From assembly GCA_947179485.1 (NCBI GenBank), contig OX359249.1:46575415-46639414 (forward strand): a stretch of 64,000 nt of DNA, in the 5' to 3' direction. Below, one piece after another: positions 1-64,000 of this stretch. Each line of letters begins with the position of its first letter. Position 1 is the stretch's first letter. The DNA is from Allacma fusca. Taxonomy: Eukaryota > Arthropoda > Collembola > Symphypleona > Sminthuridae. The translations under genes and the position numbers were made by a program. The notes beneath the pieces were generated by a model. The model was not told the origin of the DNA. It saw only the letters and a program-made list of their open reading frames with translations, and made no database searches.

Positions 1-3000
1 GAGACAAACTGAAGACGTGGCCTTCCTTTGACTGTCAGCTTAAGACTGTTATTACTGTATTATTAAAGTTCACGAAAAAATAAGTCCTAACTTCATAAAT
101 TGGTTCACTTTCCGCACTTATGTAAATATCCCCTCCTATACTCCACTACAGATTAACTTGAAACACTCGACTGAGCGAAGGATCGCAGCCCGTACAATGT
201 AACTACATACTGAGGAAGCTCAGCCAGAAATTCACTACTCATCATATCACAACAACATTACAAAGGACTATATCCCCTGTATACAAGTCAATGTATGTAC
301 ACACAGGCTGTATATTGTATATTCAGTCTGCACTATTGTACATACCTCCTTAGTACGTACCCTGGAATCTGGAAGTGATCACAAATCACAAGCACTAAAC
401 CAGTGCAGGCCACGTTTATTTTTTCGAGAACAGCTACCTTGCTTATTTATATGTTTTCAACAAAATAGAAAAATCAAAAAAAAAAAAGTTGCTTACATGA
501 ATAAGAATGAGCTACAACCCATACTCAGTAATTAAAATTTCAACCAATTATGTTAAAAGTATGATTCTGGTTATATGGTTATTATTATGGTTCTATTAAA
601 TATCTAACGATGACTTCAAATTTAGCAAAAAATAACATCTAGGGTTTGAAATCAAATTCTTGAATGTACATTATCCTGGGCTATTGAAAATTACAAGTTT
701 GCTGAAACTTAAAATTGGCAAAATTTTATGACAAAACTGTCCCTTTTTTGCCAATGGTATAGTACTACTATACTATACTACTGTAGTCGTACTAGTTCTG
801 AGAAGTGACAGCGATCTATGGTAGTTGAGATCTGAAATTGAAAGTAGTACTTGTGAAGTACTAGTGTCAAAATGTATAATTAATTATGAACAATTATCAT
901 CAAATTGTTAATATGGATTTAAGACAGAATTTTCTAAAGGTGATAAAAAAATTAGCCAATTATTTCGATTCGAACCAGTTACACTTTGTCACGGGAGGGG
1001 GAAAACGCGTGTTCGTTTATCAGCTAAATATGAGTAGTAATTAATGTTTTTGAACTCATTTTATGAAATGTCATGTTGGAACATTACTGGTTGTAAAATA
1101 TTTTCGCTCCAGCTTTACCGCATTGTGTATTGACAGATCCACTGGACACGAATTGCTTAAGCATGGGGCTAAACGAGGCGATTTCATTGATTGCTGTTTA
1201 TATTTGACAAATATTTTAAAATTAAAAATTGGTTTCAGTACACACAAAAATAGGTTTTTAGGGGCGCTACTTTTAGAATCACATAGCCTGAATTTGGTTG
1301 AGAAAAATCGTGAAAATTCAAAATATTTAAATGGATTTTCACATGGTAGTTCTCCATATACTGTAGGTTTGTACACTATAGTTTTCCTGGGAAGACTCGT
1401 AAATTTTTGAAATTCCTTATTTGTCCTATCTTATTTATACCTCAGAAGTACTGTAACTTTAAACAAAAATCATTATTACATGAGAATTCACGATTTTTAT
1501 GAGAGATACAAGCTGACTGGCAAGCAGCGAAGACTGATTTTCAGGACCATATTTTATACGTGTATAATTTATGAAGATTTCGTAGACCAGTCTTGTCATT
1601 GTGAGGCATATTAGATTAAACTTGTAGGAAATTAACTTATAAATTAACATAACGGTGTTGAATGATTGGGATTATTGAGTATTCTGAATTTCTACAGACA
1701 TTTTAAGACTAGATTATGAGACCTGACAAACTTGGGTCTGCCATGAGGAAGTTAAGAACTTGCACACACTGTCAAACCCGAGCCTTTATCTTTTTTTTGT
1801 ATGAACGTAATGTACTCGAGTCACATTTGAACGGTCACATGTGTATACGTAGAGAAGAGAGAACAAGATAGAGGTTTTGGTACTCGGAGGATTTTGAATC
1901 ATCGTCGACAGCTTCTACTGCCTTGCGCGAACCACTAATTGGACCATTGAGGGGGTACTAAATCTAATTGTGAGCATAATAAAGTACTTCTACAGCACAA
2001 GTACATTTGTACGGCCACTTACGTAAGTACTTACGTATGTACATGGAATGTGGGAGTGCAAAACCGTACACAACATATTGTTCAAAAATACTTTTCCAAT
2101 GTTTCGAAAGTTGTCTTCAAGATGAACATAACATGTATCATTATTACTCAAAGTACCCTTAGTCGCTAAAGGAATTTTGCGTCCTAGTTCTAGCAGTAAT
2201 TTAATTTTAAAGTTCTACGAATGACTTTTCTGTGTTCGAATAATTACATGGAATTTACCAAAAATGTAAAAGTGGTCAAATTGGAGGCTCCATATGTACT
2301 CCAGTACTTTAAGCGACGCTGCCAAAATGAACGGAGAAACTCAAGTCATTGTCTTTATTATTCGAAAATCGATTTTTAAAAAGAGCCCATTGTCAGAGCC
2401 AGAGGTCACAATTAGTTGAATTAATTTACGAAGGCACAAAAGACTACTTTTTATTCTTGCCTTGGATTTTGGTACTTTTATAAAAGTGTAGTCACTCACA
2501 AGTGGTTAGTAGTTACATACAAAAGTATTTAATTATGCGTATTTACCTGTCACGAGTTGATTGTACTTTGCACATGACACTTGTTGCGCCAATGGCGGAT
2601 TGAGTTTTAGAACGGGTTTAATTATAAAATCCGAAGAAATCTCATCTTACCCTTTATTGTTTGCCTGCAATGAGGTGTGTATGCGTGGGGTAGTCTTAAT
2701 GTTTAGTATCTCGATGTTTTATTTTTTTTCCCTAGAGGATTCCAATATGAACTGTATTCACTGTATATATGCTCACCTAAAAATTTGAGTAATCGCACGC
2801 TTGAGCTGGGAATTGTTCAGTGATGAATTATTTAATTATTCAGACACGACACAGGTAACGGGAAAGGAGAGTTTTTGATAGTTGAATGGTCTAATAATTA
2901 TCTTGAATAGTTAATATACATATATGTTATTATTATCATCTCACCGAGAACTTGTGTTGACGCAGTTCGAATTGGGAATCAGTAAGCCCTGTGGCTTAAC

Positions 3001-4645
3001 CTTGGGGAAACAGAATGTTGCGTTTGTATTTGACGAAATGTGTATTTACACTTTTCCTCACACTTTTATCTATTCGTCTGCTGTAGTAATGGGTGATTTA
3101 AAATTTTTAGATAGAATTTCCCTAATGGGGGAAGAAGAAGCCGTGTGTAGATTTATATTATTACGGAAGTTAGATGAGACACTACTTCCCCACTTCTATT
3201 CCTTTTGTTGACAAGGTCTTCTTCCAAAGCCAGCAAAGTAAGCACAAAGAGGAGCAGGTTATGGGATACGAAAGTTAATTTTTTCCTGCAATGATATGAG
3301 CATGGATTTTTTTTGTCTCCTTTACATATGTACAGTAGTGGATGGAATGGTGTGGAGAGATTTGTAGTTACGTAAGAATGCAGAAGAATATGGACATTTT
3401 ATAATATCACATGAAGTCTATACTGTGCCAATAATCACCAGATGTGAGATCAGCTTTTTTATTACTCGAAAAGAATGCAAAAATCCAGTGATCGAAGGCA
3501 ATCACATCATGGATGGTATTACAAGGTAGACCTCAAAGTTGTTTAACACCGTGGTTGACTCGCAAGTTTACATAACTATCATAGTGCAGATACTCGTCGG
3601 GCGTGGTCTGAGCCAACTGCAAGGAATTTCTGTCACAGAATAATTAGCTTTCATTATGTAGAAACGGATTTTTAATGGAAGGTTACAAATTTTCGTCAAT
3701 GGATCATGTACATTGTGATGTGCCATAGAAATAATAATACGGATATCTGGGGCTGGGATTTGAATTAAATATATAATTTACACTGACGAGGATAATGAAA
3801 GACGATAATTTATCGTTTCAATGGGAACAATCAATAATTACATTCCAGCGAAACCCGAAATTCTGATACAAGTGAACATTCTATTCAATTATTAACGACC
3901 ATAATATTATTATTTCTGGTAAGGAAAAGTAAAAAGTTTGGTCTTTATTTTTTTGTTTCACTAAAACTTAAAAACTTATTTCTTATTTTAAAACCTTTTT
4001 ATCAGAGTGAAATCAATGCTATGTTTTACGCACTATTAATAATAATAATGATTATTAAATTATTAATTTGTAATGAAGTATTAGTAGGTAATGAGAGGTT
4101 AGTAAGTGTACTTATACTTATTAGTTTACTTTTTTTTAATATTCCATGTTTCCAGTTGCCCCTGCTCTATTATAAGTAAATACTTGAATATTGGGGACTC
4201 CGCAACCTAAAAGACTCCTAGTATGCTACTATCCGTAACGCCAAAAAGGAGTCCTTAACCCTAATGCATAAAGTTACCCTTATATACATACGATATATGT
4301 ATCTCCCACTATCCGTCACCTTAACAATATCTTCCAATTGAAACGGGGAAAATAAGATGACTGACACACTGGGGTCAGCCGAATTTTATAGTTTCATATT
4401 GTGTTTACATTATGTATATTACTGGGAGAGAAAGGTTGAGGCCGTAAACGATAAATAATTTGATGGAAATAAAGGAGGAGACTGTTACGATCTGTAGAAT
4501 GTTCCTTTACTTCAAACCACTTCTCAAGATCAAAATCAGATATTGTTTCTATCTGAGGAAGTTGTTTAAGAAAGTACAATCTAAAACGTATTTCCGTAAA
4601 GAAATACAGGACAATAGTAAGATGACTGGAAAATTTGCAAATGAA
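1..4645. other. Intergenic, no recognised gene
   Basis: No exon of a known protein family was recognised on either strand. The longest open frames (for example 1063-1410 plus and 2924-3211 plus) have low-complexity composition and resemble no family known to me. The stretch is AT-rich with short homopolymer runs. The 3' UTR of the minus-strand dipeptidase should lie in its right-hand part; a TTTATT on the plus strand at 3944-3949 would read as a minus-strand AATAAA, but nothing confirms that it is used. Confidence 0.5.
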
Positions 4646-7600
4646 TCAACTACATCTGACTTCTTCCTTTGCTTCCTCCAGCGGCTCAGTGATCTGACCC
4701 ACTTCGTACAAATAGGCTGCCATTACTTTTGTCTGACATATACAAGGAAATATAAATTTGTGGTAATGGATACCGTGGTATCTTTGAGAAAATGTCAGTT
4801 TGGTAAGAACAATCAACCCGACTTACCCCTTCGATATAATTACGGATATCAATCTTTTCATTCTGTGAATGAGCACCATCATCACTTGCACCCATGGGCA
4901 AAAGCAGGACGTTCTTTTTGGTTGTTTCCTATAAAGCATCATTACTGTTAAATTGTATCCGAGAACCCCTGACCCTTAATGATAAATATGGAGGAGGATT
5001 TCAAGGAATTGAAATGAATTGGTTAAGGAAGGGTATTTAAGGACAGGAAGAAACCTGAAGGAGAAGGACTTGATTCATGTAACCTCCTTCCCGAATCATG
5101 TCTGGGAATGTATGAAAAACATATCCTACAGCCGTACGCGCTGCTTTGTAACTGGGATGGAAAGGGTTTGTGGTCCAGGCAGGAACTCCATCGTCGGCCA
5201 AATATATCTGATTAATAGCAAAAATACGAATTGGTTAACTTTATACCTGCAGGGTCAATGTCACCAGAATGGAGATAACTTCACAGGTCATGAATGGCAC
5301 CTCATTTACAGTACACATGTTGTGTCGCTTTACTAAATTCTTTATAATTTGGGTGATTTGGCATTGGCTTAATGCTTAATGGTTGTATACATTATTATTA
5401 TTAGATTGACTTCCAGTTTGAGCTGATGGGCAAGCCAGAATTATTAATTTTTACAGCTATTAATTCTTTTAATGTTTAAAATAAATATACGTAGCTTCAG
5501 ACATTCTGCAACAGTGTCCGTAAACTCAAATACCTATACTTGGAAGATGAAGGTAACAAAAAATGTAATCTTACCTTCATACTGTTCGGTGATTTGCGAG
5601 TCTCCCATTTTTCCTTAATGTACGCCATGACGACCTTCTCCACCTGATCTGGGGTCTGGTTTGGGACCAACCGTATCGAAAACTTCCCAATAACTTTTCT
5701 AGGAATCACAGTCTTGGCTCCAGGATCACTGAAGCAGCCTTGAATACCGTGAATGGAGAGGGCCGGGTACCGCCAACGGTGCATTAATGTCTTCGCCTGT
5801 ATGAATTGAAACTTTTATAAATAATCTGAACCTTGCCAATTAAAACGAAAAGCATGAAAACTTGACAACATCATCAAATATAAATTGTAAATTCTTTTCC
5901 TAACTTACTTTGCTCTGAGGGAAACGTAATTGACAAACACCAATTTCACGACGAAAATCATCTAAACTGAATTCAATGGCATCATACAGTTCCTGCTCGT
6001 CTGACGTTTCTTCCGGGACGTCATCCATAATTCCAGGAACTAGAATGTTTCCATCCTGATCAGTTAGTTGATCCAGCAACCAAATCAAATCGGCCATAGG
6101 TTCATGACTGAAATAAAAAAAAGTTTTAGAATTATGGAAAGGGCGATGTATAGTACAGCATCAAAATTCAAAATACCCATATATTATGACATAGTTAACA
6201 ATCTTACACAGCTCCCCCAAAAACACCACTGTGTAAATCCTTGATTCCTCCTTCGACTTCCAAGAAAAAATAACACAGTCCACGAAGACCGTACGTAAGA
6301 CAAGGTTTATTTTTACCCAACCAGTAATTATCGGAGATACAGACCAGGTCAACGTTCTAAAATCATTTTGGAGCATAGCTTTGATTTGATGGACAAGACA
6401 CTAAAAATGTTCAGTATAATATCTAATATCTAGTCTTATGTCATTGTTCGTCAACAAACTTACCTTCAAGAATTTATCTTTCTGGGCTTTCAAAAGATCG
6501 TCCAAACCTTCTGATCCAGATTCTTCCATTGCTTCCAGTACAAACTGTAATGGGGCATTTTGTATTCTGATCATACTTTCTACCGATATAACCCTTCATT
6601 TGAATCGTATAAATATGCTTTAAAATATTATTTAAACCTTAATGTTCACTGGAAGATCTAATTTCATTGCTTGGTAGCATTCAATAGCATGAAGCCAACC
6701 CAACACTGGACCTTTATCATCTGTGGCACCTCGTCCAAAAAGTTGACCGTGACATTCACTGAGCAGAAATGGATCTGAGTCCCATCCATCTTCCTGTATA
6801 AAAATTTTCAATCAAAGAATGGTTCTGATAAACTTAGTTTATGGTAAGTTTCACACTAACTTTTCGAGCGGGTTGAACATCAAGATGGCCGTAAATAAGC
6901 AATGTCTTTTTCCTATTGTCGAATCCAAGGGAGGCAAAGATCACTGGAGGTAAAGCCAAAACCGTTCCATCTTCAAATGTCTTAAACAATGAACAGAGCA
7001 GAAAGAAGTTAACATAAGCTTCGTAAAACGTTTATTGGAATTACTCTATGGTGGGTTGGGTAAACCAACTTTGGCCAGGTGTATTTTGTATTTATATTAT
7101 ACGCATAATTTTGGTAAAGTACACTTCTGTGTGATCTCACGTAGCGATTTTAGTGAAAGCATAAAGAGGTTAAACGTTAAATATTACAATACATTTGCAT
7201 GAGTACATCATTATTTACCTGATCACCGATTTTCCGGAGTTCGACTTCAAATCCCAATTCACGAAGTTTAGTACCAGCCCAAGTAACCATTCGAACAACT
7301 TCGGCTCGAGCTTCTGGCCATGCTGAAATTGAGCGAATGCCGACAGCCTCACGAAGAGCAGAAATGTACCTGTCCTTGTTTATGTCAATCAGTCTGAAAA
7401 AGATAATCATCTCGTTCATATGAAATGTTTTATATACCAGCACGAAAATCTCAATTTAGCACTATTGTTGCATGATCCTCCGAAGAAAACAATGCTTCCA
7501 GTTGCCCCAACTATCATATTAGTATTACAAAGAGCAATTCCCCTTGAAATATTTCTGTCGAACACTTGAGGCCAGGAGACAATACTGTAAGTGTAACCGT

Positions 7601-7946
7601 GAATGCAGTAATCCCATTATTGTCAAAGTAATTCATTTCATTTTCACACAAAAGGGGAAATTGGTAAAGTGTCATGATTTATGTTTTGGTATTCGATTAG
7701 AAGGTACTGATACTACTATATAAGGTCACCTGACACGACAATAATTACGTACAAAATAAATGTATGAATGTTTATGAAATAAACTACAATAAGTTACTGA
7801 AAAATATTTTGAAGAGGTTCTGGAAGATTCTCCGGAAGTAAGCTTGCGTCAGTTGTAGACTTTTTTTGTGAGTCAGTGGAAGCTTTTTTGGTAGCATCAG
7901 TAGTTGACTTTTTTTGTGATTCAGTGGACTTTTTAGAGTCTGCCAT
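4646..7946 (-). CDS. Cytosolic non-specific dipeptidase (CNDP, M20 metallopeptidase), 11 coding exons
   Basis: Likely a zinc dipeptidase of the CNDP2/carnosinase family that hydrolyses dipeptides in the cytosol. Exons in coding order: 7946-7798, 7393-7219, 6980-6861, 6793-6638, 6544-6464, 6356-6208, 6107-5909, 5796-5575, 5207-5055, 4928-4827, 4732-4646. Every junction is GT-AG and phases agree, giving 530 codons and a TGA stop (human CNDP2 has 475 residues). Metal and catalytic residues are visible: GHLD (His140), TDDKG (Asp173), MEESGSE (Glu207 catalytic, Glu208), ISDNYW (Asp236), DLHSG (His269), REGG (Arg456) and GAHSQNE (His488). The start is the first ATG of exon 1. Odd points are a Lys/Ser/Thr-rich N-terminal extension of about 35 residues made of a tandem duplication, and a divergent tail to exon 9 after REGG. 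A decayed second exon 9 lies in intron 8. The exon 9 donor (GTTTCT) is weak. Exon similarity is from memory of the human protein. Confidence 0.95.
5247..5370 (-). pseudogene. Decayed duplicate of dipeptidase exon 9 inside intron 8
   Basis: Between exons 8 and 9 the minus strand carries a second, degraded copy of the exon-9 region. One frame reads [20 protein letters not shown], matching the family segment usually written KPW...HPHYLAGRRAMKTVF. A shifted frame then reads [14 protein letters not shown], aligning with TREGGSIPVTLTLQ, and ends CTGCAG|GTATAA, a usable donor. The two halves are out of frame (stops TGA in the first frame; net length change of about one base modulo three). The Arg-Glu-Gly-Gly motif is destroyed, and no clean acceptor or 5' portion is visible. 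It is therefore a relic, probably of a tandem exon duplication. It keeps the ancestral VTLTLQ ending that the intact exon 9 has lost. Confidence 0.75.
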
Positions 7947-10900
7947 AATGGGTATCAGTACTAAATTTGGAAGTAAAAACGGTTCAAATTGGAATGAGTT
8001 TTATTATGTAGGTTTTTTGATTACAGCTATAGATTGGGTTTGGAAATAGGATGCTTTAAAGTGAATATTATACGCAAAAAGTTCAGTTGAAAAGTTTAAA
8101 TGTGAGCAAATAAAGCACGTCTTATTGTAATGAAAGCTTTGAAGAAACTAATCTACAGTTGTAAGAATGACAGAAAAGTCATGTAAATAGTATTATAAAT
8201 ACTAGTGACCGAACGCATAATGTATGCTACATATTTATACAAAATAATATATAGCTCTACTCCAGTAGTGAGTGTTTAAATGTAGTTGTGAAAAACTATT
8301 ATTTTAGTAAGGATATTTTGGTAAACGGATTTTCTTTTTTTGAAAATTATTCTGGACGAAAAAAAAAACAGTTTCCTATCCTTTTCCCAACCTTCAACAA
8401 AGGATTTTTACATTTCTTCGTAACCCTTGACCTGATTTCAATTATCAAAGGCTTTGTAGCGTTTGAAGATCAATATACAATTACATAAATATATTCAGCC
8501 CTTAAGTCCGGGTATAGTGAGAGATATCCTTCATTTTAAACATACTTTTTGATCTCGTAGTTACGTGGTTACGATTTACAATCCATTGCAAATATTATTT
8601 AAGGGTTTCCACAAGATGGATTTTGATAAAATTTATTAAATAATTTGAAACTGACAATGAAAATTTTGAGATTGTGCACTACAATCGAATGTGCTCTGAA
8701 ATAAGGAGTAATATGTATGTATAATAATAAACTACTCACTTTACTGACTATTCTTTCTAAATAGTGGTCTAATTTTAGATCAATTAAAATGCTTTAAAAT
8801 ACATTCCACATACTCAAGCCATTCACAAAGGTGGATGGATCTGGGGATGCAATGATTGGAAAATCATGAAAACACGGTATTTATCAAGTTATCAATATCA
8901 TATTTGGGCCGGTTTTACGTATACGGCTGTAAAATTGCTTTTAAATAAAATTAAATGCTCGTTTAAATTTCTAATCTGTTTAGGTTGACAGCACCCTGTG
9001 ACAGAAGCCAACTTCTTCGTTCATTAATGACTGCAGACATTAAATATTTTTCTGATCATTATCCATTCAAGTTAAGTTTATTCAGGAATTTCCCATCTGT
9101 ATTATACTAATACGTGCTGCGAAATTTTGCTCGATTTATACACAAATCGACAACAATTGTATAGGAACTGCCAGCGAAGCCAGTTGTAAAACCTACTTTT
9201 AGTAAAAATGAACTCATCGTATTTATTTGAATTAATATTAGCATAAACGTTGGTCAAAATCGGATCAGGTGTTTTTTAAATTACATTGTGAGGTATACTC
9301 CCTTTGCTACGCTAAGTACAATTCTTACATGATCATAAAATATTGTATATAAAAAGATGCAATTTATTGTTATGTCGCTCGCCTTTAATGGTACGAGTGG
9401 CCGTAACTATTTTCAATCTTCCATGTTAGTTTCAATATGTTCATGACAGTGACTCGTTCTTGCTAAAGTCAAGTATCCCTGGTAGATTATTTTATGATCA
9501 ATGAATTTTTCAATGAATTGATGACATGAAATTTTCACTAAAAGCAATACAATTTTCACTAAAACCGAAACAATTTATATGTGACTATGACTCCCCCCAC
9601 CCCCAAGTAAGTAACCCTGCATTTCTGCTAATTACAAAAGAGCGCTAGTAGTTACAAAAATTTAAATACTTACCCTTAACATTTTATTATTTATTTTTAC
9701 ATTACAGTAAATTAAGAAAATATATTCGGAAAATAAATACACTGGGATCTCGATGCTCTTTGTTTATGAATGTCGAGCGTACTCATTCAGATCTTTAGTT
9801 GTAAGATGTAGCGGCACGCGCTGAACTTTATTGTGTTCTGGGCACTGGAGAGTGAAAGTAAATCACGAGAAGTTTTATAAAAGCTACTGACAAACCTTGA
9901 CATATTTCCTAAGATTTTAGTTCTTAAACAGGAGCAACTGGATAATCCGAAGTGCTTGGTTTGATCTTGCCATATGTCAGCAATAATGTACTAAGAATAG
10001 CATATTAGGTGAAGCTGAAAGGTTTTTTTGCAATAAAATTTATGTGATACTTACATGAACTAAAATAAAATTATAATAACAACTTCTCCAGTCTAAATTG
10101 TACGACAACAGTTAGAGGGCAAATCGAAAAACTAGCTCATTTGGAAAAAATTATTTTGGCATGTTAATGACTTTCCTTTCAAATGTATTGACACGATCCT
10201 CCTTGTAAACCTTCGAAAGTTGCCAGAAATAATAAAAAAATATAGTGACGCCGACCAGGCGAAGAAAGCGTTTACTGTTAAAACTATGAGCATATTACTA
10301 ATAAATTTTCAACATATTTTTAATACAATTTCTAATCGCTGACTAGAAATTCAATTAAAATTGACTGGCATAGAAAGTACTAGAAATCTATTAAATATGT
10401 ATTCTAAATTAAGCTATTTAACTTTGAACTTTTATAAAAAGCTTTATTATTATTAATACGACTAGATTTATATTTATATGCTCTCAATTTTAATTAACTC
10501 CCACAAATGACCCCACTTCTCCACGTGACCTTCTAATAATTTTCACAAGTTTCAGGAAAGTCACTGACGTCCCTGATGCTCCCAGTCCCTGATGGAAAAT
10601 ATAACTCATTTCAATAATCTACCCTTAATGCCTCCATGCGACTCAACAATTCAATTGTTGAGTGCTTAAACTCAATGTTCATACTTTTTAAGGCCTCAAT
10701 CATGTAATTTGAACTGAGGTTTAAAATGATCATACTGACGAATAATTTCAGCAATTTAATACAAAATTATTATAATTTCATTGAAACAGAAAGTGTCATA
10801 TAAAAACTTTCATTGTTCAAGTTAGCCTGAACACCTGAAGCCTGAACATGAGCCTCAGGAATATCATATCATACACATATCTCCTATGCAAATACAAGAT

Positions 10901-13900
10901 ATATCAGGGAATCCCTACCACCCAATGATTTCATAATCTTTGTAAAGTAGCTCAAAACTATTCCCTACTAATAAAATTTGTCAGCCCTGTGCTTACATAT
11001 TCATATACAACAGAAATCCGTACTTGCTAGCACAACGTAATTTATTTAAAACAGGTTAGGTAACGTCTCATGCCATGAGCATGAAACTGAATCTGACTAC
11101 ATAGTATAAGTATACAGGATTTCTTTCTATGCTCATCTTACCACATTCTTCTCCACGACAATTTTTCAATCCATTATTTATTAAATAAAAAAATTTCCAC
11201 ATCTGATAACAATTGTACATACTCTCTCTCTTCATTGTAGTAAATAAATGCCTCAATGCGTTGTTCCACTGTTGACTAATACAGTACTACTATCCTCATG
11301 ACCTTATTGTTCCTTGTAATAATCTACTTACAACCTATTTATGAACATTCCAACTACTAATTTCCCTCTCACAACTCGAAATTCTCCTCAGCCTGAAATA
11401 CCATATGCACTCCTTGGATACAATACTCCCTACGTCCCTACCCATACTCCATTCCCAGTAATTCCAGAAATGTGATTGGGAATTTCAAAAAAAAGTAATT
11501 TTTCCCCCAGTAAATGTGGAGTAAAATTATTTAAAGAATGAATCCTTAGAAGAGTCGAAAGCCCGAAAAAAAATACTTTCACATTCCTCTGGAACTTGGA
11601 ATCGGAGCGTTGGAGCTCGTAATTACTATGCAAATCACCCACTAATCAGACAATCATGATTTCCTGAGTTATTCCCACGTCTCACTTCATACATGCGAAA
11701 TAAGTACACGGAGGGAAGTTGGCATAGGAAGGAATTTATTACGCCCGATTCCCATTCCTTATGACTCCCTCCCTTGTGAAGATATTCGGATTATTTAACT
11801 ATGTGTGAGCAAAATACGAGTCACACACGCCATGGATTTCTTCCAAACAGGATTTCCTCCCTACTCTGTAATAATTCCCTGATTTCATCAACGTAAATAC
11901 ATATGTAGTACTTATTACACATAGGCCTAGGTTTAAAGGACACATTTCACCCACACAAAAGGAAATGTGTGGACAGTAGACATACGAAATGAGAACCCTA
12001 TTCTGATGCCATCATACGCATGTTAGAAGAACACCCAGGGACTGGAACACCTAAAACTCTAAGCTCTGCTCCTCTCTCACTCTCAAGTCTGAGGTACAGA
12101 GTTCGTATGTGTTCGTCTGTTTTTCCCTTCCTTTGAGTTTGAGCTCGATCATCGAGCATCCTCCTCATCATCTCACACAAACTTTGAATTTCCCTTTCAA
12201 CTCCACTATACTATGCTGTGGGCCGAGGCGTAAGGGTGAGGTTTCGGACTCGCTACCAAGTTCAAATTTAAAGTCGAATTTGTTTACGTCGGAACAGACT
12301 TAAGACAAGGGTCGACACTTGTGTGTTGTGAGATTAATGTAGTTAGGAATTATCACATCCCACGAGATATATTTCCACGGATATAAATACATTACAGTTC
12401 GACAGTTACTTCCTATTACAAAAGTCTTAATTAAAATAGTTCCAGTATTTATATTTCCTACGTATAAAGGCTGCTCATGACATTGCTCTGTTTTTGTACA
12501 CTGGTGTTTGTAATGTGATTCATCCTTTGTGTCGAAATTTCGTCGGAAATCTAAGGATATATTAAAGCCAAATGGATTGTTCGGAATTTATTTAGAGTGA
12601 GATTTTTTATGCCAAAATTGTCCAAAACAGTTGCCGTGTTTGTGTGGAGATTTGATACTACTGAGTGAGTGCAGGTATATAGTCAGAACGTTTGTAGATA
12701 GATAAGGTGTGAAGGAGTTTAAATCTTATTACAAATTCCATGAGATTTGGGACTGGTGTGACTAACGATTTGGTGTAATTGTTTGACCTCCAGCGTGAAA
12801 TTGTATGCTGATGATAGAATTTCGTTAAAGGAATCAGTTGGGCTCAACAGGTATAGTCGTCTTTGAGGTTCTCAATTGTATATGATTATACTTTGATTAT
12901 GTGTGTAATTTGGTGATTTTGTAGTAATCAGGCTGAGTTAGGTACAGTTGCAGAGATGATATCAATCACTTCATTGTTGGGGAAAGATCTTTCTTGGGAA
13001 CTTCCCGGAAATTGTGTAGGATTTTGAATTGTGGGGCTATTAAAAAAGTCAGTGGAGAAACATTCCGATGGTCTCATTTGTTTTATCAGATGTGTCAGTA
13101 ATTGAGGTGGTTATGTGTGAGGTTCGTAGTTATTATTTGTGCTGGTGAAGGTATTGTTGTGAGTTTTATGCTGATTTCTTAATTGTGTTACAGTTATTAA
13201 TGTGATTCCTTTTCTTTCATTGATGAGGGGATTTAGAACTTGACAACTCCTGTGGTTTGGGAGAGCGGAAGGCTGGTACAGTACTAATTGTAGATATTGG
13301 TGGTGTAGTGTCCTCAGAAACGTTGGGTTTCGTTGTGAATTGTCTTTATGAGATTGTTCAACCTAATTCCTGATTTTGGGTGTATGTACGGCAGTAATTA
13401 TGGTCGATGTGTCAGTTATAAGGTTATTAGACGAAAATAAGTCATGACTGTCATAAGTAATATCAGCTGGGCCTTCTAATGTCATTTAAGCGTATGTTTG
13501 TTTAGGTGCTTGTAGTGTCTATGATAATCCAGTATGCATACTAGTGGCGCGATTCGTATCGGCTATGGATGTGTTTGGATGGGTAATCGGTGACAGTTGT
13601 TGGAATTAGTTGACGTGACACGCCTATAGTTCCAGTTAATTGATTTCTGATTGTTTCCTTAAGCGTTTACGTGGTTACGCACGTAGCTTTGTAGTATGTA
13701 CGAGGAAAATGTATTGACTGTGCTGGCTAATATCGTTACTTTTGTCGTGGGAAGTTTACAAGTAACAATGATATGCTAATTAAGTTCTCATTTCAGCAAC
13801 TGTTCTTATATTCACATTTGTTTTAGCCTTTTAGCACATGTTGTCGCTTGTTTGTTGAGAATGCGGACATTGATTTGATTGTGAGTGCTAGCCTCGGAGG

Positions 13901-16900
13901 CTCTTGATCGCAGGGTTGGATGTATGCGTTTGTTGACATTACAAAGCTGGCTTTTCAAACTGTAATAATAATGAGCGTTTTCTGTTGGTTGCTTGAACAT
14001 ACAACTTTGAAGAGTAGACATTTTAAGTGCTGGTATTTTCGATGGAAATTACAGAAGCTGGTATAAACCGAATTCTTTAAAATTAAGAAAAAAGGTACGG
14101 AGGAAGAAATACATGGTTGGAATAAACATAGTTACATAGTAATAATTGATTAATTTGGGGCTAAATTATTCCGTGATTACGATCTCATGTTTTTAATGTG
14201 ATACGGGTGTTGGGCCAGTTACATTGAATGCAGTAACTAGTCGACATTCCTTGAAGATAGTTAATCAGGAATTTATACTATTCGCGAAGTGGCTTTCAAA
14301 GGTTGAACTATGTTTCTTGTTTGTGAATTTTAAAGGTCATGTAAGGACGTACGTATGACAATGAGATTTTAAAGTAGACCTTAAGAATATGTTGACGGCA
14401 TAATAGCTGCTGTGCACTTTGTTGAAATTGATTTTAAATACGTACAGAAGGATATACATACGGGGGGATCTATGATATGTAGGTATGCACGTATGGGTAA
14501 GAAACGTGGAACAATCGTAAAAATAGATCTTAACGACAAGAGTTAAAAACATGGTGTATTTTAAACTGATATACCTTGATACTATTGTATAATAAAGCAC
14601 CTTCCTTCCGACTTCATTTGTATCAATGATCTCAAGTGTAAAATTCGATACGCTGAGGAATTATGCATTACGTTTAAGCACAAAATCTTGGTGGTGCTTA
14701 AGATACAAATCGTGACGTTATAGTGTCTCTTTATAGTACTAGTTTAGCAGCAACCTTGGCATGTTAAATCATAATTTCACAAAGAATGATTTAATGTGGT
14801 TTTATTGTAAGCATAACCCCAGTACATGAGTTAGTTACTCTCTGGGAATTTCGTACCTACACAGTAGGTAAGTATGTATAGAGACGGACAAAGTCATTAG
14901 GATAGTACGTAGTAAGATTGTTCATGGTATGAATATTTACCAGAAGTTTGTCATCTATGTACGTGAAGATTCAAGTTTTGTCGTGTCGTCCTTTGCGGGA
15001 CACTTCACTGTAAGACAATCTGTAAAATTTGGTGTGGTCATGTCCACTGATAATGGGATGTACATATACCAACTACCAACGGAATAGTTTTCGCATGCAA
15101 ACTAATTTGAGCCGTTTTTGTTTACATCTGCATATGACAGAACTAATACTAACTGCGTCTGTATATTTGTTTACTTATGGTTGGTTGTTGTACCATAACG
15201 GATTGAAATCCATCCTCAAACTAACATTAATGCAGGACTGGTTTCATATGTGAAAATGTTAGGTGTGATGTTTCTATGAAAGAGAATTTTCCACTCGTAC
15301 AATAATTCTTTTCTACTCAATGCAGCAGTTAAGTCAAGCATGACAAATGTGTTTTTATAGTATTTCTGCACAAAATTTTAAGAGCATTGCGTTCAGCGTC
15401 AGGGGTAATGAACGTATGATGAACCGCCAAATGAAGTAAATTAGACTCCACATTATATTTGAATTGAATGCTTTGTTAATGTTTTACGGCGAGATAGATT
15501 TTAAAATCTTTACGTTACCTTAATTCTAAAATCCGTGTATAGGCTTTATGTCCTTACACTACGTACAATTGAGTATCTGTCTGTATTAAATTGTACCAAA
15601 CACAGAGCTTGAAGCTCAGGAGGCAGGAGGCTATTGTACGGTGGGCTGTATTTCCGCAAGGTTGGACTCAATTCATAATAACGAAGAGCTTGTGAGCTCG
15701 TGAGTATGGGTACTCCATAAATAGGAAGATAGGAACCATACTGCTCTCGTACAAATGTAGAAATATATGTATGTAAAGAACTTGTCTTGAATCCACACCT
15801 GTACTGTGATAGTTGTTGTACATGTTCAAATTAAGCAGTCACATTACAACTACATCATGTAAGCCGTACAGAGGAAGTGAGTCTTGTTCGTAAAACCCCT
15901 CGGCAAGGTAGCAGCAAATATTGTAATATTATATGGTATTGGATAGAAGTGTTGAGTCATTTATTGTATGGAGTTATAAACCACGGCCATTCCTGCTGCT
16001 CAGAGCTCAGATCATCATACTTATAACTTGTGAGTTAGCGTCTGATCCCCTTTGGACGGACAGAAGTCCCCAGAGCATCTCTTTGTGGCTACATAAGCAT
16101 ACAAGGATTCGATTGTTATGTTGCAAGGGACCCAAAATAAACAATTATCTACAAAGCTTACTTATTGTTAGTATAACATCAAGACGAAGTTACGTACAGC
16201 AAAATCGAAAGTCTCTTTTGAGTATCATTTTATCATCCGTCCTCGTAGTTTCAGAATCACTGGAAAGTTATTACCATTTACCATGCAGATAATCCTCACT
16301 GTTTTCTCAGTTTGTTAGCTTAGAGTTTGTACGTGATAGACTAAAGCATTTACTTAGTTTGTTGGTTTTTCCTCTGTCTAGCTTACAGTGATATCTCTCT
16401 GTGTTATTATGTGCTGCACAGGAACAGAATTTTTCCCATTCCCATTATGACTCCATCAAGTGAGAGTATTCGCTTAAATCGCACAATTTGCAGAGCACGG
16501 AATTCACAAACGGGAGGTAGCTGATAAATTGTTTCTTTAAAGTGATTCTTGATTCTTCGCAATTGTGAAGTCTATTTCTTTATAAATAATACATATTATT
16601 GTGGGATTTCAATCCTTTTGATTGAATTCGTGATGAAAAATATTGTGTGAATAATTACTACCACAGAAGTTTAAGCTGTGCATTCCTGACCTGAAATAAA
16701 TAACCATAGGACAAGAAGCCTCAGTATTAGCATGAGGATTACAGTAAAATTCTAAAATTAATATTGAATCATGGAAGAGTAAGAGCTGTTATTTCAATCA
16801 GTAAGATTTGCATTTGATTCTGGCACATTGGAATATTACAATTTTAAAAAGTTGTACAGTAAATATTGAATCCAAAGACCTCGTAAAATTGAATGAGTTC

Positions 16901-19408
16901 GTTGAAAATCTCCCTTTTTGTCCGACAGTTGACGTCTGTACATATGGTGGGGAATTTTCGGTCAAAATCTTTTTTCCGTCAGGCCTATAATAAAAATTTT
17001 TGGCAAAACTATCACTTTTCCCTTGACGTCATCAATTTTAATTTGTAGATGTGTAGAAAATAAGTAAAATCGTTGGATCCGGTATTAGGAATGTACCTAT
17101 AACAATCCACCTGTACTATGTCGAAGCGTCAAATAGAACGCAACGACATGTTTCCTTTAGATATGTTAAGTTACGATGGGAGTTAGTTGAAGGTCATTCG
17201 TAACATATTATTTTCAGTCTGGCATGACCTCCTTGAATATCACTGGTTTTTTTGAACGCATTCTTACTACTGGTTTAACGAGGAAACGCAGTATGCACAT
17301 TTTTAGTTCGTAGGAACGTATTTGTACAAATCCGTGACATTACTGATTCTGTGAGAATAACGTGCAATAAATATTAATTTAAGTGTGAATTCTTGTTAAT
17401 AACCCGAGTATCAGTTCTTCAACCTTTCAAGGCTTTATACTCTGAGTGGATTTTTACATTGACTGTTAACTTGGAGTTCACATTTCCTCCAGTAGTTTCT
17501 ACTAATTGTTGTGCTGTCAAAGTGTATTCACGTATTTCTTAAATTGCATTGTTTCCTGACATAGCCAGGCAAGCCCATCTTCATCATTTTGAAAACTTTC
17601 TTTTGTGCAAAACGAATTGCTTCTTTAGAAATTTAGTATTGAGGCAAAAATCATGCTCTATATTGCGTTACTCCGTTGTTATCAATTACACGTTACTCAA
17701 GTAATACGAAAGTATATGTATTTTACTATAAAATAAACTTTTGTTGGCTTGACATGTATTGTTTTATTATTGCAGTTATGTACGTATAAGTCTATACATA
17801 CTTCAATGTACATTAGATAAAAATGCGCCAATGGCTGACTGTATAAACAAAGATCTAAAATATTTTTGTGTTAGTGTTACTCACTCAGAAGGATTGAGGG
17901 TTGAGCATTCGCAATAAAATTTTTCGTGAGTCATTTAAATTATATTGAGCTAGATTCAAATTATTCAGCATTATTTCTGATTCTGAAGTCAAAGATTCAA
18001 CTAGTACAGGGTAGTATGTTCTTGAGAGCAAATGGTTCAAAGAAATAATAAAGGGATTTATTGGTGGTTTATCTATCTACTCACAGGGAAGAGACACGAT
18101 TTTATGGTGAAGATCTGTGGCAGGACTAGGTCAAAGACATAATAAGGTGTCGTATTATACGATTTACTCCCAACACTAATTCCATTTGAGAAGTTTGTTC
18201 TCTTTATTGAGGTGAGGAATAAATAGACACAAGTGCATAGTTCATGTGGTAGGCAAACAGTAAACATGTGTGATTCAATTTCCGTGGTGTACAAAGTACT
18301 TGTCTTGATTTTCGTGCTGAAGTAAATCTGCCTGTGTAGCATTTCAGTAGTGTTCATGTCATTAGGGTAGTTCCTTGGGATGAAGTCATGTCAGGCATAC
18401 ACAAAGGGATTGTTTGAGCACAACTTTTGTGGTGCGGCTTTAGAAAGATATGTTTGGTAGTGGACAAATATGAGTACGTTTTTATTTTGTGTTCATAACA
18501 TAGACTTTATCAGTCAGGAAGCTACATTTGTCAGTATTTCTGTGAAGGGTATATGCAAGTAGTGTGAGTCAATTGACGTAATTACTTGAGAAGAAGGCAA
18601 GCATAGGGATGAAGTGAGAATTGTGAAGTTACTTGAATGCAGAGGTATATAAACTAACAAACAGGATTCCTCTTAAATCATAGTGTACAGAAAGTGTATG
18701 CTCACTCGAAACTGTAAAATACATACGAAAGATTTTGAAGGAGTAACGCTAAACCCGAAACGAAATGACTCATTCGAGTATTATTTATGCTTTATTCAGT
18801 AGTAGGTACTATGTATATACACGTAATCGTATGATACTTACGCAGGGTACAGATTATGTATATGGTCGGTACTGAAGTGTAATGCCTCCTCGTGTTTTTC
18901 ACCCACATTTTGTGTATTTGTCTCTGTTTCAGGAAGAATATAATTACTCATCTTGGATCCGTTGTCAAAGTCTTTCCTTCCTCCTGCGTGTGTCAATTCT
19001 GAGATTTTAATCTTGAGTCTCAATGTTGGAGTACGCGTTATAGTAGTAGCTGCCAGTTCAAGGTATGTATGACGGAAATTATTTTCGTGTAGAATTAATT
19101 TTTGTGCAGAAATATATATGTATATACATAATATTGGAATTTAGTTCCTCTGTTTCTTTTTTAACTGGATTTACACAGTGCATGCATTTGTTGATATTTT
19201 AATGTTGAAGGTCTTGGAACTTCTGCAGTGAAATAAAAGATTTTTTTTTGTGCACGCATTTGCAGCATCGCTGCATATCATGCAGATGATATCACATGTT
19301 AAGTGATATTGTATGTTTGTCTTATTGTGATACAGTAGTTATTATCAGGATGTAATCTTAAGAATGTCGGGTTGTTGAATAACTGATGTGTTTGTTTTAT
19401 CATTCCAG
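7947..19408. other. 11.5 kb without a recognised gene
   Basis: This lies between the dipeptidase start codon and the first tetraspanin coding exon, and should contain the promoters and 5' UTR exons of both divergent genes. I could not place them. A locally GC-richer patch near 12190-12310 has possible donors but no supporting homology. A short phrase around 11749-11795 recurs imperfectly at 16434-16485 (TTCCCATTCC then TATGACTCC then TATTCG), suggesting a dispersed repeat fragment. Open frames here do not resemble any family I know. Confidence 0.4.
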
Positions 19409-21410
19409 GGCATTAATACACCAAGGGACTTCTGTTCTTCCGTTCACTCATCCAGTTTTAGAACATAGTTTAAAATGCGGGAGCAACCTAGGCGTATGGA
19501 GCGAATGGTTCCTGTGCAGTATGAGTACCGACCACATCGACCCCGAGGGGTTAATTTTATTAGCCCATGTCTAAAATATACCATGTTCTTTTTTAACTTC
19601 ATATTTTGGGTACGTCACTGTAAACAGTTACGAATTAATATTCAAACGTTAATATTACAAAACAAAGATGTTTAATTTGTGATTGTAGTATATCTTGGGT
19701 AGCATGCTGAAGAAAAGAGTTCATTCATTTATATTTTGTATTTCAGTTGGTCGGTGGAGCATTAATCGGGATCGGATTGTACGCACTCGTGGACCAGTTT
19801 CAATCAGGCGAGGGACTCAGAGTGAATGAAGTGGCTGACGTTCTTTTTAATGTTGGTCTTATTATTGCCATAATTGGCGCAGTGATTTTTTTCGTAAGTT
19901 TTTTCGGGTGTATAGGCGCACTTCGGGAAAATTGTGTACTTTTAAAGGCGGTAAGAACATCCTCTCGATATTTCTTTCATTAATAGTTGGTCAGCAAATG
20001 TTCGTATTTCTGATTTTGATACTTCATTCTCTACATATGCTCATTTTATTGGTTCCAGTACTCTGTGGCTCTGCTTATATTTTTCTTACTCGAGCTAGCA
20101 GTTGCCACTCTATGTTTTGTGTACCCAAATCGTGTGGAGGGAATTATATCGAATTATCTAACTGACAATGTAATTCAGAAATACAGAGAAGATCCAGATC
20201 TTCAGAACTTAATAGACTTCGTTCAGCAAGAAGTAAGTTTTATAAATTCATAAATAGATCTTGACTTCACAGTCTTTTTCCCAGTAGTATTTCCTGTACA
20301 TGATATTGACATAACCTTGTTAATTGAGGAGTTGTGAATATACTATGTGGATTTTATTTTTTCAGTTTCATTGCTGTGGGCTCAGCTCTAGAAGTTACGA
20401 AGACTGGTCCAAAAATGAATACTTTAATTGCACTAGTCCTGAACTGAATCAGAGCGTAGAGAGATGTGGCGTGCCTTATTCCTGTTGTAAAAATGCCACT
20501 GATATGTCCGTAAGTTCCGAAATTAATTGTTTTATAATTACTAATGTTAAATTGTTTACAGGGTTTGATTTTATACAAAATGCCAGTAACAAAAACGGAT
20601 GTACGGATATGCTTTGTTAGTATGGTCCAACAGGCAGTAGAGATATTTGAAAAACATTTTCATAAAAATGTTTTACTTTAATTCGTTTGTAGCTATGATA
20701 AATACTTTTTGTTATCAAATTTTCCTTGTTTACATTGCTGTGCAACTATTTTTATACAGCAGAGAGAGGAGAATATATGTGGAGCCTAACATTAAGTCAT
20801 TTTAATATTTTTACTCTATTTTCAGAGTGGACTTATTAATATCATGTGCGGTTATGGTGTTCAAGGGGATGTAAGTTGAATTAATTCAGTAATCATTCAA
20901 TATTAAATGAAAATTTACTACACTTGATTTTAGGTAAATGCAAAAAAAATTTTTCGTTCTTAGATGTACATATATGCAAAAGTAAGTAGTTTATAATGTT
21001 CTTTTCAGGGGAAACCTTCGAAGGAATTACTTCCACAGAGTAAGGGGTCTGCTTCACTTCATAATGATGCCAATCCAAAGGAAAAAGTGTGGACGCAGGG
21101 TTGTATAGATGCATTAAAATCGTGGATAAATCGGAATCTCTATATAGTTGCAAGTTCCACTCTCGGCATAGCGCTCATGCAGGTAAATATTCAATGCCGT
21201 TGAAACTAAAAGATGCCTGCATATTCCGCATGGCCAAAACTTACGTCTCTATGAAGCTCATTAGGGTACATGTTGGTTCAGGTTGAATTAAATTAGTTCA
21301 ATAGCTAAGCACAAGAAAACTCACATAGCATGTATATTTTTTTCTAGCTATTTGTGATGTACTTAGCCAAATCTCTGGAGGGTCAGATCGAACTGCAAAA
21401 GTCAACATGA
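19409..21410 (+). CDS. TspanC8-type tetraspanin, TSPAN33-like
   Basis: A four-pass membrane protein of the tetraspanin family; members of the TspanC8 group bind ADAM10 and control its exit from the ER and its targeting. Coding exons are 19475-19609, 19747-19950, 20059-20232, 20366-20509, 20826-20870, 21009-21182 and 21348-21410, all GT-AG and in phase, giving 312 codons. The first listed exon probably starts at 19409 after TTCCAG, so 19409-19474 is 5' UTR and the first UTR exon lies upstream. The ATG at 19475 gives an N-terminal tail of about 31 residues. Membrane segments lie at about 32-60, 75-100, 114-136 and 278-300. The large loop has eight cysteines (174, 175, 193, 205, 211, 212, 227, 266) with FHCCG and YSCC motifs, and the DWSKNEYFNC segment resembles TSPAN33. 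The loop between Cys227 and Cys266 is lengthened by a polar insert (GKPSKELLPQSKGSASLHND). TSPAN5/14 subtype is possible but less likely. Confidence 0.93.
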
Positions 21411-22250
21411 TCCCAGCCAGGGATGTGATTTACTCCTGTATTCCAATTATATAAACAGCCATTGGCGGATCGAGTCGTTAACCCATCGTAAATGTAATGT
21501 AATGTGAAGAATCGTACTCACTTGATTATCTACAATCTGTCTGAAACTTGCTTTTGCTGTATTAATAATATTAATATATGTTTGTTTAATTTTATTGTAA
21601 CCCAATCATACGTGTATGTTAGTACTTTCTAGCTTTTTGTTGTACAAGATAATTGAAATCAAATATCAAAACAACACAAATTAATGTATACTGCAAAGTA
21701 TTAGAGAAGTTAGTGCGTAATATTTTCCCTGCTCGGGCGGGACCATGATGTTTTATACCCTAATGCTTATATTAATGGAATCCTCTTGGCTCTTATATTA
21801 ATTTTGTATGAAAGTATGCATGTTGAATCAAAAAATTTGTACCATATGAAGTCTGTCAACTTATATTACGAATGTCAAGTTTTTGGGTGCAATTTTATTC
21901 TTGTGTGTGACGAACAATCAAAAAATAACAAGGAGGGTAAAGAGGTTTGGGCGTGCGTCTTCAACGATTTTTCAATCGAGAATTGTATCTTTGCGATCGC
22001 ATCCCGTTATTTATAATTCAGTCGTCTGACTTAGTTATTGCAAGTTTGTTTATATTTTATCAGTTGTTAAAGCATGCAATACTTATGAGTAGACGAGTAA
22101 GTTACACGAGTCTTTATCAATTTAATAGGAAATTAGTAGCAATAACTCTAATGTACTTCAGTTCTATCCTGTTTAATTGTCTTTAGTCGTTCCTATTGAT
22201 TGTATACATGTACTATTGCAATGCAGATCTTTATATTTATTGCCAATAAA
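21411..22250 (+). other. Probable tetraspanin 3' UTR
   Basis: After the TGA at 21408-21410 no further coding exon is seen. The first canonical AATAAA noticed lies at 22245-22250, within GCCAATAAAACACAATTCG. A 3' UTR of about 850 nt ending just after it is plausible but unproven. Two open frames here (21786-22016 and 21947-22186) show no family resemblance. Confidence 0.4.
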
Positions 22251-23600
22251 ACACAATTCGGGAAGCATTCGTTTTTTCAACATGCATCTCCTTTTATTGT
22301 TGTCCGTCCTCTTCCAGTTCTATAAACGATCTTCTAAAATAGTTTTGTTCGATCATACAGAACAAAATTTGGAGTTGAAAATAGCACCCCAATATATGCT
22401 AACTATTAATGTAATACTTCCTGATAAGCGTAAAAATTCATCAACGCTTCCAAATTTTCAGTCAATGTCTGTCTTATGAAGGGAAGCACCATCGGACCTG
22501 CATTGCTCACTGGGCAATATCAAATGCCAGTTCTGAAGTTTCCTTTATCTTTTTTATGTATATTATATATTTATATACACATACATATATTACATATTTC
22601 TTTGTGTCCCTTTTGAACAGAGAACATCTGCCTCACTGTACTTCAAAAACTCTACTACTAGCCAAATCAAACGTTATATATGGTTCGGTAATACATTTGT
22701 CTCCCCACTAGCCAATTGGGACCATGGTAAAAATATACTATTCCCCTATTTTCTACCAAATTTTCAACCAGAATTTTACACATTTGTTTCTTCACATAGC
22801 CCCAAAACTCTAGATTCAACAGTCAAGGAAATGTGACCCAGTCAAGACTTGCTTGGAAAAAATAATTTTACTTAAATTAACATCTTTTGAAAATTCACTC
22901 GTATTCGTAGTAAATGTACCTTTTGAACAAGCACTCACTGAGACCGCTTCATACAAAATACAGGACGCATAAGTGTTAACGAATGTTATAGTGTGAACCA
23001 AGTAAATCATAGCAAAACTCACAAAATAAACAAAACAAATCTTAATTAAAAATCGTATTAGATGTTTATAGCTGGACAAATTTCAAAATGACCAACGTTT
23101 GACCTCATTAAATGTCAGTAGCACGATCTCGTTGGTCCACATTGGCTACAAGCAACAATCCATCACTAGTTGTTTTTCAAAATGAATGCATAATAATAAA
23201 TAGATAGTTCCTTTCTCCCCTAAATCTGCTTGAATGTGACGAAAAAAAAATCCCATTAATATTGTCATTAATAGGACTAAATGAAATTTATTGCATTATC
23301 GAAGTGGGTAATATATAACACAATTGAAATAATTCTTTGTATCAGTTTGACACGTTTCTTGAAAATAGGTTGAGAAATTTAATGGACAGATTAGTCGCAG
23401 GTAAGATTAAATTTCCAAGATAAGAAAATATAAAAATGCGTATGAAAAATATTTCAACGAATTTGCTCAATAATAATGTAAAACTATACTCTTGCACTGC
23501 AATATAAGTTTTTTTTGTGAGAGTACAAAACTAGCTATTTAATACTAATTTATGTCTAATTTTTATTTTTATTATTTGGCTGAACTTTTATGAATTGATT
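22251..23600. other. Intergenic, nothing recognised
   Basis: AT-rich sequence without a recognisable exon, RNA gene or bounded transposon. Poly-A and poly-T runs are frequent. Confidence 0.4.
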
Positions 23601-23622
23601 TTAACTAAAACGAGCACTGCAC

Positions 23623-23641
23623 AGCCAGCAAATTGCTGGCT
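23623..23641. repeat. Perfect hairpin, 9-bp arms
   Basis: AGCCAGCAA and TTGCTGGCT flank a single A. A related AGYCAGYTATTGYTGGCT word recurs at 23908 and 24154 in the duplicated AT-rich repeat that follows, so this may be a third, diverged copy. Confidence 0.6.
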
Positions 23642-23809
23642 TTGCGAGGAAAATGTAAAAAGGGTAGACAGTAAATAACAGTTGTATGCAATAGCTAGCT
23701 GTACAACCCTAGTAAATGTGTAGACTAATGTACGGTAAAACGATTTTTTCATTTAATTTTGCTTTAAATTTTTTAAAATGATTCTCTCTTCTAATTTGAA
23801 AGAGTGAGT

Positions 23810-23837
23810 GGGCCGTCTTGGTTGTGGACGGCTGCCC
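23810..23837. other. GC-rich stem-loop in AT-rich surroundings
   Basis: GGGCCGTC at 23810-23817 can pair with GACGGCTGCCC at 23827-23837, leaving a small loop and a two-base bulge. The local GC content is far above its neighbours, and a further GC-rich stretch (GTCGCCGCCC) follows. No known RNA family is recognised. Confidence 0.35.
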
Positions 23838-23869
23838 GTGAAATGTCGCCGCCCTTGCTTCTGTATAAT

Positions 23870-24210
23870 GCTTTTAATTTTTTTATAATAATTTTCATTA
23901 TTTATTTAGTCAGCTATTGCTGGCTCAGCAAATAAAAAAGCTCGCTTTTTGAATCTCTAATCCGCAAAAAAATTAATAAAAAATTAAAATTAAATTAAAT
24001 TTTTAATAATTTCGATTATTAAGACTTTTTAACATCCTTTTTTCATTTGAGCAACATTATTTTTTTCATTCAAAAAAAAAGAAAAAGTGCACAACAGTAT
24101 AACGCTTTAATATTTTTTTTTAATTTAAAAAAAATAATTTTAATAATTTATTTAGCCAGTTATTGTTGGCTCAGCCAATAAAAAAAGCGCGCGAATATTT
24201 GAATCTTACC
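23870..24210. repeat. Two direct copies of an AT-rich hairpin repeat
   Basis: Copies at roughly 23890-23945 and 24137-24193, about 246 bp apart, share ATTTATTTAG then CAG(C/T)TATTG(C/T)TGGCTCAGC and then AATAAAAAAGC. The core of each is a short hairpin. The intervening sequence is almost pure A/T. The second copy abuts the foldback element at 24243. Confidence 0.6.
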
Positions 24211-24242
24211 ATCACGGACACGGACACGGAGACGGAGACTAT

Positions 24243-24576
24243 CGTCGCTGAAGAGGCAAAATGGACTAAGTGCAATTTCGACTAGAAGCAAAATGGTCTA
24301 CATGCCTTTTTCCTTAAAGGCAAAATGGAATAGTTGCAAGCTTTCCTGAAAGCAAAATGGACTACATGCAGTTTTCACTAAAAGCAAAATGGTCTACATG
24401 CGTGTATACTTTCATAATGTATGTAGACCATTTTGCTTTTAGACGAAATTGTACTTATTCCATTTTGCTTTTAAAACTTGATGCATCTATTCCATTTTGC
24501 ATTTAGTAAAACTGCATGTAGACCATTTTGATTTTAATCGAAATTGCACTTAGTCCATTTTGCCTCTTCAGCGACG
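24243..24576. mobile_element. 334 bp foldback element with tandem units in each arm
   Basis: The two ends are inverted copies beginning CGTCGCTGAAGAGGCAAAAT, and the flanks carry a 4-bp duplication CTAT (24239-24242 and 24577-24580). Each arm (about 24243-24402 and 24418-24576) is itself five tandem units of about 31-32 bp built on CAAAATGGNNTANNTGC, so the element folds into one long imperfect hairpin with a small loop near 24403-24417. There is no coding capacity. The organisation resembles foldback-type DNA transposons, whose arms carry internal tandem repeats. The superfamily cannot be assigned from a 4-bp duplication alone. Confidence 0.85.
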
Positions 24577-24862
24577 CTATCCACTCTTTCAACTTAGAAG
24601 AGAGGATAAGCTAGAGTTAAAAATAAAATATAAATGTAACTACAACTTGACTACTCGCTACAGTTTATTTTTAGTTTTGCTAAATTCAGCTGTCAATACA
24701 CTTTGCTATTTTGCCAATACACACCGACAATATATGTACGTACATATGTATGTGATTGTTAGATGAAGTTTATTATTGAGTGGTACACATACATACATAT
24801 GCATGTTTGGGTGGTAACGATTTATGCATTACAATGTAACTGTATAGGTAGTATAACATGAG

Positions 24863-26136
24863 CAGTGCTGCGATCGGGTCAAGTAATTTCAAAACTTGAC
24901 CATGAACTTGACTTGATCACGAAACTTCAAGTAATGTTCAAGACACAACCTGAACTTGATAACTCGCGTTCGCGTAATTACTTGACTTGCCAAGTTCAAG
25001 TAATCAAGTAACTTTTGTAAGACCCGAACTTGATCAAGTAGTTAAATTTCCAAACTTGACTTGAACTTGACTTGACCATGACTTGAACGCGACTTGAACT
25101 TGATAATTCAAGTTAAGTATCAAAAAAAATTAAACATGGCCACAATAACTTGTCGAACTTGCTGCAGCAAATATTTCGTTCAGACTGAAAACCATTTTAG
25201 AAAACAATTTTATTGCTACTTTTTATTTAAAACCATTCGAGGACAACTTTGAACACATACTGAGTACAGTAAAAGTTCGATATAAGGGACTATATAATTT
25301 ATAAAGGAATTTCCCTTATACAAAACGTCTAAAACATTGTGTAAATGAAAGTTGGGGTCAAACAAATGCATCCCTGATATCGATACATTCCTTATAAGCT
25401 GAGCCCTTATAACGGACTTTCACTGTATATCTTACGAGTTTTACATGGTGTCAAGTTTTATTTAATGTTTTATATGTATATATGTGCATATACCTATTTG
25501 ATCATTACCAGTACTCTTTATTTAAAATTTAATAAACTAGTATTTACTTATTTACAGTATTAAACGCTTTTTGTAAAGAGCCATCCAAGCTCAATTTACA
25601 TATATTGAAATTTATGTACACAAGTTGAAAATAATAATTCTAAGCAACAATATGAATTATCAAGATAATTCTTTCATTTCATGGAGAGGCCGCTGCAGCA
25701 AATAACAATGAGCAACGTCTGGTAAACAAGATCTTTATAAAAAAACGGACTCTGATTTTGAATTTTGTCCTTTGATTAATGGCATGTGCAAACAATATGC
25801 CCTGGACACGACATGAAAGTGGAGTGTGATTTTGAAATTGCTTCCGTCCTGTATGGCATACGCAATCTAAAATTACTTGAACTTGACCATGAAATCTCAA
25901 GTTCATGGTCAAGTTTTTTCTTTCCATTACTTGACCCTGAACTTGACTTGCGATTCAAGTAAATTTCTCTTACTTGTACTTGAACCTGACTTGTCTTAGA
26001 ATGTCATGGTCAAGACGAGTACGTACTTGAACTTGACCCGAAAGATTCAAGTAAAAAAATTGGTCTACTTGAACTTGACCCGAACTTGAACTTGACTTGA
26101 AAACTCAAGTTTTACTTGAACTTGTCCGCAGCACTA
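24863..26136. mobile_element. Non-autonomous hAT element, 1274 bp
   Basis: The ends are inverted, CAGTGCTGCG at the left and CGCAGCACTA at the right (terminal G mutated). They are flanked by an exact 8-bp target duplication AACATGAG (24855-24862 and 26137-26144), the hAT signature. Both ends are packed with subterminal words such as CTTGACTTGAACTTG in both orientations, typical of transposase-binding arrays. No transposase frame is present. A pogo/Tigger-like MITE is inserted inside it. Confidence 0.9.
25267..25435. mobile_element. pogo/Tigger-like MITE nested in the hAT element
   Basis: Left end CAGTAAAAGTTCGATATAAG and the inverted right end CAGTGAAAGTCCGTTATAAG match over about 20 bp, and each end is flanked by TA (25265-25266 and 25436-25437). 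This fits the Tc1-mariner/pogo class with TA target duplication. At 169 bp it has no coding capacity. It lies wholly inside the hAT element and so inserted after it. Confidence 0.75.
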
Positions 26137-26144
26137 AACATGAG

Positions 26145-29100
26145 GTGGTATTTGATCTCTGGCCAGAGAGAGAGCGGTAGAACTTAACCTACAGAAGTAC
26201 AGATCTCCATAGTGAAAGTTTGTGACACTTCTTTACATGGTTGTCCAATAACTGGAAGATCATATCGGTTTCCATTTCGGTCATATTTAAGAATTTTATC
26301 ACAATTTGAAATTATACTCATAAAAATTATATTACGTTCCCCTGTCAAAGGATTTATACGAGAGCCTTACCCGTCCTCTGTGACAAGTGACAACAATAAA
26401 CAGCTGAGGTTGTAAACGCATTAAATCTAGGAGTATGAATGTTATGATATGGACGACCACCCCACGCAGATTACAAAAACTCGTGGCTGCCGTAGTCACG
26501 TTTATGCCCTGCAGTATTTCATGCGGAAATAATCTTCCACTTAGAATCCTACCAAAATTTCTCGCCTTGGCCATTCTGGCTAGAAGTACTCACGCGCCAT
26601 GGTGGATTAATATCGACTCATGATCAATCATAATTAAGAATTTGACAAGAAAAAGGCTCCGAGAAAAATATATACATTAAGAAAATAAATGCCCCTCTTT
26701 ATTCTTTCTCATTGTTTGTTTTCATGAATGGCTTTCAACTAACTACTAGCGTTTCGAAAAAAAAATTTGCTTTGCTTTTGCAAGATAAATCCCAGCTGGA
26801 AATACCAAAGTTGCTTCAACCATACTGGCACTACTGCCATGAAAAAATCTCCAGAAAGAGTCGTTAATGTCAGCAACAGAATACAAAGCATATTTGACTG
26901 ACTAATTGAATCGTACAGAAAATAGCCTTGATTTCTTATGACCATCTCCAGTGTTATGATATGAGGACACTTCATGGAAGTCTTCACAACTCACCAGAGA
27001 CAAAGCATCATAAAATTCCCAGACGTATAAATTCCATTTGACATTACAGCAAACTTCTTATGGAAAATATGAAAACTTTTATATATGGTGCAGTAGTTGA
27101 GGTAATGGTCGGGGTCGGTTAGCGAGACAGTTTTTGTACTACATCAATAAAAGGAGCTAATGCTATATGCTTTCCAAGTGAGTATTAACTTCTATAGCTC
27201 TGACCCATCATCCATGTAGTTCTCATAATAGCCAGACTGTTAGAGTCAGAACTTTTGTTGCGATTATTGAAGAATATAATGTGTTTGTATGGCATAGTGC
27301 GTTCCGATATGTTTTCTTATATTTTGGGACTCAAATTCTTAGTAAATCATATAATACATATATAACATATAATCACAAAGCTTATAATCTCTACTTTGTG
27401 TGTTTGCGTCCGTGAATGTAATGCAACATTTACGTCATTTTTATTTATGGCTCATGCTTCATTTATAGCAACTTCTCCCAAAGTATATAAGGTTTGCTCA
27501 ATACTATTGTTCTGGTCTTATTGCGATCGGAGGAGCCAATTCTGATTGTTACGAGCCAATTTCCGCTGGTTAGGAGTCAATTCTCATAGTATTGGCTGTG
27601 TTGGCCTACCGTGGAAGTATATAGGCCTGGGTTGTCGTACATACACCTGGCAGTGAAAAATGCGAGTATTTTTACTAAAAGACTATATGAACGAAGCAAA
27701 TGCATCAAAATAATGCATGTGCATTGCATAAGCCTGGACCCTCGTCTCCTATTTCATGTCTTGGCTCAGATTTATAAATGATTTTGATAGAGAGTACATA
27801 CATTCGCATGCAAGTGTGAGCATGGATATAGTTTGTAACGGTGAAGGTCGGAGATTTATCTGAGTGAGAGTAATATCTAGCATTATTACCGTCTATTATG
27901 TGGTCTCCCCGAACTAGTTTGGTATTTTTCATCTAATGTGTAACTATACTCTCACTAAGATCATTTCACCGGGAAATCTACGAAGCTAGAAGAAGTATGC
28001 AGGAGCGTTTGAAGGAATGGGAACTACAAAACGAACGACGGAGGATGTTGACATAAATCAATTACTTTATACAATTTCTGAGTCCGCATACGTAGCATTT
28101 GATATTAAGGACTGCTAATATAATTTCGGAAGGAAGACCGTCTTAAGGACGAGCGATAGGCAATAAAAAAAATTTTGTTGAGAGGGGTCTTCACGCCATC
28201 ACGCCCCTGCCCTGATTGAATTATTAGCCTCTACTTGAGTCCTATTAAGTAACCTCGTAACCTGACCAACGTTGGCCTCTGTAAGCCCGTAAGTACATAT
28301 ATGCATCTTCTCAGGGAGCTCAAGACTATAAGCTCTCTTTATAGCACCTAAGCATTACTATACATATGTATATGAGCGAAACTCCCCTTCCAAGCTCTCT
28401 AGGCGTATGCTGCCATAACAACGGATATTTTTGTTTGTTCAATTGAAGTGCTCCTTTTACTTTGATATATTTGATGTGACCTTACAATGATTGGGAAATG
28501 GAAACTTACCAGGACCGGGAGAAAGATTTGGCTTGACAGAGTAAAAAAAAGTGTTGTGTTCTATGATTTTCCTTCCCAGATAAGTTCATGTGACGTTGGC
28601 CTTTCGTCCTGAAGGTGATTTTTTCCCCAACTTTTCTATAAAGCTCTCTGATGTGGATCTCGTCAGAACAAAGACCCCATTAAGACTTTTCTCGTCTTGA
28701 CCGGAGAACAAATTTAATTTTAGTGTACACTCTATACAAGGGAAAGAAATCCCATTTTCGGGGAGCTATGGGCACAAAGTGTGGAAATGGTGAGAAGGAA
28801 CTTGACATTCAATGGTTCCTTCAGCTATCGCAAGCATCCAAGTCTTGTCTGGTATCGAAAGCGGGTGAGCTTCTTTGACTCCATAGCTACTCTCATCATG
28901 AGATATTTATTGACCAAATCAGTGTTCATGTGCATTCCTTGGCTACAGTTAGGCAGCGCAGAGTGGTTGCATCTCCGTCCATTCCTATTGATTCAATTAA
29001 GGTATCAGTAGGTTAATTTCCAGGCAAAGACATTTTTGTCTGGAATTTGGCAACTGGAAACTTTCAATGCTACATTTTTTCTTTAGAAAAAAGGCAAGGG

Positions 29101-29792
29101 AAAAAAAACTAGTCGTTTTTTCTGTTGTGACCTTTACCTTCGGATTAATTTATACCAACTTTCCGAGTAACGATCCCATTCCATGGGGTAACAAGTAACG
29201 ACGTTGTTCCTCTGAAGAAAAATGAAAATTTTAGCTAACAGCCAGCAGAAGGTTGTTGTTGCAATCTTACTATTGTGAGGAAACAGCCTCCTTACTTAAC
29301 TCCTACTTAAGTTTCTTACTAAACTTCTCGTGAAAGGTTTTAAAAAGTTTAACAGGCTCTTAAAAATCCAGTACAGGGGTTGATAGAGGCAAAGATACAT
29401 GTAACATTTCAACAATGAGACTACCTGCTGTGTGTGTAACATGCATGAGTAATTTTCTGTACAGCTGACCTACATCCCTGTATAAACGTATTACTTTAAT
29501 GACCAATGTTACACTGGTTATTGAGTTTTTCAAGCATGAATTTAATTAGGAGATGTACACCTCAAAATTCTGAATACGGTGAGGGATATGAGTAAGGGCT
29601 CGAATGAGAAAACAACTTTTTTTAGAGGGGATTTCAATAAAAGTGTGGGTAGATTTTTAGATATTTCTGTCAAGCCTAAATAAATTCGAGTTGCCTCTTA
29701 ACCCGGAACTGAGGTGCTCTTCGCGATTTAGCGTACTTATAAACTAATTAAAAGCAATTGTCAGAACTAATCACTCATTTTGGAACGGACAG
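26145..29792. other. No recognised gene; should contain DPCD exon 1
   Basis: DPCD's second coding exon starts at 29793 in phase 2, so an upstream exon supplying roughly 20 residues and ending in one base of a Gly codon is expected on the plus strand. Candidate donors near 28789 (AAATG|GTGAGA) and 28812 (AATG|GTTCCT) give the right phase but no convincing similarity, so exon 1 is left unplaced. Nothing else is recognised. Confidence 0.4.
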
Positions 29793-30037
29793 GGATCAAG
29801 AGAGTTCATTACAAGCTGCCGGATGGACGTGAAATGCTAGAAGATTGGAAGATGTCAGAGGGCAAAGCTAGAGAGCTTGTTGGTCGATATTGGAGGAAAA
29901 AATCAATTGTAGGCAATCATCTGGCTTGGGATGTTGAGATGGGAGATAGCGTTCAAGTCATGACAGAATCTCGTCAAAACCAACAACTTGATCAAAACGC
30001 ACTACAACCCCTCATCATACGAGAGAGTAACTCAAAC
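29793..30037 (+). CDS. DPCD exon encoding the N-terminal half
   Basis: It encodes 81 whole codons after completing a Gly codon: conserved VHYKLPDGREM near the start, a WRKKS motif in the middle and RESNSN at the end. It ends AAC|GTAAAT in phase 0. It aligns with about residues 22-105 of human DPCD and carries a slightly longer polar linker (TESRQNQQLDQNALQ). Confidence 0.92.
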
Positions 30038-33000
30038 GTAAATTTCCTCTTGACAAAATATTTTGAAGGATTATTTCGGTTCTTTGTATGCATATAGTTC
30101 AGCACTGTACAATAAGCTAGATTTTCATCACACCTTATTCCTGACTAGTGTCACTGCAGAGGGATTCGTTCACGTATTTATAGGTAATAATAAAATTGGC
30201 ATCCGCATCCGCTCAATATATAAAATGCGGATGACGCGCCCGTCCGTCCGTCCGTGTGTCCTAATTTTATTCTCTGATTTTCTGAAGAATGCTACCACAT
30301 TCTATAAATTATTGTTCGAACGTTCGACAATTATTTGTAGCGTTGATTCCCGATGTACTTTATTCAGTGATTATTGTACCTTTTGTGGTTAATTTATTGT
30401 ATCTTTTGTATTCCCAAATTATTTGGTCTTTTAACTGCAATTCAGCCAAATAATTACTGAACGTTCTAATATTTACAAATACATAATAAGTAAGCAACCT
30501 TTTGGTCATCCGACATGGTCGCATATTTTACAAACTACATGCTTCACTTCTGAAAACAAAATCGGAAAAAATGTTTAAGAAACTTTATAAAAATGCCATT
30601 GGTTTGAAAAAGAAAACATCTGTTGTTACGGAGTTCCTTTTGCATTGTCACCTCACAGTCTACTTTAAGCCATTAAATCTGTACGTACTTATGTATGTGC
30701 GTACATTATGTATGCATTAAGAGATGGAGCAGAGGATTTCTTACCTTTTTGTAATTCCAGCTCAGGCTGTACACCCTTCCTTGTTACAGAAATCGGCCTT
30801 ACTGGCGCCTTGTGGTGATTTTTTAATCTTTGGATTCAGAGCTCTTCATGATTGAAAACCAGGGTTCATGCTGCTTCCAAAGATATAAAAAGTCAAGAGA
30901 AAACAACATACGTACTTCGTTCATTCTGATTAAATCCCTAGGCACGAGGTTCCTATATCTAGTAAAAGTGTATATTACACATGTGTATATGTACATGTGT
31001 ATATGTACATGTGTACACCTTGCAAACATCCTAAGGTGTACAAGGCGTTCGGGAACCTTTGATCCCTGTGCTCTACAAGATCTAGGCATGCTACGCAATT
31101 GCAGATGGTATATTTTTGTACGTAATTTTATTGCGGAACCTGCAAAATAATTCAAAGCGATCGGTCAACAATTTGAGAAATTATAGATTGAAAACAAAAC
31201 AAACCTAAAAAACACTTCAGTAATTTATTAGACCTCCTTCAGCATTCCGAACTTGGTCAAATCATTGCGGATATGACCACAGGATCTTCTCGAATCCACA
31301 AGTGACATTATCTATGTCTTCCAGCAAATTCATTTTTGTTCCAGACAAAGGTGTCCGCCTATCCTACTTATAGGCCTATTTGTAGGTTATTTATAGGGTG
31401 AAAGGATTTTATTAAATAGGCTTGAAGGCAAAATAGGGTGCAAGAATATACACTTAAAACCTAGCCTACAAAATAGGTAGGCTCATCCGTCTTAGAAATA
31501 TAGGCACATAAGTAGGCTATTGAAACACGTCAATTTCATTTAATGGCATATATGGAACTGGCAAAATGAAAATCAAGGAATAATCCGCACCTGGTACTTG
31601 CAGACTGTATATTTCATGGTGCGACTCAAGCATGAAAAGTTGGTGCTACACTGCCAGTCAATTGAAGTTGGACGCCCAATGTTTTTTTGAATAACTGCTA
31701 ATAACTTTTTACACAGTTACGCGAATCTTGTCAAAAATTCAGGTTTTAATGTCGAACATATGGGGATTAGATACTGGTACGTAATAACGTACACAGTACA
31801 TCTCATACACTGTAAAAAATTTGAAACAAAATTGTTTTAAAAAATCGGCGTCATTTGAAGTTGGACGGTTGCATTTAACTAATTTTTTACCTCAATTCCC
31901 ACTTAACTACTGTACTTTAATACCGCGTAGGCCTACCTCTGACTGCTAGGACAGCTGCTATCCTCCGGGGCATGGTCCCCACTAGCTTCCGGGTAACTTC
32001 GGGGGAATCTTTCCCCGTATATCGGTGACCAGATTTTTCGACGTGGGTTTCCCAGTAATGTCGAAATTTTACAACTCCGTCGCAATAAAATCTCAAAGTT
32101 GTTCAATTTGGATCATGTCTGGGCTTTGTGCTGGCCATTTCATCACTAAAAATTTGTTTTTCCGGAAGAAAGCTGATGTTGGCTTAGATGTGTGTTTAGG
32201 ATCATTACCATTCTGAAATACAAAATGGATACCCAGTCCAAGTTTTCGTGCGCCAGGCTTGATATTAGGATCCAATATTCCTTGGTAACATTCTGAAATC
32301 ATTATTTCGTGAACAAATTCCAAGTTACCTGCCCAGGAACCCCCATACAGACCCAAACCAAAACACCCCACGTCCTATCTTCAGCGTTGGTGGGCAGTGC
32401 CAGCGTTTGAGTACCTCGCCAGACTTTTTGGAACTCTGTTTTGTGGACTAAAATAAACTAAATAACTCGACTATAACTAACATAAACTCGACCACTGAAA
32501 TGAAAATTTGCGTTTGAACAGTTTAAATTTCAAACAGGATTTACTACGAGATATGTTGTCAGCCAGCTATAGATTTCCGTTACCATGATTCTTTTGGACC
32601 AACGTTGTAAAATTTGGTCAATATTCCGGCGCTAACGGAGGCGAGATCGACACTGTTCTGCTCTTAGGGACTTTGGCCAAGGTGACTTAGCTCAAACTAT
32701 TTTATTCCGATTATATTGAGCTGAGACAGTGCTTTTAATTTATTAGAGCAGAATGCCTTAAATAGTCTGTCAGTAACGAAAAGCATACAAGATGTAGGAA
32801 TGGTGTAGAATTCGTTGAGCTGATTTGTCAATGAAATGCAGGCTAATAAGTAGGCTTAGTGATCCCCATATATCTGTAGGAAGAGTGTAGGATAGGCTGA
32901 CCTATTCAGCGGTTAAAATGTAGGCTTATATGCAGGGTTGCACAGTTGAAAATGCCATGGCATTTTCGGCATTATGCCTGCCCAAAATGCCCTGGCATTT

Positions 33001-36000
33001 TGGGCATTTTCATTTCATGGCATTTTGGGCATCTATGGCACTTTTGGCATTTTGGGCATATTCAGCCTAGGGCAGGCATTTTCGGCATATTCACTCCAAT
33101 TTTTTAAATATATGACTTTAGCTACCTGCTAATTTTGCAAAATAAGTCACAAAACAGTATGTTGCAAATAATTTTAATATTCAACTGGATTATATATTAA
33201 AATTATAGAAACAAACTGTTTCCAAAAAGGTTGAAACCTGGAGCCAGTTGATATAAACATATTTATGGAAAAATAATAATGATTCTATTTTCCTTATTTT
33301 GTTGTAAAAATTCGCTTGTACACCGTGTCTGTAATTATTTAGATTTCAAGAACAAGCATATTCGGGCAAAGATGCAACACAAAAAGATAAAATAGTTGTT
33401 AAAAAATTAACAATATCATTGTTTGTGAGCTTCAAAACTCGTCGTCATCTAAATGCATTCATTGTTACATTTTGAACTCCTAGAATTATTACACTGGTTT
33501 ACTACGGCTGATTAAATGCAGTTTTCAAAGTCGACACAAAATTTGCTACGGAATCTCCAAGTTTTGACATATATTATAACCGTTGCATTGTATGTATCTA
33601 ATGAAAGTGTAAAATTTTCTATACTTTACAAGCCATTATCTAAATACGGAATTTATACTGGCACTGTGCAAATTGTTCTTTCCAAATCCAAAAGTTTTTT
33701 AAATGTACAGCGTTAAAGGTTTGCAACTCCGTTGGGGCTTATTGAAATAGCCATTAGGGAATTAGACGAACTAAATTATTTTTTTTAAATCAAGTATAAG
33801 ATTTTCTAAAACTGGATGGGTTTGATTATACTATGAAAAACTCCCTTATATTCGCCAAAGGAGCAATACTGGTCATAGTGTATAAGTTTCAGTAAAAATG
33901 CCCAAAATGCCGGGCATTTTCAGAGTAAGGCATTTTCAGGGCATTTTCGGCGTTTTGGGCATTTTCAGGGCATTTTCAGGAGGGCAGGCATAAAACCGAG
34001 GGCATTTTCATTTGTGCAACCCTGCTTATATGTAGGCTCGGTTCAAATTTAATAAAAAAAATAATTCCTATAAATAGGAAGGATATAGGATAGGCTGAGT
34101 CATTTGGACACCTTTGGTTCCAGACAAGTCATTTATTTTAGCGTCGTTGTTGGGAAATTTTTGAATCAGAGGATCCGAGGACGTCAAATTCCCCTCACAA
34201 GGATTTATGTCTAGAAAGTTTCCACGTTATTCGGAATTCCCTAAAAAGGTAATTTCACTTTCCTGCACGGGTATGGTCATGGAGAAAGGTGACCTCATTG
34301 GGGTCAATGACTTCATCGGGATTCCCCTGAAATGGAATCATATTGCCCCAGGTTGACGTTCCGAAAATAATCTCCATCACAGCTTTGTCCCTGCGGTTTA
34401 ATCACGTAGATTAATTCCTTCACGGAAAAGCAGAGAAAAACTCCGATGCATTAAAATCCATTTCGGATCCTCCAAATGACTTAGTTTAGAAAAACGCTAA
34501 TAATTTCTAATTAGGAACAGATTGTTTTGAAAAAGCATCAGTAGATCAGCAATAAAATTCTGTACAAAACATTTTATTTTACATTTGTGAATCATGCACA
34601 GATCCTGAAGAACGCTGTTAAGAATTTATAAATATAAGAAATGCCAAGACTCGTCAATTTCCAAGACCCATCGAATTTATAATCTGAGATTAATGCAGTC
34701 ATCTATTTGCTACAAATTTTCTAAGCTGATTAATTAAAGGAGTAGATTTTGGTTTCTGGGTAGATGGCACTAAAAATGACAATTTGTATGCCTATCTACC
34801 CTGAGAAGTCTGCTTGGATGCAAATTGCTTTCCTGGAGAGTGTTCTAATCCCGATTTGATGAGTACTTCTTATTTGTGCATTTACTGAAGCCAGTGGAGG
34901 CAACTTCAGATAAACTTTAATATTTTTTAAGAATTTAGCTTGGATGTGCAATGCCATATTGGAGATTAGAATTTGTGAAACACTTGTGCATGATATGGCA
35001 ATGCTTATATACTTATATTATTCCAGAAACTATTTTTCCAAACTGTAGATAACGTAAAATGAACTTCTTGCACCCTGGACATATGCATGTACGCCATATG
35101 TGCGTATTACTGATGACGATCAGGATGTGTTTTCTGTTGAACTTTTGAAGCGTACAGTATTTTTTTCCCACATGAAAATTGCAAAAACAATCTTGGGGGA
35201 CATGCCAGGAAGGTGTACATTGGTTTTTACTCCAGAAATTTTCCCAGGAATTTGGGTCGATTCTATTTTTATTCTGCATATCAATCATGCTATTTTGAAG
35301 TTCCAAACTGCAGAAAATTTCGATCTACAATAAACTGAGCATAGAATTCAGCTTTGGTACCCAAAGTTATTTTTTATTATCACAACGAATTTGAACCAGG
35401 CAAATACCCAAAATGTTATGGTTAAGAAAAATTAGTTGCAAAATTTAATTACTGCGCTTTTCAAACTTTCCCCTCAGATATGCTATATCATATTGAGTCT
35501 GTTTAATGTCATGCATCGGATCGCATATATCCGATCGGATATAATTACACAGATTGGATAAATTCAAAACTTAAACGATCCGAAACTTATCCTACGGATC
35601 GGATATCAATTTTTTATCCGAGGAAAATTGAAAGATATGATAAGATTACAGCATTGTGATTATCCGATCGGATAGGATAAACAGTGTGAATGATTCGGAT
35701 AATCCAAATGTTATCCGCGGATATCCGAATCCGGCCATCTGCTGGTGCAAATTATCATTAACATCAAATTTTGCTATTACAACCACGATACTTTCAGGTT
35801 TTGACTATGAGCCTGCTGTATGTATGTTAATGAAATTCAGCCTCACGGTGGGCAACTGACAATGCATATAAACATATTGTATATTACCACGTTTTGTTTC
35901 ATACCAAACACAATTCTGTACCACTATTGGGATAAAAAATATCTATGAGGTAAAATATTGTGATTCTTGCGAAGTGATTAGTGTTGGGAAAAACCGAAGA

Positions 36001-39000
36001 AATAAATTAGTATGAATCTATTGGTTTGGTGGCTGAAGGTATTTAACCATCATATAATCCGATAAACCAGAATCGAAGAAATTAAAAAGTGAATTTTATG
36101 ATCATCAAAGTTTTGGATATGTTACAGATAGGATAATTTATTTATCATAATTGTGCAGAACCTGATACAAGCGTATTTGTTTCTTCGGATTATCGGATAT
36201 CAGTGGATAGGATGGGATAATGAAAGATTTTTATCCAAAATTTTCGGACAGCCATTCTGTTCGATCCAAGAAGTTTCGGATAAAATATTTTATCCATCCG
36301 ACATTTTTCATTTCTGATTGGAAAGGATGCGCCCAGTAATTATCGTCAAATTTTCGGATAGGATAATGAATTTATCCCATCCGTGCAGAACCTTCATTCG
36401 GTTCTGCCGTCATTAATTGTAGATGCACGATATTTTCCTTGTATAGGCATAAAATCAAATCCATTCTGTTTGTTATGCCGTAATGAGTGGCTACAGAACC
36501 CTTCTTTTCAGATTTTCGTAGATCATTCTCACAGTCCTAATAGTAATTACTTAAATTAAGAGCACTGCCGGAGACGAAGTTGTAAATAAGTAGATGTATA
36601 CTGTTGTGCAATTTACTCACAACACGTGCAAATTAATGCACACAATTATACGCACATATGTAGGTGCTCAAGAAAAGTGCAACTGGTTATTTTTAGGGAC
36701 GCTTCATTGCTTCATCCTAGTATTGATCTTAATATTATAGATTACGCTCTATTGAATGCACACTCCTGAAAATTGAAGATTGAGTAATAACCAAAAGTTC
36801 TCCCAGTATTTTCAATAGAAAATCGAGCCCTGTACTCAAAACGAAATGAAGCGGGATGGATTTTCTTATTACCTGGGAGTGAAAATTATTCGAATGTTAT
36901 GTATTTGTGCATCTCTGTGAGTTACCGCAACTTACCCATAAAGTACATATTTATTTTACTATGTATGAATGAAAGCACCTTTCTCCTTTCGCATCGTACA
37001 TCTTCGTTAGCACTGCTCCCGCAGACTCTTCCCTGTGTTGCTGGCTTTGTACATTGGAGGAGAACACATTCTCCCCTGACATCTTCACGCTCTTCACCTC
37101 TCAATAGGATTTTCTCCTAGATTTATGCTGTAGCTGTATAGCGGGCAGAATTTCATACATAAACTAAGTTTGACTCAGTACTTGTCTCCAGCGACGTATC
37201 TGCTGATTTCTTGTATCCACAAATTTTTATAGGAGATGCGAGTAAAAATTTGAGGTAGTCAATGTAGACTTACTAGATTCCTGGCACTTGGAACTTTCTG
37301 TAGGGACTTGCAACCGAACATCCATGCTCTGTGTATCTGTGCGTGCACTGTAGACACGGACACAATTATAGGGGAGGGAAGAGTACGTGTTATTGCATTC
37401 CCAGGACTTCAATCTCTTATATTAGGGATTATTCCCTCCACCTGGGTATCTTTCAAGAAGAATTTACAGATAAAGAACCGCAATGTAATGAAAATCTCCT
37501 GCCCATTTCACGTCTGCAGAGGAATTCCGAGACATTATTTCATTATTTCTCTGTATAAAACACTTATTTATATATAATTTTGTCCGCATTGGCTTTTCCC
37601 AATTGGACTACGTACGCAGCGTATCCTGTCATATATTTATATCCTATCCCGATGACCTATAAAAATACCGCATGCTTCCTTCCCGAGATTAATCTTGTCT
37701 TTTCGATTTGATTTCATCTCTAATGGTTGCGTTACACAATGACATTTCTTTAAAGCCAAATAAATGGTCTGCTTAACACTCGTCAGAAATTTTCATTTGA
37801 GCTGAAGTGGGTGTAAAATATTCCCATCGATTACTTTCATAGGGATGTTCTCAGGATCGTCCATTACGTGTTGTACGTGCACAACTTTAATAATGTACGG
37901 ATGAAAAATTGAATTTGAAATCTAGTTGAAGCTGGAAAAAATCTGGGAAATATACAAAGTTGTTCAGGGAACAAACATCATTAAAGACACTGTGGGGAGT
38001 AGCTAACCTTGAATTTATTCTAGTTCCGTAGTGTTCCCTACACATCATAGCCATTACAAAAAGAGGGAAATTGTGGAATTTCCGATTGTAAATAAAAATT
38101 GTTAGGCTAAGTAGAGACTGACAAATACTTACTGAAGTTATTACTCTTACGAAATACTAGGTTACAGTGACGCTTGGACGAGATTCTTGAGATTCTTGTC
38201 ACGACGTGGATGTGTTGATGGCCAATCCTTCCCAAATGGCTCTCATACGTTAGGGATTTGTCGCACCCTGAGAGACGGTACTTACCAATGATTTGAATGC
38301 GACATCTCCCTAACCCTTTCCGACTTTTCTAAATCTCTGATCTGATGAAAAAATGGAACATGGTCTCGAAACTAGAGATACTCCAAGGAATGCAGTAGAA
38401 TCTCTCGTAAGTCTGTATTTTCCACGCGGTACATCTGTATGCTGGTGCATGTGCGCTGGGCTTAGGTGCTGCTGCAAGGGGAGATTTCAATGTCATTTGA
38501 AGACCTCCAGGCGAACTTGGCGGTTTCGGAAAGTTTAGTATCAACAAATAAATAGACTTAAAAATTAAACAAGTTATTGCGACAGGAATTATGTCAACAG
38601 CAATATGATGAAGGGTGAGCCGCACAGTGGAGCTGTTGTAGAGATATGCATCGAGAAAGTATTTTTGGCCACATGTTCAATACTAATGTCTTTGAACAGG
38701 GCCTCAGTGATTCTGAGATGGTTTCTTCCTTAAAGATTTCGCATAATGTTTATTCCATTAAAGACGTTCTTTGTAGGAGTCAGGATTGATCCCATTGAAA
38801 ATTTGAAAGCTGCTGTCGGAGAGAAACCCTTTTGTCCTAGTCCTGGGTTCCTATGTGAAAAGGATGCATTCTTAGGAATAACAAAATTCATGCAATCATT
38901 GTAGATACAGACTGAAAAGTCGATAAGAAGCAGACGGTTGTGCATTGGAAGAGGTACTCTGCACTGCTGAGAATGGCTTTACAAGAAGAGCCGATAATCT

Positions 39001-42000
39001 CTGCAAACAAAAAAGGAAATAGGATTATAATGGACCCAACAATTATATGGGAAGTTAGCGGGAACCAATTTCGAGAAAATTGAATATACTGAAATCTTTA
39101 ATAAAATACCATTTAAACTCCCACAGAAGTTAGTGAAGGAAGTGCGGTCATGTCTACATTTCTTGGTTCTTATAAAATAGCATAATTACTCATAACATCC
39201 TTTAAAATTATTTTAAAATAGTAATTAATTCGTATAACTATGCAATTGTCGCATGTAGGGACGAAAATGCCATAAAAGTATCAGTGAAATGACCTCCTCC
39301 CTTTCTGTCTACATGCATATCTTTATGTGACTCTTGAGAGCTGAATGATTTCATGAATTGAGAACAAGCAATGTATTAACATTTTAATTAATCAGTGTAG
39401 AGGAAAGGTATAGACTCACTGTGCTCTCAAAATATCAATGTTCTCATCTACAAATAACTTCAGGTAGTGCCTCTGGATGATGGAGAGAAGGCCTTTTGTT
39501 TTAAGGAAATTTAGAAATCTCTCATCAAATCCCCTTCGGCTACTTCAATTCTCTGTAAGAATGATTAGTAAAATCAAGAAGCGTGCATCTATAGATATAT
39601 ACATATTCTCAAAAATACTTCTTCAAGAAACATCCCTGCTTGTATGAAAGTCAATAAGATTATTTGTAAAGGCGTAATGACTCAGTTAAAAGGCAGTTAC
39701 TATTCCTGGAATTTACGTAAACTTTCCTTGACTGGCGGCTTTGAGTTGGCAAATATCTACCTACAAAGTTTCATTAAATAAAGTTATATTGTCGCGCAAG
39801 AAGTAATTTTCTAAAAAATTCTGAGAAATGCAAATCAATATCAATATTTACCAACAGGGGTGGATTAATAAAATAATTTTTACTGCTGCTCTAAGCCTCA
39901 GAATTGATTTTGGACCATTTCTGCATGAAATCTGAGGGCCTTCATTAATTTTTTACCCTAGCCGGGCCAGGATGGGCCACCCCTAAATCCATCCCTGTTT
40001 AATAACATTTATAGTTGAAATAAAAATTGAATATCTGCCAGTTTCAGAATACAAAACATATATACGTTATAGGATTTCTGCCCCTAATTCACATTGCAGG
40101 TATTCATTTTTCGGAGCCCAACTGTTGTACACATGGTTGTTCAGATATGTTTCCTTCTGATACACAGTATTTTAACAGTAATTCAATTATTAATCGATTT
40201 ACTAAGAAAAATTTTATAAACGGAGAGTTCCCAGGAAAAGAGTCTAGAAAAAGAATACAAAAGTGTATAGATTTAAATTCAAAGGTTTTCATTTTCAAAT
40301 TGGAATTTTTTTCAAGGCGTTTTTGTAAATTGAAATTCAAAGAACCGAATGAATATAATCGTTATTAAAATAGTATTTTCTATTATATTTAGCCCCACGT
40401 CACTTCTCGGAGTACCGCTGCTTGTTACGAATGGAGAATCCGAAACCTGCCTCCGCCCGGGGAAAATTACATAGTCTCAGTTGAACCTCAAGCCTACGCT
40501 CTGGTCATTTCAAGTTTGAATAAAAAGTACTACAAAAAATTGTCAGTTGATGATTTGAAACGTATGGGATTGAACCCTGTTCCTGGAAACCTCCAAACAA
40601 CCTTTGCCAACAGAACTCTTATCATTCAAGTACGCATTTCTGTTACCATAGTGAAACAAAGTAGCAAGAAGGTGAAAGTAAAAATAGTCCAACTCTTTGG
40701 AGTGTACGTTCTGGAGCGTTAGTTGATCAATGTTATGCCCAACAGAGACGTTACCTAATCCAGCTGAGTTTCCAAATCACTCGATTAAACTCAGGTGCAT
40801 ATGTCACTCACATCGACAATTCCACGTATCTCCTGGGAATGATGTTTGATTTGTTTCGGAACGCAAATATGGATTCGTTATTTCCAGTCATACACAAATG
40901 TCGAGAGGAGAGCAAGGTTGTTGAGAGTTGTCACGGTGATTTGGAAAATTGGATCTTCGAATTAATAATGACACATGTAACAGACACTGCTTACAGCATT
41001 TCATGCAATTAATACATTTTATAAAAGCGACGAAGTTACTTTCATCAGAAATATTCTATAGAGCTACTCCTGATGTCATTTCATTGCTGACATTTCCCCA
41101 GATTGTTGATGACATACCTTACTTGCTGCTTAGGAAAAAACTGTTCGTGTTACGAGAAGCCGAAGGTATTAGTATGAACAAGTTCGTAGGGACACCTACA
41201 TATAAATAACTACAAGTATAAGATAGATTCCTTTCGAGAGTCTTGGTCTGTGCCTCTGCCAAGGGAATTCAATAGCTGCTGGTCTAGTGGTGTAGCTTCG
41301 TATTTCATCTCGAATGTGTACTTTTACCGTGAGATGTTAAAAGACTATGTGCAGGAATTACGGGACACGGTTCGAGGAAACGTTCCGAAAAATTAGGAAC
41401 TGAGCTTGAAATTGATCATATTATCTGTAGAGGCGAAGCCAGCATACACATGTATCTATCTATAGATACCATATAAAACAGTACATCCATAGCTCCTATA
41501 GATATTATATTGTTTTATCCTCGAAATCCCATAATTAATACTCAGATTTTTACTGGTGTAATGTTCATTCGTTGCAGAGTTACTAGAGATGAATCTAAAA
41601 TGCATCACATGAGGCCATATACTGTAGGATCAGGAATTCCGGAAAGGACCAAATCAGGGTGAATTTATACAGTAACATAAACTGACTGTACTTAAAAGTG
41701 GTTGTAAATTAGAATTTGACATGACAGTAAAGGGTGATATGACAATTTTTTGTGGCTTCCGGGCTCTAGGGGAACATAACCAAGGCATTCCACATCCAGA
41801 ACTTTTCTTCACTGAGTATATTGGCAGTGGTTGAGTTGGAAATACTCCGTGGTTTTGAAAGCTTACTTATGAACTGGAATCAAATAGGTGTATGTACATA
41901 CGTAGGTATTTTATCATAAACAAAGGTAATAAAGTAGGAATGCATTGGTTCAGGAGGTTGTTCCAATTTCATTGTGCAATGAAATTGATCTTTTGAGTGG

Positions 42001-42640
42001 GATTTGGTTTATAAGGGTATGTACATACGTGTAGTTACATGTGCAGATACTCGATAAGTATTTCCAGGAAGTAAGTGCACATGGTGAGACTACAATCAGT
42101 GGCGAAAAGGGTACAATAGCAGATATGGTCATGATTGGTTCCACTTCTCCAGCAATGTTGAAATAGTAGGACCAACGTACATACAGAATTGCAAGTTCCC
42201 TTAACTAAGTGGACCAAATCTTAACCCTTAACTCACTTAAAGATTACTGATTCCATACTTACTCAATTAAAAGACAGGAATTTGGAGGAGGCCAGGATGT
42301 CAGAGCTTGTCCCAAAATCCTTGTGCCGTTTTTATGGGACGGTCAGTAATCATCAGTAATTATGGAAATAAATATCTGACTGCATTCTACACCATTTAAG
42401 TGGGAATAAATATCATGTGCTTGTGTTAATTGTATTATGCTGTGTCTCCTTTGACTATATAATTTTTCACTGCTTAAATTATTTATAGTCGTACATATAG
42501 ATAATGCAGGACCTTTTATTGATTTATAGTACAAAAAGCCATTGGAAATTATTGCGCTGGAGAAGAAAATTTGGGAGGAAATTATTTCACCGTTGAAAGC
42601 TGAAGGATCCAAAAATCCGAGTGGTTGCTCTCAAGCTTAA
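29793..42640 (+). CDS. DPCD protein, three C-terminal coding exons; first exon not found
   Basis: DPCD is a small conserved protein linked to ciliary function ('deleted in primary ciliary dyskinesia'). Three exons are secure: 29793-30037, 40393-40629 and 42530-42640. They join in frame as 81, 79 and 36 codons plus stop. Matches to the human protein from memory are RVHYKLPDGREM (human KVHYLFPDGKEM), LIIRESNSN|P (LIKESNANP), YEWRIRNLP (FQWRIRNLP), NKKYYKKLSVDDL (NKKYYKKFSIPDL), FANRTLIIQ|YKKP (HANCTLIISYQKP) and the Lys/Glu-rich tail. The acceptor before 29793 (CTAATCACTCATTTTGGAACGGACAG has a good branch site, cited in parts: CTAAT, then GGACAG) leaves the exon in phase 2. A TTG-initiated reading from 29780 would begin in the intron and is not the start. 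The intron between the first two found exons is 10,355 bp and carries several transposons. An AATAAA lies at 43057-43062. Confidence 0.93.
30038..31345. other. DPCD intron, 5' part; minor repeats
   Basis: Contains a short CGTC microsatellite (GTCCGTCCGTCC, about 30241-30254), a 10-bp palindrome CGAACGTTCG near 30318, and a 14-bp tandem repeat at about 30977-31016. No gene is recognised. Two overlapping opposite-strand open frames at 30823-31155 mirror each other across the tandem repeat and look non-coding. Confidence 0.5.
30977..31016. repeat. 14-bp tandem repeat, about three copies
   Basis: The unit GTGTATATGTACAT is repeated just under three times. It is partly self-complementary, so it also forms short hairpins. 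It is a simple tandem repeat without evident function. Confidence 0.7.
31640..32480 (-). mobile_element. Tc1-like transposon relic
   Basis: The minus strand encodes the C-terminal part of a Tc1-family DDE transposase. Clear pieces are WGxF-like MGCFG, FQNGNDPKHTSK (second catalytic Asp) and WPAQSPDMIQIE (catalytic Glu), with 32 residues between that Asp and Glu where 34 is usual. The Trp after IEQL is a TGA stop. Degraded C-terminal sequence (GKIPPKLPGS) continues to about 31930. Direct repeats ATTGAAGTTGGAC at 31661 and ATTTGAAGTTGGAC at 31852 look like the internal repeats of an IR/DR-type end. The opposite inverted repeat was not found, so the upstream border is uncertain. It is inactive. 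Confidence 0.75.
32933..34024. mobile_element. Complete non-autonomous hAT element, 1092 bp
   Basis: The inverted ends are CAGGGTTGCACA and TGTGCAACCCTG. They are flanked by an exact 8-bp duplication CTTATATG (32925-32932 and 34025-34032), where the duplicated bases are part of the older hAT element. The ends are filled with the word GGCATTTT and its complement. The roughly 800 bp middle is AT-rich and has no transposase frame. Perfect target duplications and clean ends imply a younger insertion than its host. Confidence 0.93.
34125..35503. other. DPCD intron segment with a hairpin cluster
   Basis: No gene is recognised. The notable content is a group of strong stem-loops at 34758-35004, listed separately. 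Open frames at 35013-35306 (minus) and 35100-35333 (plus) overlap antisense and show no family resemblance. Confidence 0.45.
34758..35004. other. Cluster of three stem-loops within a partial direct repeat
   Basis: Hairpin A (34758-34801) pairs GGGTAGAT with ATCTACCC and GGC with GCC across a 21-base loop. Hairpin B (34885-34909) pairs CTGAAG with CTTCAG and GCC with GGC. Hairpin C (34948-35004) pairs GCA-A-TGCCATAT with ATATGGCA-A-TGC. GCTTGGATG begins two related segments at 34813 and 34938, about 125 nt apart, so the region looks like a diverged tandem repeat of structured units. No known RNA family is recognised. Confidence 0.5.
35504..36395. mobile_element. Probable old hAT-type element with GATCGGATA words
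   Basis: Both ends are dense in ATCCGATCGGATA-like words in either orientation, as in the subterminal arrays of the other hAT elements here. The right end reads CATCCGTGCAGAACC. The left end TGCATCGGATCG is a diverged inverse of it. The proposed 8-bp flanks AGTCTGTT (35496-35503) and ATTCGGTT (36396-36403) agree at six of eight positions. A second GTGCAGAACCTG at about 36156 may mark an internal or overlapping copy. Borders are uncertain. Confidence 0.45.
36404..39846. other. DPCD intron segment, nothing recognised
   Basis: No exon, RNA gene or bounded transposon was identified on either strand. Open frames such as 38329-38625 (minus) and 36899-37120 (plus) show no family resemblance. Confidence 0.4.
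39855..39997. mobile_element. Small hAT-like MITE
   Basis: The ends CAGGGGTGGATT and (inverted) CAGGGATGGATT match at 11 of 12 positions. The 8-bp flanks TTTACCAA (39847-39854) and TTTAATAA (39998-40005) agree at six of eight. At 143 bp there is no coding capacity. It ends about 390 bp upstream of a DPCD exon. Confidence 0.5.
40393..40629 (+). CDS. DPCD exon encoding the conserved core
   Basis: 79 codons in phase 0. It opens PHVTSRSTAACYEWRIRNLP, contains NKKYYKKLSVDDLKRM, and ends ANRTLIIQ|GTACGC. YEWRIRNLP and NKKYYKK are the strongest matches to human DPCD in the window. The acceptor is TTATATTTAG. Confidence 0.95.
42530..42640 (+). CDS. DPCD last exon
   Basis: 36 codons and a TAA. It opens YKKPLEIIALEKKIWEEI, matching the human YQKPKEVV segment, and ends in a basic/polar tail. 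The acceptor is TGATTTATAG. This completes the reading frame from the exon ending at 40629 in phase 0. Confidence 0.92.
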   Translation, partial: YKKPLEIIALEKKIWEEIISPLKAEGSKNPSGCSQA

Positions 42641-45600
42641 CAATGACTTTTTTATGTCTTGTCTTCACTTGAGCAAACCTGAATTCTATGTTATTTCACT
42701 TTCTCTAAACATTCTTTTGAAGTTCTATGCTATTACTTTTTGTCACCATTCTAAGTACTGTAGTTTTCATTGGATATGAGGCACAGACAATGTCACAATT
42801 TCCTTGACTGCACTTCACTCTTACGCCTTACCCCGATCTTCACTCATGTGTGCAGGAAGGCTGGGTCAGTTATAGCAGTTCTTCCTCATGGTATTTGGAT
42901 AAGATATAGTACTAAAACTCAGCCTGCATCTGCAGGGTGGCCAAACAACTCGTGGGCTCCAGGAGTCAAATTAGATGAAAGTGGAAGCCTATGGGTAAAA
43001 ACTTATTCCTTGAAGTTTAGCCCTTTTTTATTTTTGATATTTCTTACAATTAGCTAAATAAACTAGAAATTGGATGTCTGTTAAATTGTTAAATTGTAAT
43101 AATTTTAATTGAATTAGAATATATAATTATGGTTTCGACTCTACGAGGGATCAGTGTAGCCTTTTGAAACAATGAAGTTTTGTTAATTTTCTCGAGTTTG
43201 AAATCAACATTTGGGACATTGGCACTCCGACAAAAAATTGTTGCCTTGTTCTGAAGACATCATTACTTTTCTACTACAAATAGGTTAAATTGGTATTTGA
43301 TCAGTACACACACAATTACGTGACTGTCTAGCTTATGCGATATAATTTTAAGTGTCACATTTCTAAACCAAAAGTGCACATCAGGGGGCTAAGTACCGTG
43401 TACTGGCTCCAAAGTTGTGAGTGCAAAAATGTCTGGTATGGAAATCTTAAGCTCGGCCCTATTGGTACAGTTCTGTTATTCTGATTTTATCGTATTTATA
43501 TTTCGCAAAGAACTGATTTCTGTTCTCAACCTACCTGTGTTTGTCAAGTATGTAGAGTCGTCCTATGATAAAAACCCTAAAATTATAGATGATATACAGA
43601 AGCAATAAACAATAAAAATTTTATTGGGGAAGAATGGTTAGATTTATCGAATCTTCATTCTGGCTACAAAAATTTAGGTAAAAGATTCTGTTGAGTAACT
43701 CAATTTATACTGCCTCCTTCTTTCACTCATACATTTTGGGTTTACAGCATATTGAAACCGAAAAAATTGTATGTACCTATTGTGTACTGAAGACGACCTG
43801 AGAACTAGAGCCCAACTTTCGCCTAGAGTAACGGAGATAATAATTTTCGGCTAAGTTGTCAGCAAATACAATTATTTTGACAACTTGATGTCTCCCTGTT
43901 AGAAACATACTCAACCCAAGTAAGTATATTGAGGTTGTGAATGTAGGTCAGTATACAACTTCCAGGAATTTTGCTCAATTCACTACCTCTCTTTATAAAT
44001 GTAGAATTTCCTATAGTCACATGTTAGACTGACATCAATACTGACGGGGTTTAACAGCAAAGCCAAGGGATGAAGTAGCAGTAGCTTGCGAGAAGTGAAG
44101 ACGTGTTGAAGACTCTAAAAGTATTATAAAAAATTTTTCATCTGAAAGCTAAAGTAAACCAAACGACATTTTTCATGGGGTTCAACTACACTTTCTCTCA
44201 CTTTTCCTCTATCCATCAATTTCCCCCCAAAGAAATCCACATTTAACTTTCCGGGATGTGGATATGAGCCGACGCGATACTTACCGTTGTTCGCCCAGCC
44301 TTTTACACATAGATGTGCAGCAAGAGTGGCTTAGCCTCTGAATTCATGGTTACAAGTGAGGAAGTTCCTGCTACTTCAAACTTTACATATATCATTGATT
44401 ACTACTTTTGGCTCACTTGCACCCGATACTTGTAGAAAGTAAAAAGCCCAGCCGAACCTTCTGCAACTTTATCATGTCCTCTCCGATCGTTTCCAGAGCT
44501 TACGTAAGGAGCCATCATGATAAACTGTAGAGGCTTCCAGCAACACGGTTTTAGGGTTTCCTGTAATTGAAATAGGACAGAATTTTCGTGGTTCTTGAGG
44601 CAATTCATTTTTCATGTTACCTATTTTCCTCTGATTACTTTCATCTTCCTTTTAGTAGACACGGAACAAAATCGGAAACGATTTTTGGGATCTACCATTG
44701 TTTTTCTTACACTTTTATTTAAACATTATTGAACACCCAGCCTGCAACTACTTTCTGTAAAAATCACAAATGTTCAAAACTTGAAAAATCCTTGTGCCTT
44801 GCACAAAGTGTTAAAGAATTTGAACCGAGTTTTATCGTTAAACGGCTAAGCCATAATGTTTTCTTTCAAAAAGTTTACTATTATTGTAAGAAGGAGCAGC
44901 GGATCTCTTTCAAAGATCTTTGACCTATATTTACTAACTTCTGGATGGCATAAGAGGTCCGCATCTACACCTAGAACAAAAACTTACGGATATTTATAAA
45001 TTACCTTTCTTAAACTTCCCATCATTATTGTAGTTAGATTCAAGTGCATTTACTCGCTCTTCAAAGTAGATTGCATGTGGTACCAAACCATACAGTAGGT
45101 ACGTATATTGCACCATCCAATTGCAAGATTTAATTTGAACTACACGGGAAGAAGAAAGCTCTAAGGGAAGGAGAAAGCTCTACGGGAAATGCCTGAGCTA
45201 ACTCCAGGAACGTCAATTCACTTTCCTTGCATGCTGGCAAGAGGATCTCATGTGTGTATTGACTTCAGTGCACATATTAAATACTCCAGGGACTGTATAA
45301 CTAAATCATGTGCTTAGTTGGACGTGAGGCTGGTTTCCAAATAGTTTCAAGAAAGAACTATTCTTTTCCTACAGGGTGGATCCATAACTGATGAAATAGT
45401 GATAATTACAAGTAAGAATATACTCCTTTGACTAACTCTTAATGGTACAGGCAAATGTTATATTCTCATAGGATGAAAAGCATTGTAGTTTCTATCTCAG
45501 GTGTAACACTTGTAATAAAGTAGGTTCACACGCACTTCTTTCTTGGTAGAGACCTATCTATTTACATAAATGGAGTACCTTCCGTTAGCTAATTACCAGG

Positions 45601-46671
45601 AGTTCGTTGTTCAGGTTACCAATTACTATTACTACTCATTGGTCATGACATGGGAGAAAAGTTGTTGTGAAGCGTGCATGCTGAATGTCGGATTGAGGTA
45701 GATATAAGGTTCAGCTGTTTTGGGAAAATTGAGCCTTGTGGTGGGTTCTACGTCCCATAATGTACCTACCTACTCCTTCTTATGACTATGTGAGCCGCAT
45801 CAGGAATATCTGGTGATGTTCCGACTTTGCTTTGCCCATCCGTGCATTGCTCGAGTACAGAGTAGTTTCCTTCAATGATAACGGAGATTTCATTATTCGA
45901 CAGATGTCATGGATGGAGTATTCGTAGGTTTTATATATATTTATAATTATTTATACCTTGATGTAGGCGTATGCCTAGAAGGGTTAGAAATTTGATTCTT
46001 CTATCTAGTTGCATGTTCATATACATAGAGAGAAAAATTGACATTGGGATTGTGTTCAGAGATTTTTGCTCGCATAAAATAAATCTTCTTCAAGGAGTCT
46101 CTTCCAGTGAGAGTGTAGAATGTATGAACAAGATATGCAGGAAGATCTTGCCATTGAAGGGAATACACTACTATAAATTGTAAGGAAGTTTATTATAAGG
46201 TGTAGGCTTGAATACATAGAGATGATGCAGACGTAGATAGATATACACAAATGACATAAATTATGGTAAAGTAGTAAAATTCGTAGATTTACAAAGAAAC
46301 TACAGTGTGCATGTATGTGGTTAATGTACAGTGCATGAACAAAATACATGGAGCAATAATGATGATGTTGGCACACTCAAGTGTACCAAGGGTAAGATGT
46401 TTCATATTAAGGCAAATATGCAGAATCTGTAGTTTCAGTGTGTGTACGAGGGAGTCAAGAAAGAACATGCTCAAAGCTGAACTTGGAGAGCACATTAAAT
46501 CACCCTTTAGTCCTCCAGTCATGAAGATAAATTATCTCCAGTCATTTGACAGTTAAGGGAAAGAATCCGCAGTGTCAGGAATTTCTAAGAACATTCATAA
46601 TTCCCTCCTGTGAACATGACATGAAACATATACAGTAAGAACAAAATTGATCACACCTCTTAAGCCATATA
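42641..46671. other. DPCD 3' flank and intergenic
   Basis: DPCD may end after AATAAA at 43057-43062. The only other exon-like segment is at 42856-42994 (listed separately). No other gene, RNA or bounded repeat is recognised. Confidence 0.4.
42856..42994 (+). other. Exon-like open segment of unknown identity
   Basis: A 139-nt open stretch, more GC-rich than its surroundings, is bounded by an acceptor (GTGTGCAG) and a donor (CTATGG|GTAAAA). The frame reads KAGSVIAVLPHGIWIRYS, then a Pro/Trp-rich stretch, and ends LDESGSLW. The protein is not recognised. No partner exon was found on either side, and the segment falls between the DPCD stop and the first AATAAA. It could be chance sequence in the DPCD 3' UTR, an alternative exon, or one exon of an unseen gene. 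Confidence 0.25.
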
Positions 46672-47219
46672 CACTTAATTATAGATAAAATCCTTAATTC
46701 CAATCATAGAAATTTAGAGTTGATGCAAATCGTAGGTAATAAAATTACTCATCGATGGGTATTTTCATTACCGCAAATTGATTTAACCCGCGATTCGAAG
46801 CGTCGGCCAGTATATGGCAGTAGGAGATAGAATGAGGGCCACTCTCCTGAGATAAAAGTCCCCCTCCGATGCAGATATTCTACCGAAGGGTGGTGATTGT
46901 TTAACAAAAATAACAAAATATACTACCTGTCAAAATAAGAAGGATCTTCAAAAATATAATGATAGCAGGACACCCCATAGGCTCCCAGACCATGCCTAGG
47001 CGCAAATATAAAGCATAGAGAGTATGAAAAAATATTCAGAGAGCATATGGGGTATCATATTCTCAATATATTTTTGAAGATTGCAACCACTTCGCATTGC
47101 GCGTTAAAGCAATTTGCGGTAATGAACATACCCATCGATGGAGAATTACATTACCTACAATTTACACCTACTCTCAACTTTTTATGATTGAAATTAGGGT
47201 TTTTATCTATTATTAAGTG
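46672..47219. mobile_element. Long-TIR MITE, 548 bp
   Basis: Inverted ends of about 140 bp begin CACTTAATTATAG at the left and, inverted, CACTTAATAATAG at the right. They stay clearly alignable through ATCGATGGGTA and TTCATTACCGCAAATTG. TA flanks both ends (46670-46671 and 47220-47221), fitting a TA target site. The middle is about 260 bp without coding capacity. A Tc1-mariner-type origin is likely from the TA but not proven. Confidence 0.8.
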
Positions 47220-50200
47220 TAGATGGCTCGAGGGGTGGGATAAATTGTTGTGTATACTGTATTTGATGTTTTAATTGCAAACACATTTGGTAATGTAGGC
47301 CAGAGATGTTATTTCTGGCTCTCTGGATTCACTAACTTTAGAAACCTTTGGCCAGAACCTACTCCACAGGTAAGCCCGGCTGTCAGGACTGGTAAAATAA
47401 TTTATTGTTGGAACTAAGCCCTCCAGTTCCAGTTACTTCGTCACACACACACGCACAAACATGCACGTTGAGTAGCAGACACTACATTTTCATTAAAGCA
47501 AAAGCAACAGTACTGGCAGAGTTCAGCTAACTGATTAAGAGTTTCCTAGGTGATAGACAAGAGCAACCGACTCTCTACTTCAAAGCCACAATTATTATAA
47601 ATTTCAGAAGTGCTACTTTCTCAAATGAATCAAGCTCGTACTCCAGAGTACACTCATAAAAACACTCATAATTACATTTGGACCCTGACGCTACAGTGGG
47701 AAACGTTAAAGAAATTTATTTGGCTTTCAGTTCCTGTATGTATTTACAAATCAAAAAGTTTGTATGAAAATAATTGCCTTCGCTATCGAAACAGTGAAAG
47801 TGTTCTGCGTTAAAAATTATTTTGCTGTATGAGGACGTTCACGAAATCTCCTTCTACTGTATATAGAGTCCCTAGAAATATTTTCTCCCCTAACCTAGTG
47901 TAACCTCATGGAATATATCATCCCCTCATATTTGTGGCAATATTATTCCAGTTTAAAAAAAAAGAAAGTTTCTCTTGGATACCTGAGCGAAATTGCGGTA
48001 CAAAGTTTTCCAAATTAAAATGACAACTTATTTGCTGAGGCTCCTGTTTAGAAAATTGTATGGAATTTCAACAAGCTATCAATTAGGTTTCAATATGGAG
48101 AACAACCCAAAATGTGAAGTAGGGTTGATATGGCAAACTGAAGTACTTTAAGTAGGCTTTTGCAGCAATGTTCATGTATTTCAGGAGCCTGTGCAAATAT
48201 TTATAGAGCGGATAGAAACAGGATTTGAAGTAGACGGAACTTGATAAATTCTTGGAAATATATGGAAGATACTTTCATTTTTGCTTCTCACCTTCGACCG
48301 ATGAACCCAGAAACAAGTATCTGTCTGGCCAGGCTAATACAATAAATTTTATAAAATATGAAAAAATATTTGTAATTTTATCACAAGGTTATATATGGAA
48401 GATGTTTCGACACGGCTATGCTTCTATTGCTACGTTCCACTTTTGAGTAATTATTAGTATTTAATTTAATGTCTCTCTCTTTCTTTGGGCTTCACTGTAC
48501 AATTTCTCAAGAGCTTTACGTTCAGCTTATTCGCTCTGAGCCCGAAATCCCACTGATTTTGTCCTGATCTTTCTATTAGCTTTTCCTTACCTGATGACAT
48601 TTCACAAACCCAGTCAAAACCTTATTCTAATTAGCGATAATAACCACTATCTTTATTTCTTATGAAAATATCATAACCTATAATCATAAACCTTGAACAT
48701 AGTCCTTCAGGACCATTTCTTACATGTAAAATACATTATTTAAATGTATATAAGATTCGTTCCGTGACACTACTACTTTCTTTCGAGGACTGTGCCAAAT
48801 TTCGGAGTATTTACTTCACGCTGGATCGTCTTGAAGAATAGTAGCATAGTCGGTAAGGATGTGTTTCTTTGATAATGTTTCTTCTCACAGACGTTAAATT
48901 TATCGTTGGCTATTTAACCCGTAGAATGTATCCGAAACGGAAAGCATTATTCAATTCTCCAGTGAAAGTATCTATTTGAGGACGGAACTTCAGAATTGGT
49001 CTGAGGGACAAGGGAAAGCTGTTCCAAACAAGCAAAATTCAAAGATTATGAACGTATTTTTGAAGAGGGATCCAAGAGGAAGGATGGTTGAGAAAGTATA
49101 GAGCAAACTCACAGTGGAACCTTACAGAAGCACCTCAGAGTTAGTCAGCCAAGTAAAGACATTCGGAGGGCGTATATCATCTGGGATAAATGGTGTGAAG
49201 AATTGTTTCGTTATTGGAAAACTTACTGAGCAACTTGTGGGGCATGGTACTGATAGTTGTGATAGATATGATATGATTCAGGCTCCGACCTGTACGGCCC
49301 GCAATCGATTTACTTCAAATTCTTTTATTAGAGGTCTGAACTGTATCAGCACTTCAGATGATGGCCTTATGGCATTCCGTATCTACGTGCGTACTACATA
49401 TGTATCTACATTAGCAGGTGGTCGATGTTTCCTCAAGTGTGTCTGCACAGTTTGCACTACGTACACAAAGGCAAAATCTCAATGCACAACTCCGAAAGCT
49501 AATTTGACCATTTTAAGCTGATGACAGAGACATATTGGCAAAAATAAAAGTCTGAAAGTCCATATAATCATCCCGAAGGAGTAATGGTGCTTAGGGTTTG
49601 CTGATTTGAAAATGCCCTGGAATTTTGGGCATCTCGCCCACTCAAAATTCCTCGGGAAATTAGGCCGATTTTCTGATGTTTGAATTCTATGTCGAGGGTG
49701 TTTCATATCAATTTTCTTCCCCTAGCCCACATAAGGGAGTAAATCATAAAATATTTGCTTCCCCAATTCGTAGTAACTTAATTTCCAGAATTTGAACATT
49801 ACAGAACCAATTCTGATGTACAAAAAACGCGTATGCAAATGATACAAGAAATTTGAAAGTACGATAGTGCCCAAAATTAAAAGACCCCAGTTGTTGGGAA
49901 ATTGGGAATGCTGGTAGATAGAAATTCTGAGCATTTTCAGTCGGGCGGGAAAATACACCCAAGGAAATTTTGGAAAGACAAACCCTATAATGGTGGTAAT
50001 ACAGAACTATTCCACATGGAACATTAACAAGAAATACTCCCACAGTTCAGCGATAAATTACTCACACGAAGGATCGTAACTTGCTGGCAACAATTCCATT
50101 CCTCCTAAAGCATTCCGATTGTAACAAGTGTATAAATATGAATCTTAATTTCTTTAGCATAAAGTTCTCCCTAACCAATATTAATGCTGTTCGATGTCGA

Positions 50201-53200
50201 CTTCCTTCCTCGTTTCCACAGATGGATTTTGTATACCCATGTAACCAGTACGTTTACAGTTGAACACCCAGCATACGATTTTGTTCGTTGCCATTGCCAG
50301 AGTACATGTCTGTGACCCGAGCTGGCACTTTGCCTATGACTTCTTCATCGGTGTACCACTATTCAGAAAAGGGTTTTCTTGGATCCTTTTTGTCCGCAAA
50401 CTGTTTGTAGCTAAAGTTCCTGTGACTCACAGTTCTCACTAATAATTTAGACCTCTGAGTAATGTACAGATTAATTGTAAAAACCACACTAGTATAGGAC
50501 AAACAAATAGGGTGAGCTGCCAGATTTATGTACCATGGTGGTATAGACGGGTGCAAATGCACAATATTTATTCAAAATAATTGAAACATCCGGGAGAATA
50601 TCCATGGACATGTATCGCAAATCGGAACTGTCACTCCACTAGTTCTATTTTCAAACCAACCTTGAAAGGTAATACCCCTGTCAGAAAAACGTTTCAGTTC
50701 TACAACACAACATGAACTCACTTCATATGTAACTTGATGAACTTGGGCTTTAAATCCTTAGCCCCATAAATGGGATAGGATTCCAGATTTCCAGAGTTTC
50801 TGGTTAGTATGAAAGTAAGGGAAGAGAGAAAGCAGAGAATAATAATAACTTGCATAAGTTACAGCTTCTGTTCTTTTGTCTAAATCTCAACAATGAACAA
50901 TGTAATGTGAAGATCACAAAGCCTTGGGAAAAGTTCAACCACCGTTGTCAAAAGTTTAGGAGGAAGCTGGATTTTTGTGACTGTATGTCCTTGAGGGATA
51001 AATCATTGGTAGAGAAAGCAAAGCGTAGAGAGAAAGTTGAGTCCTGCGAGCTTAAAGCTTCTTCAAAAACGTATGAGGCTTGGTTGGGACGAGAGATTGT
51101 AGTTTGGTCTAGAAATGTATATATTTTTAGTATATTTTGGTAAATACTCTAATAACTAATGAATAATTTATTTGTTGTTGTTATCATGACTCATTGACTT
51201 TTACAACCCTTCTTGAATTATATTACCAAGACTGTGATTGTACCACAGACCAGATGCAATTTTATACATGGGTAGGAAATGATTCTCGGTTGTTTGTCAG
51301 CACGGTTGGTTTAAAAAAACACAAACTTTTACAAGTTTTAACCATGTCTGTAGATTTAATCAGACGACCTGAATCGTCACACTTGAGCTTCCAAGGACTT
51401 CATTCATCTGTGAATTCCAGTGAGTTTGATAAATAGCAGGAAATCATACTAAAGTTGGCTTCTGAACCCTATTTGAATTTAATTCAAGGCACTAATTCGG
51501 ATGGGCAACTTCATGACACAAGTAAAACAAACAAATAGTAATAGCCTACATACCTCCACCACTTTTACAAAGGAATCTCATGTGAAATTTACCTTTTGAC
51601 AACAGTTGCAACTAGTTTGAGTGATTCAGAGACATCAGTGTCTGAAGCTATTTGTAAAAGTTTAAGACTGACGCGGTTGACAGGGTATTGCATGGAATTG
51701 TTTTCTCCTAAGACGTTCCGGGGAAATCTGTTGTATTAAATGTAGTCATCTCATGGCCTCTGTCCCAACAACTCTTAATACCTTGTTTTCCCAATGTTTG
51801 ACGGGCATCTATCCTGTTTCTTGTGCATAATTGTAGACTCAGTAAGCTCTTGGAATTCTTGAAGCATTTCAGTAAACAACCTTAAATAATTTCATCTTTG
51901 AAAAAAGGATATTTATTCTTGACAGAGCTCACAATTCTCATGTACCGAAGCATGTGAGCATTGGTTGAACAGGTTTAAGTAAGGACCTCTCATGTGTCGA
52001 CTCTTCCATAAGCTTTGCATTGCTGGAGAGGACACTTCATTAAGGATAAATGGGGCAATAGTAACAAAGCGTTGGGAGTGTGTTGCCTATTTACGTCAGT
52101 ATGCTGTGGTAAGTAGCCGCAATTTACCCTTACGGTTACGAAACCCTTCTGTCTTACGACTCACCTTCTGAGCTTTCAGGCAGTAAGAATTGAGAATATA
52201 GCATAGCCCTACTAACAGTACTGAATACAAATTCTTGGTAGGAGAAAACTCTTGATTTTACTTTCTCCACTTCCCTGGACGCAATCAGCTTTTCAGCAGC
52301 AGCCGAATTTCTTTTGTGACTTTTTCCAAACACACAGATCGTTTCTACACTGAGCCTGGGACCGTGCCCTATCCTATAATTGCCTAAGATGCCATCAGAA
52401 AGCATCAAATCAGGCAGGGTTTCACATTCATTTTACCAAGGTATGAGCTTCACCTCATGGACGTCTGGCTATCCTTAGATGTGCTACCGAACTGGAAAAA
52501 TCCTCGAGGGTCGTATCTTACAGCTGCACTTGTGTACCTAACTATTAATGGCCCCTATTTGCATGTACAACTGCTTTCCTTGCTGAATCTTCCTTTGGGG
52601 ACCTCAAGAACTTACTTGCCCTCTCTATGGAATGTGGTGAAGCATACGCATGATCTAAAAATACCTCCCTTAAAATTGCAATGCAAGACTGAAGCAAAAT
52701 TGTGCACTGAAATAACTGGTACAAACTCCATCCATGCAACCAAAGCTACATTTGGTTCTGCCTCAGTGCATTACACTCTTGAAGTGTTTGAGCTGCTTTA
52801 ACTTTTTAATAATTAGGGTTAGATGAACACACGATCAATAATTTATACCAGATGTGGAATCACAAGAAAATCGCTTTGAATGAGGATCTTTTTCTTTACT
52901 GAATCACCGTGTCAATAGAAATCCTCAAAATGTTACAGAGGAAAAATCAACATTGAGTCTAGTCCCTTCCTTTCTTGCCTTTGTTTGATATGGAGGTACT
53001 TAAGCACTCCAAACTGGGAGGTTTTGCTAGTCACACTCCCAGTATGTACATTTGTTCTCACTCTGTTGGGCATAAACGTGAGTCCGGAAAACGTGTGAAA
53101 GAGCAACGAATATTTTTGTCTTGGAGCATGAGTTGAATTCCCCAATTTGATACCATGTGAGTACTGTCGTACTGTGCATTGTGCAATGGCCTATGTAAAT

Positions 53201-55100
53201 ACAGATTTACATATCTACTTGTGTCTATATACATCTCAATGTACAGACTTACTATACTAAAGAAATAATCTGACAAAGGTATGTCAAAAACCCATCTGAA
53301 TCTTCTTCTTGGAGCCATACAATTCAATCAGGATTTTGCCCTTACTTTTTCTTTTTGAAATCGTATTTTGTACAAAGTCCATTTTGTAACTATCGAAGTC
53401 AAAGATTACAATTTTTATGTAGGGGTACTCCCGGGAGCAGCTCTCTACTTGTGCAAATATTTTATGTGGGTACATTTATTCAGATGCAAAAGAAGAATAG
53501 GAAGAAAACAGAGCACACAATGGCATATCTAAAATGAGTGACTGCAACTGAATGAGCTTTTTGTAGATGCGTATGTAGTTTTTTGTTTGGGAGATTCGAT
53601 TGGCTCCGAGCAGTTCTTGGGAACAGTCGTACTTTTGAGGAACTACAACTGTAAAGAAAATAGCAGGGGAAATGCGCATTGTTGAAGAATTCCTCTCGCC
53701 GGAAGGCCTTTTTTTCTTAACAGTGTCTGCAATTTATTAGCTTAGCTTGTTTACCAAGACCATTGCTGTTTGTTACTTCCAGGTTGTTTCTCAACGTTGA
53801 AATGCTCCGGTGAATGGCTTTATACAAAAAGTGTATCAGTATAGAAGTCATGCTGGTTGCACTTGCAGGCCCAAGGAAAGAGATCTATACTCCAGAACGT
53901 GTATACAACGTGAGGGGGCAAGTACGTAAACCTAGGTGTTAGCTCCAACTCCAAGTTCGGCGCACATCTCCCTGTAAGACACACTTGTGTGAGGACCACA
54001 AAATCAGAATCTTTATTCTTGCTCGTGTCTGACTTCGAGCTTGCACTTGGTATTATCGCCTCTTTGCAACTCTCCGGACTGCGGACGTGATTACGTTTCT
54101 AGACTCAGCAGAGTGGAAGCTGTATCAGCGTGTAATTATGGGTGCTTGGAGGGTCTGACAGAAACTAGAACTACTTTGGGATCTTCTCCGTTTCTTGTGC
54201 AAATAAAGATACAAATGTCATTGGATTCCTTTAAATTCTCTAATAAACATTCTTCTCCCTCGTTCCTTCTCCGCCTCTTGAAGCATGGGAAATTGATGCG
54301 TTAAATTAACGATCGCACATAAACATTCCTTGCAATTGGGGATTTTTTCTAAAATATTCATACGTAGGGGATGGATAGTAAAGTCATTACTGAAAATTTT
54401 GTTCAGTCATGAACAAATTACGGGTTGTAATTTCAAAAACAAAATGACATGAATTGAAATACACATTATTCATTGTCCGGAAGAGTAACACAGTAATGAT
54501 TGCATAAATTTTAAACACGTACACAGACTTCAAAACGAAGTTCCTGAGTTCCAGTTTGATTTACTTTGCTTTCAGATTGCTCCACGTGATTATATGATAC
54601 GAGCATCACTGCGTGCAGTATCCTTCAAAGCATGCACGTGTAATGTTGTACCATATGAAGCATTCAAACATGTAAATATCCGTCTATCACAAAGCTGGCT
54701 CATTTCAATGAAGTAGTGATTGATGACGAATATCACTTACATAATTATATGTGTAATTATATAAGTATGTATATTTCTGATGTAAATGTTTGCAGCGATA
54801 CATAAAATTCAAATTATTCACATTTCAAAAACAAATATTGTTCATTAGCTCATCTATGTTGTCTGGTATCAGTCACGTTTTGTTTTGTTAAAAAATACTA
54901 TTAACTGTTACTGGAAATTAGCTATTTTAATTGAAGAAATTAAAAGGTAATTAAAACTAATGTCTGGAAACTGGAAATATATTGAACTAATTACGCAGCA
55001 ACAATTTATTATTCTTGATATATTTATACCTAAGTCTATACCCACACCATTCTTCCAGTAATTAAACAAAGGAAGATACGAAATTGATAGGATAATTTTA
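47220..55100. other. Intergenic, nothing recognised
   Basis: About 7.9 kb. Several open frames of 60-135 codons exist (the longest is 49114-49521 plus), but none resembles a known family and none shows convincing splice context. Weak hairpins near 54603-54645 and 54730-54765 precede the array that follows. Confidence 0.4.
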
Positions 55101-55598
55101 ATGTATGCCCTGTTGGACATAAATCCGCAACAGACATACATATGTACATGGATATGAAGTTTTTGATAAGCAGTGACTGCTGTGTCTACCCGTAAACACA
55201 GCAGCCCTTGCAGGCAAAACTAGGTAATTTTTATACAGAGAGACCCAACTGAAGTCGTGTGGACGTAAATCCACTAACTTCAGGTAAGCCTCCCGAGTAT
55301 TGTAAATATTGTGATAAACAGTAACTGCGTGTCTTCTTTATAGAAGACACAACAGCTAAATTTGATAATTCTATGATTTGAGTACAAGGAGACCTAACTG
55401 TAGTAATGACCATGGAAATTCACAAACTCCAGGTAGGCCTCCTAAACTAATGTAATTGGGATTTGGAGCATTTCCTTTATGGAAATGTCCCAAACCTCAA
55501 TATTAATCAATTTTTAGAACTTTACAGGAGCATTTATCTCCCATATTTTGTTACTCAAACTGGATCGTTTGTGAGATAACTCCAGATGTCTTACCTGT
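55101..55598. other. Array of seven alternating hairpins, period near 145 nt
   Basis: Two hairpin types alternate. Long imperfect ones are H1 55101-55141 (ATGTATG/CATACAT plus CTGTTG/CAACAG), H3 55249-55283 (CTGAAGT/ACTTCAG plus GTGGA/TCCAC), H5 55387-55443 (AGGAG/CTCCT, CCTA/TAGG, CTG/CAG) and H7 55524-55598 (ACAGG/CCTGT, GTTA/TAAC, CTC/GAG, AAAC/GTTT). Short tight ones are H2 55177-55204 (CTGCTGTGT/ACACAGCAG), H4 55329-55350 (GTGTCTTCT/AGAAGACAC) and H6 55462-55494 (TTTGG/CCAAA plus CATTTCC/GGAAATG). Start-to-start spacing is 148, 138 and 137 for the long type and 152 and 133 for the short. Units starting GATAAGCAGTGACTGC (55165) and GATAAACAGTAACTGC (55313) are clearly homologous. It is not a recognised RNA family; a tandemly duplicated structured RNA or a miRNA-like cluster are options. 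Confidence 0.6.
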
Positions 55599-58500
55599 AT
55601 AGAAATTAGTTGTCATTTTTTTCAGACACTATCTGTCAATTTGTGTACAGTTTCTCAAGCTTAATTTGCACGTTAATCTGAAGCAGATTCTGCTGGATTA
55701 ATGATTCTGCAGGATAAACTGGATTACGCTTCACTGAAAATTCTACCAAAATAGTTCCGCATAAAACAATAGTCTGCACTTAGAACTGAACACCCGTGTC
55801 ATAGTTGCGTATTACGTTAACCTTGCTTTGCTCCGGCTCACAACCATAGAACTATTTTGCTACATACTCTTGATTAACTCTGCCATTCGCCCCCCGAGGA
55901 GTACCAATTTGGCTCGACAAAATAATTAATTATTGTTGGTGGGATAATTATTAGGGAACTTTTAGATTATTAACAATTTTCAAAACTTTTAACATAATAC
56001 ATTAAGTAGGTACAGATTACAGATTTCTGTTTAATTATGTCACCTATTCTTCACTTCAAAGGTATAGAGCATTCCCAAAGGCTAAATAAAGGGGGTTACA
56101 AATGGTCTTTAGCGATCGGAATAGGGAAGAATTGGAACTGTCATTAAGACCTGAACGAAAAAACGAATAAAAGATCCAAGCTTTTGGGTTAGCATGGAGG
56201 TTTTTCATTGTCCCATCTTTCAATAATGTAAAGAGTGCATAATGTGCATACGTGCTGTCGCAACTTCCGCAGAGCACTCACTTAATAATTGGCACCAATG
56301 GAATAAGATGGATATGAGGAGGGGAGCCCAGAACGCCGAGTGTTAAATGTGTGTCAACTTTCCTAAATCCAGTTGGTAATGAGTGAGAAAAATGACTAGA
56401 GTAGAGGAAGAAAAAGAATCAATTGTATGAGCAAAAGAAAGAGCTGATGTGTCCTTTGGGATACATTGAAAAATTCCCCATGTATAAAATACTATGGAGA
56501 TTAAGGAAGAAAAAGGGAGTCTATATATGAACCTGACATGAGTTGTTTTTCAGCCTCTGATCATTTCACAGCCATGGAGTATTTGACTCTAAGATGAATG
56601 TTTAAGGCAGGCTCAAGTCTGGGTGTGTCACCTGTCACCCAATCACTTAATTTACTCCTGACTAGTTTGTTTATTCACTGAACATAGCACAAATTGGGAA
56701 TACGTGAGCGGATGCAATTTTGGTTGGAGAATATTAACCAATGCGAAGAAAGGGGAAGGACGAATTAGATAAACAAGAATTTTTAGTTTGGATTCGGCAT
56801 GTTTCTGCAATGCAGTCTGTAAACCAGCAGCCCATAGAAGGAGCGAAACAATTATTAGTTATTAAGGTACATAATATTCTCTTACAAGTAGAAAAATTAA
56901 AATTTATTGTAGTAACTTGAAATGTTTCCAAATATAATTTGTTTTTCACGTAGGAAATTATTTTATAAACGGGTCTTTTATCGCTCCTGGTTACTCTGCT
57001 ATATTGACTTGATTTTTCCCTTATGGACTTTTCAGAATCCGTAATAATTAAGCTACCCCAAGTAGCTGATGCCAAAACATATCCATAAATTCCGTCCTCC
57101 CACACCTACCTAGAAAATCTATTGGAGCTCTTTCAACTTCAGTTCAATCCAAAGATGAAATATTGGTTAAAACCAGGACTGCAAAGGTTCAAAGTGGAGG
57201 AAATCTCTCCAACACGAAAGTTCAAAGGGTGATGTTTAACCGGTTGTTACAGAACATGATGTCTTATAGAAGGAAGAAATTTGAGGTATGAGCGTTATTT
57301 GTGTAGCTAGTCATCTACAGATATAGTTATGTTGTCCCTATCAACCCCATACTCATTGAACCTGGATCGAAAATGATTATTATTTTGACCCGATACTTTT
57401 CCAGTACGTGTGATGTTACACAGTTTTGAAGAAAAGTTTCCAGCTACTACCCACTCCCCTGTCTATACCTAATGACCCGAGTGAGGAAAATGAAAGCTAA
57501 GTTTACTTATGAAGCATTACATGAGTTAACTTTACCGTCGTTGGAAGCTGGAGGAGCACCGCCTGACGTACTTATAATAGCACTACATACAAACTGTAGT
57601 TTTATTTGGGCTTCGGCGTACATTGCTCTTGCAACACGTTACTACCCCAACCCATTTATACAAGGCCGAGCAAGGCTGGAAGAAATGTACATGCTCTCTG
57701 TATGAAAACAAGAGGAGGAAAAATAAGGTTTATTTCCCCGGCTCTTATTCATCTTATGCTTTTATGAGCCTCTCAGTAATCTGGATAAGTTTTCGTCATC
57801 AACTGGAAAGCTCCCAGTTTTTTCTCTCTCCTTTCTTTTTTCCTCGTGTGTTTTTCTTTCAGTCAGCCCAACATTCTTAGTCATCAGGGAACAGGAGAGG
57901 GGATATACTGCGTGAAGGAAAGCACTAAACATTTTCCCATACATTTCCACTGAACTGACCCAATCTTCTGTTTATTTTCTAATCTTAAGGGATAGAGAAA
58001 GTTCGACTAGTTTCTCAGACTCTTAAACGATCTCTACGCAAGAGATTGAATGGTTTAAGCTAGGGGAAGCTACAAACCTCAAGAAACTGACCTGGGACTT
58101 CAAGTGGGGGTCTCTAACAGCATGACTACCCGATCCCACAATCGTATTAACTCATCCTTCTATAATATCAAAGCCACCCATTTTATGCCATGCATGCGTC
58201 CTTTTGTACCAGGTTTAGCTACAATCTCTCACAGTTGATGCTTCGTACATGAATCTGCAACTACACAAAACTCCAATAAGTCGACTTCAATACAAGTATT
58301 TTGAAGGAGATAGAACAATTGATACAATTACTCCAGCGCCAAATCAAGCTTTTAGTACAAAACGTTGCCTAAACTACTAGCTACTGTGTGTTGTGTGAGA
58401 TAAAAACTAACTTTCCAAGAGCTCCCTAAAATCTTGTCTTTCTAAAAGCCGGGGAACGCAGCTTTATAGAGAAAGGGAATACAGTCCGGCTGTAATTTGG

Positions 58501-61500
58501 ATCTACTCCAGGAATCTACAAATGCCAATTACGAGTAAACCTTTTAAATACAGGACATATTGTATGTACGACCCTGTGTATATGAAAAAGCTACGCTTAA
58601 AATACTGGAGGCTCTTCAGCATAACGCTTAATTAATTAATGAAAACACTATTTTTCGTGTAAATACTGTATGTTTGTATAAATTCCAGCTTGGCAAGTAA
58701 TTTAATAAATTATAGGCGTATTTCTGAAGTCAACTACAAAGCATTTCTGACACACCAGCGCAGTGATAGATACATGAAAAAATAAAGCAGTGTACAATAA
58801 TGAATTCATGTGAGCTGGTAAAACGTACTAGAAATGCTATCAATTAGGTTATTTTATGCTGTGCTTTGTAGTGTACATATCGTTAAGTAGTTAAAATTTT
58901 AAGTAGTATGAAGTCTGAGAGGAAAATTTTTATGTAAATATTTTTTACTTTATTCAATCTAGTCTAGAATTATTCATGAATATGTTATATAGGATGAGCT
59001 AGATCAAAACAGACTAAAAATTACTCTTTACTTTGAGTTTAACTTTTTATGAAGCTCTCTCTTTGGGGTTTGGGTTTTATATTAAGCATGTGAGTAAACA
59101 ATGTTCTGACTTTCCATTTTAGGTAGTATGTAATTATATTCTACTGGCAATTCTCCTGGCTTGCATTTTTTATTTTCTTCCAATAAGGTTCTCTACTATT
59201 CATCTCAACAGATTTCTTTTCAAAGTCTAAGTTCTGTTTTTATTTCATGAAGTAATCAGAATTGCATATATAGGTTGTAATGCACATGGGATCTAATTTT
59301 CCATACTTGGAGGAAACTGTATGGGATACCATCAAATTTAATTTAACTTCAAGCGCTGATAGCAAACATTGTGATACGGACAACAAACTAACCCATCGCA
59401 TAAAAGTGCGCTGCTTCCTCTATCAATACATGGTATCTGAATTAGGGGTGATTATCCCGTTGGTTTTAAAATCTCGTTTTTCTCGTTATCGTTTTTGGAA
59501 AAAATACTAGAACGAGATATTTTGAAAACGAGAGGAACGAGAGTAAACAATAAACGAGAATGGACAAAAATATGGGTTTTTGTTAACCTATACAATAATT
59601 TATTGTAATATTCACAAAATCAGGTGAATATCAAACAATTTATTCAATTTCACTAATCGAAACAATCAGAAACGCCTATCTGTATTTTGGGTATAGAACA
59701 TTAAATTTCACAATAAATGAGGACCTTGAAAAAAAAAAGCCTCCAATCCAACAATAGGAATTAAGACCAAGAGTTGAAAAATCCCTTAATTGACCCATTA
59801 GTAAAGCAAAGCACCTGACATTTTAATATGAGGAACTCCACTAGATTTTCTGAACTGCCGTCAGAAATGTTCCAGAATTGGCTAAAATTGATGGGACAAG
59901 TGTACCAATAAACAAGATTCTGACGAAATTTATTTGTCCTTACTCCACAGGCCCAGAGGGATCGGTTATGGGTGCGGTTGAACAAGTGTTCTTTGCCCCA
60001 AGATTGTGAACATATTTACCATCCGATTAAATCCCGTCCCCAAAATAGGACAATAAGTACTGTCACCAACTGTGAGTAGAGTACACTCCAGGAGTTTCTC
60101 TATTCTACTCGCAGATTTAATTGCAAATATTCTCGGTTAATAAAAGCAGGTGTCTCGTCTCTCATAAAGGACTAGACAAAGGAGATAGTCATCTCGTTAT
60201 GCTCACCCCTAACTGGATATCCCTTATCGTGTCTCATTGTCAGACTAATCTCACAACCAGGGATTGTTCATCCTATATTTACAGTATCTGTAATATACGA
60301 GGCATTGAAAATGCCTTAGCCTCTTGTTATGAAAGCCCTGGCTACAGTAATTCAATGCACATGAAAATGATCCTCGTATAAATTTTTACTTTTAGTTATG
60401 CATTATGCTTCATCATCAAATTTTGGAGATCCCTGAGGAATTTCGTTAAATCCGCGGGCAACTGACCGGTTATTCTACTTCTGGAGGTGATAAGTTCTTC
60501 AGAAACGAATTTAATGAGCAAAGACAAATACAGGCTTCCTTGTTTGGCATCTGTAGCAGACATACCATGTATTAGGACATAGAAAATATTATAAAAATAT
60601 AAAATTTAGCGATTTGTATGGAGCAAAACCCCAGGGTAGTTCTAATATCCATAGCCATCATAATCCTGAAACGTTGAAAGAATCTTGATCTTTTTGTGGA
60701 AATAAACAACAGGCGGCGTTATGTTGGGACAAATACATATTTCCTTCCAGTCAACTTGTCAGACTTCTGCGACCCGTGAGACTTATCCAATTCTTCCAAA
60801 ACCTTCTTTTTGCTTGGTTTACCATTTTTTTCTCCTCCATCAACTTTGGAAGACAAACATATGAAATAAAAACATTGACATTAGTATGTACGAACAGTGT
60901 ACTGTACTTGAGAATTTCCGGCAGACAGCACCCCCAGAATAATTTTTAGTGGTGGCTCCTAAATTAAAAGTTCCATGAACTGGTCTGATTCCAATAGTTC
61001 ACGAATTCTAACTTTGTAATAATTTGTTAAGTCAACTTAAGTTTTATCATTGGTATAGAATTATTGTAGAATTTCCTAGGAGGATATATCCTTAACGGCG
61101 TCTTATCAATCTGAAAACTGGCTTGATTTGTTTCCCATTAGCATTCACATAAGTTTGAATTTGGAATACTGTCCCACTTCAAATGTGTTTTCACTTTCAA
61201 TAAATATATTCAAAGACATGAAATAGTTAGATCAAGGGCGATAAAAACAAAAACTTGTTTTTGTTTATTGTTAAATTTGTTATAATATTTTCCCAGTCGT
61301 TTTTCCTTACAATTATTTTCTTTAGGTGTACTCACATGGAAAGGTTGTGTAGAAGTTGCTTAATTATTACGCAATTTTTCCCCACAACGTTAAAAATTAC
61401 AAAGGCAGTATTTGTTTTTATAACAAGGAAATTATACAGTTGAAAATTTTTCGAATACAACAATAAAAGTAAATAAAATAATTCATTACAGCTATTAGTT

Positions 61501-64000
61501 AAGTTGTCTGCTAAACCGTAACACAGTTCTATCCGTACTGATGAGTGAATAATCACAAGGAAATCTGAACATATTAATTAGAAGGATCCACTGGATTGCC
61601 ACATTGCATTTTTTTTATTTGGGAGCCTAGGGTCAAAGGACCAAAAGGCCATAAAAAATTACATTAGGGCGAGAAACTTCGAAAATGAACTCACCCATGC
61701 TATACTTTGCTATACTACCCACGCATCACTGAGCACAGGAAAAACAGACTGCTCTGAACAAGAAATTTTATTAACATTTGAATGTATGTATTAGCGAACA
61801 AATCCAAACATACTGCAGAACGGAAAATGTGCGTACGGCGGTCTTGATTAATATAAAATAAGGCTGGATTAATTTTTGAAATGATCCTCACAAGAGACAC
61901 TTTAGCTCCTGAGCAATGGATAGGGTTATGGGAACAAACGCATCCTACGCATCCGTAAACACAAGTACCCAACACTATCCTTCGCCACTATACTTTCATT
62001 TAACACGAACATGCACAGTACATATGTCGAGAAAACTCTTCTCGAATTCTATTCTAACTGGAATCTGCCGTGTACGTACGTAGATCTATGTACGTAGATC
62101 ATCTTTGCAGTACTGACAAGTTTCTATACACCCACATCGACTACTTCTTTACTCAAAGGATTCTACTCACGTTTTCCAGAGATATTGCAAGGATGAGTCC
62201 GAAAATAGAGCTATCATCCAGGATTCACACACATCCCTCTTGCTCAATCATACCGGGAGAGAGCAATTCAGGGACAGATTTAATGCTCGTGTACATACGA
62301 GTATTTAGAATTTTCTGAAGTACTCTTCAGCTATAAATGTTTATAACTTACCAAGCATATGTATGTGACAATTCATGTGAATATACCAAGTGAGCCATAA
62401 CTAACGCTGCTTGGGATTTATTTGCTTTGGAACTCTAAGTTGATCAGAATTTTCCGTACGCATAGTTATAAAATACGACATCATGCATACAAAAGCTATT
62501 TCACAAGTTCAGGAGTAAGAAGTATGAAGGTGTGGTGGGCAAATTGGATCCAAGGTTCAGTGACTTAAAGTTTGGCTCATCGAAATCACTGTGTCAAGGA
62601 TCACGGAAAGCTTAATGCTACTACCTCTTCTCGTAAGTCTGAGTGGAGACGCTGCCGTTTTACCTCTATTTGAAAATCCATCTTATACAGAAGATAGTGA
62701 AGATTTTCCGACTAGTAAATCAGGGTACAAGGCTTGAGTCTAAACTCTTTACACAGAATGCAGCTTTGTGTAGGGGAGCATTCCTAAGTACAGTATTTTC
62801 AGATTGACGTTCAGGAAAAACTAAAGAGAAAGTTGCGATTCTGACCGTGGCGAAAGTTCCTTTTAGGAAGTATGTTCATGTGGAAATATGGGAGACAGTG
62901 CAGGAAGGAAATTGTTTCAGAATATGGACCTTGATACAGCTTGGAATTTCCAAATGCACATCCCTTACTCTATCTTCAAGCAAAATGTCTTCAGAGACGT
63001 AAAAATCGTTAAATAGTTCTCAGACTGTGGTGAGCCCAGCACTCACAACAAGTAAAAATGTATCTGTTGTTTACATATGTATGAAGCAGTGCTAAAACAA
63101 ATATAGTAATTTATATAGTAATGTAGCAACAAAATTGTTACAATTTTTCATACACTTCAAATGTATACCGATTAGTGAACTTCTGAATTTTTGTCTTGTC
63201 TTTGTGCTATTGATTAAAACCTGGGGCTATATTCAGATTTAGGACCAGCGTCATATTTAACGACTTTTACTATAGGGATTTCAATTGGCGGAGTCATCTT
63301 ATTTCAAGGTTTACCCTGAAAAATGCAATTGCAAATTTTATGCAATAAAAGTAACTTCGAAGTTTTATGACGAAATTCAGCGTAATTATGTACATGTAAG
63401 AGCTATAGGCTCACTCTCAAAAAAGTATAAGATTTTTCGAATTTGAGGATTTTGCGCAATTTGTGATTTTCAAAAGATTTTTATTGAAAGGGGAAATACT
63501 CAAAAAAGAACCACATTTTTTGCTGAATCGAAAAAGTAAAATCTGGGCTGTGAATGGAAATAAGAACCATATACAGTGCACTGAGCGCTGCCATTTCCCT
63601 ACCATCACACTGTTCACCTTAACGTTTATGTATATTGCCATGGTCTGGCTTTATGTTTGAAAGACTACGACTGTGAAAGGATGTCACTTTGTGTGTGCAT
63701 TCGCAAAGCTGGCTGTCTGCATAGGATTTTATATGTAGCCATTGCCTTGAATTGGTCAAAATACAAAAATGAAAAATATTTCCTCTTGCGACTACCACTA
63801 CTATACTGGGAATTTTCTACTTCACTGTTCAAATAATCAGTTATTCTGTATCATCGGTGATAAAAAAAACACCTTGGAGCTTCAGCCCTTTTCAACTGCA
63901 AACTACAAGACGAAAACATTTTAGAAATAAAGAATAAGAAAAGCTGTCACTGCCAAATCCAGAGGTATCCAGTGAAAACGTTTTATCTCTCTACTTCCCA
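55599..64000. other. Intergenic, nothing recognised apart from one repeat end
   Basis: No gene of a known family is seen. A 20-odd-bp imperfect tandem (GATTCTGCTGGATTAAT then GATTCTGCAGGATAAACTGG) lies near 55686-55724. The open frame at 57472-57705 is hydrophobic in its second half but unrecognised. A possible hAT end at 59443 is listed separately. Confidence 0.4.
59443..59570. repeat. Possible hAT-type end with AAACGAGA words
   Basis: TAGGGGTGATTATCCC is followed by repeated CTCGTTTT and AAACGAGA words in both orientations, like the subterminal arrays of the hAT elements elsewhere in this window. An inverted CACCCCTA occurs at 60204-60211 near a single CGTTAT/AACGAGAT word, but the flanks do not form a duplication. 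The far border, and whether the element is complete, are unknown. Confidence 0.3.

Follow-up and report, generated by a model that had tools for sequence, protein, structure and literature searches.

What is the structured stretch of DNA at positions 55101 to 55598 of the window, the 64,000-nucleotide portion of the Allacma fusca genome that was analysed? An initial annotation described seven stem-loops there, alternating strictly between two types with a regular period, and suggested a microRNA cluster, a precursor of small RNAs or a structured non-coding RNA. We find instead that the array is the U3 of a retrotransposon long terminal repeat (LTR), in a family whose LTRs occur in pairs about 10 kb apart with pol between them. 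It is near certain that an old Ty3/Gypsy lineage left the feature in the window as a solo LTR, and we hold with high confidence the fuller reading that this lineage is diverged and that the hairpin array is the U3 promoter region of the LTR.

The array stands out in the folding z-score scan that had been proposed as a check. Among 12,786 segments of 70 nt, covering all 64 kb on both strands, the lowest energy is found at 55231 on the minus strand (-33.8 kcal/mol, z -8.0), and segments with z below -4 and energy below -18 fall into four minus-strand groups (55151, 55221-55241, 55291-55321 and 55441-55451). Strand-neutral detection of inverted repeats identifies six within 55101-55513, here lettered A to F starting from the left: A (55101-55141), B (55170-55211, the GCAGTGAC type), C (55233-55300, the GAGACC..CAACTG type and the lowest-energy hairpin of the window), D (55322-55358, of B's type), E (55387-55443, of C's type) and F (55444-55513); an additional inverted repeat at 55663-55742 lies outside the array. 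Six of the seven stem-loops are therefore well formed and above chance, while the seventh, at about 55520-55595, is weak (-12.5 on the plus strand and -15.0 on the minus strand) and absent from both the energy scan and the inverted-repeat detection. The alternation and the periodicity are borne out: B and D start 152 nt apart and C and E 154 nt apart, a period of about 150 nt. The interval 55236-55295 folds far better on the minus strand than on the plus strand (-31.9 versus -17.4), and 55440-55510 folds about equally on the two (-23.1 and -22.6).

When 55101-55598 was searched against the same genome (393 Mb), seven places were found, the window included, the other six at 71-92% identity; the left flank (54200-55160) matched only itself, and the right flank (55590-56600) matched itself and one 92-base stretch. 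Searches with further copies revealed diverged copies on at least five chromosomes (C1, C5, C8, C9 and C10; C numbers denote chromosomes of this genome, and labels L011 to L064 denote extracted genomic copies or pieces). A pattern built on the C/E hairpin gave nine matches versus three for a backward control; one of the nine was a previously unseen copy on C1, L053, which as a query gave at least 47 matches when 40 of its 58 candidates were scored. These include seven same-strand pairs 7-11 kb apart (at C12:17.46, C10:26.84, C9:5.77, C1:19.81, C8:2.96, C10:13.54 and C1:24.18 Mb). With the copies ordered by the orientation of the array, defined as the better-folding strand, the first copy in six of the seven pairs reaches query base 581, into internal sequence, and the second stops at 529-538, as the ends of LTRs would; the exceptions are the same-strand pair of L053 and C1:24179473 and a same-strand triplet at C8 54.436-54.443 Mb with spacings of 2.7 and 4.5 kb. 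A MITE or fold-back transposon, also considered, was dropped once the same-strand pairs and pol appeared. Two equal-score LTR matches on C8, at 40229352-40229780 (minus) and 40233232-40233660 (plus), lie in opposite orientation 3.9 kb apart, perhaps as an inverted duplication.

In the sister families, elements of about 10 kb carry the same array in each of their two LTRs, and one of these elements is intact. It occupies C9:5761748-5772022, its two LTRs are identical at 745 of 745 bases with TG..CA ends, and it is flanked by the target-site duplication CTGA/CTGA. Its pol (in the L055 pieces) contains, in this order, RVT_1 (2.1e-23), RT_RNaseH (2.7e-29), Integrase_H2C2 (1.8e-17) and rve (1.4e-14), and this order of reverse transcriptase, RNase H and integrase assigns the element to Ty3/Gypsy. 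Read along the coding strand, the hairpins run from A to F; the better-folding strand is the opposite one. Two open frames 3' of pol (L054:1096-1863 and 2215-2625, plus strand; 255 and 136 aa) have no significant Pfam match; by eye, the first ends in a C-C-H-C-like pattern.

The copy in the window is an LTR of 835 bp at 55085-55919, on the plus strand as judged from the coding orientation of the family. It runs from TGATAGG to GGCTCGACA, with TG at 55085 and CA at 55919, and both termini have their homologues in the LTR ends of the intact element on C9. Its borders were lined up with the C9 ends by eye and are supported by BLAST: a match to L049 starts exactly at LTR base 1, and one to L014 stops precisely at base 835. 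Read from the sequence, a duplication of AAAT (55081-55084 and 55920-55923) flanks these ends, although its shortness (4 bp) and AT-richness make it a weak point. For the old copies L011-L014 no clean target-site duplication was found, and three automatic candidates were judged spurious. Since tblastn searches of the window with pol (three pieces and the C-terminus) and with both additional open frames gave no match to an internal region beside the LTR, this copy is best read as a solo LTR, which most simply arose, we suppose, when the two LTRs of a single insertion recombined. It is a decaying relic, no longer part of a coding element. Own-genome searches with the window and other copies, among the best candidates scored, gave no same-strand pair about 10 kb apart that would mark an intact element of the window's own U3 subtype, and hence the link to Ty3/Gypsy runs through the diverged sister families. 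The window matches L054 at 68% identity over 235 bases (E 2.5e-6), and its LTR matches L058 at 71.5% over 123 bases (E 5.6e-12); the similarity to the sister families is low but clear. Around an old LTR on C10, L012 contains a 1.2-kb direct repeat (2094-3284 and 8549-9736) with copies 80% identical.

Several other features were seen in the window: a 340-base stretch (24240-24579), in tandem units of about 32 bases, that shares about 82% identity with its reverse complement; an inverted pair at 46627-46800 and 47090-47265, which may be a MITE or fold-back element (82% identity in an alignment of 176 positions); and, by eye, a resemblance to a C-terminal fragment of a Tc1/mariner transposase (32096-32374, minus), exons resembling a CNDP2-type peptidase (5500-7455, minus) and exons resembling a tetraspanin (19711-20617, plus), the two kinds of exon marking the host as an animal.

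The array lies at the 5' end of the LTR, filling the first 400 or so bases of the C9 LTR and surrounding its TATA box, which sits in the loop of the last hairpin. The motif CCTATATAAGG / TATATAAG is present in the F loop of seven of nine sister-family extracts (C9, L053, L058, L059, L060, L061 and L064, and not L062 or L063); in the old copies this site reads TTTATGG in the window, with variants in L011, L013 and L047 out of six other old extracts. From the position of the array and the TATA box in the F loop we infer that the array, with repeats A to E, is U3 sequence that extends to the core promoter and surrounds it, that it has a promoter role, and that the U3/R border falls in the window such that the R-U5 part spans 55514-55919 (plus strand), of which the last 110 or so bases resemble some other copies. 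The U3 would then consist of five inverted repeats, of two types with one pair duplicated, upstream of a sixth with the TATA box in its loop.

Conservation along the LTR is uneven. In forced global alignments, C9 and L053 are identical at 41-47 of 50 positions per 50-nt block through 1-400 (82-94%), with one or two gaps in two of the blocks; identity falls to 28 of 50 in 401-450 and to 15-24 per block thereafter. The comparison of C9 with L059 is similar, bar one gapped block, and with L058 the drop is gentler. By eye, the extreme tip of U5 looks alike across the sister LTRs. In sum, the C9 LTR (L056:449-1193) has a U3 highly similar to those of L053 and L059 and an R-U5 that can hardly be aligned with theirs. 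For LTRs in general, PMC3601003 describes R and U5 as better conserved than U3, so that the usual pattern is reversed in C9 versus L053 or L059, where U3 is far better conserved than R-U5. Judged from the alignments, this suggests that U3 may be under stronger constraint here, or that U3 modules may have been exchanged between elements.

That the hairpin types arose by duplication and kept their structure in part while the sequence changed, as the initial annotation proposed, agrees with paired double changes and with slower change in the stems. Homologues of hairpin A were aligned in A3 (eight copies tried, seven used; L058 gave no match) and those of hairpin B in A4 (13 tried, ten used; L059, L060 and L062 gave no match). 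Both sets hold only copies in which both arms were found, the other extracts, including the decayed L011 and L014, lying outside, and so favour paired copies. For hairpin A, 92.4% of cells pair and four of 17 pairs have double changes; none of 500 shuffles reaches its seven double-changed cells and 12 reach its four pairs. For hairpin B the figures are 85.2% and five of 19 pairs, with none of 500 shuffles reaching 11 cells, 24 reaching five pairs and 89 the number of pair types; the kinship of the rows inflates all such numbers. (Alignment A1 was made without the fragments L015, L016 and L046, and A2 without D of L014 and L047.) Substitutions between C9 and its sisters are fewer in stems than in the rest of U3 in all five comparisons: 18/240 versus 29/162 with L053, 24/221 versus 22/158 with L059 (only a slight difference), 33/228 versus 51/160 with L058, 30/167 versus 35/119 with L061 and 16/140 versus 38/107 with L060, the stems having been delimited on C9 alone, a choice that tilts this result towards apparent conservation. 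Paired double changes are in clear excess in one of these single comparisons (L061, six versus a null mean of 1.23), and not with L053, L059, L058 or L060. In simulated decay from majority sequences, nine of 23 hairpins (L012_C, L013_C, L045_C, L012_E, L013_E, L047_E, L012_B, L013_B and L045_D) were equalled or surpassed in stability by no more than 6.1% of simulations, and seven of 23 passed at the 5% level; the other 14, including the window's W_B, W_C, W_D and W_E, did not reach this mark. The comparison of stems and non-stems with C9 is the better of these two tests. Some old copies have lost hairpins (E and D in L011, C and B in L014, and D in L012 and L013, D being poorly formed in L011, L012 and L013), as expected of relics.

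A rival explanation is a host microRNA cluster, or a structured non-coding RNA gene expanded by duplication, which the pre-miRNA-like folds, the tight clustering and the paired double changes would favour. But the array sits within the LTRs of a mobile element, several of its copies are broken, and Rfam scans of the window and the region give no family at gathering score; the 13 sub-threshold hits up to E 10 (best E 0.59) are all far below gathering scores and were treated as chance, and we consider such a gene very improbable. Stem length is not decisive here: the inverted repeats of the C9 LTR, with 15-27 Watson-Crick pairs each (n = 6), fall short of the roughly 33 bp of pri-miRNA stems, but C spans 33 aligned positions.

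Two further explanations accept the LTR and differ on what its palindromes are for, and we regard both as unlikely. By analogy with foamy viruses, whose LTRs offer a precedent for hairpin arrays, the element might put the array to use at the RNA level: an LTR transcript, either antisense or from the 3' end in sense orientation, would fold into hairpins that are processed into small RNAs or bound by protein. In line with such use, antisense G-U exceeds A-C by 80 to 37 cells when all inverted repeats found in 16 extracts are pooled (some of them outside the array) and by 49 to 23 cells in alignments A1, A3 and A4, and for 18 of 23 hairpins the antisense strand gives the better fold. However, with column pairs as the unit of counting, the bias is 26 to 17 (P = 0.22), so that the strand is not assignable; the better-folding strand is opposite to the coding strand; and matches with one mismatch to GWTCRANNC, the B-box consensus, are at chance level in L056 (8 found versus 8.5 expected). 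Alternatively, the palindromes may be unselected and kept perfect by reverse transcriptase, which would switch templates on hairpins and repeatedly rewrite one arm from the other. Intrastrand template switching is known to occur and would yield paired double changes without selection, but alone it predicts neither stems that change more slowly than the remainder of U3, nor the kept TATA loop in F, nor kept wobble pairs such as G-U at A1 columns 15-67 in seven of 11 rows.

Under the preferred reading of a U3 promoter region, it is likely, though not proven, that the palindromes are kept by selection in the active lineages. The inverted repeats would then serve the element's own expression or replication in cis; most likely they would drive the U3 promoter, either as binding sites in pairs or as palindromes that can be extruded. 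A bolder proposal is that of a promoter type not yet described: a module of about 400 bp with six structurally selected inverted repeats around a TATA box, which lineages would keep or exchange while R-U5 is replaced, and which would work through extruded DNA hairpins or antisense hairpin RNAs. We think this improbable and offer it as conjecture; titles and abstract openings in the partial literature searched contained no U3 palindrome array of this kind.

The result removes a false microRNA candidate and indicates that a structured LTR U3 can pass for a non-coding RNA array after its element decays to a solo LTR. If the stems are selected, the family would be a clean case for asking what role palindrome arrays play in LTR promoters, and one genome holds the material: an element whose LTRs are identical, alongside several subfamilies that show paired changes.

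Among known systems, the closest is Ty3/Gypsy (Metaviridae), with which the family shares TG..CA ends, a 4-bp target-site duplication, a TATA box in the LTR and, in the intact sister, paired identical LTRs and the order of reverse transcriptase, RNase H and integrase; it differs in that its U3 is an array of six inverted repeats. Foamy-virus LTRs encode microRNAs whose transcription is directed by Pol III, according to PMC7104284 and PMC7693620. The simian and bovine clusters resemble the present array in placing several hairpins within a retroelement LTR, but theirs are Pol III-directed microRNAs, whereas the window family has no excess of B-boxes. Retroviral U3 enhancers are direct repeats, duplicated units upstream of the TATA box; the array shares duplicated units in that position, but its units are long inverted repeats with paired changes rather than simple direct repeats.
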